From: an uncultured Planctomycetota bacterium
Lineage (GTDB): Bacteria; Planctomycetota; Phycisphaerae; UBA1845; UTPLA1
Length of the DNA: 64,000 nt
Assembly: GCA_900696465.1 (NCBI GenBank)
Contig: CAADGE010000020.1
Location: 62,001-126,000 of the forward strand
Reading direction: 5' to 3'
How positions within the stretch are numbered: position 1 is the first letter of the stretch; each line of letters starts with the position of its first letter. The notes beneath the pieces were generated by a model. That model made no database searches and had not been told where the DNA came from. It was given only the letters and a program-made list of their open reading frames with translations. Made by a program: the position numbers and the translations under genes. Positions 1-64,000 of the stretch are shown here, piece after piece.

Positions 1-1
1 C

Positions 2-1192
2 TTTGTGATGGAAGCCCAAGCCAAGGCGGCGCTTCCGTTGATCGAATCGCTGGCGCGCGGCGGCCTTCGTGTCGCTGCGGGTAGCGAAAAGCGCTGGAAC
101 AGCGGCTTCTACTCGCGCGGCTGTCGCGAGCGACATCTTTATCCATCAACGCGTAGTCAGAAAGGGGCGTTCCAGCAGTGGCTGATCGATTTCCTCCGTC
201 GTCGGCCGATCGACGTTCTCTTCCCGGTCGGGCACTATGGGGCGCTCGCCGTCTGCGAGATTCAGAACGAAATCCGTCGTCACACGCGACTTGTTATGCC
301 TCCATTGCAAACCTTTCTCGATGCCTATGCCAAGATACCCACGATGAAGACGGCGATTGCAGCGGGCGTGCCGATTCCCGATTCCTGGTTTCCAGCCGAC
401 AGCGAAGGCGGGCTCGACGAGGCACTCTCGCAGATCGAGCGATGGCCCATCCTGATTAAGCCGTCGATCGGCGTCGGCGCACGCGGCATCGTCTGGTGTC
501 ACGGTCCGGATGATGTACGTGCGAACTTCGTGAGAATCACCGGCGAATTCGGTGAGAGTTATCTGCAGGATTTTGTGCCGCCTGGAGGCATGCAGTACAA
601 GGTCGACATGCTGGTGGATGACCATCAGCGACGCCTTGCGGGAATCGTCTACGGCAAGACGCGCATGTACCCGCCGGATGGCGGCAGCAGCATTTTGAAC
701 TACGCTGCGGACCGCCCCGACATCCTTGACGATGCTCACCGCATGCTGATCGCGCTGAAGTGGACCGGCATCTGCGATTTTGATTTCGTTGAGGACCCTC
801 GCGACGGCCGTGTCAAACTGATGGAGATCAACCCGCGTTTTCCCGAGAGCTTCCACATGGGAACCTCGGTGGGCATCGATTTCCCGATGATGATTTATCG
901 TCTGGCGCGCGGCGAACCCGTCGAACCCGTGCACGACTACCCAAAGCATCGCTTCCTGCGCTTCCTGCCCGGCGACCTCCTGTGGGCCTTGCGCGTCGGC
1001 GGCCGGCGCCTGCGCACCACATGGCCGAGCTGGTTTGCGTTCAACGATGCCCGCACTGCATATCAACTCTGCCGTGCGAATGACTGGGGGCCGATCATCG
1101 GCTATCTGTTAGAGAACATCACATCCTTCCTTGATGCTCGAACGCGACGGGAGCGGCTCCGGCTCGACAGCGGACCGGCTCGTCGAAGCTGA
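2..1192 (+). CDS. ATP-grasp domain protein (carboxylate-amine ligase-like), 5' end cut by window edge
   Basis: The frame is open to the left edge, so the true start lies outside; a GTG-ATG pair near base 5 is probably internal. The protein shows an ATP-grasp fold: a preATP-grasp Rossmann part (about residues 1-100, with a GSEK turn), an ATP-binding Lys in ILIKPS (about residue 152) followed by a GVGARG glycine loop, and a late MEINPRF segment typical of the metal-binding Glu/Asn. It resembles ATP-grasp enzymes of carbamoyl-phosphate-synthase-like type that often act on cell-surface or peptide substrates. The substrate cannot be read from sequence. It converges on the epimerase gene, leaving only about 100 bases between stops. 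Confidence 0.8.
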   Translation, partial: FVMEAQAKAALPLIESLARGGLRVAAGSEKRWNSGFYSRGCRERHLYPSTRSQKGAFQQWLIDFLRRRPIDVLFPVGHYGALAVCEIQNEIRRHTRLVMPPLQTFLDAYAKIPTMKTAIAAGVPIPDSWFPADSEGGLDEALSQIERWPILIKPSIGVGARGIVWCHGPDDVRANFVRITGEFGESYLQDFVPPGGMQYKVDMLVDDHQRRLAGIVYGKTRMYPPDGGSSILNYAADRPDILDDAHRMLIALKWTGICDFDFVEDPRDGRVKLMEINPRFPESFHMGTSVGIDFPMMIYRLARGEPVEPVHDYPKHRFLRFLPGDLLWALRVGGRRLRTTWPSWFAFNDARTAYQLCRANDWGPIIGYLLENITSFLDARTRRERLRLDSGPARRS

Positions 1193-1289
1193 AACACATC
1201 TCTTTACAGGCGCGCGGAACGACGGGCCATGTCGCGACGCCAACTCGCCCGGATAAAAGTAGTCGATCCTGGAAATTGACGAAGGCGGG

Positions 1290-2270
1290 TTACTTGCCTT
1301 CACGGGCCATCGCTTCGCGCTTTTCTGAGATGACCTGGCGTAGAATCTCGGCGAGGTTCGTCTTCGGCTCGTATCCGATGATGCTCCGAATACGATCCAG
1401 GCAGGGAATGCGCCGCATCATATCGTCGAAGGGTCGTCCATATGCGGCCTCGTAGGAAAGATACTGCTTTTTGCTCCTGCTGCCGGTCATTTCGATGACT
1501 TTGTCAGCCAGGGCGTCGATGCTGATTTCCTCCGTCGACCCGATGTTGTAAACTCGACCCGGCGCCTCCTTGTTCTGCATCAACTCGATGATGGCATCCA
1601 CCACGTCGCCGACGTAGCCGAAGCAACGCGACTGTTTGCCTGTACCATAGATCATCAACGGCTCATTTCGCAGCGCCGCTTCCACGAAACGGGGGATCAC
1701 CATGCCGTAGCGACCGGTCTGACGCGGCCCCACGGTGTTGAAGAACCGGGCCACGACCACCGGCAGGCCGTACTGCTGGTGATAGGCCAGTCCGAGGAAC
1801 TCATCGATCGCCTTGGAGCAGGCATACGACCAGCGCGAATATCGCGTCGTGCCGAAGACGGTATCGTCGTCCTCCTTGAACGGAACTTTCTCGCTCTTGC
1901 CGTAGACTTCACTGGTGGAGGCAATCAGGACGGGCTTGCGAAACTTGTTGGCAATCGCCAGGACGACTTCACTGCCGTGAATGTTCGTCTCGATGGTCCG
2001 CACCGGCTCGTCCACGATCAGTTGCACGCCGACCGCGGCGGCCAGGTGATAGACCATGTCGCACTGCTCAACGAGGACGTGCATCGTCTGGCTGTTGCGA
2101 ACATCGTCCTGGACGAAGCGAAACTTCGGATGGTCCATGTAGGCAGCGAGATTCCGCAAGCTCCCGGTGGACAGGTCATCCAGAGCGGTAATCTCGTATC
2201 CACGGGCGAGTAGTCGTTCAGTAAGATGTGAACCAATGAAGCCCGCGCCGCCGGTGATGAGTACTTTCAT
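1290..2270 (-). CDS. NAD-dependent sugar-nucleotide epimerase/dehydratase (extended SDR)
   Basis: A 326-aa extended short-chain dehydrogenase. The start is the ATG at 2270, preceded by GAGGA four to five bases upstream, and it gives the classic N-terminus MKVLITGGAGFIGSH with the GxxGxxG NAD-binding loop. A TSEVYG segment and the YxxxK pair (SYACSK, about residues 145-150) supply catalytic Ser/Thr, Tyr and Lys. Family knowledge: such enzymes act on UDP-glucose, UDP-glucuronate or GDP-mannose derivatives in surface-polysaccharide synthesis. The pattern is closest to UDP-glucuronate decarboxylase or UDP-glucose 4-epimerase, which I cannot separate. An open frame continues upstream to 2378, but those residues are basic and unlike the family. 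Confidence 0.85.
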   Translation of the reverse strand: MKVLITGGAGFIGSHLTERLLARGYEITALDDLSTGSLRNLAAYMDHPKFRFVQDDVRNSQTMHVLVEQCDMVYHLAAAVGVQLIVDEPVRTIETNIHGSEVVLAIANKFRKPVLIASTSEVYGKSEKVPFKEDDDTVFGTTRYSRWSYACSKAIDEFLGLAYHQQYGLPVVVARFFNTVGPRQTGRYGMVIPRFVEAALRNEPLMIYGTGKQSRCFGYVGDVVDAIIELMQNKEAPGRVYNIGSTEEISIDALADKVIEMTGSRSKKQYLSYEAAYGRPFDDMMRRIPCLDRIRSIIGYEPKTNLAEILRQVISEKREAMAREGK

Positions 2271-2779
2271 GATATCCTCGCGCACCCGATGATGATTACG
2301 GGGGGCTAGTTTAATCGCCTGCCGTCCGGAGGCAATCCTCGTACGATGACTCCGGGAAGCCCGCCGTACATGTGCCATTTCATCCGCAAATCCCCTTTTT
2401 CAATACTGATAATGCTGCCTCATGGCTTGAAATCCGCGTCTGCTCGCGTGGGGCACCGTGAGACTGCACCGGGTGCATGTGGTCCTGATTGATCATGCAG
2501 TACTTGCTTACCCCCCAACAGGCCGCGCTTGGTGGTTGGCATAACCCATCAACGCGGGACCGAATTCCACGGGGGACGGCCTCGCCTGTTTCAAGGCGGC
2601 CCGGCCAAGCCCCCGGTTCATCGTGCCTTCCGCTGCCCTCGATGCTCGTAAGGCGTCGATATTTAAGGAATTGAGCGACCGGGCGTGTTTCGGTAGCCGA
2701 CCCAGGGGATCGCAAGATTGTACAGCGACACCAGGCGTAGAATCGATTAGCCGGTCCTTGCCTGTGGGGAGTCAGTCCA
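2271..2779. other. Intergenic region, 509 bases, no supported gene
   Basis: This gap separates the divergent epimerase and MoxR operon and should hold both promoters. A 111-codon minus-strand frame (2380-2715) has no start signal, no domain and a composition like frameshifted GC-rich DNA, so it is not called. On the plus strand TTGTAC (2717-2722) and TAGAAT near 2737 are only 14 bases apart, so no promoter is claimed. A short imperfect palindrome, TGCACCGGGTGCA, lies near 2464. Confidence 0.6.
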
Positions 2780-3853
2780 TTGTCAGATCAACCACGCGAA
2801 CAGCAGGCGGATCTTGGTGCGGATGAACGAAAGGCGATCGAGGCGCTCGGTCGCAGCCGGGAACAGATTCACCGGGAACTGGCCAAAGCGATCGTCGGCC
2901 AAGAAGATGTTCTCGATCAGCTTCTGATCAGTCTCTTTTCCCGCGGGCATTGCATTCTCGAAGGTGTACCGGGTCTGGCTAAAACACGGGCCATTCGCGC
3001 CCTGGCTGATACACTCAGTCTGTCCTTCAATCGCATTCAGTTCACTCCGGACCTGATGCCCAGCGACATCACTGGGACGGAGATTATTGAGGAGAACAAG
3101 AGCACCGGCGTTCGGCAGCTCCGTTTCGTCAATGGACCGATCTTCGCGAATGTGATTCTCGCGGACGAAATCAACCGCACCCCTCCGAAAACACAGGCAG
3201 CCCTGCTGGAGGCAATGCAGGAATACCAGGTGACGGCCGCCGGCTTTACCCATCGACTTCCGCGCCCTTTTTTCGTACTTGCGACCCAGAACCCCATTGA
3301 GCAGGAGGGAACCTACCCGTTGCCGGAGGCCCAGTTGGACCGCTTCATGTTCAAGGTGCTGGTCGAGTACCCGAGCGAGGCAGAAGAGTTGCAGATCATT
3401 CAGTTGACGACGACTTCTGCGGAAGTCGGCCTCCAGCGGATTTTCAGCGCGGAAGACATCCTCAGTCTGCAGGAGATGGTGAGACAGGTTCCCTGTGGCG
3501 ATCATATCATGCGCTATGCCATGCGGCTGGCCCGCGCGACTCGACCACAGCTCGAAGGTGCGCCACCTTTCGTGCGAGACTATGTCAGCTGGGGGGCTGG
3601 TCCGCGAGCGTCGCAGTTTCTGGTGATTGCCGGAAAGGCCCGCGCGCTGCTTCGAGGCAGATATCACGTCACGATAGAAGACATCCAGTCGGTTTCGCAT
3701 CCGGTCCTGCGTCACCGCATCGTCACGAATTTCAACGCCGAGGCCGACGCCGTCACCTCCGACCAGCTGGTGGATCGTCTGCTTGCGGACGTGCCCACGA
3801 GTACGACGCCGGAGTTGGACGCCATCGGGGCGCGACGCGTCCTGAGTTCATGA
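2780..3853 (+). CDS. MoxR-family AAA+ ATPase
   Basis: A 357-aa MoxR ATPase and first gene of the long operon. The start is TTG at 2780, with GGGGAG eight bases upstream. It has Walker A GVPGLAKT (residues 62-69), Walker B VILADE (125-130) followed by INR, and the family signature [11 protein letters not shown] after the P-loop. The C-terminal lid helical domain completes a typical length. MoxR ATPases act as chaperones that mature or remodel partner complexes, commonly with VWA-domain proteins, and four such neighbours or relatives follow. Its stop overlaps the next start (ATGA at 3850), implying coupled translation with the DUF58 gene, the usual genetic partner. Confidence 0.95.
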
Positions 3854-4800
3854 TCGCGGGGGGAGGTGTACGTCGCGTGGCACAGGCCATCGAAGACGAT
3901 CGAAAATATCTCGACCCGATGGTGCTGGCACGAATCAGCGGGCTGGAACTACGCGCCCGGCTGCTCGTTCAGGGATTCATCAGCGGGATGCACCGGTCAC
4001 CGGCACACGGCTTCTCCGTCGAGTTTGCCGAGCACCGCAAGTACACCCAGGGCGATGACCTGCGATTCATGGACTGGAAAGTCTACGGCCGTACGGACAA
4101 GCACTACATCAAACGCCACGAGCAGGAATCCAACCTGCAACTGCTCTTTGCCGTGGATACATCCGAGTCGATGTCTTACCAGTCTGCTGGATCGCCCTGG
4201 TCCAAGCGTGACTATGCGCTGACGATCGTCGCGGCGATGGCCTACCTCGCATTGCAGCAGGCCGACTCTGTTGCGCTGACGACGTTCGACACGCACATTC
4301 ACCGCACCAGCAAACCCTCGAACAATCCCGCGAAGTGGAGGACGATCACGCGGGAATTGCTCGCTGCCCGCCCGCGGGGGCCTACGGCTTTCCGCGCCGT
4401 GCTGGATGAACTGGCCGAGGCCTCCCATCAACGACAGTTGATCGTATTGGTCAGTGACTTTCTTGGGCCTGTCGATGAGATCACCGCCGGACTCAAACAT
4501 CTTCGGCATCGCCGACACGAACCGGTAGTGCTGCATGTGTTGGATTCGGCTGAATTGGAGTTCCCATTCGATCGGGCGATGCAGTTGGTCGGTCTCGAAG
4601 GTCTGTCGCCGATCGTCGTGGAGCCGCGTGTCATGCGCCGTCATTACCTCGAAGAGCTGGAGCGATATTTGACGTCGCTCCGCAGGTGCTGTCATGAACA
4701 GCAAACCGATTATGCGCTCTTTGGCACAGGTGAATCACTCGCCGGAGTGCTCAGTGCCTACCTGACGGCTCGTTCGGCGCGAGCGAGGCGCTGGCGCTAA
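3850..4800 (+). CDS. DUF58 domain protein, VWA-like partner of MoxR
   Basis: A 316-aa cytoplasmic DUF58 protein translationally coupled to moxR by an ATGA overlap. The DUF58 core is clear: [14 protein letters not shown] (about residues 68-81), then RHEQE and a MIDAS-like DTSES (103-107) that starts a VWA-type fold. No membrane segment is evident, unlike the following genes. Family knowledge: MoxR-DUF58 pairs are near universal and are thought to deliver or regulate metal-ion-dependent protein contacts. The specific client in this operon is unknown. The C-terminus is rich in Arg and Ala. Confidence 0.93.
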
Positions 4801-4856
4801 GCGCAGATTGACGGTGCGCCGCCGGGAAGTTGTGGAGAACATCGAAAGGGTGAACC

Positions 4857-7043
4857 GTGTCGTTTCTTCATCCAGGCATTGCCATGATCGCCGGCGGTCT
4901 TGCAGTGGCACCGCTGGTGATCCATCTCCTGAGCATGAGGGGGTATCGGCGCGAGCCGTGGGCAGCGATGCAGTTTCTCATCGCGGCACAGCGCTCGGCA
5001 CGGCATCGACTTCGCTTTGAGCAGTGGTTCCTGTTGCTGCTTCGAACTCTGATCGTGCTGTTGATCGGCCTGACGCTGGCACGTCCGTTTACAGCCCGAT
5101 CGTCGATGCTGGACGTACTCGGCGAGACACGGAGCGACCGTGTCATCGTGATCGATGACAGTTTCTCGATGCGGGCACTTCGCGAAGATGGTGTCACGGC
5201 CTTCGAGAAGGCCCGGGCGATGGCCGGTGAACTGATTGCGCGGGCGGATGTCCGTGACGGAATCGCGCTGGTGCGGGCCGGCGCCGCGGCCGCCGCGATA
5301 GTGGATCGTCCGACTCGCGACCGGCAGGTGTTGGAGCGGATTCTTGCCGACTGGAACTGTTCCTTGGGAATGAACGATCTGCATTCGGCGCTGCGGATTG
5401 CGTCCGACATGCTGACCGAAGAGTCTGTGACGCGAGGCGGAAGAATCTGCTATGTGCTGACGGATTTCACACAGGCGGCCTTCGAGGATCACCCTGCAGC
5501 GGTTGCTGATTCGATTGCGTTGCCGGGAATCGACAAGCTCGTGTTTCTGAACGTCGGCTCGCAACGGCGAGGAAATCTGGCGATTACGTCGCTGCGTACC
5601 GCCGGCCAGATCGTGGGCGTAGGCATTCCCGCGCGGTTTGCGGTTGAAGTGGCCAACGAGTCTTCGCATTCACTCGAACGCGTCGAGGTCGAAGTTACGG
5701 TCGACGGCTCGTCCGTAATCAGCGTTCCCATCGGCCCGATCATGTCTCATGAATCTGCGATTGGAGAGTTCGAGCTGGCGTTTCAACGCATGGGGCCACA
5801 TCGGATTCGTGCGAAAATTCGAGCCGTCACGGAAGGCCGTCGATCAGCGAAGCATGAGGATCCGCTCCCCGCAGATGACGAGCGATTTCTCGCGGTAGAC
5901 GTCTCACGACCGATCTCCGTTCTGGCGGTAGATCGCGAAGTCGCGCAAGGTCCTCGGATCGAGGATTTGTTTTTCTACACGACGGCACTCTCGCCGGACA
6001 CGAATCAGCTCGCATCGTCGCGGAGACCGCTCTTTGAGATTCGCCGGATTGCACAGCCACGACTTGATGACGAATTGCTCGACAGCTATGACGTGATCGC
6101 GCTGGGCAACCTGCGTCGCCTGACAAGCACAGCGGCCTCCCGACTGGAAGAGTTCGTTCGGTCTGGTGGCGGCGTTGTCTTGTTTCTGGGGGCAGATGTA
6201 TCCGTGGAATCGTACAACGAATACGCGCGGCGCAAGGACGGTTTTCTTCCGATTCAACTGGAACGGATCGCACAATTCGAGCAGCAGAGTGAATTGCCGC
6301 GGTTTGAGATAGCGGATGCTCGTCATCCAGTCACGATCGACTTGGCGGGCAATGACGCCGGCGGATTGCAGCGGTCCTTTGTGCAGGCATGCTGGAAGCT
6401 CAGGCCGTTCGAAGGGCCTGCCGAGTCCTCTCCGCGCACGATTCTTCAATTGACAACGGGCGAGCCCGTATTGGTGAGCTGCACCGTGGGTCGCGGTCGC
6501 ATTTTGTATTGGCTCGTTGCTGCGGACATGTCCTGGACGAATCTGCCCGGAAAACCGGATTACGTTCCACTGATGATGAACCTGACTGTATATGCGGCCG
6601 GTGATCACCAGTCGGAATTGAATCTGCTCTGCGGGCAACCGCTTGTGTTGAGGTATCCGGGTCGCTTTGCTCGACACCTTGCGGTGATCTCGACGCCAGA
6701 GGGTTCGACGCTGCGAGCGGAACTGGAGTCGGAATCTACCGGCTGCACACTGAATTATCGGGAGACTTTGCATCCCGGTTTCTACAGCGTGGCCGTGGCG
6801 GATCAACCGAGGTTGTTCGCGGTGAATCCTGATACGACGGACCACGATCTCACCGAGGCAACCCGGGAAACAATCCGGCAGCGATTCGGATCCCGTGCGG
6901 AGCTGGTGGACTCGCTGCGAGAAGTAACGGCGAAGTCAACGGCCGGCGTGCCGCGTGAATTCGCGCAACTGCTGATGTTTGCGCTGCTGACGGCCGTGGT
7001 CGCGGAGACCCTAGCGGGTGCCTGCTTTGGAACGCGTCGATGA
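4857..7043 (+). CDS. BatA-like membrane protein with VWA domain
   Basis: A 728-aa membrane protein starting with GTG at 4857, preceded by AAAGGGTG. The first 80 residues match the aerotolerance-type BatA N-terminal region: two hydrophobic segments (about 8-26 and 56-76) separated by an RGYRREPWAAMQFL-type linker, as in proteins starting with a hairpin anchor. A VWA domain follows with a MIDAS DDSFSM (100-105). The remaining large region is soluble with a glutamine-amidotransferase-like (GATase1) fold suggested by the GGGVVLFLGADV segment. A final hydrophobic stretch lies near 705-722. It probably sits in the inner membrane and is coupled to the next gene by ATGA. Confidence 0.85.
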   Translation: MSFLHPGIAMIAGGLAVAPLVIHLLSMRGYRREPWAAMQFLIAAQRSARHRLRFEQWFLLLLRTLIVLLIGLTLARPFTARSSMLDVLGETRSDRVIVIDDSFSMRALREDGVTAFEKARAMAGELIARADVRDGIALVRAGAAAAAIVDRPTRDRQVLERILADWNCSLGMNDLHSALRIASDMLTEESVTRGGRICYVLTDFTQAAFEDHPAAVADSIALPGIDKLVFLNVGSQRRGNLAITSLRTAGQIVGVGIPARFAVEVANESSHSLERVEVEVTVDGSSVISVPIGPIMSHESAIGEFELAFQRMGPHRIRAKIRAVTEGRRSAKHEDPLPADDERFLAVDVSRPISVLAVDREVAQGPRIEDLFFYTTALSPDTNQLASSRRPLFEIRRIAQPRLDDELLDSYDVIALGNLRRLTSTAASRLEEFVRSGGGVVLFLGADVSVESYNEYARRKDGFLPIQLERIAQFEQQSELPRFEIADARHPVTIDLAGNDAGGLQRSFVQACWKLRPFEGPAESSPRTILQLTTGEPVLVSCTVGRGRILYWLVAADMSWTNLPGKPDYVPLMMNLTVYAAGDHQSELNLLCGQPLVLRYPGRFARHLAVISTPEGSTLRAELESESTGCTLNYRETLHPGFYSVAVADQPRLFAVNPDTTDHDLTEATRETIRQRFGSRAELVDSLREVTAKSTAGVPREFAQLLMFALLTAVVAETLAGACFGTRR

Positions 7044-9457
7044 ACGTTGCACTGGACTGGCTGCTGGGTTTGCAGCGCATTCGTCTTGCCGATGGCGAAG
7101 CAGTCTCCTTGCGCTTTGCCGCGCCGCCGGCGCCATGGATCATGCTCTTCGGCGCCATAGCCGCGGCACTGGCCGTCTGGCTGGTCTATCGCCGTGAAAT
7201 CCTTCCAGCACGATCGCGATGGATGCTGATGCTGCTGCGCTTCGGAACAGTCATGACCGTGCTTTTCATCTGCGGTCGGCCGATGCTGGTTCTCAGTCGT
7301 ACTCGGGTCGAGCCGTCTTACGTCGCATTGCTGCTCGATCGTTCATCGAGTATGTCGGCGGATGATGAAGCGAATGATCCTGAAGGAGTATCTCATCCCA
7401 CTCATGACTTGTCTCTCATCGCAACACGCTCACAGGATCCATCGAGATGGAAGAAGGTGCTTGCGAAGCTCTCGGAAGTCGAAGACGGGCTGTTGAGCGA
7501 GATTGTCAAGAAGCACGAGTTGGGTATCTGGACGTTCGGCATCGGAACAGCTCGCATCGGCGATGCACGTACCGTTGATGACACAGGTGAGATTCTCGGA
7601 GCACTCGAAACGCTGTCGCCGGATGAGTCGCGGACGAACCTCGGCAGGGCCATTCGGCAGGTGCTCCGCGAGACGCAGGGTCGTCGCGTCGCGGGTGTCG
7701 TGGTGATCAGCGATGGGCGACAGACGGAGCCGGTAGAGATTGAGCCCGTGCTGGCACAGGCCTCTGCAAGGTCCATCCCCGTATACGCAGTAGCGGCGGG
7801 TTCCACGAGTGTGCGGTGTGATGCAGCGATGACGTCCGTCTGGTCGCCAGACGAGGTCTTTGTGCGCGATACGGTGAGCGTTCAGTACCGGGCGACGCTG
7901 AGGGGAATCGAGAGCCGGACCGATCTCACGGTCGAGCTTCGCGACGAGGCGACCGGCACCCTGTTGGCCTCGGTGAATCGTCAACTTCACCCGCCGCAGG
8001 CCGAACTGGAAGGCGATTTGCAATTTAAACCCGATCGCGTCGGACAGATCGGACTGGTCGTCCGTATCGTGCCGCTGCCGGGCGAACGGAACATTGAGAA
8101 CAACGAGGCTCGGACGACCCTCCTGGCACACGATGAAAAGATCGGCGTGCTCTACGTGGAGAGTTATCCGCGATTCGAGTATCGCTATCTCAAGAATCTG
8201 CTCTTGCGCGAGCCGAACATCGAAAGCAGTTGCCTGCTCCTGGAAGCCACTCCCGGCTTTCCGCAGGAAGGTACGCTGCCGATCCGCAGGTTTCCCCGAA
8301 GCGTCGAAGAACTTCGAGCATACGACGTGGTCATTCTCGGAGATGTCGACCCGCGCGGAGACTGGCTCTCACCGGTTCAACAGTCGATGCTCGTCGATTT
8401 CGTGTCCCTCGACGGCGGCGGGCTGGTTTTCCTCGCCGGCGAACGCAACATGCCGCGCAGTCTCCGGCAGACTCCGCTCGAAAAATTGCTTCCGGTGGAG
8501 ATCGATCCGCGTTTCACGGGCCGTCATGACGTTTCACTGACGGAGCCCTTCCTGCCGCGCAGGACTCCGGAGGGCCGTCTCAGCACGCTGCTGCGGCTGG
8601 AAGCCGACGAAGTTCGCAATGAACACACGTATTCTGCAATGCCTGGTTTCCTCTGGTATGCGGTGGTGGCAGGCGCCCGTCCGGGCGCAACGGTGCTGGC
8701 CGTGCATCCGACGGCGCGCGTCGAAGCAGGCGAACTGCCGATGGCCGTGCTTGGTCGCTTCGGTGTCGGCCGAACCTTCTACTCCGGGAGCGATGAATGG
8801 TGGCGCTGGCGGCAGTACTCCGGTGACATCTACTACGATACAATCTGGTTGCAGATCATCCGTACCCTCGCGCGCGGAAAGAAGCTCGGCAGCACGAATC
8901 CCTGGCGGTTGGAAACGGATCAACGTCGGTATGAACTCGGCGACGAAGTTCGCGTTCGGCTGTCGTTGCAGGACGACGCGCCGGCAGTGCAGCTTCCGGA
9001 AGCCGTTATCACCGTTCGTGATGCGTCGAATCTGCTGGTTGACCGACTGTCACTCAGCCCGCCGCCTGGGACGAACCGGCTCTGGCAGGGAGAGTTCGTT
9101 CCGCGCAGCTCGGGGAATCTCTCGCTGACCGCTTCAGCTCCCCATCTGCCGGGAAGATTCGGCACTGCCGGCTCGCGAACGCTGACGCGCTCCATCACGG
9201 TTGCGCCACACGATCCAGAACAGGCCCGCCTTGAGGCCGATCACGAGCTGCTGCGCCTGGTGGCCGGCAGAACAGGCGGCAGTTTCTATCAGCTCAGCGA
9301 TGACCTGAAGCAGCTCGCAGCGGCGATGGCCGACCGTAGCGTACAGATCGCCGATGACGTCGAGGAGTCCATCTGGGATACCTGGCTGATTCTCAGTCTT
9401 CTCTTCGTATTCCTTTCGACGGAATGGGCCCTGCGTCGGGCACGGGGGCTCGCATGA
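7040..9457 (+). CDS. VWA-domain membrane protein with glutamine-amidotransferase-like region
   Basis: An 805-aa protein coupled to its predecessor by an ATGA overlap at 7040. Two hydrophobic segments (about 32-50 and 62-80) precede a VWA domain with MIDAS DRSSSM (100-105) and VVVISDGRQ later in the fold. The central part carries YDVVILGDVD and GGGLVFLAGE, reminiscent of the class I glutamine-amidotransferase-like domain seen in planctomycete VWA proteins, but no catalytic triad is obvious. A last hydrophobic segment ends the protein (TWLILSLLFVFLS). It looks like a longer paralogue of the preceding product. Role: probably a stator or scaffold partner of the MoxR ATPase. Confidence 0.85.
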   Translation: MNVALDWLLGLQRIRLADGEAVSLRFAAPPAPWIMLFGAIAAALAVWLVYRREILPARSRWMLMLLRFGTVMTVLFICGRPMLVLSRTRVEPSYVALLLDRSSSMSADDEANDPEGVSHPTHDLSLIATRSQDPSRWKKVLAKLSEVEDGLLSEIVKKHELGIWTFGIGTARIGDARTVDDTGEILGALETLSPDESRTNLGRAIRQVLRETQGRRVAGVVVISDGRQTEPVEIEPVLAQASARSIPVYAVAAGSTSVRCDAAMTSVWSPDEVFVRDTVSVQYRATLRGIESRTDLTVELRDEATGTLLASVNRQLHPPQAELEGDLQFKPDRVGQIGLVVRIVPLPGERNIENNEARTTLLAHDEKIGVLYVESYPRFEYRYLKNLLLREPNIESSCLLLEATPGFPQEGTLPIRRFPRSVEELRAYDVVILGDVDPRGDWLSPVQQSMLVDFVSLDGGGLVFLAGERNMPRSLRQTPLEKLLPVEIDPRFTGRHDVSLTEPFLPRRTPEGRLSTLLRLEADEVRNEHTYSAMPGFLWYAVVAGARPGATVLAVHPTARVEAGELPMAVLGRFGVGRTFYSGSDEWWRWRQYSGDIYYDTIWLQIIRTLARGKKLGSTNPWRLETDQRRYELGDEVRVRLSLQDDAPAVQLPEAVITVRDASNLLVDRLSLSPPPGTNRLWQGEFVPRSSGNLSLTASAPHLPGRFGTAGSRTLTRSITVAPHDPEQARLEADHELLRLVAGRTGGSFYQLSDDLKQLAAAMADRSVQIADDVEESIWDTWLILSLLFVFLSTEWALRRARGLA

Positions 9458-12400
9458 ACAAGCCACCTCAGCACACGTATCAGCAACCCGATCCTTCCGG
9501 CTTGCGGCAGGACAGTGAGACACCGCAACTCCGGCTGATCCGTAAGCTGCGATCCATCCGGCGATACATTCGCATCGTGCTGGTCCTGGAGGGATGGGCA
9601 CGCCTGATCGTCGCGACGATCGCCTGCTTGTTGGTCGCCGGTCTGCTTGACTGGTTGGTGAGATTTCCGGCGATGGTGCGAACAGGTTTTCTGCTCACAG
9701 GGGCATCGGTGGCGGGCATCTACACCTACCGGCGCATCTGGAAGCCGCTGTGCACGCCTATCCCGCTTGAGCAGCTTGTCGTGGCGCTGGAGCGACTGCC
9801 GGGTACGACACGAGATGTGTGGGCCACGGCGATCAGCCACGTCAGCGACCGTGCAGGTGTATCGGGAGAGATGTGGTCGCGAATCGTTGAGGAAGCGGAC
9901 CGTGCCACTCGATTAACGGTGCCTGCCCGCATGGTTCGATTTCGCTCCGCAGCCGTCGCGCTGCTTGCGGCGATCGCGAGTTGCGGGCTCGTTTTCCTGA
10001 TCGGATGGTGGGTGCCTTGGGCGGTACTGATCGGCGCCGACCGATTTGCAAGGCCGATGTCCGGTGCACAGTGGCCTCGAAAACATGTAATCGAGCCGAT
10101 CACGCGGGACGCCGTCGTGGCTTTTGGAGAGACATTTACGGTCGAAATGCGCCTGCTCAAGGGTGATAGTCCGGCGGTTCGTGGTTTTGTGATGTGGCAG
10201 GCAGGATCGCAACCCGCCGAAACTTCGCTGCTGCGCCGCGATGCCGATGGCGTCTATCGCCTCTCGCTCGAAAACTTGCGGCAGCCCGTTCGCTACTCAT
10301 TTCGAGCCGGTGATGACGATACCTCTCTGGCGCCGTTCCTGCTGCGCGTAGTGAACCGGCCGGAAGTCGAGTGGGCGCGGCTTCGTATCCAGCCGCCATC
10401 CTATGCTGCACACCTGCCGATCGTAGAGGACTCGCTCGAAGACCATGACGCCGAAGCCATGGCGGGGAGTGACATTCAAGTCGAGGTGCTCCCGAGCAAG
10501 CTCATATCCGGTATTGGTGTTTCGCGAGCCGAAATCGTCTTCGAGGACGGGACTCGAATCACGATGCAACGAAACAATGATGCTGCGCACACGTTGCACG
10601 CTGAGTTTCCGACAAGGCAGGGGGGCGCGTTCAGGGTTCGGCTGGTTGATTCGCAAGGGTTAGAGAGCCGATCGACGCCGACGTACCGACTGCGTGTGAG
10701 GCCGGATACAGCGCCCGTGGTGATGGTGACCGAGCCGGAAGCAATCGTGGAGGCGACTCCCGAAGCAAGAATTGAAATGCGTATCATCGCGCACGACGAT
10801 GTCGGCTTGGCATACGTTGGCCTTCGCTACGGAAGGGCAGGCAGTGAACTCCATCATGAGGCATCACTGCTGCCGGAGACCAATCCGACGGAACCTCCCT
10901 TGCGCGTCGAACTGACCCATCGTTGGGAGCTTGCCTCGATGAATCCGTCGGTCGGCGAAGTATTCGAATATTTCGCGGAAGCGCGAGATCGAATGCCGCC
11001 GGGCGACGAATCTCGTGAGCCCAGTCGATCAGCGATCGGACGGGTGTTGATCATCTCTCCCGCGCGCTACGCAGAACGATTGCAGTCGGACTTGATGTCA
11101 GTACGCGAGCAGATTCGGACGATGATCCTCGCGCTTCTTGAGTCCCGCGATCAGACCGTTGCCCTCGAAGCAGGACCTGCCCGGCAGATCGCCCTGAGTG
11201 ATTCTCAGCGGAGTGAAGCCGAACAGCTTGCATCGGGTCTCCACCGACTGCGCGAAGCGAACGAGGCACACATCAAAGCGCTGGGCGATCTCGTTCGCCG
11301 TGCAGATCAGAATCGCCTAGGAGCAGCTACGGCATCCGCGCAGGCGGAGCGGCTCTCGCGACGACTGAGCCAGACTGCACCGCATGCACTGAACGAAGCC
11401 GCATCATCACTCGAACGGTCAGCAAGGTCGGAACTGTCCCAGGAGCAGCAGCGCGAACTGCATGCAGCCGGCAATAAGCAGACCGAGCTGATCGAATCGC
11501 TGCAGTCGTTGGTGAGAGAAATGGAGCAGTGGAACGAGTACGAAGATTTTGTACGCCGATTGCGGGAGGGGCTGGACCGACAGGAGGCGCTGGAACGCGA
11601 GACCATGCAGCTTGCTCGGCGCACCGGAGACCCCGCATCGGAATCGGAGCCGCCTTCGCTGGCCTCCCGTGCGGGCGGCACTCGTCAGACGGATCGCGTC
11701 GCGATGCCGGCTCATGAACTGACTTCGCCGCGAGAGTTTGCCAGGACTACCGCATCGCAGATGCAGTTGCGCGGTGAAATGGCAGAGGTGATGTCAGCGA
11801 TGCAGGATTGGTCGTCTGCCCAGGGAGAAAAGGATCGGGCCACTTCCGATGCGCTTCGCGATGCGCTGAACGTGGGTTATCGACTCATGCTGCTGGAGAA
11901 GATGGACGAGGCCGCGGGAGCGCTGCAGTCTGCACAGCATTCCGGCGCCGCGCAGGCCCAGCGTGACGCAGCGGCCGCGCTTCGTGCCATGATCTCCGCA
12001 CTCGGTGACCGCCCGAACCGCCAGCTCTCCGAACTGTCACGCGACCTTGCCGATGTTCGCGGTCGGCTGCTTAAGCTGATTCGCTTACAGGAAACCCTCA
12101 TGGAGCGGACGGAGGCGGCGCGCGACGCGGCAGATCGCGAGCTGCAACAGGAAGAATTGGCCGATCGGCAGACCAGCCTCGGCAATACGGCCCGCCGCAT
12201 CGCGAAAATGCTTCAGCAGGACGACGAAGATGCGCGTTTCTCGCGAGAACAGATTCAGTTGGCAGCCGAAGAGATGGCCACGGCTTCACGCTGGCTCGAT
12301 CAGAGTGCGATGGATGACGCGCTGACACGTCAGAGGACCGCGCGCGACCTGCTGAACGAGGCCCTGGCGGCACTGCAGGATTTTCAGGATCGTGTCGATG

Positions 12401-13059
12401 AGGAACGCGGCCAGCGATCGCTCGATGTAATTGTCGAAGCGCTGAGGGGCCTGCACGGCAAGCAGCAGGTCGTCCGCACGGAGACAGCGGAGGAGGATGC
12501 GCGATTCAAATCTGCAGAGGAGTTATCGCGTGCGGACCAGCTCCGACTTACCCGGCTGGCAAAATCGCAAGGTGAGTTGCTTGAACCTGCCGCTCAGGTT
12601 CGCGAGCAGCTCGGTGAAAGCTTGGTTTACGGGTATCTCATGGATCGAGTGATTGCGGCGATGGAGAGGTCCGCCGAACGGCTTTCGGCGCACGTCGCTG
12701 ACGAAGCCCTTATCGAGCAGGACCATATTCTGCGTGATCTGCTCCGATTGATAGAATCCGCACGCGAACGCTCGGACGACAAACAACCAAAGTTCGTGCA
12801 GGAGGGTTCCGGCGGCGGAACAGGCACCGCCGGCCAGCCCACCGCTTCGAAGCCAGTTCCGACGCTCGCGGAACTCAAAGTACTCAAGTTGCTTCAGTCA
12901 GACATCAGCGATGATACGGCAGCGGCCGATTCGCGGATCTCGGAAGCGGAGCATCGTAGTGAACTGGATCAACAGGTGATTGAGTCGCTTGGAAAGCGGC
13001 AGCGAGAAGTCCGCGAACTGGCGAATCGAATGGTGCAAAGTGCGGCAAAGGATCGGTGA
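9454..13059 (+). CDS. Large DUF4175-like membrane-anchored coiled-coil protein
   Basis: A 1201-aa protein. The ATG at 9454 overlaps the preceding TGA, so I prefer it to the open frame beginning at 9424. The N-terminus has a soluble basic helix, then two hydrophobic segments near residues 50-95 and a third near 170-200. A beta-rich region with repeated extracytoplasmic-like modules covers about 210-530. From about 540 on it is strongly helical and charged, rich in Glu, Gln, Arg and Ala, predicting long coiled coils. This architecture resembles DUF4175 proteins that accompany MoxR/VWA genes. Function is unknown; it may be the long structural arm of the complex. Confidence 0.75.
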   Translation: MNKPPQHTYQQPDPSGLRQDSETPQLRLIRKLRSIRRYIRIVLVLEGWARLIVATIACLLVAGLLDWLVRFPAMVRTGFLLTGASVAGIYTYRRIWKPLCTPIPLEQLVVALERLPGTTRDVWATAISHVSDRAGVSGEMWSRIVEEADRATRLTVPARMVRFRSAAVALLAAIASCGLVFLIGWWVPWAVLIGADRFARPMSGAQWPRKHVIEPITRDAVVAFGETFTVEMRLLKGDSPAVRGFVMWQAGSQPAETSLLRRDADGVYRLSLENLRQPVRYSFRAGDDDTSLAPFLLRVVNRPEVEWARLRIQPPSYAAHLPIVEDSLEDHDAEAMAGSDIQVEVLPSKLISGIGVSRAEIVFEDGTRITMQRNNDAAHTLHAEFPTRQGGAFRVRLVDSQGLESRSTPTYRLRVRPDTAPVVMVTEPEAIVEATPEARIEMRIIAHDDVGLAYVGLRYGRAGSELHHEASLLPETNPTEPPLRVELTHRWELASMNPSVGEVFEYFAEARDRMPPGDESREPSRSAIGRVLIISPARYAERLQSDLMSVREQIRTMILALLESRDQTVALEAGPARQIALSDSQRSEAEQLASGLHRLREANEAHIKALGDLVRRADQNRLGAATASAQAERLSRRLSQTAPHALNEAASSLERSARSELSQEQQRELHAAGNKQTELIESLQSLVREMEQWNEYEDFVRRLREGLDRQEALERETMQLARRTGDPASESEPPSLASRAGGTRQTDRVAMPAHELTSPREFARTTASQMQLRGEMAEVMSAMQDWSSAQGEKDRATSDALRDALNVGYRLMLLEKMDEAAGALQSAQHSGAAQAQRDAAAALRAMISALGDRPNRQLSELSRDLADVRGRLLKLIRLQETLMERTEAARDAADRELQQEELADRQTSLGNTARRIAKMLQQDDEDARFSREQIQLAAEEMATASRWLDQSAMDDALTRQRTARDLLNEALAALQDFQDRVDEERGQRSLDVIVEALRGLHGKQQVVRTETAEEDARFKSAEELSRADQLRLTRLAKSQGELLEPAAQVREQLGESLVYGYLMDRVIAAMERSAERLSAHVADEALIEQDHILRDLLRLIESARERSDDKQPKFVQEGSGGGTGTAGQPTASKPVPTLAELKVLKLLQSDISDDTAAADSRISEAEHRSELDQQVIESLGKRQREVRELANRMVQSAAKDR

Positions 13060-13062
13060 GAA

Positions 13063-13773
13063 ATGCTGACGAAAATCCTGTTCCCGATATTACTGGTCAT
13101 GCAGTCGCCTCCGGCGACACAACCGGCGCAGCCGCAAGCACAACCTGCGGCAAAGCCGGGCGATGTGACGGAGAAATCTGATTCAACCGTCGATCCCGAA
13201 CTGGTGCGTCGCCTCCTTGGTGGTGAGTCGAGCGCGCTGGACCATGTCGAGGAAACCCTTGCCCGGCTGGAGCAGGCCGAAAAGCGCCTGACTGAAGAAC
13301 TCGACTGCGGGCCTCGAACGCAGGAGATCCAGCAGCAGGTCCTCACCGGCATCGACAAGCTGATCGAAGAAGCGCGCAAGAATCAGGTCTCCGCGCGCGG
13401 CGGTTCTCAGTATCGACGCTGTCGCGAAAAGCGGCCGACTCCGCGACCGACTTCGCAGGAGCAGGCAGCCGGCAAGCAGAGCGTCAGCGCATCATCGGCG
13501 CAGCAAGCAGGCCAGGCGCCGAGCGAGTCCAGCGAAGCGGAAACCTCCGGCGGCAAGGCGTCGAAGACGGAACTCGCTCGCGGCTGGGGTTATCTTCCAC
13601 AACGCGACCGGGACGAAATCTCACAGGGCTTCGATGAGCAGTTCATCGGCAAATACCGTGAACAGATTCTCCGCTATTATCGTGAGCTGGCAGAACGCGC
13701 GGTGAAGAAGCAATCGCTGGCGGAACCGGCAGGCACGGCGGACCAGCCGGCGCGACGGTCGGAGACGAACTAG
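13063..13773 (+). CDS. Small exported protein of the MoxR operon, unknown function
   Basis: A 236-aa product that begins three bases after the DUF4175-like stop. A short hydrophobic N-terminus (MLTKILFPILLVMQ) could be a signal peptide or anchor and is followed by a Pro/Gln/Ala-rich linker. Residues about 45-110 are helical and charged. A low-complexity Ser/Gln/Glu segment follows, then a conserved-looking C-terminal motif, RGWGYLPQRDRDEI, and KYREQILRYYRELA. From memory, similar WGxLP plus YYRxLA endings occur on planctomycete proteins in this operon type, so this may be a docking element. No enzymatic motif is visible. Confidence 0.75.
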   Translation: MLTKILFPILLVMQSPPATQPAQPQAQPAAKPGDVTEKSDSTVDPELVRRLLGGESSALDHVEETLARLEQAEKRLTEELDCGPRTQEIQQQVLTGIDKLIEEARKNQVSARGGSQYRRCREKRPTPRPTSQEQAAGKQSVSASSAQQAGQAPSESSEAETSGGKASKTELARGWGYLPQRDRDEISQGFDEQFIGKYREQILRYYRELAERAVKKQSLAEPAGTADQPARRSETN

Positions 13774-13776
13774 AGC

Positions 13777-14925
13777 ATGATCTTCCACACGAAGACACAC
13801 CGACAGCCGAGTTTTCGATGGGGCAGATTTCTGCCGATGCTGCTTGTGATCTTCGCTTCATCAAGTGATCTGTTTGCAACGCGGCTCTGTGCACAAGATG
13901 CCAAGAAGCCGGAATCAGATCCATCCGTCGCAATAACACAGCCGAACCAGACGCACACAACGTTGCGATCGAACGATCTGCCTGGCGCATCAGTCAATGA
14001 CCCAACGGCGCAGTTACAAGTGTCCATCGAGCGTGGTCTCGTGTGGCTCGCACGCCAGCAGGAAGAAGACGGTTCCTTCGGGAGCCAGTCGCAGTACGGA
14101 CGGCATGTCGGAATAACGGCACTGGCCTGTCTGGCGTTCGTCAGCGAAGGCAGCGTGCCCGGCCGCGGTCGCTACGCACGCCAGGTTGAGCGCGGGCTGG
14201 ACTTCATCCTTGACTCAGCCTCGGAACAGTCCGGCCTGGTCGCGGCGGAGACCTCCTACGGCCCGATGTATGGACATGGTTTTGCCACGCTCTTTCTCGG
14301 AGAAATGTACGGCATGTCGCCGCGTGCCGACCTTCGAGAGAAACTTCAGAAAGCGGTCGCGCTGATCGTCCGTACGCAAAATGAAAAAGGCGGTTGGCGG
14401 TACCACCCCGTCCGGGCCGATGCCGATCTATCCGTGACGATCTGTCAGGTCATGGCCCTTCGCTCCGCCAGAAACGCAGGCATCGAGGTGCCCAAGAGCA
14501 CCGTCGACCGTGCGATCAAGTACGTCCACGACAGTCAGAACTCCGACGGCGGCTTTCGCTACATGCTCGACTCCTCCGGATCGATGTTTGCCCGCTCGGC
14601 GGCCGGCGTCGCGGCGCTCTATTACGCCGGGGTGCACGACGACGATTCCATCCGGCGCGGCCTGGCGTACCTGATGAAGTTCCTCCCCGGCAAAGCGCAG
14701 GAGCAGACGCACTATTTCTACGGGCATTACTACGCTGCGCAGGCCATGTACCTGGCCGGCGGGAAACACTGGGAGAAATGGTGGCCGGCCATCCGTGATG
14801 AGTTGATCGCCAAGCAGACGGAGGAGGGATTCTGGCATGGACAGGCGGGCAACGAATACGGTACGGCGATGGCGCTGATCATCCTTCAAATGCCCAGGCA
14901 GACCCTGCCGATCTTTCAGAAATGA
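13777..14925 (+). CDS. Prenyltransferase/squalene-oxidase-repeat protein (terpenoid cyclase fold), exported
   Basis: A 382-aa protein, start ATG three bases after the previous stop. It has a cleavable-looking signal peptide (basic MIFHTKTHRQ, hydrophobic MLLVIFASSS, small residues before AQDAKK). The mature part has alpha-toroid repeats with QW-like motifs: QQEEDGSFG (about 92-100), QNEKGGWRYHP, QNSDGGFRYM and QTEEGFWHG. I see no DxDD or DCTAE catalytic motif of true squalene-hopene cyclases, so it is probably a binding or structural toroid rather than a cyclase. Its position inside the MoxR/VWA operon is a recurring planctomycete association. It overlaps the next gene by ATGA. Confidence 0.85.
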   Translation: MIFHTKTHRQPSFRWGRFLPMLLVIFASSSDLFATRLCAQDAKKPESDPSVAITQPNQTHTTLRSNDLPGASVNDPTAQLQVSIERGLVWLARQQEEDGSFGSQSQYGRHVGITALACLAFVSEGSVPGRGRYARQVERGLDFILDSASEQSGLVAAETSYGPMYGHGFATLFLGEMYGMSPRADLREKLQKAVALIVRTQNEKGGWRYHPVRADADLSVTICQVMALRSARNAGIEVPKSTVDRAIKYVHDSQNSDGGFRYMLDSSGSMFARSAAGVAALYYAGVHDDDSIRRGLAYLMKFLPGKAQEQTHYFYGHYYAAQAMYLAGGKHWEKWWPAIRDELIAKQTEEGFWHGQAGNEYGTAMALIILQMPRQTLPIFQK

Positions 14926-16193
14926 CGCGAGCGATTTCCAGGTTGAAGTTGATTGCATTCATTCTGATGTACTGGTCTTCCGTCGTGTCGGCCGATCAGC
15001 GTGCAACGTTGGTCACGCTCGATCGTCGCGAAATCCAGATCGCGCCAGCCGCTTTGAACTTTCCGAAGCCGCTGGAACTGTCTCCCGGGGAACAGCCCGG
15101 TGGATTTGACTGGACGAAGGTTGATTATCTGAGCTTCCACCCTCGAAAGGTGGGCGAAGCCACAGGCACATGGTTACTGACGACGCACGGCGGCGGACAA
15201 TCAGCGATTGAGATCATTGGCGGCGATGAGCGCGTTCTACGCGTGCGTGATTCACTGCTGGGTGAATTGCTCGTGCCGATGGATCGGCTGGCCCGACTGG
15301 TTCGAAAGGACCAGCATCTCGAAGGATTGCACGAACGGGTTGACGAAGATTTCCTGTTGCTGACGTCCGGCGATCGCGTCAAGGGCGTCGTCGTGCGCTT
15401 CTCACAGGACGGGCTCGTATTCTTTGACGGCGATTCAGAGCGCAAAGCCGCATGGGCACTTGTAAAGGCACTTGCCATGTCCGGTCCGCCTCCGCGCGCG
15501 TCAACGGTGGAGGAAGATCGATCCCTTCGCGCAATGATCTTCCTGACCAATGATTCCCGACTACTTTTGGATACTTTCACCGCGCGGGATCGTCTCATTG
15601 AGGCGTCACCGAGTGAATTAGATATCCAGTCAATGCCCGATGATCACGGCGGAGTGAAGCAGACATCGATCCGAATTCCCATCGATCAGATCCGACGCAT
15701 CGAAGTCCTCGGTGGACGACGAACCTGGCTCAGTACCGTTCGTCCGACTGATTATCAAATGACGCCGTATTTCGACATCCGCTGGCCGTATCGAGTCGAT
15801 CGCAATGTGCTTGGCGGGCCGCTCAGGATGCAGGGGCGTACTTACGAACGCGGTGTGGGCCTGCACTCTGCCTGTCGTATCGCCTGGCGGATTGAGGATC
15901 GGCATACGCGGTTGCGCTGTCGCATCGGAATCGACGACACTGCGGGGCCACTGGCCGATGTAATGGTTCGCATCCTGCTCGGCGACCAGGAAATCGTCGC
16001 TTTCGACAGACTCCGGCAGGGCGAAGCGCCGCGCGAACTGGATATCCCCTTGCCGATCGACCGGACAATCGCATCGTTCGAGCGGTTGCTGACTTTCGAA
16101 GTTGAATTCGGCGCAAACGGTGACATTCACGATCGGGTGAACATCGTCGATGCCGCGCTGATCGCCGACGACATGCGATCAGATGCGCCGTAG
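14922..16193 (+). CDS. Exported protein with C-terminal NPCBM/NEW2 carbohydrate-binding-type domain
   Basis: A 423-aa product coupled to the preceding gene by ATGA. A signal peptide precedes SADQRAT (about residue 25). The middle portion (about 40-270) looks beta-rich with repeated DRVKG/DSRLLLDTF-like strands. The C-terminal 140 residues match an NPCBM fold: RTYERGVGLHSACRIAWRI, a central RCRIGIDD, VRILLGDQEI, and a final VNIVDAALI. NPCBM domains are typically carbohydrate-binding modules attached to glycosidases; no catalytic domain is recognisable here. It is the last gene of the operon and faces the TPR gene tail to tail across 25 bases. Confidence 0.82.
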   Translation: MTRAISRLKLIAFILMYWSSVVSADQRATLVTLDRREIQIAPAALNFPKPLELSPGEQPGGFDWTKVDYLSFHPRKVGEATGTWLLTTHGGGQSAIEIIGGDERVLRVRDSLLGELLVPMDRLARLVRKDQHLEGLHERVDEDFLLLTSGDRVKGVVVRFSQDGLVFFDGDSERKAAWALVKALAMSGPPPRASTVEEDRSLRAMIFLTNDSRLLLDTFTARDRLIEASPSELDIQSMPDDHGGVKQTSIRIPIDQIRRIEVLGGRRTWLSTVRPTDYQMTPYFDIRWPYRVDRNVLGGPLRMQGRTYERGVGLHSACRIAWRIEDRHTRLRCRIGIDDTAGPLADVMVRILLGDQEIVAFDRLRQGEAPRELDIPLPIDRTIASFERLLTFEVEFGANGDIHDRVNIVDAALIADDMRSDAP

Positions 16194-16218
16194 GGGGTCG
16201 GCTGACCGGCAGTTCTGT

Positions 16219-18750
16219 TCATTCTTCCAGCGCGTTTTGCAGTTCTTCGGCCGCCCTCTGCCAGGCAGGGTCGTCGATTTGTTTGACGAGTGCATCGATG
16301 GCCGCCCGCACCACGTGACCATCTCTGCCGAGCAGTGCTGCACGTGCCAGGGCATACGAGGTAACCGGGTGATCCCGCATTTCCTCCGGCAGGTGGCGAA
16401 GCGCGAGGATGAGCATCCGACTTTGCTCGCGTCGCTCCTCCATGCAGTTCTCAGGATTCGAATATTTACCCAAACGATCACGGAAGCCCTCCGCGTCAGT
16501 TTCAATCAACGGCCACGCGCAGGCCCAGGCCAACAGCTCTTTGTGACAAGAATCGCTCTCCGCTTCTGACGCAGCGCACGCGTTGCCTGGGGCTTCTTTT
16601 TCTCCCGCAAGGGCAAGCGACCACAACAGCCATGCACGGTCATGCGTTTCATCCCCGATCGCCGCCAGGTAGGACTTCCAGAGAGGAGGCAGCTCACTGT
16701 AGCGACCCTGCTCCTGGAGGACCGCATGTAGACCAATGACGGCTTCTCGCAGGTCCGGCCGATGCGCGAGGATCGCACGATACTGTTCCTCCGCGTCATC
16801 GAGGTGTCCCATCGCCGTCAGAACCTCAGCACGATTGATGCCCAGCAGTGGATGATCCGTTTCAACAGTCAGCAATTCGTCATAGATCTTCAGGGATTCT
16901 TCGTTCCGACCCTGTCGCGCCAGCGCAACAGCCAGATACAGCCGAGCCGGTGCATCCTGTGGATCGATCGATACGATTTGCCGCAGGTGGACCTCGGCCG
17001 CAGACCACTCGCCGCGGCGAATCAGTAGCTCCGCGAGTTCGAAGCGGCTGTCACGTTGATAGGGGTTCAGCGCGACGGCACGTTCGTACATGGCCACCGC
17101 TTTATCCAGTTGCCCAGCCGCGCGATGGAGTCGTGCCAGGGCCATCAGCGCCGGCAAATAGTTCGGACTGCGATCGAGAATCTGCTCAAGTTGCTGTCGA
17201 GCTGCCTCCGTTTGACCAGCGGCCTCCAGCAGTTGGGCGAACCGGTAACGAGTATGCGTATGTCGTGGCATGCCTTCCAGTGCAAGGGCGATTTCATCGA
17301 GCGCCGCCTGATCGTCCTTGCGGAGCCGATGAGACTCGCTTGCTGCCGCTGCAAGTCGCGGACTCTCCGGCCATTTCAGCCGGGCACGATGGATGACCTC
17401 CAGGGCACCGACCGGGTCCTGAAGAAAATTGTGTGCCTTTGCCAGTTCCGCGTGCGCGGTCTCGCTGTCCGGAAAGACATCCACAACCCGACGGTCGCGA
17501 GCGATCGAATCCGCCCAGCAAGGTGCCAGCTTCCAGGAAGTAGTCAGCCATGTGAGTGTCAACAGAATCACCGGGACAGCAACGAGGATGCGGGCATGTG
17601 CGCGAGGCACCCTCCTTGCCAGTCGGTCGTATAGCGAGATGGCAATCGACGCAACGGCCAGATGCAATCCAAAGATCGGCAGGTACATGTATCGATCCGC
17701 GGCCAGGAATCGTCGCGCTGCGCCGGCCATCAGAAACGGCGCAATCAGGATCGCGAAGAGGACCAGCCCGGCAAAGGCCGTGCGATTCCACCGTCGGAAA
17801 AAGAACGTCGCGACTCCGAGTCCCGCCAGAATGGCCAGCGCGGCAAGCGATTGTGGCGAGGCAAGCGCGATGTGCTCTGGTGGCGGCGACCAGGCGGCGA
17901 GTTCCACCGGCCAGAAGTAATTCTGTACATAGTGCTTTGCAGCAAGCAGGGCATGCACAGGCAGGGAGGTCGATCGCTGCGACTCGGCGCTTTCGATGAA
18001 TCCGGCCCGCCGCGTGGCATACCAGACCAGGCCGCTTGCGGCAATCGAAATCAGAATCAGGATGGCGTACATAGCGATGTTCGCGCCGGCCGGCCGACTT
18101 TCAGCTTGACGATTGCGTCGAACAAGCGCGCACCAGATCGCCGCAAGTGGCACGGTCGGGATCACTTTTGACGCGACGGCCGCCAGCCATGCCAGCACCG
18201 CCCCGACCGGATGCACACGCTGCTGCGTTGTGCTTCCCAGGCATGCGAGCATCGTCAACATCGAGAACATCGCTGCGAGCAGCATCATGCGCCCGCTGAT
18301 CCACGCGACCGGTTCAACGGCATAGGGGTGACAGGCATACAGCACCCCGGCGACGAAGCCGATGCGCAGGCAGCCGGCAATCCGCGCCGCAAGTGCGGCC
18401 GCCAGCAATGAGTTGACCACATGCAGGAATATGTTCGTGATATGAAACGGCGAGGTGCTCACCGGAAAGCGCCGATCGGGCGTCGGTTTTGCCCGTGCGT
18501 AATCGAACTGTAACGACAGCATCGGTAGCGGTTGATAAAGATCATCATGAAGCGTCGTAATCAATCGGCCGGCATTAACGAAGGAAGGATGGTTGACGAG
18601 GTAGTGCTCGACGACAAGCCGCTGATCATCTCCGCTCAGGAAGTCCCCGTTGCGAGTCGGCCAGCCGAAGGCAAGGGCGACACACGCCACAACAGCGAGG
18701 GCCGCCGGCTTGTGCCAGCGTGTCGAGTTTGCGGTGGTAATCTCTGTCAT
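16219..18750 (-). CDS. Polytopic membrane protein with C-terminal TPR repeats (PMT/TMTC-like architecture)
   Basis: An 843-aa protein. The N-terminal half has about ten hydrophobic segments and a first loop with GDDQRLVVEHYLVNHP, like the Asp-containing loop of PMT-type or TMTC glycosyltransferases; the second half carries at least seven TPR units (for example LPALMALARLHRAAGQLDKA, then ALNPYQR). Such proteins may transfer sugars from lipid carriers, but the activity is inferred. I used ATG 18750; a TTG two codons upstream has better spacing to GAGGCGG and is a possible start. An open frame extends to 18894 with a basic, unlike sequence. It is divergent from folP. Confidence 0.78.
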   Translation of the reverse strand: MTEITTANSTRWHKPAALAVVACVALAFGWPTRNGDFLSGDDQRLVVEHYLVNHPSFVNAGRLITTLHDDLYQPLPMLSLQFDYARAKPTPDRRFPVSTSPFHITNIFLHVVNSLLAAALAARIAGCLRIGFVAGVLYACHPYAVEPVAWISGRMMLLAAMFSMLTMLACLGSTTQQRVHPVGAVLAWLAAVASKVIPTVPLAAIWCALVRRNRQAESRPAGANIAMYAILILISIAASGLVWYATRRAGFIESAESQRSTSLPVHALLAAKHYVQNYFWPVELAAWSPPPEHIALASPQSLAALAILAGLGVATFFFRRWNRTAFAGLVLFAILIAPFLMAGAARRFLAADRYMYLPIFGLHLAVASIAISLYDRLARRVPRAHARILVAVPVILLTLTWLTTSWKLAPCWADSIARDRRVVDVFPDSETAHAELAKAHNFLQDPVGALEVIHRARLKWPESPRLAAAASESHRLRKDDQAALDEIALALEGMPRHTHTRYRFAQLLEAAGQTEAARQQLEQILDRSPNYLPALMALARLHRAAGQLDKAVAMYERAVALNPYQRDSRFELAELLIRRGEWSAAEVHLRQIVSIDPQDAPARLYLAVALARQGRNEESLKIYDELLTVETDHPLLGINRAEVLTAMGHLDDAEEQYRAILAHRPDLREAVIGLHAVLQEQGRYSELPPLWKSYLAAIGDETHDRAWLLWSLALAGEKEAPGNACAASEAESDSCHKELLAWACAWPLIETDAEGFRDRLGKYSNPENCMEERREQSRMLILALRHLPEEMRDHPVTSYALARAALLGRDGHVVRAAIDALVKQIDDPAWQRAAEELQNALEE

Positions 18751-18937
18751 CGTCAATGCTGACCGCCTCGAGTTCTTCAACTGCCGGATAGCACTATACG
18801 TTCTATAAATGCGGCTGCTATAAGGCCGAATTCCCGCTTTCCGCGCGACGATTGTCGGAGATGTGCGGGTCGCTGACGACAGCGTATCATTCAACGGTCA
18901 GAAAGCCAACGAGCCGAAACGTTTGCGACAGGAACGT

Positions 18938-19831
18938 ATGTCACTGCCGATGCATCGTACGCTTGAGACTCGTCACGGCCCCCTCTGTTTCGGGCAGCGA
19001 TGCCTGATCATGGGCATCCTGAATGTCACGCCGGACTCTTTCAGCGACGGCGGGCGCTTTCTGGAGCCGGCCGCGGCCATCGAGCATGGTCTGCGAATGG
19101 CCGCCGATGGAGCGGACCTGATCGATGTCGGAGGCGAGTCCACCCGGCCCGGGTCGCGTGCGGTGGGGGCCGTCGAACAGATCGAACGTGTGCTGCCGGT
19201 CATTCGCGGCCTGCGTGCCGCCGGGTTGACGATACCGATCTCGATCGACACGCAATCGGCGCAGGTCGCACGCGTCGCGCTCGATGCCGGCGCCGATCTT
19301 GTCAATGACATCTCCGGCGTGCGACACGATCCACAGATGGTGGACTTACTGCGTGAATCTCGCGTTCCATTCGTCGTGATGCACATGCAGGGTAGGCCCG
19401 AGACCATGCAGGACCGTCCCTGCTACAAGGATGTCGTTGCAGAAGTGGCCGCATTTTTTGAAGAGCGAGCCGTGGCAATGGAGGCGGCGGGAATTGATAG
19501 CGGGCGAATGATCATCGACCCCGGTATCGGTTTCGGCAAGACGCTGGAACACAACATGTTGCTTCTGCATTCCCTCCCGAAGTTCGTCGGTCGATTCCTT
19601 CTTATGATCGGCCACTCGCGCAAACGCTTCCTCCGTCAGTTGTTGGGGAATGTTCCGCTCCAACCACAAGCCATTAAACAGGTTATCGGTTCTGCCGGGG
19701 AGGATTCAGACACATCGCTTCTCGCGGGAAATCTCGCCGTCGTACTTCATGCGGCGCTGTCCGGCGCAGACATCATTCGCGTACACGATGTGCTCGAGTC
19801 TCGAAAGATCGTGGATGCAGTTCAGTGCTGA
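18938..19831 (+). CDS. folP: Dihydropteroate synthase
   Basis: A 297-aa enzyme that condenses 6-hydroxymethyl-dihydropterin pyrophosphate with p-aminobenzoate in folate synthesis. All DHPS signatures are present: MGILNVTPDSFSDGG, DVGGESTRPGS, SIDTQ, DLVNDISG, VVMHMQG, IDPGIGFGKT and IGHSRKRF, in a TIM-barrel order. The ATG at 18938 with AGGAA four to five bases upstream is chosen; the open frame extends further to 18863 with no family similarity. No other folate genes are adjacent. It is divergent from the TPR membrane gene and converges on xseB 45 bases downstream. Confidence 0.95.
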   Translation: MSLPMHRTLETRHGPLCFGQRCLIMGILNVTPDSFSDGGRFLEPAAAIEHGLRMAADGADLIDVGGESTRPGSRAVGAVEQIERVLPVIRGLRAAGLTIPISIDTQSAQVARVALDAGADLVNDISGVRHDPQMVDLLRESRVPFVVMHMQGRPETMQDRPCYKDVVAEVAAFFEERAVAMEAAGIDSGRMIIDPGIGFGKTLEHNMLLLHSLPKFVGRFLLMIGHSRKRFLRQLLGNVPLQPQAIKQVIGSAGEDSDTSLLAGNLAVVLHAALSGADIIRVHDVLESRKIVDAVQC

Positions 19832-19876
19832 ATCTGTGATGACTCGCACGTGCAAAAAAGTTGATGCCGCTGCAGC

Positions 19877-20116
19877 TTAGGCAGCACCGGACGGAAGACC
19901 TTCTTTCACGGCGACGCCGTCTGCTCCAGACGCCTGAAGGTGCTGTATCTTCAGCTCCGCCTCGGCCAGTACCGTGCGACATCGTCGGATGAGCGCCATG
20001 CCTGCCTCGTACTGCTTGATCGACTCTTCCAGACCGATCTTGCCCTGCTCGATGGCCTGGACGATCGTCTCCAGCTGTTTCATCGCCTCTTCGAAGGTGG
20101 GTTCGTTTGCAGACAT
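19877..20116 (-). CDS. xseB: Exodeoxyribonuclease VII small subunit
   Basis: A 79-aa protein with the standard XseB helical hairpin: FEEAMKQLETIVQAIEQGK, LEESIKQYEAGMALIRRC, LAEAELKIQ. It binds the XseA coiled-coil region to form exonuclease VII, which degrades single-stranded DNA. It lies nine bases after the xseA stop, at the end of the same operon. Length is typical (60-85 aa), with a short extra tail rich in Gly and Ala. Confidence 0.95.
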   Translation of the reverse strand: MSANEPTFEEAMKQLETIVQAIEQGKIGLEESIKQYEAGMALIRRCRTVLAEAELKIQHLQASGADGVAVKEGLPSGAA

Positions 20117-20125
20117 GCTCAGGCC

Positions 20126-21763
20126 CTACTCCTCCACGCGGCTGCGGATGCGGCCGCCTATGGTCTCTGTCGTCAACGCCTCCCCGCGTTCCACGTCCGT
20201 CACACGTCGAATGATTTTATCATCTGCCGCCCGCCGGGTAATGGTAAATCCACGGTTCAGGACCGCCGCGTGGCTGCTCGCGGCCAGCCGCCCCTCAAAG
20301 GCGGATACCGTTTTTTCTAGATCGGAGAGTGACCTTTTCATCCCGCGTGTCAGTCGCTCATCAAGCTGCTTGAGCAAGGCCGAGAATTGTTCCAAAAATC
20401 TTCGCGGAGTGGCGGACCGCAAGCGTGCTTCAACCAGCCCCACTCGACGTTCAAACCGGATGGCCATCTGAGATGCCGCCCAATGCAGTCGATGTTCGAC
20501 CTTCGCCAAGCGCTCACGCCGCAGCGACAGCATCGCTTCCGGCCGTACGCCCATGACCCGCACTTCCAGGGCATGTAACGACGAGCGGCAGCTCGCAAGA
20601 TGATGGGACATCGCCAGCCGTAAGCGGCTGGTCGCCTCGTCCACCTGTTGTTCCCGACGGGCAATCTGCCCCAACGGATCGCGAAACCATTCGCAACGCT
20701 CGACGATGGCGAGCCGAGAACTTGCGTTATTCATTAATCCGCGTATCGCTCGATTCAGATGCAGCCCGTGAGAGTCCAGCTCCGCGAGCAAGTCCGCTAC
20801 GTTCGGTACGACCAGTTCTGCCGCCGCCGTGGGTGTGGCTGCGCGAAGGTCCGCTACAAAATCCGCGATGGTGAAATCCACCTCATGCCCGACGGCACTC
20901 ACCACGGGAATCTCGCTTTGATGAATCGCCCGGGCGACCGGTTCTTCGTTAAACGCCCACAGATCTTCAAGCGAGCCACCGCCGCGCCCGACGATCATCA
21001 CATCAACGCCACCGATCTTTACTCGCGCGAGATTGATTCGCCGGATCGCATCGACAATCTCTTCCGCGGCCCCTTCGCCCTGCACCTTGATCGGGTAGAC
21101 GAGCACACGAACGACTGGATACCGTCGTCCCAGGGTCTGCAGAATGTCCCGGATGGCTGCCCCCGTCGGACTGGTCACCACCGCTACCGTCCGCGGCGTT
21201 CGGGGAATCGGCCGCTTTCGCGCCGCGTCAAACAGCCCCTCTTTTTCCAGTCGCTCCTTGAGCTGTCGGAAGGCCAGTTCCAGGGAGCCGACCCCGCGTG
21301 GCTCCATCCTCCGAACGTAGAGTTGATACTGTCCGCGCGACTCGTAGACGTCAACCTCTCCGGAAACGATAACCTCCAGACCATCGGCCGGGTCGAACTT
21401 CATCTTCACCGCGTCGGATCGCCACATCACGCAGCGCACCTCGCTCCATTCATCCTTCAGCGTGAAGTAGATGTGCCCGCCGGAAGGCCGAGAAAGATTG
21501 GAGACTTCACCGACAACACGGATCGTGCCGGGTAGCACCTGTTGAAGCGCGCCCCTGATCAGTCGCGTCAGGACACTGACGGTGATGATCGATGTCTCGG
21601 TTTGGCCGGTGCCGCCGTCGCTTGCAGGAGGGGGCTTTTGATTGGTGGCTCGTTGCACTTCGCTCGCTCCGAACAACGTCGGCTCCTGTTCGGCCTTTAC
21701 ACGTCGCGGGTCGAAGGCGTCACGGCCGGGCGGCAGGTTGTCCTTTCGCTTCCTCTTGCTCAC
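20126..21763 (-). CDS. xseA: Exodeoxyribonuclease VII large subunit
   Basis: A 545-aa catalytic subunit of exonuclease VII. After an unusual basic N-terminal extension of about 55 residues comes an OB-fold (about 60-155, GEVSNLSRPSGGHIYF), then the nuclease domain with VTSPTGAAIRDI, GRGGGSLEDLWAFNE and SAVGHEVDFTIADFVAD, all family hallmarks. A long Arg-rich coiled coil (about 340-500) is the XseB-binding part. Its start overlaps the end of the GNAT gene by ATGA, so the two are co-translated. The extension adds to the common length of about 400-460 aa. Confidence 0.95.
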   Translation of the reverse strand: MSKRKRKDNLPPGRDAFDPRRVKAEQEPTLFGASEVQRATNQKPPPASDGGTGQTETSIITVSVLTRLIRGALQQVLPGTIRVVGEVSNLSRPSGGHIYFTLKDEWSEVRCVMWRSDAVKMKFDPADGLEVIVSGEVDVYESRGQYQLYVRRMEPRGVGSLELAFRQLKERLEKEGLFDAARKRPIPRTPRTVAVVTSPTGAAIRDILQTLGRRYPVVRVLVYPIKVQGEGAAEEIVDAIRRINLARVKIGGVDVMIVGRGGGSLEDLWAFNEEPVARAIHQSEIPVVSAVGHEVDFTIADFVADLRAATPTAAAELVVPNVADLLAELDSHGLHLNRAIRGLMNNASSRLAIVERCEWFRDPLGQIARREQQVDEATSRLRLAMSHHLASCRSSLHALEVRVMGVRPEAMLSLRRERLAKVEHRLHWAASQMAIRFERRVGLVEARLRSATPRRFLEQFSALLKQLDERLTRGMKRSLSDLEKTVSAFEGRLAASSHAAVLNRGFTITRRAADDKIIRRVTDVERGEALTTETIGGRIRSRVEE

Positions 21764-22227
21764 AGCGGCTCCTTCCAGAAGCCGTATTCCAGTGCCTGAT
21801 CCGGATCGTCGCAGATGCGCTGCCCTTCCTGCACGAATCCCATCTTAAGATAAAGGTGGTGTGCATCTGGCAGCTTCACGTCGCTCCAGGCGATCATCCT
21901 GCGACACCCGTGTTCACATGCATGTCTGATGGTCGTTTCCAATAGCCGACGCCCCAGCCCGCGGCCGCGATGCGAGGCAAGAAGGTACAGCCGGTGAAGT
22001 TCACATTCCATACCATGCAGCGTGAGGCCTACGCAGCCGACGACCCGCTCGCCGTCCAGCGCCACCCAGTACATCCCGCCGGGCGCAAGATAAGTCTCCT
22101 CCACCGTGTATAGATCGCGATGATAGCCGTCTGCCTCCCACGTGAATCCGTACTCACGATGCACATCTTGCACGACCGCAATCATTGCATCACGGTGAGT
22201 CGGAAGATAGGGGACGATTCGGCACAT
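21760..22227 (-). CDS. GNAT-family N-acetyltransferase
   Basis: A 155-aa acetyltransferase. The acetyl-CoA loop RGRGLGRRLL is preceded by the beta4 strand ELHRLYLLASH, and the late FVQEG strand fits the fold. The N-terminal YLPTHRDAMIAVVQDVHREYG resembles small GNATs that modify amino acids or small amines; the acceptor is not determinable. Overlap with xseA (ATGA at 21760) and an intergenic gap of 102 bases after the ymdB-like gene place it inside the minus-strand operon. Regulation appears only as part of that transcript. Confidence 0.85.
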   Translation of the reverse strand: MCRIVPYLPTHRDAMIAVVQDVHREYGFTWEADGYHRDLYTVEETYLAPGGMYWVALDGERVVGCVGLTLHGMECELHRLYLLASHRGRGLGRRLLETTIRHACEHGCRRMIAWSDVKLPDAHHLYLKMGFVQEGQRICDDPDQALEYGFWKEPL

Positions 22228-22329
22228 GTTTCTTGTTCAACAGACATCGAAACGATCGGATATCAATTGGCACCTGCATCATTTTTGTGAGCGTGATGCC
22301 CTCATCCCACCGGCGCCTGCGAGCGCGAC

Positions 22330-23148
22330 TCAATCCCCCTCGTCCGCCGCGCCGCCTTCAAGACCGTCGATTCGAATTCGCTCGATGTGCTGCGCCTTGC
22401 CTGTGTCGCTATCCACACGCACCAGCACCCCACAGAGTCGTACATCGTCCGTAGCCACATCAAACGGTGCGGGCAGGCCCGAAATCAGATACCGCAGGAT
22501 ACGGTCTTTTCGTCGACCGAGCACGCTGTCGTACGGTCCGGTCATTCCGAGGTCTGTGATGTATGCCGTGCCGCGATCCAGAATCTGCTCGTCCGCCGTG
22601 GGGATGTGCGTATGCGTGCCGAATACCAGACTCACGCGGCCATTGAGATACCAACCCATCGCGACCTTCTCACTCGTCGCCTCCGCGTGCATGTCGACCA
22701 CCACGATGTTCACGTCGCGCGGCAGCTTGGCCAGCACGCGATCCGCCGCGTGAAACGGACAGTCGCAGGGCGGTCGCATGAAGAGCCGTCCCATAACAGA
22801 GATCACCGCGACCTTGGGGCCTTTGGCCGTCTCATAGATCGCAACTTCACGACCGACAGACTCAGCGGGGTAGTTCACGGGTCGCACGGCGCAGTCCGAA
22901 CGCTCCAAGAGCGGCATGATCTCTCCCTTGCGATAGATATGATCGCCCAGCGTCATCAGGTGCACGCCGTATCGGAGAAACTTGTTGTAGAGTAGTTCGG
23001 TCAGGCCGGAACCGGCTGCGGCGTTCTCGACGTTGGCAATGACGCAGTCAATGCCGTACTGCTTGACCAGCCGGGGAATGGCCTGAGAGACGATGGATCG
23101 GCCCGGTTTGCCGACCACGTCGCCGATGCAGAGAATGTTGATCTCCAA
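22330..23148 (-). CDS. YmdB/TIGR00282-family metallophosphoesterase
   Basis: A 272-aa protein over the full length of the YmdB family, which hydrolyses cyclic nucleotides (2',3'-cNMP or cAMP) using a dinuclear metal site. TTG at 23148 with AAGGA upstream is the start; the nearby ATG is out of frame. Ligands by alignment from memory to B. subtilis YmdB: D10 (GDVVG), E41-N42 (NVENAA), position 69, H70, H154 (DMHAEA), H179 and H181 (GTHTH). Position 69 is Asp where Asn is usual, and NVEN replaces NGEN. First gene of ymdB-GNAT-xseA-xseB. Confidence 0.9.
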   Translation of the reverse strand: MEINILCIGDVVGKPGRSIVSQAIPRLVKQYGIDCVIANVENAAAGSGLTELLYNKFLRYGVHLMTLGDHIYRKGEIMPLLERSDCAVRPVNYPAESVGREVAIYETAKGPKVAVISVMGRLFMRPPCDCPFHAADRVLAKLPRDVNIVVVDMHAEATSEKVAMGWYLNGRVSLVFGTHTHIPTADEQILDRGTAYITDLGMTGPYDSVLGRRKDRILRYLISGLPAPFDVATDDVRLCGVLVRVDSDTGKAQHIERIRIDGLEGGAADEGD

Positions 23149-23292
23149 CCCATCCGTCCTTCTAGACCGGAGCTCGCTCGCCGGTGGCGTCAGGCCGTAC
23201 GCCCGACACGCAAGACGTTTCCAAGGTGATCGTCACCACGGTGAATGACATTATCACCTCTTGCATTGGAATCATATAGGATTCCTCCGCGC

Positions 23293-23325
23293 AAAAAAAG
23301 AGAGGCCGCGATTGCACGCGGCCTC
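23293..23325 (-). terminator. Intrinsic terminator of the RRM gene
   Basis: Read on the minus strand, a perfect 9-bp stem (GAGGCCGCG/CGCGGCCTC at 23302-23325, six-base loop) is followed directly by a short C and a run of seven T (23293-23299 as A on the plus strand). It lies about 40 bases after the RRM stop and before the ymdB-like gene, so the RRM transcript probably ends here and does not feed the downstream operon. Confidence 0.85.
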
Positions 23326-23364
23326 GGGTTGCGTTTTGTTGATTTGAGGAGGTTCGTGAATCAC

Positions 23365-23688
23365 CTAGTAACGATCGCGATCCCGGCCGCGTCCGCCACC
23401 GTAGCCGCCGCGACCACCACCGCCGCCGCCGCCACGATTCTCACGCGGTCGCGCCTCGTTGACTGTGAGTGCACGCCCCTCATGCTGCTGGCCGTTGAGC
23501 GCGTCCATCGCCGCCTGTGCCTCGCTGTCCGAAGACATCTCGACGAAACCGAAGCCCTTGCTGCGGCCCGTTTCCCGGTCGGAAATGACCTGCGCGCTGG
23601 TCACCGACCCGTGCTGACTGAAGAGCTGCTCGAGGTCAGACCCGCTCATGCTGAAAGGAAGATTTCCGACATACAACTTTTTGCCCAT
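23365..23688 (-). CDS. RNA-recognition-motif (RRM) protein with Gly/Arg-rich tail
   Basis: A 107-aa single-RRM protein. RNP2 is KLYVGNLPF (residues 3-11) and RNP1 is KGFGFVEM (about 46-53), with the aromatic positions intact. The C-terminal 25 residues are an RGG-like tail made of Gly, Arg, Asp and Tyr. ATG 23688 has AGGAG nine bases upstream; the GTG six bases earlier would leave too little space. Family knowledge: bacterial RRM proteins are small RNA chaperones or cold-inducible binders, common in Cyanobacteria and Planctomycetota. It is a monocistronic unit with its own promoter and terminator. Confidence 0.93.
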
Positions 23689-24091
23689 GATCACATTCTC
23701 CTGGCAGGGGCAGATTCAGCCCAATCTTTTACTTTCAGGGCCGACGTTGAAAGGGTCCGACCACTCGGACCAGCAGGTGGCATGGGCAAACCGGCAATCA
23801 AGAGCGTGGAAATCAATCAGAAAGGACCCAGACCCTATCGCACGATCAGCAGACCAAACGCACCAACTACTACAATATACTGTCGGATTTTTGGTTGGCA
23901 AAGACAAATCCGGCCTCACGGCATCGGTTTGTTCGATGGGTCCGTTGGGGTATAACACGCGCAGATCGACGATCCGGGTTTACCCAGAGCGGCTGGCATG
24001 CTCGCAATAACGCCACTCACCACGGACGTCTCGTATTCGATACATCGCTGCAACGCCTGAAAAGTACAGTAGTTACGAGAGGGCCCTCCTG
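23689..24091. other. Intergenic region, 403 bases: divergent regulatory zone
   Basis: It contains the RRM promoter and leader on the minus strand, and the promoter region of the TolB-like lipoprotein on the plus strand. I see no credible plus-strand -35/-10 pair nor a coding frame with a start signal. The lipoprotein SD-like sequence GAGAGGG lies at 24077-24083. Confidence 0.55.
23874..23901 (-). promoter_or_regulatory. Candidate sigma-70-type promoter of the RRM gene
   Basis: On the minus strand TTGCCA (23901-23896) and TATATT (23879-23874) are separated by 16 bases, each matching five of six consensus positions. Transcription from here would give a 5' leader of roughly 180 bases before the ATG at 23688. 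This inference rests on consensus match only. Confidence 0.55.
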
Positions 24092-25234
24092 ATGAAGGAT
24101 TATATACGCACGATATCGATGGTTTGCCTCGTTATGGCCTCCATTGCCGGCTGCAGCACAGAAGGTCGCCGATCCATAACGGCCACGGAACCGGACGTTG
24201 AAATATCCAATTCAGATACCGAAGGAGTAGTTCTGATCGCCGATTCAACGCCTGCGGAGTCCTGGGAGGACGCCGAAGCGAAGCTGCTTACGAATGTGCG
24301 CCAACTCACGAATCCGACGATGGGACTGGATCGTGCCGGTGAGGCCTATTTCAGTCCGGACATGCGACGCATCATTTTTCAGGCCTATCCCCGGGGTGAA
24401 TCCAAGTATCAGATGTACACGCTCGACCTGACTTCGGACGGTCGACCGATCTCCGACTCGCTTCGACGAGTCAGTCCGGGGGACGGTGCCTGCACCTGCG
24501 GATTTTTCGAACCCAACGGCCGCGGCATCATCTACGCTTCGACATTCCTTAATCCGAATCTTCAGAACCCGAACCGTTACCAGCGCGAGGGCGCGAGCTA
24601 TGTCTGGGATATGCCCGGCGGCATGGACATCATCACGGCAAATGTGGACGGCTCGAATCCGCGTCAGCTCACGAAGACTGCCGGTTACGATGCGGAGTGT
24701 GCTTACAGCCCGGATGGCCGATTCATAGTCTTTTCAAGCGACCGCGACGGCAACCCGGATTTGTACGTGATGAATGCCGACGGAAGCGGCGTGCGACGTA
24801 TTACGAATCGTCCCGGTTACGATGGCGGGCCGTTCTTCTCACCCGCCGGGCGGCGGATCATCTTTCGTGCGGATCGCCGGCAGAACGATCATCTCCAGTT
24901 GTTTGTCGTCAACGCCGACGGCACAGGCGAGCGACAACTCACGGCCGACAGCGATATCGTGAACTGGGCACCGTACTGGTTGCCGGCTACGGCGGATGCT
25001 CCCGATGGAAGGAGCGTCGTTTTCACCACCAGTCTGCACGGCCACTACAACTATGAGGTTTATCTACTGAACGTCGAAACGGGCATGCACCAGCGTGTGA
25101 CATTCTCACCACGCTTCGATGGTCTGCCGGTCGTCAGCCCGGATGGCAAATGGTTGATGTGGACCAGTCAGCGCGGGTCGGATGCCACGAGTCAGATCTT
25201 CCTGGCTGATTTCAAGGTGCCTCATGGCTTCTAG
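24092..25234 (+). CDS. TolB-like WD40/PD40 beta-propeller lipoprotein
   Basis: A 380-aa exported protein. The N-terminus (MKDYIRTISMVCLVMASIAGC) ends in a lipobox-like IAGC with Cys at residue 21, so lipidation is likely. The mature protein has repeated PD40 blades with the YSPDGRFIVFSSDRDGNPD pattern, FFSPAGRRIIFRAD, PYWLP and VSPDGKWLMWTSQRG, as in TolB and periplasmic propellers. No TolA, Pal or peptidase neighbours appear, so assignment to the Tol system is not warranted. It is monocistronic and converges on the TSUP permease gene. Confidence 0.85.
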   Translation: MKDYIRTISMVCLVMASIAGCSTEGRRSITATEPDVEISNSDTEGVVLIADSTPAESWEDAEAKLLTNVRQLTNPTMGLDRAGEAYFSPDMRRIIFQAYPRGESKYQMYTLDLTSDGRPISDSLRRVSPGDGACTCGFFEPNGRGIIYASTFLNPNLQNPNRYQREGASYVWDMPGGMDIITANVDGSNPRQLTKTAGYDAECAYSPDGRFIVFSSDRDGNPDLYVMNADGSGVRRITNRPGYDGGPFFSPAGRRIIFRADRRQNDHLQLFVVNADGTGERQLTADSDIVNWAPYWLPATADAPDGRSVVFTTSLHGHYNYEVYLLNVETGMHQRVTFSPRFDGLPVVSPDGKWLMWTSQRGSDATSQIFLADFKVPHGF

Positions 25235-25284
25235 CGAAGAGAGCATTTCGGAGGGGCGTAATCCGTCGACGTTAAACGCTCTTA

Positions 25285-26103
25285 CTACCCACTGACCTGG
25301 CTCCAACCGGCAGCAAACATTCGATACGAGCAGTAGAGCAGCAGAATAACGAAGGCCGTACGGATGATACCCACAGGCCACTTGTGGACACGAGCGGCCG
25401 TGAAGTAGGCGCCGATGATGGCTGTCGGAGCAAGGATCGCCGCAAGCAGGAGCGACTGCCTGAAACTCGCGCCATGCTCAGAGAGTCGGGCATTTTTGAC
25501 GATCGCGCCGGCGATGCTGGCCCAGAGGATCATGCTGGCCGAATTGGCAATTGCGTTACGCAACGGGATTTTCAAGCCGACCTGTTGCGCCGGCACTGCG
25601 ATCAATCCGCCACCGACGCCAAGTAATCCACCGAACAGTCCCGAAGGCAGGCCTACCATCGCAACAATTTTTGCGGGCGATATTCTCGACGAATCCGCTT
25701 CCGTCATCTCCGGCAGGTGGCTGCCTCGTTGGAGCCGCATCAGGTTGTAGAAGACGATGTAAAGCAGGAACGCCGCGAAGCCGAGCTGAAGATAGCCCTG
25801 GCCATCGCCGTGGAAAATGTGCAGCTCACTGATAACCACGCCGATGATCGCGCCGACGACGGCACTGGGCACCATCCATCGCGTGACCGGACGAAACGTC
25901 GCCCGTGCCTGTCGATGCCGCAGCACGGATGGACCTACGACGAAGAAATGGACGATCATCGCCGCGGCCTGATAGAGATGATGTTGATGTGAACCGAAGA
26001 GGATCACCATGCCGGGGATCATCACGACGGAGCCGCCGATTCCCAGAAGCCCACCGGATGCTCCCGCTGCCAGACCCAGTAATGTCAGCCAAAGGTAGTC
26101 CAT
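25285..26103 (-). CDS. TSUP-family membrane permease (TauE/SafE type)
   Basis: A 272-aa inner-membrane protein with eight predicted helices in two homologous halves, each starting with the TSUP glycine motif: GASGGLLGIGGS near residue 15 and GLFGGLLGVGGG near 155. The family exports or imports sulfite, sulfonates or other small organic anions; the substrate is unknown. I chose ATG 26103 although a GTG three bases upstream is also possible. The gene is divergent from the CNNM/CorC-type pair, sharing a 60-base intergenic region. Confidence 0.88.
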   Translation of the reverse strand: MDYLWLTLLGLAAGASGGLLGIGGSVVMIPGMVILFGSHQHHLYQAAAMIVHFFVVGPSVLRHRQARATFRPVTRWMVPSAVVGAIIGVVISELHIFHGDGQGYLQLGFAAFLLYIVFYNLMRLQRGSHLPEMTEADSSRISPAKIVAMVGLPSGLFGGLLGVGGGLIAVPAQQVGLKIPLRNAIANSASMILWASIAGAIVKNARLSEHGASFRQSLLLAAILAPTAIIGAYFTAARVHKWPVGIIRTAFVILLLYCSYRMFAAGWSQVSG

Positions 26104-26164
26104 CACGCGTCCGTTCGACAGTACATCCGGCGGGCTCTAAAATCAAAACCGCCGGTACTGAGCC

Positions 26165-27592
26165 ATGATCATGGAACGCCTGATCGAGAATCTGCCGCAT
26201 CTCTTCGCGCTGGGCGCTCTGATGGTCATCAGCGGGGCGATCTCGGGCAGCGAAACGGCCCTCTTTGCTCTGACTCGCAAACAACTGACCGAGCTGGCTG
26301 CATCCGGTGGCATCGGCGCAAGGATGGTCGTCCGTCTCCGCGATCAGCCACGAAGTTTGCTCTCCACGGTCTTACTCTCAAATACGGCGGTGAACATCCT
26401 TCTCTACTCGATACTGGGCGTCACCAGTGTTCGACTGGCTGCCGGTTCCCCGGTCTGGACCGGCTTTTTCGGCGTCTCGGGCTTTGTCCTGACGGTCTTC
26501 GGCGCTGAAATCATTCCCAAGCAGATCGCCCTGGCACTGAGCATGAGACTCGCGCCGCTGGTGGCCATTCCCCTTCGGGCTCTGGAAGTTGCGACCGCAC
26601 CCCTGCGCTGGCTGCTTGAAAATGTTTTTGTCGAGCCATTCACGCGACTGCTGACCGGCACGGCTGAAGGCGGCCCAGCCGTCAGTGCCGAGGAACTTCA
26701 GGAACTGGTGCTCATCTGCCAAAACGACGGCCTGATCGACGATCGTGAAAACGTCATCCTTCACCACGTGGTCGAGCTTTCTGAGACTCGGGTCAGCGCA
26801 CTGATGGTGCCTCGGGTGGACTTTGTTGCCTTCGATATCTCGGATCGTGCTGAAACGCTGGCCGCGCAGTTCAAGTCAAGCCGGTTGCTTCATATCCCGG
26901 TCTACGAAGGCAACATCGACAACATCATCGGGGTTATTCATGCTCGCGAGTTCTTCCTTGCTCGCAGTCGTCATGCCGGGAAGGAGATTGCATTACGCGA
27001 GCTGATCCGCCCGGTTCATTTCATTCCTGAACAGGCCGGTGTCGAAGCCCTTCTCCAGCACTTTCGTCGAACGGGGACGCAGATGGCCGTCGTTATCGAC
27101 GAATACGGAGGACTGGCCGGCGTCATCGCACTGGAAGACGTGGTGGAAGCCGTAGTCGGAGACCTTTCTGCTCCGGATGAACCCGCACAGGGGCCACCGC
27201 TTGTTCGGATCGACGATACCACCTATCTCGTGGATGCAAGGATCGACGTGGACGATTTCCGCCGCGCCTTTCAATTGCCTCTGGAAGACACTCGCATCGA
27301 CACGGTCGGGGGGCTAATCGCCGAACAGCTCGGCAGGCTTCCGGTTGTCGGAGATACGGTTACCCTGGGACACGCGACGCTGCGGGTTGAGTCGATCCGC
27401 AAGCGACGTGTGCTGCGTGCCCGGCTCACACTCAGTCAGCCCGCCGAAGAAAATGCGGACTTGGCGATGTTGCTGGGCTTCTCACGCGAAGGCAACGACG
27501 TGGCGGCTGCAGAACGAGTTTCGAATCATGCTGCAGCGGATCTGCCTGCGTCGGACGAAGCGCCTGATACTGGCGGGGGGGCCGCACGATGA
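26165..27592 (+). CDS. CNNM/CorC-type membrane protein (DUF21-CBS-CorC_HlyC)
   Basis: A 475-aa protein. An N-terminal DUF21 transmembrane domain (about 1-150, with SGSETALFALTR and EIIPKQIAL motifs) is followed by a CBS pair (about 200-330, VPRVDFVAFDIS and IDEYGGLAGVIALED) and a C-terminal CorC_HlyC domain (about 340-430, YLVDARIDVDDF and TVGGLI). Family knowledge: such proteins affect Mg2+ or Co2+ efflux or resistance, and are often misnamed hemolysins. The start ATG-ATC-ATG has no strong SD. It is coupled to its shorter paralogue by an ATGA overlap. Confidence 0.9.
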   Translation: MIMERLIENLPHLFALGALMVISGAISGSETALFALTRKQLTELAASGGIGARMVVRLRDQPRSLLSTVLLSNTAVNILLYSILGVTSVRLAAGSPVWTGFFGVSGFVLTVFGAEIIPKQIALALSMRLAPLVAIPLRALEVATAPLRWLLENVFVEPFTRLLTGTAEGGPAVSAEELQELVLICQNDGLIDDRENVILHHVVELSETRVSALMVPRVDFVAFDISDRAETLAAQFKSSRLLHIPVYEGNIDNIIGVIHAREFFLARSRHAGKEIALRELIRPVHFIPEQAGVEALLQHFRRTGTQMAVVIDEYGGLAGVIALEDVVEAVVGDLSAPDEPAQGPPLVRIDDTTYLVDARIDVDDFRRAFQLPLEDTRIDTVGGLIAEQLGRLPVVGDTVTLGHATLRVESIRKRRVLRARLTLSQPAEENADLAMLLGFSREGNDVAAAERVSNHAAADLPASDEAPDTGGGAAR

Positions 27593-28617
27593 TTTCTCAC
27601 GGGAGCTGGGTGGAAATCTCGTTCTGGCTGTCCCTTTGCCTTCTCTGCGTGGTTTTCTCAGGCATTTTCAGCGGTGCCGAGACCGGCATGTACGGCGTCA
27701 GCCGACTGCGCCTTTCGGTCGCTGCTCATCGCCGCAGCAGCTCTGCCATACGGCTGCAAGACCTTTTGACAGACCGACCGGCCCTGCTCAGCACGATCCT
27801 TCTGGGCACCAATCTGGCGAACTATCTCGCTCCTGTCTGCATGGTCGTGATCCTGCTCCGTAGCTCGCCCCCGGGGGAGAGCAGCGATCTCGCAGCCGCC
27901 CGAGCTGAAGTCTACACCACCCTGATCCTCACGCCGATCATCTTCATTTTCGGCGAGATGGTGCCCAAGAACATCTTCCAGCGCCATGCCGATCGTTACA
28001 TGCTTTCGCTCGCCGGTGTGCTCAGTATCTCGCGGTGGCTTTTCCGCATGACTGGTCTCATCGGCATACAGCAGCACCTTTCGCACTTCGTACTGCGACG
28101 GCTCAGGACGGCGCCGGCACCGGCCGCCGTAACGGGCTCGCGTGTTGAGATGTATCAGATGCTCCGTGAGGGAGCCGCTGAAGGAAACCTGACTCGTACC
28201 CAGATCGCCATGCTGGAGAGTGTTCACAAGCTCAGCAGCACGCATCTGGCTGCGGTGATGGTCCCGCTGGCAAGAGTGGTCATGCTGGAGGCATCCGCGC
28301 GGCGCGACCGAATTGATGAAGTCCTCCGGTATTCTCGTCACGCGCGCATGCCGGTTTATGAGGGCGATCGTCGCCGCGTTGTCGGCGTTGTGCACTTTCT
28401 GGATATCATCGATGCAGCGCCGGAGACACCGGTTTGCGCGGTCATGCGAACCATCGTTCGGCTCACACCAAGGACCACCGTACTCGATGCCCTGTCCGTC
28501 CTGCAGAAGGAGCGCCGACGCATGGCGGCCATCGAAGACGCATCCGGCCGGTGCATCGGCATCGTGACCGTTAAAGACCTGGTCGAAGAAATCGTGGGTG
28601 AGTTGTCGGCTTGGTAG
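27589..28617 (+). CDS. Short CNNM/CorC-type paralogue (DUF21-CBS, no CorC_HlyC domain)
   Basis: A 342-aa paralogue overlapping the preceding gene by ATGA. The DUF21 domain is intact (FSGIFSGAETGMYGVSR, EMVPKNIF). The CBS pair follows (PLARVVMLEAS, VVGVVHFLDI, GIVTVKDLVEEIVG) and the protein ends right after it, without the CorC_HlyC domain found upstream. The pair may therefore form a heteromeric transporter, with one subunit carrying the extra domain. This is inferred from order and coupling only. It converges on the membrane glycosyltransferase gene three bases away. Confidence 0.88.
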   Translation: MISHGSWVEISFWLSLCLLCVVFSGIFSGAETGMYGVSRLRLSVAAHRRSSSAIRLQDLLTDRPALLSTILLGTNLANYLAPVCMVVILLRSSPPGESSDLAAARAEVYTTLILTPIIFIFGEMVPKNIFQRHADRYMLSLAGVLSISRWLFRMTGLIGIQQHLSHFVLRRLRTAPAPAAVTGSRVEMYQMLREGAAEGNLTRTQIAMLESVHKLSSTHLAAVMVPLARVVMLEASARRDRIDEVLRYSRHARMPVYEGDRRRVVGVVHFLDIIDAAPETPVCAVMRTIVRLTPRTTVLDALSVLQKERRRMAAIEDASGRCIGIVTVKDLVEEIVGELSAW

Positions 28618-28620
28618 TCC

Positions 28621-30027
28621 TTAGACGGCGGCCTGTAGCGCCTTTGCTCTCAAGGCGGGAGGTCGCAGAGCAAAGAGTAGCAGTCCGACAAGCGCCATAC
28701 TGCACCACACGCCCGGCACAAGACCAAGCCATTTCTGGTGCAGCATGTTCTGAAGCGAAGCGGCCACCGCACTGCCAAACGGTCCCACCCATACCCAGAA
28801 TACATTAATGGCTGCGCAGCCGGCCAACAGCAGCCACGCGATCCACCAGCGCGGCGCGGGTGAAGCCGTCCACGCCCAAGCGGCGACCGCGGAGTAAAGG
28901 TAGCGTTCGTGCATCTGTGTCGAGAGGACAAAGAACGCCAGCGGCAGGATTCGAATCGCCCAGTGGATGGCAGGAATACTGCAACGAAGTCGCCAGATAA
29001 TCGCGATCACATAGCCAGTCACCAGGAGCATACCCAGGTAACCGAGCTGCCGGGCTGTTAGTCCAAGCAGCTGAACTGCGTCGTCACGCAGATAGTGTTC
29101 GAGCAGGTTGCCGTCGAGCTGCGAGCTTGCCAGGGGTCGGCCGAGAAACCATACCGAAAATCCGTTCAGGTGCGTGAAGGGGTAAAACCCTGACGCCCCA
29201 ACGTACGTCTCCCACACTCCGGCCAGCGCGTTGCGGAAGGGAAACAGCAGCGCAACCAATAGACACAACACTGCACCTGCGCCGATGAGCACGTCGCGAG
29301 CGGTCGGCATTTGCGGTCGAAGGGACAAACAGATCCAGATCGGTAAGAAGATGCACGCCTGTGGCTTGGTCAACATCGCCAATATGGCAAGCGGCCACAT
29401 CCAGTGCAGTCGCCTCCGTACAGATGACTCCAACGATGCGAGCACAAACAAAGCCGGCAGGGAATCCACTGCCCCCCAGACGGCGGAGTTGTGCCAGATG
29501 TTTGGAAGCAACACATAAACCAGCCCGATTGACACGGCGAAGGTAATCGACTGGCGCCGGCGAATCGAATAGTAAAGAAGCAGAGCTGTTGCCAGGTCGG
29601 CAATCACCGCCGGCCATTTGAACAGCGCGTAAGCGGCAAGAGCTGAGGGTGTCACGGCTCGCGCGTTTATTTCCTGCAGCAGTTCGAGGTCGATCGGTCG
29701 CCCGGTGATCAGTGGATATGCTTCCGCAAGTAAGCGACAGACGTAGATTTGCACCGGCGGATAGTTCGACAATCGCTTAGTACCGCCGGTCGTTTCGACC
29801 GCATCATACACCCTCGCCAAACCATGTTCGCGGGCGACGTATCCCCAGATGATGAACTGCTCCTGGTCGTGCAGAAACCCCGGCGCGTCCAATAACGGCA
29901 GCCGGATGGCCAATCCGGCGAGCACAATGATCACCGGATAGAGCAGCCGCCGCCAGGCCGGCGCGGCCGTCGGCAAAGGCTGCTCGTTCATGGGTTCGTG
30001 CTTTCGGAGATCGTACATCGCGGCCAT
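28621..30027 (-). CDS. Polytopic GT-C-type membrane glycosyltransferase-like protein
   Basis: A 468-aa protein with about eleven hydrophobic segments. The first extracytoplasmic loop (GFLHDQEQFIIWGYVAREHG, about residues 50-69) carries the Asp/Glu pair typical of GT-C fold transferases that use polyprenyl-phosphate sugars, and NYPPVQIYV follows as in DUF2029/GT87-like proteins. Acceptor and sugar are not determinable. Three in-frame starts (30027, 30018, 29991) lack a clear SD; I report the longest. It is divergent from motA with overlapping leader space. Confidence 0.72.
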   Translation of the reverse strand: MAAMYDLRKHEPMNEQPLPTAAPAWRRLLYPVIIVLAGLAIRLPLLDAPGFLHDQEQFIIWGYVAREHGLARVYDAVETTGGTKRLSNYPPVQIYVCRLLAEAYPLITGRPIDLELLQEINARAVTPSALAAYALFKWPAVIADLATALLLYYSIRRRQSITFAVSIGLVYVLLPNIWHNSAVWGAVDSLPALFVLASLESSVRRRLHWMWPLAILAMLTKPQACIFLPIWICLSLRPQMPTARDVLIGAGAVLCLLVALLFPFRNALAGVWETYVGASGFYPFTHLNGFSVWFLGRPLASSQLDGNLLEHYLRDDAVQLLGLTARQLGYLGMLLVTGYVIAIIWRLRCSIPAIHWAIRILPLAFFVLSTQMHERYLYSAVAAWAWTASPAPRWWIAWLLLAGCAAINVFWVWVGPFGSAVAASLQNMLHQKWLGLVPGVWCSMALVGLLLFALRPPALRAKALQAAV

Positions 30028-30190
30028 TGGCAGGCAGTTTATCGGCCGATGGACACACGCGATACCGGCGGTCAGGCAAAGTCCGCCATTGCTTCACTTG
30101 GGCAACAAACGGACCGATCAAGAGACATACTTCCGCCGGCGCGATCGTCCGCGAAAGTCGGCGACATCCGGGCCCCGGAAGCTTCCATCG

Positions 30191-30197
30191 GGGGGAG
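30191..30197 (+). promoter_or_regulatory. Ribosome binding site that fixes the motA TTG start
   Basis: GGGGGAG lies seven bases before TTG 30205. The TTG begins the canonical MotA opening LDLATLIG, while the open frame continues about 69 codons upstream with non-family residues, so the SD decides the start. Confidence 0.75.
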
Positions 30198-30204
30198 AAA
30201 CGGC

Positions 30205-30981
30205 TTGGACCTTGCTACACTGATTGGTTTCATCGCCAGTGTCGGGCTGTTCGCCTGGGCGCTGATCAATGGCACCGGAGGCAACCTCGGCGGCTTCTGG
30301 GATACGCCGTCCGTCATCATCGTGATCGGCGGCGGCATCAGCACGACACTCCTCTCCGTACGGCTCGAACGATTCCTGTCATTCATCAAGGTGGTTCGCA
30401 ACGCCTTCTTCAACAAGATCCAGCCGGCGGACTTTCTCATTCGCAAGCTCGTTTCGCTGTCTGAGGTCGCTCGGCGAGAGGGTATCCTCGCCTTGCAGTC
30501 GCAGATCGAGGAAATCGACAACAAGTTCGTGGCCAATGGTCTGCAGATGATCGTGGACGGAACCGACGCCGAAACCGTCAAGACGCTCATGCAATACGAG
30601 ATGGACTCGATCGACATGCGACACACCGAAGGCAAACAGGTCATCGACCTGCTTGGCAAGTACGGCCCGGCTTACGGCATGATCGGTACGCTGGTTGGGC
30701 TCGTCATCATGCTTCAGAACATGGACGATCCCAAGAAGATCGGCCCCGGCATGGCGGTCGCGATTCTCACGACGCTCTACGGGGCGATCATCGCCAACAT
30801 GATCTGCCTGCCGCTTTCTGACAAGCTCAACAATCGGCATTCCCAGGAAATGCTGGCCCTGACCATCGCTCAGGCGGGAATTCTCGGCATTCAGGCCGGT
30901 GACAACCCGCGCGTCCTGGAGATGAAGCTCGCGGCATTCCTCGATCCGAGGCGGCGGGCCGATCTCAGCGAGAAGAAGTAG
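30205..30981 (+). CDS. motA: MotA, flagellar-type stator subunit
   Basis: A 258-aa stator protein starting at TTG 30205. Four transmembrane helices are recognisable: residues about 3-22, 32-50, and the conserved pair about 150-170 (GPAYGMIGTLVGLVIML) and 185-208 (AVAILTTLYGAIIANMI). The cytoplasmic loop between helices 2 and 3 carries charged residues of the torque interface (RREGILALQ, EEID). MotA and MotB form an ion channel that powers flagellar rotation. motB follows 15 bases later. No other flagellar structural gene is in the window, so the filament genes must lie elsewhere. Confidence 0.95.
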   Translation: MDLATLIGFIASVGLFAWALINGTGGNLGGFWDTPSVIIVIGGGISTTLLSVRLERFLSFIKVVRNAFFNKIQPADFLIRKLVSLSEVARREGILALQSQIEEIDNKFVANGLQMIVDGTDAETVKTLMQYEMDSIDMRHTEGKQVIDLLGKYGPAYGMIGTLVGLVIMLQNMDDPKKIGPGMAVAILTTLYGAIIANMICLPLSDKLNNRHSQEMLALTIAQAGILGIQAGDNPRVLEMKLAAFLDPRRRADLSEKK

Positions 30982-30996
30982 AAAGCACAAATCCTC

Positions 30997-31809
30997 ATGG
31001 CTCTCAAGAAGAAACCACCCGAGCCCGGCGCGCCGATGTGGATCGTCACCTACGGCGACATGATGACCCTGCTGCTCTGCTTCTTCATTCTGCTGGCGGC
31101 CTTCGCCAACTATGACAAGCAGGACAAGATGTTCATGACTGCCATCGAATCGATTCGTGAGGCGCTCGGCGCTCCCGGTCAGAGCGGCTGGCTCCCCGAG
31201 GATGAGCTTGACTTCAAGTCCCTGCTCGTCATCCTGCAGAGTCTCATTCCGCCGGACAACCCCAAGGGTGAGGGCCACAGTGATGAGCCGGGTGTCGACG
31301 GCCGCTTCTATCGCGTGGAGAAAATCCGCGACGGCGTGGAGGTCGTCGTCGGAGGCCCGATTGCATTCGGCGCCTTCAGTGCGGACATCGAGCCGCCCGC
31401 CGACCAGATGCTCGTCGGCCTGGCGCCGGAACTGATCGGCAAGAACAACAAGATCGAGATTCGAGGCCATGCAACCAATGAACCGCTGCCGATGAACGCA
31501 CCTTACAAGGATGCCATCGAGTTGGGGTATGCGAGGGCGCGTTCCGTCCGCGATCGCCTGGTCGATCTCGGCGTCGACCCACGGACCATCCGCGTTGCCA
31601 GCGCTGGTTACTACGAGCCAATTCTCAATCAGACGTATCACGACGGCCGCCGTGCCGCAAACCGCAGAGTGGAGATCGTCATCACCCAGGCGCTCCGTGC
31701 CGATTACACGCCACCGCCCCCGACGCCCCAGGAGCTGGCCGGCGAGTCGGCTTCCGGCCGTACAACATCGGCGCCTTCGTCGAACAGCGTGGCACCGCGC
31801 ACGCCATAA
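30997..31809 (+). CDS. motB: MotB, flagellar-type stator subunit with OmpA-like peptidoglycan-binding domain
   Basis: A 270-aa protein with one transmembrane helix (about 15-36) whose ion-carrying Asp is D21 in TYGDMMTLLLCFF, the MotB hallmark. An OmpA-like domain (about 110-230) contains IEIRGHATNEP, ARARSVRDRLVDLG, VASAGYYEP and NRRVEIVI, needed to anchor to peptidoglycan. The tail is Pro/Thr/Ser rich. The spacer 15 bases after motA indicates an operon. The usual signature is met, so this is a genuine stator subunit rather than an ExbD-like protein. Confidence 0.93.
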   Translation: MALKKKPPEPGAPMWIVTYGDMMTLLLCFFILLAAFANYDKQDKMFMTAIESIREALGAPGQSGWLPEDELDFKSLLVILQSLIPPDNPKGEGHSDEPGVDGRFYRVEKIRDGVEVVVGGPIAFGAFSADIEPPADQMLVGLAPELIGKNNKIEIRGHATNEPLPMNAPYKDAIELGYARARSVRDRLVDLGVDPRTIRVASAGYYEPILNQTYHDGRRAANRRVEIVITQALRADYTPPPPTPQELAGESASGRTTSAPSSNSVAPRTP

Positions 31810-31956
31810 ATCAGTAGGACAGCTTGGGTTTTCCCGTCAAAAGTGGCTCGAACTCGCCGCTGGTGATCCTGTGAGGAAATGGTTAAGCTTTAGAGTGTCG
31901 GGAATCCTTCGATGCAGGATTCAGAGCAATCACCCTGTCCGGGCTGACTACCGCTT

Positions 31957-33249
31957 ATGAGCGATACCAGGATCGAGTACTGTCCACCCGGCTCCAGCGG
32001 GAGCACGCAGGAGAAGCACGTCGCGGACCTTCAGGCCGTACTCGAAGTCTCGCGCGACTTGGCGGCCACCACCGAGCTGACCCCGCTGCTTCAGAAAGTC
32101 GAGAAAGCGGCACTGAAAGTTCTGGAGTGTGAGCGGGCGACGGTGTTCCTCTTTGACCGCGCCCATCACGAACTCTACAGCCGCATGGCCACCGGCGTGG
32201 ACGAGATTCGCTTTTCCGCGGACCGCGGGATTGCCGGCGAAGTTGTCCGCACCGGCGATGTCATCAACGTTCCCGACGCATACTCCGATCCGCGCTTCAA
32301 TCCGGAGATCGATCGCAAGACCGGCTTCCGTACCCGCAACATGATCACCTTCCCGCTGATCGGCTTCGACAACACGGTCGTCGGCGTGCTTCAGGTGCTC
32401 AATAAGTCAACAGGCAGCTTCGACCCCTGGGACCACGAACTCGTAAAGACCTTCGGTGCCCAGGTCGGCGTGGCGCTGCAACGTCAGCTTCTGCTCGAAC
32501 ATTACGCCGAAAAACAGCGCATCGAGCGAGACCTGTCCATCGCACGCGAAATCCAGCAGGGACTCATCCCTGCGGAGGCCGCAAAAGTACCGGGTTTTGA
32601 CATCGCCGGATGGAACAAGCCCGCCGATGAAACCGGCGGCGACTGCTATGACTACATGACCGTGCATGATGGCTCGCTCGCGATGATCATTGCCGACGCC
32701 ACGGGCCACGGCATCGGCCCGGCGTTGATGATCGCTGAGTGTCGCGCCCTCTTCCGTGCGCTCGCGTCCGCTTGTAAAGACCTCGCCGAAGTCGTCGGCA
32801 AGGTCAACAATCTTCTTTTCGAAGACTTGCCGGACGACCGCTTTGTCACGGCCTTCTTTGGCCTCCTGAGCCCTGACAACCACACCGTCTCTTTCCTTTC
32901 CGCTGGTCACGGGCCGATCATCGAGTACATTCTGGAGAAGGACGAATTCCTGGAGCTGCCGGCCAATGCCATGCCGTTGGGCATTGTTCCCGATGTGCCC
33001 TTCGATTCGCCCGATCGCTTTCAGATGCAGCCCGGCGACATGATGATCCTCGTTACCGACGGCTTCTTTGAATGGCAGAACGCGGCCAAGGAACAGTTCG
33101 GCACGGAACGCATGTTTGACGTCATACGTCGTCACCGCGACCTGCCCTGTGCGGAGATCATCCAGCGTTTGTACGACGAAGTCCGCGCCTTCGCGCCGGG
33201 AACGCAGCAGGCCGACGACCTGACGGCCATTTTCATCAAGCGTCTTTAA
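31957..33249 (+). CDS. GAF-domain SpoIIE/RsbU-type PP2C protein phosphatase
   Basis: A 430-aa signalling protein. The GAF domain spans about 24-175 (VLECERATVFLFDR, RGIAGEVVRTG, LIGFDNTVVGVLQVLNKS), then a linker helix (ERDLSIAREIQQGLIP) leads to the SpoIIE PP2C domain (about 205-430) with GGDCYDY, IADATGHG, SAGHGP and LVTDGFFEWQN. The metal-binding Asp residues of the family are present. RsbU-type phosphatases dephosphorylate anti-anti-sigma factors (STAS). No rsbV, rsbW or STAS gene is close. It lies 147 bases after motB and may share the transcript. Confidence 0.93.
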   Translation: MSDTRIEYCPPGSSGSTQEKHVADLQAVLEVSRDLAATTELTPLLQKVEKAALKVLECERATVFLFDRAHHELYSRMATGVDEIRFSADRGIAGEVVRTGDVINVPDAYSDPRFNPEIDRKTGFRTRNMITFPLIGFDNTVVGVLQVLNKSTGSFDPWDHELVKTFGAQVGVALQRQLLLEHYAEKQRIERDLSIAREIQQGLIPAEAAKVPGFDIAGWNKPADETGGDCYDYMTVHDGSLAMIIADATGHGIGPALMIAECRALFRALASACKDLAEVVGKVNNLLFEDLPDDRFVTAFFGLLSPDNHTVSFLSAGHGPIIEYILEKDEFLELPANAMPLGIVPDVPFDSPDRFQMQPGDMMILVTDGFFEWQNAAKEQFGTERMFDVIRRHRDLPCAEIIQRLYDEVRAFAPGTQQADDLTAIFIKRL

Positions 33250-33276
33250 TCGACGCGGCTGCTGCTCAGATTTCCT

Positions 33277-34530
33277 TCAATACATCCGACGTCGTCGAAG
33301 GGCAGTTGCGGCGCCAATCATGATGGGCAAGCTCGCCAGAAGTCCAGGCGCACAGTTGCCCGCCGCACCGCACGTTCCGGTGCCTCCGCCCGGGGTCGGT
33401 GGATCACCGGGGCCCGGATCGTTGGGGTCCGGCAGAAACGGTGTCGGATCGCAGGCGTCTCCGAGCAGGTCGCCGTCTGAATCGAGTTGATTCGGGTTTG
33501 CCGTATTCGGACAGTTGTCACAGGCATTGCCCAGGTCGTCGCCGTCCGAATCGAGTTGATCAGGATTCGCCACGCCGGGGCAATTATCTGTCGGGCACGT
33601 GTTGGCGGCGAAGCCGGGGTTTCCGAAGCCATCACCATCGGTGTCCGTACAGGTGTCGCAGGCATCACCGATCCCGTCTCCGTCGGAGTCCGTCTGCCCA
33701 GGATTGGACACATTGGGACAGTTATCAGGCGGACAGACTGCCAGACAGTTTGCAGGAAAACCGGGGTTTCCTCGCCCGTCGCCATCCGTATCCGTACAGA
33801 GGTCGCAGTCATCGAAGATACCGTCGTTGTCCGTGTCGTTCATGCCGCAATCCGGCGCGGTGTCTACCGTAAAGCTGCACCCGGCATTGTTCGTGAAGAT
33901 CGCAGCCACCATCGCCAGGTCATAGTCGTCCTCGTTCGTCGTGCTCATTGCGGTGGCGCTTCCCTGAAAAAGGAGCGACATTCTGCTCGTGCTTGGAAGC
34001 TGATCAGGATGGGGTGGGCCAAAGTCGCCGTTGGCGTCGTTGTCCGTCGTGCCGTTGTTTGGTCCCATGTAGTTGGCCCCTCCCCAACTGAGTCGCCACA
34101 GAATCGTACCGTCGTCCTCCTCAAAGGTGAGCGAGCCGGCCGCCAGAATGCCCGCCAGACTTCCGTTCGGAATCAGGAAGTCAGGTGCCGCGGTTGGCTT
34201 CGTCTTATCAACGAAGGCCTGCGTGGCAATCAGCACACGGCTGCCGGGGTTGCCGCGTGCGACGTCCGCCGTGAAGTCGATGAGCAGCGATGGATTGCCG
34301 TTATCGTCCCAGATGCGCATACGAGCTTCGGATACGAAGTTCTGCCCACTGGATCGCATTCGGAGCTGAATCGCCTGCGCATCGGTGTCGCCGTCGATTC
34401 CCCCGATGACCTGTTCGATCTGCATCAGGTGAAACGTCGCGAGCGCACGATCTCCCCATCCTAACAGCAATAGCACGCTGAATAATCTCACACGCAGGGT
34501 CAAGCGCGCGACAGATCGTATCGCAGTCAT
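33277..34530 (-). CDS. Exported thrombospondin type 3 repeat protein with C-terminal sorting-like tail
   Basis: A 417-aa secreted protein. ATG 34530 has AAGGAGAG a few bases upstream and starts a clean signal peptide ([25 protein letters not shown]); the upstream open frame is Arg-rich and dismissed. A beta-rich domain (about 30-225) is followed by at least five Ca2+-binding TSP3 repeats, each with [12 protein letters not shown] or [12 protein letters not shown] cores and paired Cys. A Pro/Gly linker precedes a Cys-containing [12 protein letters not shown], then a hydrophobic helix and RRRR. The tail resembles Gly/Cys-TM-Arg sorting signals. Likely surface-located; function unknown. Confidence 0.85.
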
Positions 34531-34602
34531 GCGATCTCTCCTTCTTCGTCGGGTTTCATCGGAGTCGTCAATCAAATCCGGACGAACAAGCTCGCCATTT
34601 CA

Positions 34603-34630
34603 ATCATACCACGAGTCAGCCGAATGAAAA
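34603..34630 (-). promoter_or_regulatory. Candidate promoter of the TSP3 gene
   Basis: On the minus strand TTTTCA (34630-34625) and TATGAT (34608-34603) are 16 bases apart, four and five consensus matches. It would give a leader of about 70 bases before ATG 34530. Confidence 0.4.
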
Positions 34631-34739
34631 GGCGGCTTGAGCGAGCCAGGCGTTAATCCAGTTACAGCCCTTTTGACGATCGCGCATGGCGACCACAAAA
34701 TAAGTCGGTTCGGTACCGTTGCCTTGATGGCTGCCAGCT

Positions 34740-36221
34740 ATGAACAAACCCAATCGCTTTATTGAAACGCCGGCTTTCTTCTCGATCGTGGTCCTCCTCG
34801 GCAACCTGATTGCGTGGGCAATTCCCGGCAACGTTGCCAAGCTCGTCGCGCGAGAGCAGCACGTCATGCTCGGACGCTACTCTCGCGCCCATTTCTGCTG
34901 GCTCGTCGTCGCCGGTCTGCTCTCTCTGATCGCGATCTACATTCGAACAGCTCCAACGCCGTTGTCGATGAAACGGCGCGTCTTCGGGCTGATCGCCTCT
35001 GTCCTGGCCCTGTTTCCCGCCCTTGTCATCGTGGATCTGGGGCTCAGGTTGCGAACAAGTTATCCCTATCAACCCGGTGATCATGTCTACCATCGTCCGC
35101 CCCATGCACGATACGAACTGACCTACGAAGACGTTCCGGAACAGCGGCGATCCTTCCCGAACACGCCGCCGGGCTACGGTCGTGTCGCGTGTGTCATGAC
35201 CTATGACGCGGAGGGATTCCGCAATTCCGTCGATCGCTCGCAGTGTGATATCGTCACGCTGGGTGACTCGTTTACCGAGGGCTCGCGTGTCACCGATTCC
35301 GAACCCTGGCCGGTTCGACTGGAGGAATTGACCGGCTTGGCCGTCTGCAATCTCGGCATTTCCGGTTATGGCCCCCCGGAGTACCTCGCGGCGCTCGAAC
35401 ACTTCGGCCTGCCGAAGCGGCCCAAGCTGGTCATCTGCATGCTGTATGAGGGCAATGATTTTCGCTCGCTGCGGGTGGAGGCCAAGTCCGGCATCACTTA
35501 CCGTCAGGTCATCGCGACCAGCCCCCTTGTCGTTGCTGCGAACCATTTCCTGGTTCAATACATCGGAGTGATTGGCGCCGGACGAGACGTACCGGCACTG
35601 GATTCCTTGCGCTGGCTGCCGTTATCCGTTCCGGCTGGTGAGGGTGGCCGGGCCTATGCGTTTGCTGCCAAACAGCTGACGGATCTGTATGTTACACGTG
35701 AGAAGTTCGAACTCGACGAGTCATGGTACGTCATCACCACTTTGCTCAAGCAGATGAAGCGAGCATGTGACGACGCCGGCGCCGAACTGATGGTCGCCTA
35801 CGCGCCACTCAAGGCACACGTCGTCCTTCCATTGGCGGCTGACAGACTCAGCGGTACAGACGTTCGCCGCTTCATGCAATACAAGAATCGCAAGCTCAAG
35901 GGTCCGGAAGGCGATGCCTTCCTTCCCAGTCTGCTCGAGCATCTGGACCATCGCGAGTCCGTCGTTCGGGATTGGTGCGAGCGCCGGTCGATTCGATTCG
36001 TCAGTCTGACCGAGCCGCTGCGCCGCGATGCGGCGGCCGGTCGGCAGGTCTTCTATACTTACGATCAGCACTGGTCGCTGCCCGGTCACGAATGCGCAGC
36101 CCGTGCCATTGCCAAGGCGCTGCCGATTAATCTCATGCGGTCGTCCTCGGACAGCATCGCGGAAGAGCGATCGGAGAAGGAATCGAAGCACCTCGCTGAA
36201 ACAGAGCGGAAAGAAGAATAA
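34740..36221 (+). CDS. SGNH/GDSL-hydrolase-fold membrane protein (possible O-acetyl transfer or esterase)
   Basis: A 493-aa protein with three or four N-terminal hydrophobic segments (about 12-30, 50-70, 80-100) and a soluble SGNH-like domain. The nucleophile motif is GDSFTEG (Ser177), followed by a Gly-containing NLGISGYGPPEYL block II, an ND pair in EGNDFRS (block III), and DQHWSLPGH near residues 441-449, giving the catalytic Asp-His. Similar AlgX/AlgJ-like proteins acetylate exopolysaccharide, but other SGNH enzymes deacylate. It ends three bases before the second SpoIIE gene, so they are probably cotranscribed. Confidence 0.8.
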   Translation: MNKPNRFIETPAFFSIVVLLGNLIAWAIPGNVAKLVAREQHVMLGRYSRAHFCWLVVAGLLSLIAIYIRTAPTPLSMKRRVFGLIASVLALFPALVIVDLGLRLRTSYPYQPGDHVYHRPPHARYELTYEDVPEQRRSFPNTPPGYGRVACVMTYDAEGFRNSVDRSQCDIVTLGDSFTEGSRVTDSEPWPVRLEELTGLAVCNLGISGYGPPEYLAALEHFGLPKRPKLVICMLYEGNDFRSLRVEAKSGITYRQVIATSPLVVAANHFLVQYIGVIGAGRDVPALDSLRWLPLSVPAGEGGRAYAFAAKQLTDLYVTREKFELDESWYVITTLLKQMKRACDDAGAELMVAYAPLKAHVVLPLAADRLSGTDVRRFMQYKNRKLKGPEGDAFLPSLLEHLDHRESVVRDWCERRSIRFVSLTEPLRRDAAAGRQVFYTYDQHWSLPGHECAARAIAKALPINLMRSSSDSIAEERSEKESKHLAETERKEE

Positions 36222-36224
36222 CAA

Positions 36225-37520
36225 TTGTCATCTGCATATGACATCATGGATCGTCAGGCCGACTGGCAGCGACGGCTAAGCCATATCGTTGAGACGCTGC
36301 GCGAAATGTCCATGCAGACGGACCCGCAGCAGATGGTCTCCGCCTACGCAAAGCGCATGCGCCAGATTCTTCCGATCGATCGCACGATCGCCGTCAGCCG
36401 TCGCAATCTGCAACAACCATGGTACCGAATTACTCGGAGCAGTCTCTGGAAGGAAGAGATCAATCCCTGGAAGCAGCAGGACCGGCTCCCCGTATTCAAT
36501 CGGGGCATCCTCGGTGATCTCTTGTACGCCGATGAGCCGCAGTTGATCGACGATCTCCGCCTATCAGCAGATGATCCAGCCCACGAATTTCTCGCCGATA
36601 TGCGAAGTCTCGTCTCTCTGCCGATGTACGACGGCGGTGTAGCCCTCAACACCGTGATCTTTGCCCGCGCGACTCCCAACGCCTTCTCCCGCGATCAGCT
36701 GGCGGACCTCGTCTGGGTTACTGGCCTCTTCGGTCGCGCCACTTATAACCTCGTGCTCAAGCAACAGGTGCAGGAGGCCTTTGACGCCGTCGATTTCGAA
36801 CTCAAAATGGTCGAGCGCATACAAAAGTCTCTGCTGCCGCGCGAACTTCCGAAGATCGAGCATCTTGACCTTGCCGCTTACTACCAGACTTCGCATCGGG
36901 CAGGCGGCGACTACTACGATTTCTTCCCCTTGCAGGATGGCTCTTGGGGAATCCTCATCGCCGACGTCAGTGGTCACGGCACTCCTGCCGCCGTCATGAT
37001 GGCCATCACGCACAGCATCGCCCACACCGCTCCGGGCCCGCCAACTCCGCCGAGTCGAATGCTGCACTACCTCAACCAGCAGCTCAGCGTCCGGTACACG
37101 AACGATTCTCCGAGCTTCGTGACCGCTTTCTACGGCATTTTCAATCCGAAGACGCGGGAGTTGACCTACGCCTCCGCCGGTCACAATCCGCCGCGCCTCA
37201 AACGCTGTGACGACGGCACCATGGCCGCGTTGGACCGTGTCGGCGGCCTGCCGCTCGGCGTACTGCCGGATCAGACGTATGAAGAGGCAGTGCTTGCTCT
37301 GCGTCCTGGTGATCAGCTTATCTTCTACACCGACGGTATCACCGAGGCACACAACCCCCAGCGTGAAATGTTCGGCGTGGAACGGCTCGACCAGGCGCTG
37401 GAACTCTGCACCTTCGCCGCCGAACCGCTCATCGAGGCCGTCCTGCGTGCGCTTGCGGATTTCACGCAAGGTCAACCGGCTGACGACGATCGAACCCTGC
37501 TCGTAGCCAAAGTGAGCTGA
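36225..37520 (+). CDS. Second GAF-like/SpoIIE PP2C protein phosphatase
   Basis: A 431-aa paralogue of the phosphatase at 31957. The first half (about 15-180) is a GAF-like sensor (ILPIDRTIAVSRRN, SLVSLPMYDGGVALNTVIF), the second a SpoIIE domain with ERIQKSLLP, GGDYYDF, IADVSGHG, SAGHNPP and FYTDGITEAHN. Acidic metal-binding residues are retained. I use TTG 36225, as the first ATG (36246) lacks an SD; AGAAGAA is only a weak SD for TTG. Three bases after the SGNH gene. Partner STAS protein is not encoded nearby. Confidence 0.9.
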   Translation: MSSAYDIMDRQADWQRRLSHIVETLREMSMQTDPQQMVSAYAKRMRQILPIDRTIAVSRRNLQQPWYRITRSSLWKEEINPWKQQDRLPVFNRGILGDLLYADEPQLIDDLRLSADDPAHEFLADMRSLVSLPMYDGGVALNTVIFARATPNAFSRDQLADLVWVTGLFGRATYNLVLKQQVQEAFDAVDFELKMVERIQKSLLPRELPKIEHLDLAAYYQTSHRAGGDYYDFFPLQDGSWGILIADVSGHGTPAAVMMAITHSIAHTAPGPPTPPSRMLHYLNQQLSVRYTNDSPSFVTAFYGIFNPKTRELTYASAGHNPPRLKRCDDGTMAALDRVGGLPLGVLPDQTYEEAVLALRPGDQLIFYTDGITEAHNPQREMFGVERLDQALELCTFAAEPLIEAVLRALADFTQGQPADDDRTLLVAKVS

Positions 37521-37671
37521 ATCTCCTGTGCATTCTACGGGCATCAGTCGGTCAGGGTAGAACGGGCGTCCCGCCGATGCCCCCGCCGTCGTGAAGCGGC
37601 GACCCGTCCGATCTGGGCATGATTCCTGGAGGTTTCCCGCAGGGCGAGCTTTATTGAATAACTCGGCCTGA

Positions 37672-39183
37672 TCAGTCGCTTCTGCTCGTTGCGCTCTGTC
37701 GCGTTGCCGAAAGGTTGCAGAGTTCCTCAACCAGTTGCGATCGCTCTGGATCCAGTGGCGCGGTTCCTCGAAACCAGAGACGGATGCGCACGTCGCCCTC
37801 GCCGACCCATTCGAAGATCGACGTCGATTCCTGCTCCGGTGGGTGGGGCTCATTGCCGCCGTTGTCGTTCCACAGAGCAGTGCGGTCGCCATCCTTCATT
37901 TCGATCCGGCAGCAGGACACTTCCGGCGCGAGGATGGCCATCGCGCGAACAAGCGCCGGTGCGTCGTGCGCCTGTGCGATCTTGAGCCGTGCAAGGTGAG
38001 CAGCCGCATGGAGCACCTTGGTTTCCTGTCGGCCCGTCCAGTGAGCCGTCCATCCACCCCATTCCAGGTAGCCCAGCACACGAGCGGCGAACAGTGCCAT
38101 GACCAGCACGCCCACGACGAGCAGGCCGAGCACGAAATGATTCGCCGTCATCGCCGCGATACAAACTGCGGAAACGATGATGCTGGCAATGTAGATCTGA
38201 ACTGCCGCGGCGCTCGGAGTCTGGCCGCGGTCCAGAAGGCGATGGTGAATATGATCGCGATCGGACGCGAACAACGGCTGACCGCGAAACACGCGCCGGG
38301 CGACGGCCAGCAGCGTGTCGAAGATCGGGTAGCCCAGTGCAAAGAGCGGCACGAGAATCAGCACGACTGTGTGCGCCTTCTGTGCGGAGTGGAGTGACGC
38401 CAATGCGAGAAACATACCCAGGGCCAGTGACCCGGTATCTCCCAGAAAGACCCGGGCCGGATGAAAGTTCCACCGCAGAAAGCCCAGCAGGGAGCCCGCC
38501 AGCAGCACCATGAGCACCGTCATGTAGTGATTGCCCAGCCAGATGGCCACCACCGCATTCACGGTCGAAGCCAGCAGGCAGATACCTGCCGCCAGACCGT
38601 CCAGACCGTCTGTAAGATTGATCGCATTGGTAATGCCGACGATCCACATCAGTGAGAGGATTGCCCCAATCACGCCCGGCAGAACCATTGCCTCCGTGCC
38701 TGGCAGGGTGATGGCGCCGATGCGAAAGCCCAGGAGCACGGCGGCCAGCGCCACCACCCCCTGCACCAGCAGCTTTACCTTCGGCCGCACCCCGAAGCGA
38801 TCGTCCACCATCCCCAGGAGCAGCATTGCCAGTGTGCAGATGATGATGCCGTAGACGAATCGCGTCCGCGCCCGGAGCATTTCGCCGACGAGATTCTCAA
38901 GGTTCAGGGAAACGATCGTGCCTGCAAAAACGACAAAAAAAATCACCAGTCCGCCCATCGTGGGCGTTGCATGGTCGTGTCGCTTACGCCCGACGGGTCG
39001 ATCGACCCATCCGAAGCGCTGTGCGAGGAGAATATAAAGCGGCGTCAGCGCCGCCGTCCCGAGGGCCGCCACGATGAAGAGCACGGCGTAGGATTTGAAC
39101 TGAAAAAAGTAGCTGATCCATTCCGGCACGGACGGCGCCTGGACGGTGGGAGCGGTGGGCAGCGTGCCTTGAGCAAAAAGCAA
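37672..39183 (-). CDS. MraY/WecA-family polyprenyl-phosphate glycosyl-1-phosphate transferase with C-terminal extension
   Basis: A 503-aa protein. About ten helices hold the family motifs: DDRFGVRPK (Asp-Asp pair), NAINLTDGLDGLAAG, FHPARVFLGDTGS and HHRLLDRG. They match WecA/TagO-type enzymes that begin envelope polysaccharide synthesis on undecaprenyl phosphate. The start is TTG at 39183; AAGGAAGG (39199-39192) lies eight bases upstream. After about residue 370 there is a soluble C-terminal region of about 130 residues with no recognisable domain, beyond the usual length (about 350). It may be regulatory. Divergent from addB. Confidence 0.9.
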   Translation of the reverse strand: MLFAQGTLPTAPTVQAPSVPEWISYFFQFKSYAVLFIVAALGTAALTPLYILLAQRFGWVDRPVGRKRHDHATPTMGGLVIFFVVFAGTIVSLNLENLVGEMLRARTRFVYGIIICTLAMLLLGMVDDRFGVRPKVKLLVQGVVALAAVLLGFRIGAITLPGTEAMVLPGVIGAILSLMWIVGITNAINLTDGLDGLAAGICLLASTVNAVVAIWLGNHYMTVLMVLLAGSLLGFLRWNFHPARVFLGDTGSLALGMFLALASLHSAQKAHTVVLILVPLFALGYPIFDTLLAVARRVFRGQPLFASDRDHIHHRLLDRGQTPSAAAVQIYIASIIVSAVCIAAMTANHFVLGLLVVGVLVMALFAARVLGYLEWGGWTAHWTGRQETKVLHAAAHLARLKIAQAHDAPALVRAMAILAPEVSCCRIEMKDGDRTALWNDNGGNEPHPPEQESTSIFEWVGEGDVRIRLWFRGTAPLDPERSQLVEELCNLSATRQSATSRSD

Positions 39184-39336
39184 GGTTCTGACCTTCCTTG
39201 ACGGCGTAAGTCGCGTTGTTCATTCTAGCGGGTGGCGGCCCCTTTGCGAGCAGGATCGTTCACTCGTTCGGGTGCGTGGTGCGGCGCACCACCACTGGGC
39301 CTCACACTGCGGCCGTTACATGACAGGGGAGACTGT

Positions 39337-42300
39337 GTGTCCGTTCGACTGATTGCCGGTAGGGCCGGTAGCGGCAAGACGCATCACTGCCTGACGCGGA
39401 TTCGTCAGGAGTTGGCGCGAAATCTCGTCGATGGCCCGCGACTGATCCTGCTCGTGCCGGAACAGGCCGGCCTTCAGATGGAACGCGCCCTATTGGCGAT
39501 GTCCGACAGGCCGGCCCTTGGCCGCTGCGAGGTTCTGAGCTTTCGACGTCTCGCCCATCGCATTCTTTCCGAATCCGTCGGTCCTGCGCCCACGCCGCTC
39601 ACGCCCATCGGTCGCCAGATGGCGATGCGCTTCCTGATCGCCCGCCGACGCCGCGAACTGAAGGAATTCGGTAAGGTGGCTGATCGCGGCGGATTTCTCA
39701 GTGCTGTCTGCGGTGGAATCGTCGAGCTCCTGCAGGAGGCCGTTACACCGGACCAGCTTGATCTTGCAGCATCCGCGGCGCGCGACGAAGGGCACCCGTC
39801 CGCCCCGCGTCTTCACGACATGGCCCTGCTTTTCCGTGCCTATCTGGAATACCTCGGCTCCGACCGCGTCGATCCTGAGTCCGTGCTCGATCTGGCACGT
39901 GCTCGCCTGGCTGCCCTCTCCTGGCCCGACGGCGCCTCGATCTGGGTCGATGGCTTCGCAGGATTGACACAGCAGCAGGTGCGGATGGTGACCGCGCTCG
40001 CACGGCGGGCCGCCGGTGTTGAAATAGCTCTGTTGCTTGATCCGGCATCAATGCACAGGACGCGGTCGCCCGATCTGCATGATGAGCTGTCGCTTTTCGC
40101 GCGCACCGAGCGAACATGGTTGGCCCTCTCGCGCACGCTTCAGGAGGAAGGTGTGTCGATCGAGGAGCCGCTGTACCTACAAGGTAAACCACCGCCGCGC
40201 TTTGCGGCCTCGCCGGAGTTGTCAAACCTTGAAGCCCGACTCTTCAGCGGCCCAGCGGTGTTGAGTCCCGCTTCTTCATCAACATCGACCGGCCAGGTTC
40301 ATCTAATTCGCGCCGCCGACCGACGCAGTGAGGTGGAAGTGGCCGTCACGGCGCTGGTCGATCTCGTTCAGCGCGATCCGGCTCCGTTGCGATACCGCGA
40401 TGCGGCGATCATCGTCCGCGACCTGACGGGTTATCACGATTTGATTTCATCGGCCTTGGCGGCACGAAGCATTCCATTCTTCATCGACCGGCGCCGACCG
40501 ACGACCAATCACCCCGTGGTGCAGTTTGTTCGCGGACTGCTCTCCATGCATGGTGACGCGGCCTTCGATCAGTGCATCGCACAAATTCTCAAGACCGGCC
40601 TGAGCGGGCTGGAAGATGCCGATGCCGAGGCGATCGAAAATTACCTGCTCGCCCACGGCATGGTCTCTGCCGCTGCCTGGGAAGAGGCCTGGAGCTACGC
40701 GCCGATTTCCTCGCGGCCCGAATCGGCCGATACGGACTGGGGCAAACTCACCCTGAAACGTCTGACGGCGGCCCGTCAACATCTTCGGGATCGCATCGGC
40801 GACTGGTGGCCAAGCAAACCTCATGGCGATGCAGAGGCCATGGATATACGGCAGGCCCAATCGTGCAAGAAATGGGTCGGCGATCTCTACGGTGTGCTGG
40901 AGCGCTTCGAAGTACGCGATCGCCTTCGCGAAGCATGTGCAGACGCGGCCGCGCAAGACCGTCTCGACGAAGTCGAGGAACATCAGCAGGTCTGGGCAGA
41001 TCTGGTCAAGTTGCTCGACGAAGCCGCCGAAGCCCTCGCAGATGAACCGATGAACGGACGCCAGTTCCGCGATGTCATTGATTCCGGTCTCTCCGAGTTC
41101 ACGGTCGGCCTCGTTCCTGCCACGCTCGATCAGGTGCTAGTCAGTTCCATTGAGCGCAGTCGTCATCCGCCGGTGCGAGCAGTGTTCGTGCTCGGCTTTG
41201 GTGAGGGGCAGTTTCCCGGCCGACCGGCGGAGGACCCGGTCTTCAGCGACGATGTTCGCAAACAGCTCGATCGCAGCGGCATCGCGCTGCCTCAATCGCG
41301 CGTGCGGCGAATATTCGACGAGCGTATCCTCGCCTACATTGCACTGACGCGCCCCAGCGAATTCCTGTGGGTCAGCTATCCCGAATCTGACGAGGCCGGC
41401 AAGCCGCTGGCCCCCTCACCGTACTGGACGGCTGTTGAGGCAGCCGCTGCGATCCCGGTCAAAGCCGCGGAAGACTGGCTGTGTTCCGGGCGACTCGGCC
41501 CGGCCCGGCTGGCGGCCGTAAGCAGTGTCAGCACTATGGCATCATTCCTGGCGGAGGCGATTCGCGCCGAGTGCGCAGGCCTCCTGCCTGAAGCTGAGGC
41601 CCCGATCTGGGGCGCACTCTATGAATGGGCAAGAACCACACCGGCCGTTCGAGCAAAAGTGGCAGCCGTTCTCGCCGCGCTGGCCCCGCCCGAATCAGCG
41701 GCGCTGTCGGACAAGGCCCGCAGCGCCCTGTGGCGCAGACCTCACCGCATCAGCGTGACGGCGCTGGAACGATTCGCCGAATGTCCGTTCGCACATTATG
41801 CCGCGTATGGCCTTCGCCTTGAACCGCGCCCTGTGCACGAGGTCTCCGCGCTCGACATGGGCCGCATCTATCACACCATCCTTGAGCAGTTCGTAAACGA
41901 GCTGAGCGAATCCGGTCGCGCTCTTCGCGATGTATCTCCCGAACAAATCGCAGTCGACCTGGCTCGACTCTGTGAAAACGTCGTACCGGAGTACGCACAG
42001 ACGGTTCGCATGGAGCCGGGCAAGCGTCGCGGCGCCATCTGGAGAGGACGGCGCGAATTACCGGCGGCCAAGCGCGGTGAGAAGGCCGCGCTCGACGCGA
42101 GCGGCCTGCGAACGGCTGCGACCGAGTGCGAATTCGGCATCGATCCCTCGCGCGGTCTTCCGGCGTTAAAGCTTCGCACTTCGAAGGGTATCGACGTCGA
42201 GCTGCGCGGCAAGATCGACCGTGTCGACCTCCTGCAGGATGGTGACACGCGGCTCGGCGTCGTTTTCGATTACAAGCGCTCCATCGGACGCACGCTCCAA

Positions 42301-42897
42301 CTGGATGAAGTCTTCCACGGCCTGGCCTTGCAATTACTCGCCTATTTGCTGGTTTTGCAGGAATACGGTGAGAAGCTCGCCGGCGGCAAAGTCGAGCCGG
42401 GTGGCGCTTTTTATTTGCCGCTGCTCGCGGGCTACGAACGCGTAGATCACCCAGCGGACGCGGCGAAGGATGATTTCAATGCGTACAAAGTCTACCGGCC
42501 GCGCGGCGTATTCGACTTCGACTGGATCGATCAACTCGATCCCAACTGTAAGACCAATTGGAGCAGGGCCTTCTCAGTCTACCGTAAGAGCGACGGCACG
42601 CTCGGACACGAAAATCGAGGTGATGCCGTCCCCGCCGGCCGACTGCCGAAGCTGCTTGACCACGTCCGCCGAACGATGATCACGCTGATCGATCGATGGC
42701 TTGATGGTGACATTTCCGTGTCACCGGTCATCTTGGGACGATGGTCTCCCTGTGAGAAGTGTCTGTATCGAAACGTCTGCCGGATCGAATACGCCGGTCG
42801 TCAGGGTCGCCGGCTGGAGACCATGTCCCGGCAAGATGTCCTCCGACGCATCGCCGGCGAAGACAGAGCTGCCGCAGGAGGCGTACAGGATGACTGA
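39337..42897 (+). CDS. addB: AddB, helicase/nuclease subunit B of the AddAB recombination complex
   Basis: A 1186-aa protein. The GTG at 39337 is preceded by AGGGGAG five bases upstream and begins VSVRLIAGRAGSGKT, including a Walker A. The open frame to 39232 is not family-like. The C-terminal nuclease has GKIDRVD (about 957) and FDYKRS (about 977). Four Cys fit an iron-sulfur cluster: C816 (AECPFAHYA), then C1139, C1142 and C1148 (CEKCLYRNVC), matching the C-x2-C-x5-C spacing of B. subtilis AddB. AddAB resects double-strand breaks for RecA loading. addA overlaps by eight bases. Confidence 0.95.
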   Translation: MSVRLIAGRAGSGKTHHCLTRIRQELARNLVDGPRLILLVPEQAGLQMERALLAMSDRPALGRCEVLSFRRLAHRILSESVGPAPTPLTPIGRQMAMRFLIARRRRELKEFGKVADRGGFLSAVCGGIVELLQEAVTPDQLDLAASAARDEGHPSAPRLHDMALLFRAYLEYLGSDRVDPESVLDLARARLAALSWPDGASIWVDGFAGLTQQQVRMVTALARRAAGVEIALLLDPASMHRTRSPDLHDELSLFARTERTWLALSRTLQEEGVSIEEPLYLQGKPPPRFAASPELSNLEARLFSGPAVLSPASSSTSTGQVHLIRAADRRSEVEVAVTALVDLVQRDPAPLRYRDAAIIVRDLTGYHDLISSALAARSIPFFIDRRRPTTNHPVVQFVRGLLSMHGDAAFDQCIAQILKTGLSGLEDADAEAIENYLLAHGMVSAAAWEEAWSYAPISSRPESADTDWGKLTLKRLTAARQHLRDRIGDWWPSKPHGDAEAMDIRQAQSCKKWVGDLYGVLERFEVRDRLREACADAAAQDRLDEVEEHQQVWADLVKLLDEAAEALADEPMNGRQFRDVIDSGLSEFTVGLVPATLDQVLVSSIERSRHPPVRAVFVLGFGEGQFPGRPAEDPVFSDDVRKQLDRSGIALPQSRVRRIFDERILAYIALTRPSEFLWVSYPESDEAGKPLAPSPYWTAVEAAAAIPVKAAEDWLCSGRLGPARLAAVSSVSTMASFLAEAIRAECAGLLPEAEAPIWGALYEWARTTPAVRAKVAAVLAALAPPESAALSDKARSALWRRPHRISVTALERFAECPFAHYAAYGLRLEPRPVHEVSALDMGRIYHTILEQFVNELSESGRALRDVSPEQIAVDLARLCENVVPEYAQTVRMEPGKRRGAIWRGRRELPAAKRGEKAALDASGLRTAATECEFGIDPSRGLPALKLRTSKGIDVELRGKIDRVDLLQDGDTRLGVVFDYKRSIGRTLQLDEVFHGLALQLLAYLLVLQEYGEKLAGGKVEPGGAFYLPLLAGYERVDHPADAAKDDFNAYKVYRPRGVFDFDWIDQLDPNCKTNWSRAFSVYRKSDGTLGHENRGDAVPAGRLPKLLDHVRRTMITLIDRWLDGDISVSPVILGRWSPCEKCLYRNVCRIEYAGRQGRRLETMSRQDVLRRIAGEDRAAAGGVQDD

Positions 42898-45800
42898 GAT
42901 CAACTGGACACCTTCGCAGCGTGCGGCGATCGACACCGTCGACCGAAGCGTGCTCGTTTCCGCCGGTGCCGGCAGCGGCAAGACCGCCGTGCTGGCGGAG
43001 CGCTGCGCGCATCTCGTGGCGGATCATCGTCCGCCCTGCGCCGTGGACCGTCTCCTCGTCGTCACATTCACCGATGCGGCCGCCTCGGAAATGCGTGAAC
43101 GCATCGCCCGGACCTTGCGCGCCCGCCTGTCCGCCCGGCCGGAAGACCCCTGGCTGGCAGGTCAGCTTGCCCTTGTGGATTCGGCAGATATCTCAACGCT
43201 TCACTCTTTCTGTCGTCGTCTGCTGGGGAGGTATTTTGCGCATGCGGATCTCGACCCGCAGATGCCGATGATGGATCCGTCGGATGCCAGTCTTCTTCGG
43301 CGTGAAACCGCGCAACAAGTCTTTGATTCATTCGAAGCCCGTGAAGACGCCGTCGGCGAGTCCTATCTGAACCTCCTGGCCGCCTATTCCGGCGGCAGCG
43401 AACGGACACTCATCAATCTCGTCCTTGAAGTGGATGAGTTTCTTACCTCCATCCTTGATCCCGACGAGTGGATTCGCACAACACTTGCTTCGGCCCAGAC
43501 GGAAGGAAACGATGCACTACCCGATGTCTGGCGCATGCGATTCGCGGACGCACTACGCGAAGAACTACAGGCCCAGTTGCGTACGCTTGACCACTATCGG
43601 CACAAGCTTGCTGAAAAGTCGCACGCGGTCGACGGGTTCATTCAGGCCCTCGATCAATACGCCGAGCAACTAAAGCGTTGGTCGTCCATCCTGGAAGCAG
43701 ACACCAGCCCGGTCGCGTTGGATCAGGTGTGCGCCGCGGAACTGCCCGCCTACGAATTCCCCACCCTTCCGAGAAAGTCGAAAAAGATCGCCCAGTTGCC
43801 GTCGGAGGAGGTCTTGGATTTCGAGGCCGCGGGCGATCTGGTAAAGATGGTGCGGGACAACCTCTTTACTAAAGGAATACAAAAACGCTTTGGCCGCTTC
43901 ACGGTTGCCGACTGGGCGCAGGGCCTGACGCTGGTCCGACCGCACATGGTCGTGTTTCTGCAACTGGTGCGCGAGGTCCGGGCGGCTTACCAGCGTGCCA
44001 AGAATGAGCTGGGGGTCATGGACTTCGCAGACCTCGAGCGCCGGTCGGTCGAACTCCTGCAAATCGAAGAAAACGGCGTGGCCGCGCGGTTGCGCGAGCA
44101 CTATCAGCACGTGCTCGTCGACGAGTTTCAGGACACCAGTCCGCTTCAGGCGGAAATCCTGCGACTTGTCAGCCGCGAGATGGATCCGACTCGCAAGGCC
44201 AACCTCTTTACCGTGGGCGATGTCAAGCAAAGCATCTACCGTTTTCGCCTTGCGGAGCCGCGGCTGTTCCTTGAGCGGATGAACCGCTTCGAAGTTGAAA
44301 GCGCCAAAGCGAATCCCGCCGCACCCGGATGCGCGATCCACCTTGTGGAAAACTTTCGAAGCCGACCGCGCCTGCTGGAGGCGATCAATGCGATCTTCGA
44401 ACGCCTCATGGTCAAAGACCTCGGTGACTTAGACTACGACGAGTCCGCCCGGCTTAAGCCCGGTCGCAGCGAGGAAGATGACGCTCAGGAGTCGATTCCC
44501 CCGATCGAACTGCACATCCTGGATGACCTGCGCAGCGGCGCAAAGGATCAACACGGCGACGACGCATCAACGTCCGTGGAGGGTGCCGACCCTGCGTCAG
44601 ACGAATCGACGGACGCCACGGATGATTCGCCGGAAGACTGGCAGCGCATGGAGCGCGAGGCCTATGTGATGGCCGACTGTGTTCAGGAATGCCACGATCG
44701 CGGTTACGCACTGCACGATATCGCCATTCTCCTGCGAAGCATGAAGGCACGATCCGCGTTACTGATGCGAACGCTTGCCCGTCGAGGGATCGCCGCGCGC
44801 TCGGATGTATCGGGCGGCTTCTTCGAAGCACTCGAAGTCCGTGACATGCTCTGCCTGCTGGCCCTGCTCGACAACGAGCAGCAGGACATCCCGCTGGCTG
44901 CCGTTCTTCGATCGCCGATCCTGGGATCGCCGCTATCGGATTCCGACCTCGTCGAAGTGCGCACTTGTCGATCGCTCTCCGCGATCGGCATGCCTTTTCA
45001 CGCGGCCTTCAGGGAGTACGCCGCTCGCGGCCCCGATGAAACTCTTCGAACTCGCCTCCGGACGATTCGTAAACGTCTCGCCGAATGGAGAAAGCGCATC
45101 CGCAGTCGCCCGCTCGCAGACACCCTCTGGGAAATCTACGAGCAGAGCGGCTACTTCGCATATGTCAGCGGACTGCGTGAAGGACCGCAGCGCCGCGCGA
45201 ACCTCATCCGCCTCCACGAATACGCCCGCCAGTTCGGCACGTTTCGTCGCCAGGGGCTGTACCGATTCCTCCAGTTCATGGATGCCCTGCGCGAATCCGG
45301 TGACGATCTTGAGCCAGGCGTCGTTCGCGGTGGCGCCGAAAACGTCGTCCGCGTCATGTCGATTCACCGCAGCAAGGGGCTTGAGTTTCCAGTCGTGATC
45401 GTCGGAGAACTGGGCAAGCGTTTTAATTTGAAAGACGCCCGCAGGTCGGTGCTGTTCGATCGACAGTTGGGCCTGGCGCTGGAGGCGGTCGACGTGGATC
45501 GTCGCATTCGCTATCCCACCCTGCCGCATCGACTCGTCGCTCGATCCATCGTCAACGAGTCGCTCTCTGAGGATCTTCGTGTCCTTTACGTGGCGATGAC
45601 CCGCGCCAGAGAGCGGCTCATCCTCGTCGGCACGCAGCCACATTCGCGCGTCGAACAGTGGCTGATGCGCCTCGCCGGCCATGTCGGCCCGCTCCCGCTA
45701 ACCGATCGTCGCAGTGCTGTCGGCATGCTCGATTGGGTGACCCAGGCAGTCTGTTGTCAGCCGTGCGGGCGCGTCGCCTTCGATGTACCGCCGGGGCCGC

Positions 45801-46696
45801 AGACCCTGATCCATGTGCATACCTACGCAACGGAAGACATGAATAACTGGTCGATCAAGCCGCCGCCGCGCACTGGTGAGCGAGCGCGTCTTGAGCGATA
45901 TGCTGCTTTTGCGCCGTCGGAATTGAAATCGCCGCAACCCACTGCAACGGACTGGATCACTACCATCGAGAAACGATTAACCGCGCCGTATCGCGCCGCG
46001 CCGCTTACGCGCGTGCCTGCCGTCGCAGCGGCAAGTTTGCTCAAGCGGCGCTGGGAGTCCCAGCAGGACGACCTTGACCCGGCCGCCGGCTTGGATGCCC
46101 CAACCTCATTGGGCGTGACTGCAGACGGCTATCGCTTCGATCCACCCCGATCGTGCAGCGGCGTACAGCCCGTCGACGCGGCACAGCGGGGAACATGGAC
46201 GCATGAATTCCTCCGGCGACTTGATCTTGGCCGTGTCGGCAGCAACGATCTGCTTCGTGCCCAACGAGAAGAAATGATTCGTGCCGAAGTCTTCAGGAGA
46301 GACGAAGCCGACCAGATCGACCTCGATGCCATCGCATGGCTCTTTCAGTCACCTCTGGGCCAGCGACTGACCAACGCACGATGCAGAGTATTCCGCGAGT
46401 GGCCGTTTGTGATCGGGGTCAATCCGACACGCTACGATCCGGGAGCAAGCCCGCTTGATAAGCAGGACCTCATGCTTGTCCGCGGCATCATCGACGTCCT
46501 TTTTGATGACGGCAGCGGCTGGGAAATCCTTGACTACAAAACCGATCAGGTTTCCGGAACTTCGCTGGCAGAGCGTGCAGATTTGTACCGCGGCCAACTG
46601 CGAATTTATGCAGCCGCTGTCGAAACGACCCTCCGCGAACCTGTGCGAAAGCTGCACCTGGCGTTTCTCTCGCCACGCGAAAACATCGAGTTCTAG
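42890..46696 (+). CDS. addA: AddA, UvrD-type helicase/nuclease subunit of AddAB
   Basis: A 1268-aa UvrD-like helicase. ATG 42890 has AGGAGG nine bases upstream, and the start overlaps addB by eight bases; the frame extends upstream to 42701 without family likeness. Walker A is SAGAGSGKT (24-32), motif II VDEFQDTSPLQ (about 409), later helicase motifs SIHRSKGLEFPVVIV and VAMTRAREVL-like (VAMTRARERLILVG). The RecB-type nuclease contains GIIDVLF and EILDYKTD (about 1195-1220). Together with AddB it is the main DSB-end processing enzyme. No recognisable insertion or defect. Confidence 0.95.
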   Translation: MTEINWTPSQRAAIDTVDRSVLVSAGAGSGKTAVLAERCAHLVADHRPPCAVDRLLVVTFTDAAASEMRERIARTLRARLSARPEDPWLAGQLALVDSADISTLHSFCRRLLGRYFAHADLDPQMPMMDPSDASLLRRETAQQVFDSFEAREDAVGESYLNLLAAYSGGSERTLINLVLEVDEFLTSILDPDEWIRTTLASAQTEGNDALPDVWRMRFADALREELQAQLRTLDHYRHKLAEKSHAVDGFIQALDQYAEQLKRWSSILEADTSPVALDQVCAAELPAYEFPTLPRKSKKIAQLPSEEVLDFEAAGDLVKMVRDNLFTKGIQKRFGRFTVADWAQGLTLVRPHMVVFLQLVREVRAAYQRAKNELGVMDFADLERRSVELLQIEENGVAARLREHYQHVLVDEFQDTSPLQAEILRLVSREMDPTRKANLFTVGDVKQSIYRFRLAEPRLFLERMNRFEVESAKANPAAPGCAIHLVENFRSRPRLLEAINAIFERLMVKDLGDLDYDESARLKPGRSEEDDAQESIPPIELHILDDLRSGAKDQHGDDASTSVEGADPASDESTDATDDSPEDWQRMEREAYVMADCVQECHDRGYALHDIAILLRSMKARSALLMRTLARRGIAARSDVSGGFFEALEVRDMLCLLALLDNEQQDIPLAAVLRSPILGSPLSDSDLVEVRTCRSLSAIGMPFHAAFREYAARGPDETLRTRLRTIRKRLAEWRKRIRSRPLADTLWEIYEQSGYFAYVSGLREGPQRRANLIRLHEYARQFGTFRRQGLYRFLQFMDALRESGDDLEPGVVRGGAENVVRVMSIHRSKGLEFPVVIVGELGKRFNLKDARRSVLFDRQLGLALEAVDVDRRIRYPTLPHRLVARSIVNESLSEDLRVLYVAMTRARERLILVGTQPHSRVEQWLMRLAGHVGPLPLTDRRSAVGMLDWVTQAVCCQPCGRVAFDVPPGPQTLIHVHTYATEDMNNWSIKPPPRTGERARLERYAAFAPSELKSPQPTATDWITTIEKRLTAPYRAAPLTRVPAVAAASLLKRRWESQQDDLDPAAGLDAPTSLGVTADGYRFDPPRSCSGVQPVDAAQRGTWTHEFLRRLDLGRVGSNDLLRAQREEMIRAEVFRRDEADQIDLDAIAWLFQSPLGQRLTNARCRVFREWPFVIGVNPTRYDPGASPLDKQDLMLVRGIIDVLFDDGSGWEILDYKTDQVSGTSLAERADLYRGQLRIYAAAVETTLREPVRKLHLAFLSPRENIEF

Positions 46697-46705
46697 GCAG
46701 CCCGC

Positions 46706-46720
46706 GCCGGATCCCGGCGA
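46706..46720. other. Short perfect palindrome between addA and coaX
   Basis: CGCCGG and CCGGCG flank a three-base loop, ten bases after the addA stop and 26 bases before the coaX -10. No T-run follows, so it is not a classical terminator, but it could slow transcription or be a protein site. Confidence 0.35.
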
Positions 46721-46746
46721 GTCGGCCATTTCGTCACCGGCTCGGT

Positions 46747-46752
46747 TATAAT
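46747..46752 (+). promoter_or_regulatory. Perfect -10 hexamer upstream of the pantothenate-kinase-like gene
   Basis: TATAAT exactly matches the sigma-70 -10 consensus, 21 bases before the ATG at 46774. No convincing -35 (the hexamer 17 bases upstream is GGCCAT), so activity may rely on an activator or an extended contact. The leader would be about 15 bases with GAGGAAAG as SD. Confidence 0.4.
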
Positions 46753-46773
46753 CCCGGTCGCGAGGAAAGACAC

Positions 46774-47580
46774 ATGGAAGACATCTCCGGCGATCCGCGA
46801 ACGCATTCCAATCTGCTGATCTTCGAGATCGGCAACTCCCATGTGAGCGTGGCGACGACCGTGGCCGGTTCGGTACGCACGAATCAGCGATTCAACCTCG
46901 ACCAGCTCGATGCCATCGCCGCGCACAGCGAGGAGGCATGGGCGGCACTTCCGCCCGATCGCCTGAAGGCCCTGGCGGCGGCCGGCGTCGTGCCAACCGT
47001 GATGGATCGCCTGAGCGAGCGCATTGAATCACTGTTCAACGAGACATTGCACATCGTGGGCGACGACCTCCATCGTCCGATGTCGCTCGCCGTGGAAGCG
47101 CCCGAAAAGGTGGGCATCGACCGCGTGTGTGCCGCCGCTGCGGCCTACGAAGGCGTCGGCGGTGCCTGTGCGATCGCCAGCTTCGGCACGGCCATCACCG
47201 TCGACTGCGTCAACGAGCAGGGCGTCTTCCTCGGTGGCGCCATCCTCCCGGGCCTTGCGCTTCAGGCCCGCGCCTTGCACGAGGGTACAGCGGCACTGCC
47301 GGAGGTTCAGATCGAGCCCACCGGCCTGGTTTTCGGGACGACCACCCAGGAAGCCATCTGCAACGGGATTCTCTTCGGTGCTGCAGGCGCCCTCCGGGAA
47401 ATCGTCGAACGTTATGCCACACACCTGGGCAGCTGGCCCGCCCTGATCGCCACAGGTGGGAATGCCGAACTGATCAGTCGCGAATGCGATTTCATCGATC
47501 GCGTGGTGCCGGACCTCTGCATCCGCGGAATCGCTTTGGCCTACCGCAAGCACTTTGCACCTCTGCCGGACTCATGGTAA
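46774..47580 (+). CDS. coaX: Type III pantothenate kinase-like protein (CoaX), atypical acidic residues
   Basis: A 268-aa member of the CoaX/ASKHA family, which phosphorylates pantothenate in CoA synthesis without sensitivity to feedback. The start has GAGGAAAG as SD. Motifs: phosphate-1 FEIGNSHVSV (residues 17-26; the family normally has Asp at position 18, here Glu), GIDR (D116, conserved), SFGTAITVD (136-144; the family normally has Asp at position 136, here Ser) and GGAILPG (154-160). The fold appears complete. Whether catalysis persists is uncertain. It overlaps the MnmE-like gene by seven bases. Confidence 0.85.
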   Translation: MEDISGDPRTHSNLLIFEIGNSHVSVATTVAGSVRTNQRFNLDQLDAIAAHSEEAWAALPPDRLKALAAAGVVPTVMDRLSERIESLFNETLHIVGDDLHRPMSLAVEAPEKVGIDRVCAAAAAYEGVGGACAIASFGTAITVDCVNEQGVFLGGAILPGLALQARALHEGTAALPEVQIEPTGLVFGTTTQEAICNGILFGAAGALREIVERYATHLGSWPALIATGGNAELISRECDFIDRVVPDLCIRGIALAYRKHFAPLPDSW

Positions 47581-48710
47581 GCGATCCGATGGCCACCATC
47601 GCGGCACGATTGACACCCCTGGCGCCAGGGGCCATCGCGGTCGTTGCAATGACCGGGCCGGATGCACAATCCATACTTCGGCGCATCCTGAGACACCCGC
47701 GACGAGATGAGCCGATCTCATTCGAGACGAATCGGCCGCGACTCTGTCGGATCTTCGACGTCGACCGTCTTCTCGATGATGCGGTCGTAACGCTGATTCC
47801 CGGCGCGAGGGGAAATGTCGTCGAGTTGAGCACCCATGGTGGCGTTCGGATTGTTCAGCGCCTGCTGATGCTCCTTCAGAGTGAAGGCGCGACGATCGTG
47901 GACGCGTGGGAATTCATTCGGCAGTCAGCTGCCGATGAATCCGATCCTGCCGGTATTGCCGCGCGACTCACCGTCGAATGCGAGATCGATCAGGCACTAC
48001 TGGCCTGTCAAAGTAGACGATTGGCCCGTTGGCTGCTTAGGCAACGCGCCCTCCTGCCACCATTTCTCGAAGCCATTCATACGCTTGACACGAGCGCGCG
48101 TGACGAGTTCGTCGCACGAAGCCGCGTCGCCATTCGACTGCTTCAGGGAGTGACCATCGCGCTGGTCGGCCCTCCGAATGCCGGCAAGAGCACACTGGCG
48201 AATCGCCTCATAGGACGTGATCGCGTCCTCACCTCCGACATTCCCGGCACGACCCGCGACTGGGTCAGCGAGACAGCATTCATCGATGGCTGGCCGGTCA
48301 CCTTGACCGACACCGCCGGTATTCGCGAGACCACCTGCTCGATCGAGTCGGAGGCCATCCGTCGGGCTACTGCGGCGCTGCACCACACCGATCTGGCCGT
48401 CGTCGTTCTCGATGGCACGTTGTCGCCGGAACGGCGGCTTATCGCCTGCGAAGAAGTCTTCCACGCTCTGCCTGCGAACCTGCCGCGCATCGTCGTGGCC
48501 AACAAGGCCGATGTAGCGAGTTTCCAGGGATCAAGCGATGACCATGCGGAAATCGTGCTTTCCGCGCGCACTGGTGACGGCATTTCGGTACTGGAACAGC
48601 ATATTGTCCGACACTTTGATTGGCACTTGCTCGACGATACAACAGCTACGGCGATCTTCGCTCGTCAACTGGCAACTATAGAAGGTGTAGATGCGCTTCT
48701 TTCGACGTGA
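47574..48710 (+). CDS. Short TrmE/MnmE-like GTPase lacking the C-terminal helical region and Cys motif
   Basis: A 378-aa protein whose ATG (47574) lies seven bases inside coaX; an ATG 15 bases later is also possible. N-terminal TrmE_N fold about 1-110 (TIAARLTPLAPGAIAVV, ELSTHGG). The G-domain is complete: GPPNAGKS (199-206), PGTTRD (about 224-229), DTAG (246-249), NKAD (310-313), SAR (330-332). True MnmE (about 450 aa) continues with a helical region ending in FCIGK, which carries the catalytic Cys for tRNA U34 modification; here the protein stops 46 residues after SAR. The helical middle is also divergent. Confidence 0.82.
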   Translation: MVSDPMATIAARLTPLAPGAIAVVAMTGPDAQSILRRILRHPRRDEPISFETNRPRLCRIFDVDRLLDDAVVTLIPGARGNVVELSTHGGVRIVQRLLMLLQSEGATIVDAWEFIRQSAADESDPAGIAARLTVECEIDQALLACQSRRLARWLLRQRALLPPFLEAIHTLDTSARDEFVARSRVAIRLLQGVTIALVGPPNAGKSTLANRLIGRDRVLTSDIPGTTRDWVSETAFIDGWPVTLTDTAGIRETTCSIESEAIRRATAALHHTDLAVVVLDGTLSPERRLIACEEVFHALPANLPRIVVANKADVASFQGSSDDHAEIVLSARTGDGISVLEQHIVRHFDWHLLDDTTATAIFARQLATIEGVDALLST

Positions 48711-48850
48711 AGTCCGTGCCTTGATAATCCTGCTCCCGAACCTGGCTCAAGCCTCGTGTAGATTCTTGGGTTGAATCCAATGTCAGAACTTTCGTTTCAC
48801 ATGAATATGCACAGGGTTTACACTTGTACAACACGGTATGATGTTCACCC

Positions 48851-50062
48851 ATGCCACCGGTACTCCGCATTCTATTCCTGAACGAGTTTTTCCACCCTGA
48901 CATATGCGCCAGCGCCGTTGTCGCTGCCGATCATCTGCCGAAGATTGCCCGCTTGCGGCCCGATTGGCGGATCACCGTACTCTGCGGCGACCGCGCATGG
49001 AACGATCCTGCGACCATCCACCCGTCTCGACAGGTGCACGAAGGAATCGAGATTATTCGCGTACCGCGCCCTGCCGTCAGTCGCACGAATCTCTTTCGTC
49101 GCGCCCTGGGATTTGCCGCGTTCCAGCGAAACGCCCTCCGCGCTGCAAAGGAACTGGATCGCATTGACCTGGTCGTCGGAACGACGGCCCCGCCGCAGGG
49201 CGGAACCATCGCTCGAAAAATCGCCCACGCGCGTGGCTGCCCGTTCATCTACAAAGTCTTCGATCTCTACCCCGATCTGGCAGTCGCCCTCGGCCACACG
49301 CGCGAAGGGTCTTTCATCCATCGCCGATGGCTTGCGGCCGACACGCTGGCCATGCGCGAAGCAGCCGCCGTCGTCTGCATTGCTGACGGCATGACGCGGC
49401 GGCTTCTCCGGACGCGCAATCTGGCGGCGCAGCGGCTTCAGACGATACACGACGGCTACGACTCCGCACGCCTTCATTTCGATGGCCCGAACCACTTCCG
49501 TGAGCGTTACAACCCGGAGGGACGATTCGTCGTGCAATATGCCGGGAACATGGGACTTTCACATCCCTTCGAGACGATACTTTCGGCCGCACGGACGCTT
49601 GCTGCCGATGACAGCATCCTTTTCCAGTTCATCGGTGACGGACCCCAGCGCGAGAACATTCGCATGAACCTCCCTCCCGGCGCGCAGCTTCTTGATTACC
49701 AACCGCCTGAACTTCTTGGGCAGGTTCTCGCCACAGCCGATGTGTGTTTGATTTCGCAGAGCGAGACCATGTGCGACATGGCCCTGCCGTACAAGATTTA
49801 CGCGAACCTCGCCGCCGCCCGTCCGGTGATCTTCATCGGCAATGCCCAATCGGAAATAGCCGAATGGCTCGAATCCGCCGGCGCCGGCTGCTGTGTGTCG
49901 CAGGGCCGCCCCCGCGATCTGGTCGAAGCGCTTCTCGCATATCGAAATGACCCCGCCCGTCGCGCGGCTGCGGCTGTCGCCGCGAAATCACTTTTTGATG
50001 CCCGATTCGATTCGTACAAGGCCTCCAGTCAGTGGATGGAACTGATCGACGGTATTCTGTAA
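48851..50062 (+). CDS. Glycosyltransferase family 4 (WbuB/GT4-like)
   Basis: A 403-aa GT-B enzyme. An N-terminal acceptor Rossmann domain (FLNEFFHPDICASAVVAADH) precedes a GT4 domain with VQYAGNMGLSHPFETILSA (residue about 223), a FIGDGPQRENI, and the nucleotide-sugar EX7E-like region near YKIYANLAAARPVIF (about 314-330). It resembles WbuB-type transferases that build lipid-linked surface polysaccharide. The donor and acceptor are not known. No SD precedes the ATG; TATGAT lies eight bases upstream, so translation may be leaderless. The gene starts 140 bases after the MnmE-like stop. Confidence 0.87.
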   Translation: MPPVLRILFLNEFFHPDICASAVVAADHLPKIARLRPDWRITVLCGDRAWNDPATIHPSRQVHEGIEIIRVPRPAVSRTNLFRRALGFAAFQRNALRAAKELDRIDLVVGTTAPPQGGTIARKIAHARGCPFIYKVFDLYPDLAVALGHTREGSFIHRRWLAADTLAMREAAAVVCIADGMTRRLLRTRNLAAQRLQTIHDGYDSARLHFDGPNHFRERYNPEGRFVVQYAGNMGLSHPFETILSAARTLAADDSILFQFIGDGPQRENIRMNLPPGAQLLDYQPPELLGQVLATADVCLISQSETMCDMALPYKIYANLAAARPVIFIGNAQSEIAEWLESAGAGCCVSQGRPRDLVEALLAYRNDPARRAAAAVAAKSLFDARFDSYKASSQWMELIDGIL

Positions 50063-50182
50063 TACACGAACATTCTCAAACCACCTGTTATCTTTGATCT
50101 GACTCTGCGGCGATCGAAAAAGCGCCCTTCATCCAGGCCAGCAGACTCAAAGTCTTCGACTTTTCCTCGACACCGCGTTTCA

Positions 50183-51385
50183 ATGCTGCTCATGTCTCGT
50201 TCGCTCGCAGTTTCCGGTCTGACGATCTGGCCGCTGGCCATCCCCATGAGGCAGAAATTTGCCCATGCCGCGGCCGAGCGTTCGATTTCAGAACCAATCG
50301 TCGTCGCTATCGAACTGGCCGACGGCGTCATCGGCTATGGCGAGACGCATCCGCGACGTTACGTCAGCGGCGAAGACGCTCAATCCGTCATAGACGCCAT
50401 CCGCGGTATCTACCTGCCGTTGCTCTGCAATCTGCGTCCGGCGAACTTCGGCGAGGCCATCGAGGCGGCTTCCAGTCTGCCCCTGTATGACGATCGAGGC
50501 AGGGTCATCACAGCAGCCCGGGCGGCCGTCGAACTGGCCCTGCTCGATGCCTATGCCCGCTCCTTCGGCAAATCCCTGGAATCCATCGCCGGGTGGGTGA
50601 GCGGGACACGCCTGGGTCCACCGGGCAGTCGCCATACGGTCCGCTTCAGCGGAGTCGTTTCCGGCGGACTACCCGAGCGCGCAGCCCGCTCGATTCGCAA
50701 AATGCGGCTGTATCGCCTGCGAGATTTCAAGCTTAAGGTCGGCGACGATCTGGATGAAGCCCGTCTGGCTGCATGTGTGAAGGCTCTCGGCAGGGGCCTG
50801 CAGAATGGGACCACGACGCTTCGCGTCGATGCCAATGGCGGCTGGTCCCTCGAAGAGGCTCTTGACCAGCTCGAACGATGGGAATCCTATCCACTGGCAT
50901 GTGTCGAACAGCCCTTGGGAAAGCATTGCATCGAAGACTGGGCACACCTCGCGACACGGTCGAACCTGCCCCTCATGGCCGATGAGTCGCTCGTCACACC
51001 GGAGGATGCCGCGGCGCTGATCCGCCAGCGAGGGGCGACATTCTTCAATATCCGCATCAGCAAGAACGGAGGTCTCCTGCCGGCCCTTCGACTCGCCGTT
51101 TTAGCCCGTGAACACAACCTTGAAATGCAGTTGGGTTGCATGGTGGGGGAGACGAGCATCCTGTCCGCGGCCGGTAGATGGTTTCTCCAGCTCGTACCCG
51201 ATGTCCGTTTCGCCGAAGGCAGCTTTGGGCGTTTCTTGCTGGAAGATGACGTGGTTGCAAAACCACTTCGCTTCGGCTTCGGTGGTCGCTGGCGTCCCCA
51301 GCAAGGCCCCGGGCTGGGTGTCACGATTGATCCTCGTGCACTTGTGCGTCTGGCCCAGTCCAGCCCGATACATCTGCCCCTATGA
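50183..51385 (+). CDS. Enolase-superfamily enzyme (MR/MLE, dipeptide epimerase-like)
   Basis: A 400-aa protein. The N-terminal capping domain (about 1-140) is followed by a TIM barrel with the MLE-type Lys pair K183 and K185 (FKLKVG), metal ligands D216 (RVDANGG), E242 (VEQPL) and D267 (MADES), and K294 (ISKNGG) at the end of strand six. This set fits the muconate lactonizing enzyme/dipeptide epimerase subgroup, possibly acting on peptidoglycan-derived L-Ala-D/L-Glu, but the specificity is inferred. ATG 50183 lacks an SD; 50192 is an alternative. It is separated by 120 bases from the GT4 gene. Confidence 0.85.
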   Translation: MLLMSRSLAVSGLTIWPLAIPMRQKFAHAAAERSISEPIVVAIELADGVIGYGETHPRRYVSGEDAQSVIDAIRGIYLPLLCNLRPANFGEAIEAASSLPLYDDRGRVITAARAAVELALLDAYARSFGKSLESIAGWVSGTRLGPPGSRHTVRFSGVVSGGLPERAARSIRKMRLYRLRDFKLKVGDDLDEARLAACVKALGRGLQNGTTTLRVDANGGWSLEEALDQLERWESYPLACVEQPLGKHCIEDWAHLATRSNLPLMADESLVTPEDAAALIRQRGATFFNIRISKNGGLLPALRLAVLAREHNLEMQLGCMVGETSILSAAGRWFLQLVPDVRFAEGSFGRFLLEDDVVAKPLRFGFGGRWRPQQGPGLGVTIDPRALVRLAQSSPIHLPL

Positions 51386-51438
51386 CTGTCCGGAATCCGG
51401 AAGTAAACCGATTCGCCCCCTCGGAATCTCGCGGCTTA

Positions 51439-51467
51439 TTGACTTAACCCCTTAGACTACATAGAGT
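51439..51467 (+). promoter_or_regulatory. Sigma-70-type promoter of the kinase gene
   Basis: TTGACT (51439-51444) and TAGAGT (51462-51467) are 17 bases apart, five and four consensus matches, about 50 bases upstream of ATG 51519. GGGTGG supplies the SD. Confidence 0.55.
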
Positions 51468-51518
51468 AATAGTATGGCGCGGTCCTCACCATGGAGAGTG
51501 CCGTAATCAGGGTGGACA

Positions 51519-52799
51519 ATGGCAACGGAACCTGTGCCCGTTGGTCAGAAGACCGGGACCGGATCGGATACCTATCTGAGCCGGGCGGTCGTCGATGCGC
51601 GCCTGGCGACGCCCGAAGAGGTCCAGGCCTGTATCGCCAAACAGCAGAAGCTCAATGCCGCCGGGACTCCGATGCAATTGGCGGAGGTCCTGGTCCGTGC
51701 CGGCATCGTCACAGCCAGCCAGCTCAAACGGCTGTCGAATCCGGCCGACGACTCACTCTCTCAATCCCTCCAGCAGATCCCGGGTTTTCAGATCATGCAG
51801 AAGGTTGGAGCGGGCGCCATGGCCAGCGTCTACAAGGCCAAGCAGCTCTCGCTGGATCGGATCGTCGCCATCAAGATTCTCCCCAAGCGGCTTAGCGAGG
51901 ATCCCGAGTTCGTCAAACGCTTCATCGCCGAGGGCCGGGCCGCCGCCAAACTGAACCACAACAACATCGTCCAGGCCATCGACGTCGGCGAATTCGCCGG
52001 ATACCACTATTTCGTCATGGAATTCGTCGACGGAAAGACCGTCTACGATGAACTGGCCAAGAACCGCGTCTACCAGGAGCAGGCCGCCCTCGATGTGATC
52101 ATCCAGATTGCCAAAGCCCTGCAACATTCTCACGAGCGGGGCTTCATCCACCGCGACGTGAAGCCCAAGAACATCATGATCACCAAGGACGGCACGGCCA
52201 AGCTGGCAGACATGGGTCTGGCCCGACAGGCCGATGACGCCGAGGCCGCCGAGGCCGAAAAGGGCCGCGCCTTCGGCACACCCTACTACATCTCACCGGA
52301 GCAGGTCCGGGGCGTGACGGATGTGGACTTCCGGGCGGACATCTACTCTCTCGGGGCCACGCTCTACCACATGGTCACCGGCAAAGTCCCCTTCGAAGGA
52401 CCGACGCCTGCGGCCATTATGCAGAAGCACCTCAAGGAACCGCTCGTCCCGCCGGACCACCTGAACCCCAAGCTTTCCACGGGTCTGGCCGAGGTCGTCG
52501 AACGGATGATGGCCAAGGACCGCAATCGTCGCTACGCCTCGACGAGCGACCTTCTGACCGATCTCGAACGCGTGGCCCGGGGTGAAGCGCCGCTGCAGGC
52601 CCGCGAAGGCGTCGACGATAAGATCCTCCAGAATCTTGCGAGCGGCAGCGAGGCCGAAGCATTCGAGCCGAATTCGCACGCCACCGCGCAAAAGATGCCG
52701 TCCGCTGGCGCCTCGTCGGTAAACGCCGGGTTGATCGCCGCCGTCATCTCCGAGGGCGTCCTGATTCTGATCCTGCTCCTAGTATTGATACTCAAGTAA
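51519..52799 (+). CDS. Membrane-anchored Ser/Thr protein kinase with T2SSE_N-like N-terminal region
   Basis: A 426-aa Hanks-type kinase. Residues about 18-75 form helices (LATPEEVQACIAKQQ, GTPMQLAEVLVRAGIVTASQ) resembling MshEN/T2SSE_N modules of type II secretion ATPases. The kinase domain (about 85-360) has GAGAMASVYKAK, VAIKIL, HRDVKPKNIMI, LADMGLAR (DMG instead of DFG) and GTPYYISPEQV. A final transmembrane helix (VLILILLLVLILK) ends the protein, so the catalytic part is cytoplasmic. Target unknown. The N-terminal module suggests c-di-GMP or partner binding, which I have not tested. Confidence 0.9.
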   Translation: MATEPVPVGQKTGTGSDTYLSRAVVDARLATPEEVQACIAKQQKLNAAGTPMQLAEVLVRAGIVTASQLKRLSNPADDSLSQSLQQIPGFQIMQKVGAGAMASVYKAKQLSLDRIVAIKILPKRLSEDPEFVKRFIAEGRAAAKLNHNNIVQAIDVGEFAGYHYFVMEFVDGKTVYDELAKNRVYQEQAALDVIIQIAKALQHSHERGFIHRDVKPKNIMITKDGTAKLADMGLARQADDAEAAEAEKGRAFGTPYYISPEQVRGVTDVDFRADIYSLGATLYHMVTGKVPFEGPTPAAIMQKHLKEPLVPPDHLNPKLSTGLAEVVERMMAKDRNRRYASTSDLLTDLERVARGEAPLQAREGVDDKILQNLASGSEAEAFEPNSHATAQKMPSAGASSVNAGLIAAVISEGVLILILLLVLILK

Positions 52800-53182
52800 G
52801 ACAGATGCACACTTCGGAACGGTTGCATCGCTCCCGGCTTCATGGCCGGGCGGCGCGCGTCTTGCCATGAATTCGCCGAGTTCCGGCCGAAGGTCCTTCG
52901 TTGTGGGCGAGGGTCCTCGACGGTCGAGCAGGGCGGTAAGATTTTTTTAAAAATGAGAAAAAAAAGTCTGGCATCGGCGGCGGGAGGGATGTAGTATTCC
53001 TACGCCGCATCGAGAGCGCTCAAGGAGGTTGATTCTTCTCACGCGCTTCTAAAGCTCGGCAAGGAAGCCGAGCCACTCAAAACCGCTCATTGTCTCTACC
53101 GCCAGTCTGGTCGGGCAGGGATGGCCTTGGGCTTCACTGTCTTTGCACAGTGATTACCCCGGTGAACAAAGGAGTGTTCCGC
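52800..53182. other. Intergenic region, 383 bases: AT-rich block and structured leader of the sigma gene
   Basis: From left to right: a 6-bp hairpin with no U-tract (CCCGGC TTCATG GCCGGG, 52833-52850), perhaps the end of the kinase transcript; a striking AT-rich tract (ATTTTTTT, AAAAA, GAGAAAAAAAA, about 52940-52966); a TAGTAT at about 52992 as possible -10; a perfect 7-bp hairpin GCTCGGC AAGGAA GCCGAGC (53054-53073); and a hairpin CACTGT CTTTGC ACAGTG (53135-53152). AAAGGAG (53168-53174) is the SD of the sigma gene. No ORF with a start signal is credible. Regulatory role is inferred. Confidence 0.55.
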
Positions 53183-53959
53183 ATGAAATCCGCACGCCGA
53201 GAGATCGACGCGCTCTGGAAGAAGTACTTGTCCTCACGGGCAATCAAGCACCGGAACCTGCTCATCGAACATTACCGTCCGCTCGTTCACATGCAGGCCG
53301 CCCGGCTCTCTCAGAAGCTGCCTGCACAGATCAGCTACGATGAGATCTGCTCTGCTGGATACGACGGACTCCTCGAGGCGGTTCAGGCCTACGATCCCCG
53401 ACACAAAGCAAAATTTGAAACCTTCTGCCAGCAGCGCATCCACGGCGCCGTCATGGACTGGCTCCGGGCCCTCGACGGCCAGTCCCGCACGGTCCGCAGC
53501 TTCGAGAAGCTGCGCATGCAGAGCCGCGATGTCCTCGATGCCGACCTCGGTCGGCCTCCGACCGATGAGGAAATCGCCCGCAAGATGGACATGAGCTACG
53601 ATCGCTACGCTGAGCTTTCCCGTCTGTCTCGCCTGGGGCATGAAGTCCACCTGTCCGCCGTACAGAACGATGACGACGGCCACCATCGCGGCTCGCCGGG
53701 CGGTTGGGATATCCGAGACATCCGCGCGGCCGATCCCGCGCAGAAAGTCTCCCGCCAAATGATCACCGACTACATCACCCGGGGCCTCAACCGTGAAGAG
53801 CGCCTGGTCCTCATCCTCTACTACACCGAGGGTCTCACCATGGCCGAAATAGGCCTCGTGCTGGACCTGTCCGAGTCGCGGGTCAGCCAGATCCACAAGG
53901 ATGTCATCGCCCGCCTGCGACGACGTTTTAAGGATGAGGCGATGGAAATGGTCGCTTAA
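53183..53959 (+). CDS. FliA/WhiG-type sigma-28-family RNA polymerase sigma factor
   Basis: A 258-aa sigma factor. ATG 53183 has AAAGGAG eight bases upstream; the open frame extends to 53090 without family residues. Region 2 (YDEICSAGYDGLLEAVQAYDP, FETFCQQRIHGAVMDWLRALD) matches FliA/WhiG, region 3 is DEEIARKMDMSYDRYAELS, region 4 has NREERLVLILYYTEGLTMAEIG and LDLSESRVSQIHKDVI. Family members transcribe flagellar and chemotaxis genes, or sporulation-type genes in Actinobacteria. The window also holds motAB and GAF-SpoIIE genes, but the link is only contextual. No FlgM-type anti-sigma is adjacent. Confidence 0.93.
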   Translation: MKSARREIDALWKKYLSSRAIKHRNLLIEHYRPLVHMQAARLSQKLPAQISYDEICSAGYDGLLEAVQAYDPRHKAKFETFCQQRIHGAVMDWLRALDGQSRTVRSFEKLRMQSRDVLDADLGRPPTDEEIARKMDMSYDRYAELSRLSRLGHEVHLSAVQNDDDGHHRGSPGGWDIRDIRAADPAQKVSRQMITDYITRGLNREERLVLILYYTEGLTMAEIGLVLDLSESRVSQIHKDVIARLRRRFKDEAMEMVA

Positions 53960-54038
53960 GCCCCGATCTTTGCTGCGGGTCGAGATGGCTCGCCAGGCAG
54001 CGCTGATTCGTGGAGTATTTTTCGAGTAAGCGGGGTGG

Positions 54039-54064
54039 CACGGGCAAGCGATAGCTTGCCCGTG
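54039..54064. repeat. REP-like perfect palindrome, copy 1
   Basis: CACGGGCAAGC and GCTTGCCCGTG make an 11-bp perfect stem around GATA, with GGTGG just before. It lies 80 bases after the sigma gene and looks like a dispersed extragenic palindrome, a type common in planctomycete genomes. Confidence 0.5.
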
Positions 54065-54095
54065 TCCGCTGCGCGTGTGGTCTGTTGGTCATGCT

Positions 54096-54124
54096 GGCAC
54101 GGGTAACTTTCGGTTATCCACGCC
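54096..54124. repeat. REP-like palindrome, degenerate copy 2
   Basis: GGCACGGGTAAC and GGTTATCCACGCC form an imperfect stem separated by TTTC, sharing the GGCACGGG arm of copy 1. The spacing of about 30 bases suggests a paired element. Confidence 0.4.
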
Positions 54125-54193
54125 GCTCCTGATTATGCGCTTGCTCGCATGTAGAAGTTGCCTCAACCCGCGGAGCGCGACATTAATCATGCA

Positions 54194-55252
54194 TCACTTT
54201 GCCGTCAGCCGCCGTGCTTCTTCGAAGTAGGTAAGCACCTTACGATACTCATCCTTCAGCGGGCCTGCTGCCAGTTCGACGGCCTGCTTCTGCGAAGCGA
54301 TCGCCGCATCAAGCATGCCAAGCTGGCACTGAACCTCCGCAAGAACAGCCAGGGCATCGGCGTCGCGACCACCGCTCAGCTCAACCGCACGCTTGGCGCT
54401 GCGATACAGCAGGCCGGCGTTTCGCTCGGCCAGCGGCTTGCGCATCTCCACGTCCACCAGGTCCATCAGCCCGCCGGATGAGTCCTGCATCGCCGCTTCG
54501 AGCTTCTTGTCCCATGCTGGTATTTGCTCATCCATCTCGAACTGCCGAAGCATCTCGCGATGAATCAGGTAGGGCTGAGCGTCCTTCGGGCGAATGTCCA
54601 TCATGGTGCCGAGTGTCTTGAAGATTTTGTCCTTGTCCTGGGCCTGATAGGCCGTCTGAAGCTCGCCCATGAGTTCCTCGTATTTCTTCCGGGCTGCTGC
54701 CGCCTGCTTGGCTGTTGTCACGTCGTACTTGCCGGCCAGCGTCAGGCGAATGGCCTCATCCATCTCGGTCGTATCTCCAAGCGGATTACCGCTCCACACG
54801 ACAAGTCCGGCACGATCGACCAGAAAAGCGTGCGGAATGGTGTCGATCTCATCCATCCACTTGGCGGTCGTCGTCGATTCATCATCGCAGCCGACGTAGT
54901 AGGGCATCTCCAGCTTGCGAGCCGGAAGCTTCTTCGCAATGAAATCCGCGACTACTTCGGGCTCCTCGTTGCTGATCCCGATGACCACCAGGCCGTCCTT
55001 CTCATGCTTTCGATGCAGCTCTGTCAGGTGAGGGATGCTCTTGATACACGGGCCGCACCACGTCGCCCAGAACTCCACCAGATACACGTGCTTTTCCCCA
55101 TCCTTGCTGCCGGGCAGGGCCGGTGCCGGGCTGGCCATCCATTTGGCAATCTTGATCTCCGGGGCCTTGTCACCGACCTGTGGAGTTGCGGCGGCCGGTG
55201 CCGTGAGCGCCAGAAGGGCGATGAGTAACGGACAAACGATTCTCTGATGCAT
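54194..55252 (-). CDS. TlpA/ResA-type thiol-disulfide protein with C-terminal helical extension
   Basis: A 352-aa exported protein. A signal peptide (MHQRIVCPLLIALLALTAPAAA) precedes a thioredoxin fold of TlpA type with active site WCGPC (Cys66, Cys69) and the cis-Pro region (IPHAF). The second half (about 185-352) is helical and charged with TPR-like repeats (KKYEELMGELQTAYQAQ, LAVLAEVQCQLGMLDAAIA). The family reduces or oxidises cysteines of envelope proteins; the helical part may recruit a client. No cytochrome-maturation gene is next to it. It is divergent from the bpt-like gene. Confidence 0.85.
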   Translation of the reverse strand: MHQRIVCPLLIALLALTAPAAATPQVGDKAPEIKIAKWMASPAPALPGSKDGEKHVYLVEFWATWCGPCIKSIPHLTELHRKHEKDGLVVIGISNEEPEVVADFIAKKLPARKLEMPYYVGCDDESTTTAKWMDEIDTIPHAFLVDRAGLVVWSGNPLGDTTEMDEAIRLTLAGKYDVTTAKQAAAARKKYEELMGELQTAYQAQDKDKIFKTLGTMMDIRPKDAQPYLIHREMLRQFEMDEQIPAWDKKLEAAMQDSSGGLMDLVDVEMRKPLAERNAGLLYRSAKRAVELSGGRDADALAVLAEVQCQLGMLDAAIASQKQAVELAAGPLKDEYRKVLTYFEEARRLTAK

Positions 55253-55411
55253 GACTGCTCCCTGTTTGGGTTGGTTGCGACGCTGGTCAATACCTTGGAT
55301 GCAAGTGATCCACGCGAGGTTCGTCCATTCCGATAGGAACGGCGATGGCGGGTGGCCTTCACGACGCCGGACCGGGGGTCACGACGCCGTGAACATGGTA
55401 TCCTAGTCGAT

Positions 55412-56170
55412 ATGATCGATCCAGCGACTCGGGACTACGAGGGGGAAGGCCCGGCGGTCCACCACGGGCCGCCGCACCCCTGTCCCTACCTCCCCGGCCG
55501 TACGGCGGAGAATGAATACCTCGTGCTGCCGCGGCTTCCGTCAGATGCCTATCAGTCTCTCATGGATCGCGGTTTCCGACGCAGTGGCGTGGTGGTCTAT
55601 CGACCGGTCTGCACCGGCTGCCGTGAGTGCGTCCCCATCCGCATTGCCGTGGCGGACTTCAAAATCAGTCGCTCGCAGCGACGGATCCTCCGAAGAAACA
55701 CCGACGTAACGGTGCGGGTCGATCAGCCGTCCTTCTCAGAAGAAAAGCATCGTCTCTTCGTGGCATACCTTCGCACACAGCACGACGGCAGCATGAGCGA
55801 AGCCCGTGCCGATTTCGAGGAGTTCCTCTATCACTCGCCGACGACCACCCTGGAAATGACCTATCTGCTCGAAGGCCGGCTCGTAGCAGTCGGGATTGTC
55901 GATCTCTGCCCGACGGCGCTTTCTTCAGTCTATTTCTTCTTTGACCCCGCTTTCCACCGGCGGAGTCTCGGCATCTTCGGCGGGCTCTGCGAGATCGAGG
56001 AATGTCGGCGGCGCGGTCTTTCCTGGTGGTACCTCGGCTACTACGTTCGTGATTGCGGCCGCATGAATTACAAGGCCTGCTTCCGACCCCATGAATTGCT
56101 CGATGCAGGCGGCAATTGGAACCGCATCGATCCGACGTTGCACCCAGTTTGTCCGCCCCGCCCTCGGTAG
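55412..56170 (+). CDS. bpt: Bpt/Ate1-type aminoacyl (leucyl or arginyl) transferase
   Basis: A 252-aa protein with the Bpt/ATE signature: HPCPYLPGRTAENEY, GFRRSGVVVYRPVCTGCREC (Cys ligands), VPIRIAVADF, SRSQRRILRRN, then VYFFFDP and YLGYYVRDCGRMNYKACFRP. These enzymes add Leu (Bpt) or Arg (Ate) to N-terminal Asp/Glu as N-degron tags for ClpAP-type degradation. ATG 55412 begins the family N-terminus; the frame opens earlier at 55352. No clpS, clpA or aat gene is in the window. The leucyl version is the usual bacterial one, but Arg transfer is not excluded. Confidence 0.88.
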   Translation: MIDPATRDYEGEGPAVHHGPPHPCPYLPGRTAENEYLVLPRLPSDAYQSLMDRGFRRSGVVVYRPVCTGCRECVPIRIAVADFKISRSQRRILRRNTDVTVRVDQPSFSEEKHRLFVAYLRTQHDGSMSEARADFEEFLYHSPTTTLEMTYLLEGRLVAVGIVDLCPTALSSVYFFFDPAFHRRSLGIFGGLCEIEECRRRGLSWWYLGYYVRDCGRMNYKACFRPHELLDAGGNWNRIDPTLHPVCPPRPR

Positions 56171-56227
56171 GCACTCGTACTTGCCGAACAGGTTGCTTAT
56201 CGCCGCAGGGGCGCAATAATCAGAGGG

Positions 56228-59017
56228 ATGCAAGGCGTCGCCACATCTGGGAGCACCTTCCGTTCGAAAGCAATCGGGCTGCTCATCCTTCTGGCGCTGA
56301 CATGGGCCACACTGCTGCTCTGTGACGTCGCCACAGGTCAGGACGATCCCGCGGCGAGGCCTGCGGCTGGCGCTTCTTCCGACGGCAATGGCTGGCCGAC
56401 CCTGTTTTCCCGTCTCCTGGCCGTACCGATCAAGCTGACGGACGTCTCCGACCTTCGCGTCTATGCGATCCCGATGTGCCTGGCAGGAATGCTGATTGTT
56501 CTGTCGGTGCTGCCGCAGGTTCCTCGCAAGTCCGAGGAATACGTGGAGAACAAGACAAAACTGCCAAAAAAAATTCCGTCGGACTCCGTATCGCTGCCGA
56601 AGGTTAGTCGCCCGCACATGACATGGTCCGGCTTTATCGGCTTCGAAGGCCTGTTGCTGATCGTTCTTTGCGGAGCGATCGCCTCAGCGGTGTTCAACGA
56701 GACATGGGAACTCTCTCGCGGTTACCTGTTCTTCCTGGCGTGTCAGATGGCTTGGGCCGTCCTTCTCTCGCGCGTTTTCTTGCACATCTCGCTTGCGCGC
56801 CTCTTCGCGGCAGGTTCGTTGCTCGCCGTCATCGCAGCCGCCTTGTCGCTCTGGCACCTTTATGCCTTGGGTGAACGATTCTTCCAGTTGCCGGTAGGCC
56901 CGATCACCATCACCGCCGCCCTCGGGGCCCTGTGGGGTGCGATGGCCGTGGCCTGGATCGCCGGCCTCCGATCGTCACCGTCGGTAAATACCCCGGCGTT
57001 GCGGAGCGTACTGTGTGCCATCGTTGTGGCATCAGTCGCGCTCTGGATGGCCGGCGCCGCCGGGCGACGCGGTGCCTTCCTGGCGTTGCTCGCAGCCATG
57101 GTCGTCATCGTGGGCCTCATGATCTGGCATGGCTTTCCGTCGAAGCGCGCTCGCGCCGGTCTGGTTGCGATGGTGCTACTGCTGGCCGCTGGAGCCGGCG
57201 CCTATGTCCGCCAGCAGGCACTCAGTCCCGAGCGCGTGGCCAGCGTTCCGCTTCGGATTCGCTTTACTTACTGGTCCAAAGCGCTTGACATGCTTCGCGA
57301 TCGGCCGCTCCTAGGACATGGACCGGACATGTTCATCTGCGATATGACGACGGCACTGGCACGCAAACGGGCCGAGATGCCGACCATCCTGCACGGCGAA
57401 GTGGATTTTGACGCTCACAACGAATGGATACAGGCACTTTTCGAGTTGGGGGTTCCGGCCGGGCTTGCCTATCTGGCGCTGCCCCTGGTCGCAATCGGAT
57501 CAGCGATCGGTGCGTGGCGTAAAGCGAGTGATCCCATCCATCGTGCCGCGCTACTGGCGTGCATTGCAGGTCTGGTGGACATCGTGGTCGCCGAATCCAG
57601 CAGTATCAATCTTCGCCATGCAATGCTCGCGTCCTGGTATTGGTCTATCCTTGGGTTGACGGTGGGTCTCGCTCGCAATGACGAGCGTCGGGCTTCGTCT
57701 TTTGTCGAAGCGACGCAGACTACGCTGCGATTCGGTGGCATCGCTCTGGCGATAGTTCTATTCTTCGTGGTGGCGTCGGATCTTCGCGCGGCCCTGTCGC
57801 ATGCACGCGGTCGCTCGCTCATGCATCGGGATGATGCCGCCGCCGTATCACAACTGGATCACGCCCTCGGCAGGTTCGGCGCTGCACGCTGGATATCGAC
57901 TCGAACATACCTCGGGCATTCATTGTCCTCCATGGTGCGGGCTGTTCGCCTCGATCCCGCCGCCGGCGCATCATCAGATACCCAGCCGGCACTCGCCCCG
58001 GCGGATACCGCGATCCAGCAAACCGCCGATCGCGCCGTCGCCGTCTGGACACGGCTTCAGCAGCGCGCCGCTGGCTATCTCGACACCGGTTTTCGTCTCG
58101 CTGAAGCCACCATGCTTGCCGGTGAAAACGATGCCGCCGTTCGTCTGCTCCGCGAGTACCTCGATACGGTGAATCCCTATGACAAGCAGGCCAATTCACT
58201 CCTGGCGAGCATGGGTTCGCTCACACCCATGCAGCAGCTCGACACGGTCATCCGGTCCTTGCGGGCAGATCGGTGGGATTCAAACCTGCTGGCCCGTGCG
58301 ACACAGGCCATGTCCGCACCGGCCGTTGCCGAAGTCTGGACGCAGCGAGTTCGTGAGGCGATGAATGATCTCAAAAACGCCGATGCTGCGAGCTGGCAAC
58401 ACCCACTGGCTCCGGAGATTCTGAGGGTCGAGGTCTTCCGATTGATCAATCAGGGCGACATGCGTGGCGCGGCGGAGCTCCAGCTTCGAATCGCACGAGC
58501 TTATCACGCACTCGCGGAGAGCAACGGCGATCTTCGAAGAAAACCCCTGCCGGAAGCAGAGTCCTGGTATTTGGCGTCACGGTTTCTCTTTGAGATAGAT
58601 CCCGCGCAGTATGCCGAAGCGCATCGCCGGATAGTCCTTGCGGAAAACTATGCAATCCAGGGGCTCATGACCGAAAAAATGCGACGGCCTCATCCCGGTG
58701 CGCCTTACGTCGGCGGCAAGGTGATGCCGCTCGATGCCCCGGATAACCTACGCGATCTCTGGCGATTCTCCGCGATGATGTATCTGGCGGTCAAAGGCGA
58801 TCCGCAACAGATCACCCTGCGCATCACGTGGAGTCTGCCGCCGGATCGTCACGACACTTCTCAAATCCAATCGGAATTGGGCGTGATTGCTGCGGAACTC
58901 GTGCAGCGCCTTTCCGTGCTGCCGGAACAGATTCGCCCGCCGAGTTTCCCGCGACTCGTGGAACTGGCCCGACAATTTGGCGCTCGCAGGACTGCGCCAT
59001 CGACAGGTGGGCCGTGA
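56228..59017 (+). CDS. O-antigen-ligase-like polytopic membrane protein with TPR-rich C-terminal half
   Basis: A 929-aa protein. About eleven hydrophobic segments fill residues 15-520, with the ligase-type periplasmic loop containing FGD-like GHGPDMF and FDAHNEWIQALFELG (about residues 370-415), as in WaaL/Wzy family proteins. After about 540 the protein is helical with TPR-like repeats (YLDTGFRLAEATMLAGE, EYLDTVNPYDKQAN). It could polymerise or attach surface glycans. It is immediately followed by a paralogue; the stop overlaps a possible GTG start of that gene. Substrate unknown. Confidence 0.78.
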   Translation: MQGVATSGSTFRSKAIGLLILLALTWATLLLCDVATGQDDPAARPAAGASSDGNGWPTLFSRLLAVPIKLTDVSDLRVYAIPMCLAGMLIVLSVLPQVPRKSEEYVENKTKLPKKIPSDSVSLPKVSRPHMTWSGFIGFEGLLLIVLCGAIASAVFNETWELSRGYLFFLACQMAWAVLLSRVFLHISLARLFAAGSLLAVIAAALSLWHLYALGERFFQLPVGPITITAALGALWGAMAVAWIAGLRSSPSVNTPALRSVLCAIVVASVALWMAGAAGRRGAFLALLAAMVVIVGLMIWHGFPSKRARAGLVAMVLLLAAGAGAYVRQQALSPERVASVPLRIRFTYWSKALDMLRDRPLLGHGPDMFICDMTTALARKRAEMPTILHGEVDFDAHNEWIQALFELGVPAGLAYLALPLVAIGSAIGAWRKASDPIHRAALLACIAGLVDIVVAESSSINLRHAMLASWYWSILGLTVGLARNDERRASSFVEATQTTLRFGGIALAIVLFFVVASDLRAALSHARGRSLMHRDDAAAVSQLDHALGRFGAARWISTRTYLGHSLSSMVRAVRLDPAAGASSDTQPALAPADTAIQQTADRAVAVWTRLQQRAAGYLDTGFRLAEATMLAGENDAAVRLLREYLDTVNPYDKQANSLLASMGSLTPMQQLDTVIRSLRADRWDSNLLARATQAMSAPAVAEVWTQRVREAMNDLKNADAASWQHPLAPEILRVEVFRLINQGDMRGAAELQLRIARAYHALAESNGDLRRKPLPEAESWYLASRFLFEIDPAQYAEAHRRIVLAENYAIQGLMTEKMRRPHPGAPYVGGKVMPLDAPDNLRDLWRFSAMMYLAVKGDPQQITLRITWSLPPDRHDTSQIQSELGVIAAELVQRLSVLPEQIRPPSFPRLVELARQFGARRTAPSTGGP

Positions 59018-59052
59018 AACGATACCGAGGCAGAGGCCGAAGTGAGTCGCCC

Positions 59053-61701
59053 ATGCCCCGGTCGAACGGGCGAAGCATCGCGGACATACTTTGCATTGCG
59101 AACGTCTGCCTCGTTCTCACCTGGGCGACCATCCTGCTCAACGATGTGCCAGAGCGAAGGCGCGATGCCCCGGTGAGCGCCTGGCCGCCTTCGCGCATCA
59201 GCCGCCTGCTGACCGTGCCGATCCCGTCGACAGGAATGACGGATCTTCGCAACTATGCCGTGCCGACCGGCCTTGCATGGCTGCTGATCCTGTTCGCGCT
59301 GGGTCGCGGTAGTTTCACGCATGTCCACGACGACGGTCGGGTTTCTGTCCCACGGACGCCCGGAGCAGAAGACCATTCGAGCTTCCTGAAAACCTGGTGG
59401 TTTGAATCCCTTGCAATCGTCACCGTCTCCTGGTCGCTGCTTTCGGCGGCAGTGAACGGCACTTGGTCAATCTCGCAGGGTTGGATCTTCTCGCTCGCCT
59501 CTGGGTGCGGTTGGGCGATTCTCATCGCCCGATTCATTGCACTCAAGCAGATTGGCGCGGTCGTTCGAGTCGCGTCCGTTATCCTCGCAGTTTCGGCGCT
59601 TCTGGCACTCTGGCATCGCTTCGCCATGGGAGATGCCTTCTTCGAGCTGCCGATCGGACCGGTCACCATCACGGCGGCCCTCGGGGCTCTCGGCACGGCC
59701 TTCGCCGCGGTCTGGCTGTACTGTGCGATGCTGTTTCGCTCAGATCATCAGCGAATTACTCCGGCTTCGGTTGCCTGGCCGATTGTCACGGGTGCCATCT
59801 CCGTTGCACTCCTGACCGTCGCCGCGCGGCGCGGTGCCTGGATCGCACTGGTCGCGGCCTTGGCGCTGACCATCGGCATGGCGACGAGCATCCGCTTCCG
59901 CGGCCGACCGCTTCACGCTGCATTGCTGCTGATCCTCGTCGCTGGTCTCCTCACCGCCGGCATCCACCTCCAGCAGAACGTCATGAGCCCCAGAGGCACG
60001 GCGACTGCCACCGTGCAAGTGCGGGCGGCTTACTGGAAGCATCTGCTCAGCCAGCTTCCAACGAAGCTGCTTTTCGGCAACGGCCCGGACACCTTCGCGT
60101 CTGAGATGACGACGGCCATGGCGCTCAAGCGCGCCGAGCAGCCGCGCTTCTTTCGTGGGCGCGTTGACTACGAGGCCCACAACGAATGGCTTCAGTCGGC
60201 ATTCGAGCTGGGTCTACCCGGTTTCGCAGCGTACATCGCGCTGCCGCTGGGTGTCATCGCAGGGGCGATCCGCCGATGGAGGTATGCACCAACAGAAAGC
60301 AGTGCCGCGCTGCGAATGGCCTGCGCCGCGGGACTGATCGTCATCTTTGTTTCAGATTCCGGAAGCATCAACCTGCGACATCCGATTCTCTCTGCCTGGT
60401 ACTGGACCCTCCTTGGTGTCGCGCTGGCACTCCTTCGGACAGCAGACGCCGCTCCATCGGATGCGGTCCGGCCGCAAGTGCGAAGGCCCCTCATCCGATG
60501 GTCGGCCTTTCTCGCCGCAACTTTCCTGGTGCTGCTCGTCGTCATGGACATTCGCCACGGAATGTTCCACGCACAAGGGCGGATGGCCATGAGCAGTGAC
60601 GTCGAATCCGCACGAGAACTCTTTGAGCGATCGCTCGGCAGATTCGGCATCCGCAACTGGTTATGGATCCGCAGTGACCTTGCCACACTGCATTCCAATC
60701 GACTGCGAGCAAATCGTAAAGCTGAGGATTCTGCCCGACGAGCGGACGGCGCGCCGGCGATTGCCGCATGGCGCGAGGTTTACGACGCCTGTCCGGGTTA
60801 TCCGGAAGCCGGTTACCGATTGGCCGAGGCGCTGTTTCTCACCGGCGATACAGATTCTGCCCGCGATGTCGTGAGCGAATACCTCCGTCGCATTCACCCG
60901 TATGACCGGATGGCAAATCTGCTCCGCATTCAACTCGGCGGGCTGTCATCGCTCGATAAACTCGACGGTGCCCGGCGCGCGATTCGTAGTTCGCCGATCG
61001 ACAGCATTCTCGCCGGCATCGCCTTACGCGAGTTGGCAACCGATGAACCACTCGATGACTGGGCTCGCCTTGTTGAGCAGGCCCGGCTCGACGCGCGCAA
61101 GCCGGATGCCTCCGAGTGGATCGACCCGCTCGCACCCGAAACCCTGCGGCTGGAAGCCGTGCGACAGGCCGCAGCCGGTCAGCTCGACGCCGCGGCGGAG
61201 TCTGCGACGCTGGCCGCCGAAATCTACGGAGTGCTCGCCGATCAGAACTCACCGATCCGTCGGCCCGCTCAGGTCGAGGCCGATGCGTGGTACCTTGCCG
61301 CGCGCATGCGCTTTGATGCCCGGCCCGGTCAATACAAAGCCGCCTTTGAGATGATCCGTCGGGCGGAGCGTGAGGCGCGCCTCGAACTGGCGGCCCAGCC
61401 GGGTCGCAGTCCGAATCAGCTCGATCTATCTCCCGTGGCCCTGCGAAACCGCACGCCCGAGCTGCGGCAGCTTCTGCGGTTCTCCGCACAGATGCACATG
61501 GTCGTCGGCGCCGATCCTTTCGAGATCGCGCGACGGGCCAACTGGTCGCTGCCGGGTGAGACGCACACGCAGTCGCAGGTCGATCTCGAACTGGCCCGAA
61601 TGGCGGCCGAGCTGGTCAGCGCGCTTTCCACGCTGACGGAAGCGGAGCGACCTTCCACCATGCCGCGCCTGGAGCAACTCGCTCGACAGGCAGGGACATA
61701 G
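59053..61701 (+). CDS. Paralogue of the preceding O-antigen-ligase-like TPR protein
   Basis: An 882-aa tandem paralogue. ATG 59053 places LTWAT within two residues of the equivalent motif of the first copy; GTG 59014 overlaps the preceding TGA and is the alternative. It has the same helix pattern, GPDTF, DYEAHNEWLQSAFELGLPG and SINLRHPILSAWYWTLLG, and the same TPR-like tail (GYPEAGYRLAEALFLTGDT, LRRIHPYDRMAN). The two copies differ throughout, so the duplication is not recent. Function is as for the first copy, possibly with a different acceptor or chain-length role. Confidence 0.78.
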   Translation: MPRSNGRSIADILCIANVCLVLTWATILLNDVPERRRDAPVSAWPPSRISRLLTVPIPSTGMTDLRNYAVPTGLAWLLILFALGRGSFTHVHDDGRVSVPRTPGAEDHSSFLKTWWFESLAIVTVSWSLLSAAVNGTWSISQGWIFSLASGCGWAILIARFIALKQIGAVVRVASVILAVSALLALWHRFAMGDAFFELPIGPVTITAALGALGTAFAAVWLYCAMLFRSDHQRITPASVAWPIVTGAISVALLTVAARRGAWIALVAALALTIGMATSIRFRGRPLHAALLLILVAGLLTAGIHLQQNVMSPRGTATATVQVRAAYWKHLLSQLPTKLLFGNGPDTFASEMTTAMALKRAEQPRFFRGRVDYEAHNEWLQSAFELGLPGFAAYIALPLGVIAGAIRRWRYAPTESSAALRMACAAGLIVIFVSDSGSINLRHPILSAWYWTLLGVALALLRTADAAPSDAVRPQVRRPLIRWSAFLAATFLVLLVVMDIRHGMFHAQGRMAMSSDVESARELFERSLGRFGIRNWLWIRSDLATLHSNRLRANRKAEDSARRADGAPAIAAWREVYDACPGYPEAGYRLAEALFLTGDTDSARDVVSEYLRRIHPYDRMANLLRIQLGGLSSLDKLDGARRAIRSSPIDSILAGIALRELATDEPLDDWARLVEQARLDARKPDASEWIDPLAPETLRLEAVRQAAAGQLDAAAESATLAAEIYGVLADQNSPIRRPAQVEADAWYLAARMRFDARPGQYKAAFEMIRRAEREARLELAAQPGRSPNQLDLSPVALRNRTPELRQLLRFSAQMHMVVGADPFEIARRANWSLPGETHTQSQVDLELARMAAELVSALSTLTEAERPSTMPRLEQLARQAGT

Positions 61702-61737
61702 CAGCGTCAGGAATTGCATTGGCACAAAATGCGTTGA

Positions 61738-62370
61738 CTACGATTCATCCGCCGGCTTGGGCTCTGCGAGGAGCACCCGTCCCAGATGGATTCGGTAGGC
61801 GACCTGCGGGGGCAGACAGACATCGGTAGAAAAGCCGCGCGGCGCCTCGCCGGCCATGAGGTAGGCATCGGTGCCGTCGATACGGCATTTTAGAACGGCG
61901 TGCAGTTGTCCCTCGACGTCGAAGCATGCCGCGACCGACAGCTCTTCGATCTTCGCCTGCGGCGCAACCCGATCTACGATAGCCCGTGCTTCGCGTTGCG
62001 GGTCGAAATCGTCCTCCGGCTGGGGCGACCGCTGGGCTACCTGCATGACCAGCATGAATCGTGTCCCCAGATGCAGATGGAAGATGTCTTCTGCGTCCAA
62101 GCCGTAGGCGGGGTAATAGTTCGGCTCGGTCCTGCCGATCACGACAAAATGTCCGCGGTCGCCTTCGCCTATGTGTTGCAAGTCGAACGGAAAGACAGCC
62201 ACCGGGCCTTCGCCTTCGAGCGGATTGGCGTCGAAGATTCGTCCCACACCCAGCACATCCGGCGCACGTTCGCCGAGCTGTTCTCGGAGGTAGGCCAGCG
62301 CCAGCGCGGCCCAGGCCGACAAGTTCTCAGCATTCGGTGCAGAAGCAGGTCGGTCCATGACATGCAACAT
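61738..62370 (-). CDS. Hypothetical protein, no recognised domain
   Basis: A 210-aa soluble protein without signal peptide or membrane segment. It begins MLHVMDRPAS; ATG 62370 and an in-frame ATG 12 bases later are both possible and neither has a good SD. The sequence has compact alpha/beta-like stretches (WAALALAYLREQLG, VAVFPFDLQHI, GHFVVIGRT, GTRFMLVMQVAQ) but no motif I recognise. A longer open frame to 63177 is antisense to the adjacent kinase and is rejected beyond 62370. It is divergent from the kinase across about 80 bases. Confidence 0.6.
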   Translation of the reverse strand: MLHVMDRPASAPNAENLSAWAALALAYLREQLGERAPDVLGVGRIFDANPLEGEGPVAVFPFDLQHIGEGDRGHFVVIGRTEPNYYPAYGLDAEDIFHLHLGTRFMLVMQVAQRSPQPEDDFDPQREARAIVDRVAPQAKIEELSVAACFDVEGQLHAVLKCRIDGTDAYLMAGEAPRGFSTDVCLPPQVAYRIHLGRVLLAEPKPADES

Positions 62371-62451
62371 AGTCTTTTGTCGCCGGGCGGCCAAGCGGAT
62401 ATATAGTGAAACGGTGCGGGGCGTACCCGTGCTGAAGATGGATGTCCCTGC

Positions 62452-63744
62452 ATGAGCCGACCCGATTCTCAAAACCCCTCCGGCCCCGCGCGGGACAAGC
62501 CGCCGCCGGGCTGGAAACCGGTGCCGCTGGTCTGTCCGCAGTGCAAGGCGCAGTACCTCCCTCTGCGACCGACGGCCGGTCGGCGCGTTCGCTGCAGGCA
62601 CTGCAAACACGTCTGGCGGGATGAAGCCGCCGCAGTGGACAAAGTCTCGGACGCTTTGGAATCCGCGGCGACGGCGTGGTCGCAGCTCGGCTCGACGATG
62701 CTGGCCGCCGCCGATCATGGCTCGACCATGGGCCGGATCGCTTCCAAGTTTGCGCGCACTCCAATTCCCATGCCCGGCGAGTGGGTCGGAAAGAAGCTCG
62801 GTCGCTACGAAGTACGATCTGTTCTTGGTCTCGGCGCGATGGGCCACGTCTATGAGGCCTACGATGAAGACCTGCAGCGTACGGTGGCTTTGAAGATTCT
62901 CCCGCGTCGGATCGATCCATTGCACCAGCCGCTGGGTCTGCGGATGTTCTTGCAGGAAGCGCGTGTCGCGGCCGGCATCCAGCACCCGAATGTCGTGACC
63001 GTCTACGAAATCGGGCAGGAGGGCGGCATCTACTACTTCGTCATGGAGCGCGTCCACGGGATTACCCTGGCGACGCTGGTCGATCAGTCGGGTCCTCTGC
63101 CGATGTACCAGGCCTGCTATGTCATCGCCCATGCGGCGAAGGGACTGGCCGCGGGGCATGCCCTCGGCGTGGTGCATCGTGACGTCAAGCCCGGCAACAT
63201 CATGATCGACACCGCGGGCCAGGTGAAAGTGACCGACTTCGGACTGGCGAATGTGTCGGGCGCGGCAGGCATCGAAGAACTGGCCGAGCGCACGCTGGGC
63301 ACGCCGGGCTGGCTGTCACCGGAAGTGGCTCGCGGCGAACGGCCCACGTCGGCGAGCGATATTTACAGTCTTGGCCTGACGCTTTACTACGCGCTGACCA
63401 AAGACCGCCTCGTGTCGGCGAAGACCAAGAGCGGCATGATTGACCAGCAGAAGGAAGCCAAGAGCATCCGGCGCGAGCAGCTTCCTGCTGACTGGCCACC
63501 GCGGCTGTGCGAAATTCTGCTGCAATGTCTCCACGCAGACCCGAATCGTCGCTACCAATCCGCCGACCAGCTCGGAACGGACCTGTTGCGTGCGTTGGTA
63601 CACGACGAGCGTGACGGCACAGTGGTCCTGGAGGAGGAAGGGCGCAGCGGACGTTCCCGGGGCATCGCGAGGGTATGGTGGGGTTTTGTTGCTGTGGTGC
63701 TGATACTGCTGGCGATCCTGGGTGTTTGGCTCCTGGCAGGATGA
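62452..63744 (+). CDS. Ser/Thr protein kinase with N-terminal MJ0042-type zinc ribbon and C-terminal membrane anchor
   Basis: A 430-aa kinase. CPQC and CRHC (about residues 28-51) form a zinc-ribbon pair of MJ0042 type. A short linker precedes the kinase domain (about 117-380) with GLGAMGHVYEAY, VALKIL, HRDVKPGNIMI, TDFGLANV and GTPGWLSPEV, so all key motifs are intact. A final transmembrane helix (WWGFVAVVLILLAILGVWLL) anchors the cytoplasmic domain, with almost no periplasmic part. Zinc-ribbon plus kinase is a planctomycete-type combination. Substrates are unknown. Confidence 0.9.
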   Translation: MSRPDSQNPSGPARDKPPPGWKPVPLVCPQCKAQYLPLRPTAGRRVRCRHCKHVWRDEAAAVDKVSDALESAATAWSQLGSTMLAAADHGSTMGRIASKFARTPIPMPGEWVGKKLGRYEVRSVLGLGAMGHVYEAYDEDLQRTVALKILPRRIDPLHQPLGLRMFLQEARVAAGIQHPNVVTVYEIGQEGGIYYFVMERVHGITLATLVDQSGPLPMYQACYVIAHAAKGLAAGHALGVVHRDVKPGNIMIDTAGQVKVTDFGLANVSGAAGIEELAERTLGTPGWLSPEVARGERPTSASDIYSLGLTLYYALTKDRLVSAKTKSGMIDQQKEAKSIRREQLPADWPPRLCEILLQCLHADPNRRYQSADQLGTDLLRALVHDERDGTVVLEEEGRSGRSRGIARVWWGFVAVVLILLAILGVWLLAG

Positions 63745-63938
63745 GTGCGTGGTACAGGAGTTGCGGATGGCAACGATGGCCGATTCGTGTTGATGTGTGC
63801 TGCAGTCCGGGCATTGCCCATCGCCATTGCCCAACGCATCCCCAACACCGGCAGGCGGCGAGCCGAACAAAAGGGGGACATTCTACTTTTTTGTCTCTGA
63901 GAAGGGGAAGTGGCAGTACGACAGGGAATCGAATAGAG

Positions 63939-64000
63939 CTATCGGTGCTGCTGGGCGCGGATGAAATACCACGTCATCGTACCCAGGAGCAGAACGATCA
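63939..64000 (-). CDS. C-terminal fragment of a membrane protein cut by the right edge
   Basis: Reading leftward from 64000, 19 codons (after two bases of a cut codon) precede a TAG stop at 63941-63939. They spell a hydrophobic segment (IVLLLGTMTWYFI) followed by RAQQHR, which looks like a final transmembrane helix with a short positive tail. Too short for a family assignment; it could also be a chance open frame. Confidence 0.35.
   Translation of the reverse strand, partial: IVLLLGTMTWYFIRAQQHR

Follow-up and report, generated by a model that had tools for sequence, protein, structure and literature searches.

A widespread short MnmE paralogue of Planctomycetota and its candidate role in a split, asymmetric MnmE

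Gene and domain organization of the short form

The window analyzed in this study is a 64,000-nt stretch of an uncultured Planctomycetota genome (contig CAADGE010000020.1, positions 62,001 to 126,000, forward strand). On its plus strand, which carries all window features described below, the type III pantothenate kinase gene coaX (46774..47580; Pfam PF03309, 155.1 bits) is followed by an intact open reading frame (ORF) at 47574..48710, which starts with ATG at 47574, ends with a TGA closing at 48710 and comprises 378 codons. As had been noticed in an earlier note made from the sequence, the two genes overlap, by 7 nt, the coaX TAA ending at 47580. The 378-aa product, an MnmE-like short GTPase, is referred to here as MNL, our name for the MnmE-like short form.

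The earlier note had described this protein as an MnmE-like GTPase with a divergent middle and without the C-terminal part, and both points were confirmed. Pfam searches detected TrmE_N (45.8 bits vs. a cut-off of 29.8; residues 8–117, 47595..47924) and the G domain (MMR_HSR1, 77.7 bits, residues 194–311), and neither FC(I/V)GK, a motif that MnmE bears on its swivel helix, nor PGEFT was present in the protein sequence of the window MNL. MnmE_helical stayed below its Pfam cut-off (12.9 vs. 40.1 bits), and the NCBIfam MnmE equivalog models were far under theirs (163.8 vs. 380 and 121.9 vs. 252.6 bits). The TrmE_N domain, whose predicted fold is backed by the structure model, has neither the [YF]TGE loop nor the PGEFTxRAF motif that MnmE carries; in the alignment the loop is deleted and the position of R23 is occupied by Ala25. 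The DF(A/S)(D/E)E loop, by which MnmE touches MnmG, was likewise deleted in all 17 aligned family MNL rows. His88 (codon 47835..47837), equivalent to His84 of E. coli MnmE, was kept in all 116 MNL rows, a set that holds duplicates and contains 102 distinct members as judged by the last 200 residues.

The predicted structure of MNL (mean pLDDT 87.6) has three helices in a reduced helical part ahead of the G domain (47946..48146) and one short helix after it, and its best full-length structural matches were MnmE chains (9hiq, Z 22.5 over 353 residues). The C-terminal helix (residues 363–378, 48660..48707), located by the model and lacking FCxGK, is the remnant of the C-terminal helical domain. 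The G domain (48147..48617) displays the G1–G5 motifs, Asn202 (equivalent to Asn226), the K-loop GTTRD and Glu258 (codon 48345..48347), which aligned with the catalytic Glu282 of E. coli MnmE. Judged from sequence, putative equivalents of the residues for K+-dependent dimerization, N226, T250, T251, R252, D253 and E282, are thus all found in the window MNL; across the 116 rows, the N226 equivalent and TTRD are invariant, and the E282 position is Glu in 108 and Asp in six.

Conservation, phylogeny and genomic complement

The survey of relatives suggested by the earlier note revealed a conserved family, MNL being found in all 16 same-family genomes sampled at 42–56% identity. The term "truncated" used there fits only with respect to MnmE; within its own family, MNL has the usual length. 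Codon divergence of MNL against four relatives was highest at the third position, followed by the first and then the second, the pattern of a coding gene under constraint. When 95 MnmE C-terminal tails were searched against window positions 48400–49300, the matches fell mainly where the G domain ends; as a control, the mnmE of this genome was searched in the same way and gave an E value of 1.6e-21. One tail query (L069) aligned weakly past the stop codon (48537–48806, E 9e-4), probably by chance extension from the end of the G domain.

In the host genome (4.14 Mb, 48 contigs, 97% complete), both of the genes for which the earlier note had advised a search were found: a single full-length MnmE is encoded at C33, ends in FCVGK and contains PGEFSARAYLNG, and a single MnmG scored 528.8 bits. 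Of 296 class genomes, 291 had a canonical MnmE scoring above the Pfam cut-off.

A profile built from 30 MNL members matched 240 of 298 class genomes at 1e-40, a raw profile count at a level that MnmE elsewhere can reach. Indeed, with another profile (A2), canonical MnmE of other phyla reached E 3e-69; because the HMM score alone was unsafe for calling the short form, ORF ends were read. At each of the 40 phylum loci inspected, weak matches included, the best ORF lacked both the FCxGK end and PGEF. A second TrmE_N gene was found in none of 144 Verrucomicrobiota genomes, one of which had two matched pieces in a single frame. In a tree of 90 rows, 39 short forms constituted one clade (SH-aLRT 100) and 32 Planctomycetota MnmE another (99). 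As to whether MNL arose inside Planctomycetota MnmE, the unconstrained tree set MNL apart, but a constraint uniting the two was better by 22 log units and was not rejected (p-AU 0.883). Within Planctomycetota, MNL is a widespread and ancient paralogue of MnmE.

Short forms of the family coded f58 (L325, L327, L329, L332, L339 and L341) are longer and have a degenerate FCIGK-like end, such as FTSCLKG, with FTGED kept in some of them; they look like a possible half-way stage in decay from full-length MnmE. Several f58 genomes for which the A2 profile search returned no full-length match to the short form were later found to carry one, and nine f58 genomes first scored as lacking a short form do have one.

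Complementary loss of conserved residues in MnmE and MNL

Residues of the G domain and N-terminus were numbered after E. coli MnmE, using an alignment with its chain in 9hip. The first comparison set 68 short forms beside 27 MnmE from the class and 68 from other phyla, and MnmE rows were accepted only when the ORF ended in C[ILMV]GK (95 rows; 27 of 31 class loci). His84 was found in none of the class MnmE and in all members of both other groups. Glu282 was present in three of the 27 class MnmE and in all 68 from other phyla, the short forms having Glu in 61 and Asp in six of 68 rows, and Gly285 occurred in one of the 27 class MnmE and in 68/68 from other phyla. Replacement of G285 by Ala had been considered as a mark of lost tRNA function and was dropped, since Planctomycetota MnmE has it too.

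The extended comparison added 29 Planctomycetota and 30 Verrucomicrobiota MnmE and took 23 of the 68 other-phyla rows; the later MnmE rows were accepted by a [FY]CxGK end, by which 40 fetched loci were sorted into 29 MnmE, nine short forms and two that were neither, and the short-form locus L237 was dropped by the filter. His84 was retained in 116/116 MNL, 30/30 Verrucomicrobiota and 23/23 other-phyla rows and in only one of 56 Planctomycetota MnmE. R23 was kept in a minority of MNL (21 of 116 rows). This alignment was coarser, with gaps in MnmE at R275 and E282, and these two positions were taken from the first comparison and the column test described below.

In the column test, residues were not hand-picked: every column conserved to at least 95% in 49 reference MnmE rows (of 98) was scored, giving 57 columns, and 51 of the 102 distinct MNL rows were used. 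Twenty columns were kept in both paralogues and 12 were intermediate. Twenty-one were kept in Planctomycetota MnmE only, including R23, PGEFxxRA, DF and FCxGK, the last of which is a selection criterion of the MnmE rows and not an observation. Three were kept in MNL only, corresponding to D60, H84 and E282 of E. coli, the number D60 being obtained by counting back from H84. One column (G285) was lost in both, a count that is not itself below chance; the argument for complementarity accordingly relies on which residues fall on each side. E282 was present in five of 16 paired Planctomycetota MnmE rows, and therefore the loss of the GTPase residue is lineage-specific and not phylum-wide, while that of H84 is nearly phylum-wide.

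His84 was also absent from the MnmE of three genomes (G159, G169 and G191) without an MNL match at 1e-40, a profile threshold that may be too insensitive to call them MNL-free. In another genome (G249), MnmE (L343) lacks His84 and its switch II is highly degenerate.

Proposed MnmE–MNL heterodimer

The positions lost on either side can be compared with solved MnmE. PMC12397908 describes a K450/K454 pocket to which R20/R23 and Y71/F73 contribute in cis, while A15/G18 and H82/H84 come from the adjacent subunit; the lysine of the FCIGK tail sits in the folate pocket, where it is ringed by two residues from the same chain, F73 and R23, and two from the neighboring chain, G18 and H84. The same paper reports that the loop around D175 touches MnmG, that the MnmE dimer on MnmG is asymmetric with one MnmE subunit left vacant, and that this asymmetry is a current question. 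E282 is described as the invariant catalytic Glu in PMC2749940, and its replacement in E282A abolished tRNA modification and nearly all hydrolysis according to PMC3695501.

The MNL gene is real, conserved and ordinary for the phylum, but the paralogue pair is out of the ordinary, and its most satisfactory reading is an asymmetric MnmE split over two genes. The earlier note had left open a repurposed GTPase or a split enzyme: complementary residue retention argues for the latter, and repurposing stays as a rival. From the residue pattern we consider it modestly probable that MNL is a dedicated partner subunit of an asymmetric MnmE–MNL heterodimer. The two proteins would be joined at their TrmE_N domains, in the manner of an MnmE homodimer. 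Of the two, MnmE would bring the one-carbon chemistry to MnmG, because it keeps the folate-pocket residue R23 as well as the FC(I/V)GK tail and the loop that contacts MnmG. His88 of MNL would reach across to complete the folate pocket of MnmE, and the MNL G domain would supply the K+-dependent catalytic machinery (Asn202, GTTRD and Glu258) once the G domains meet. Since its MnmG-contact loop and tail are missing, MNL would be the permanently "vacant" subunit. Both the formation of the heterodimer and the direction of GTP hydrolysis are what we infer from these patterns, as would be a role of MNL with MnmG in wobble-uridine modification.

Such an obligate heterodimer would explain both sides of the pattern: MnmE has kept its cis-pocket and MnmG-facing residues and lost the partner-serving ones, and MNL has kept the partner-serving residues and lost those of its own pocket. 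In its fullest form, to which we give an even chance, the proposal is that the MnmE reaction of Planctomycetota is carried out by an obligate heterodimer that arose by duplication and complementary loss and has one folate site, built from the cis residues and FC(I/V)GK of MnmE and the trans His of MNL, and that in many lineages MNL would be the sole catalytic GTPase.

Genomic neighborhood and alternative functions

Several of the observations above count against the heterodimer, namely the Glu282 kept in five of 16 paired MnmE, the lack of His84 in MnmE of genomes with no MNL match, the G285 lost from both paralogues and the R23 kept in a minority of MNL. So does the position of MNL, which adjoins obgE–coaX and not mnmE or mnmG. 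Among 50 MNL neighborhoods, coaX lay directly upstream on the same strand in 44, obgE was present in 21, an ORF that we take to be bL27-like in seven, and a presumably MutS-like ORF downstream in about nine; in a wider phylum set of 40, coaX was located by MNL in 26 and obgE in 14, 14 of these 40 genomes being also in the earlier locus set whose ORF ends were read. At 15 of 17 family loci a start codon overlapped the stop codon of coaX, the overlap being 4 or 7 nt, which suggests coupled translation and supports the co-expression with coaX proposed in the earlier note. At four loci (L163, L165, L244 and L147), 0.5–2.4 kb separate coaX from the short form, and the overlap is therefore not universal. 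The presence of coaX itself gives no clue to the function of MNL.

This neighborhood, together with the loss of MnmE-chemistry residues from MNL, points to the main rival, which we regard as unlikely although worth weighing: MNL would be an independently repurposed, K+-activated dimerizing GTPase of the obgE–coaX cluster, serving ribosome assembly or another translation task with ObgE and bL27 and performing no MnmE chemistry. Only 25 of 195 Planctomycetota genomes yielded a full-length Era, and the 29 class genomes in that sample yielded none, so that most of these bacteria are without a usual ribosome GTPase; a review (PMC10582724) states that era is present in some Planctomycetota species and absent in others. 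Full-length short forms, however, occurred in genomes both with and without Era, and nothing here points to MNL as a substitute for Era. Counted by eye, about 102 of 195 genomes had a full-length short-form match with an E value of 1.1e-51 or better; this number is too low because f58 was undercounted, and the cross-count with Era therefore carries no weight. Moreover, an independent GTPase leaves unexplained why Planctomycetota MnmE has lost H84, D60 and, in many cases, E282 while MNL keeps them.

The heterodimer reading shares with a second alternative the idea that the two proteins pair. Here MNL would be a regulator that blocks or tunes MnmE while giving it no catalytic residues, as might be expected of a protein that keeps a dimerizing TrmE_N fold and a complete G domain and lacks the chemistry residues. 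We consider this improbable: an inhibitor would not need the trans His84 (116/116) and the catalytic Glu (108/116), and MnmE would not be free to lose H84 and its catalytic Glu. It is highly improbable that MNL, albeit an MnmE homologue, takes over the tRNA-modifying role of MnmE by other chemistry, and this was rejected in view of the mnmE and mnmG present in its own genome, the canonical MnmE of nearly all class genomes and the disappearance of the folate and MnmG-contact residues from MNL. Finally, a sequencing error or frameshift, which the earlier note had named as what would overturn its reading, or a decaying mnmE pseudogene, to any of which the missing protein end might point, has a negligible chance of being correct and was ruled out by the conservation of the short form (16/16 same-family genomes and 40/40 phylum loci), the lack of a C-terminal remnant at the level of the control, the constrained substitution pattern and the intact mnmE elsewhere in the genome.

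Relationship to known GTPases and implications

MnmE (TrmE/ThdF), the GTPase of tRNA cmnm5U34 formation, occurs very widely, and disease has been linked to GTPBP3, its homologue in humans. MNL resembles it in the TrmE_N fold, the G domain, Asn226, GTTRD, Glu282 and the His84 equivalent, and differs in lacking PGEFTxRAF, the R23 equivalent, the DF(D/E)E loop and FC(I/V)GK, in its reduced helical domain and in its separate clade. HydF, the [FeFe]-hydrogenase maturation GTPase, has a related G domain, but MNL attained only 80.6 bits against the NCBIfam HydF model TIGR03918 (cut-off 325.55) and, unlike HydF, bears a TrmE_N domain ahead of the G domain. The G domain of MNL belongs to the same superfamily as those of Era and Der; Der, however, possesses two G domains, and for Era, Pfam detected no KH domain in MNL at E 1 and model TIGR00436 gave 55.2 bits against a cut-off of 116.25.

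In the literature searched, no earlier description of MNL was found. PMC8567305 states only that one species, Tuwongella immobilis, has two MnmE paralogues, which together with MnmG were all in fraction S3; either paralogue may or may not be MNL. If the heterodimer is correct, the phylum would have a two-gene tRNA-modification GTPase in which the asymmetry adopted by the E. coli homodimer on MnmG is fixed in genes, and single mutants could be used to probe the folate and GTPase sites and the vacant subunit one at a time. Annotations that may name MNL an MnmE would also be corrected.

An atypical motif in the adjacent CoaX

In type III pantothenate kinase, the first phosphate motif reads ExGNSH in the CoaX proteins of the window's family (window 46774–47580 and loci L129–L140 and L142–L144), instead of the DxGN[ST] seen at all other CoaX loci where the motif was found. 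Two further motifs, FGTAxTxD and GxDR, are for the most part retained.
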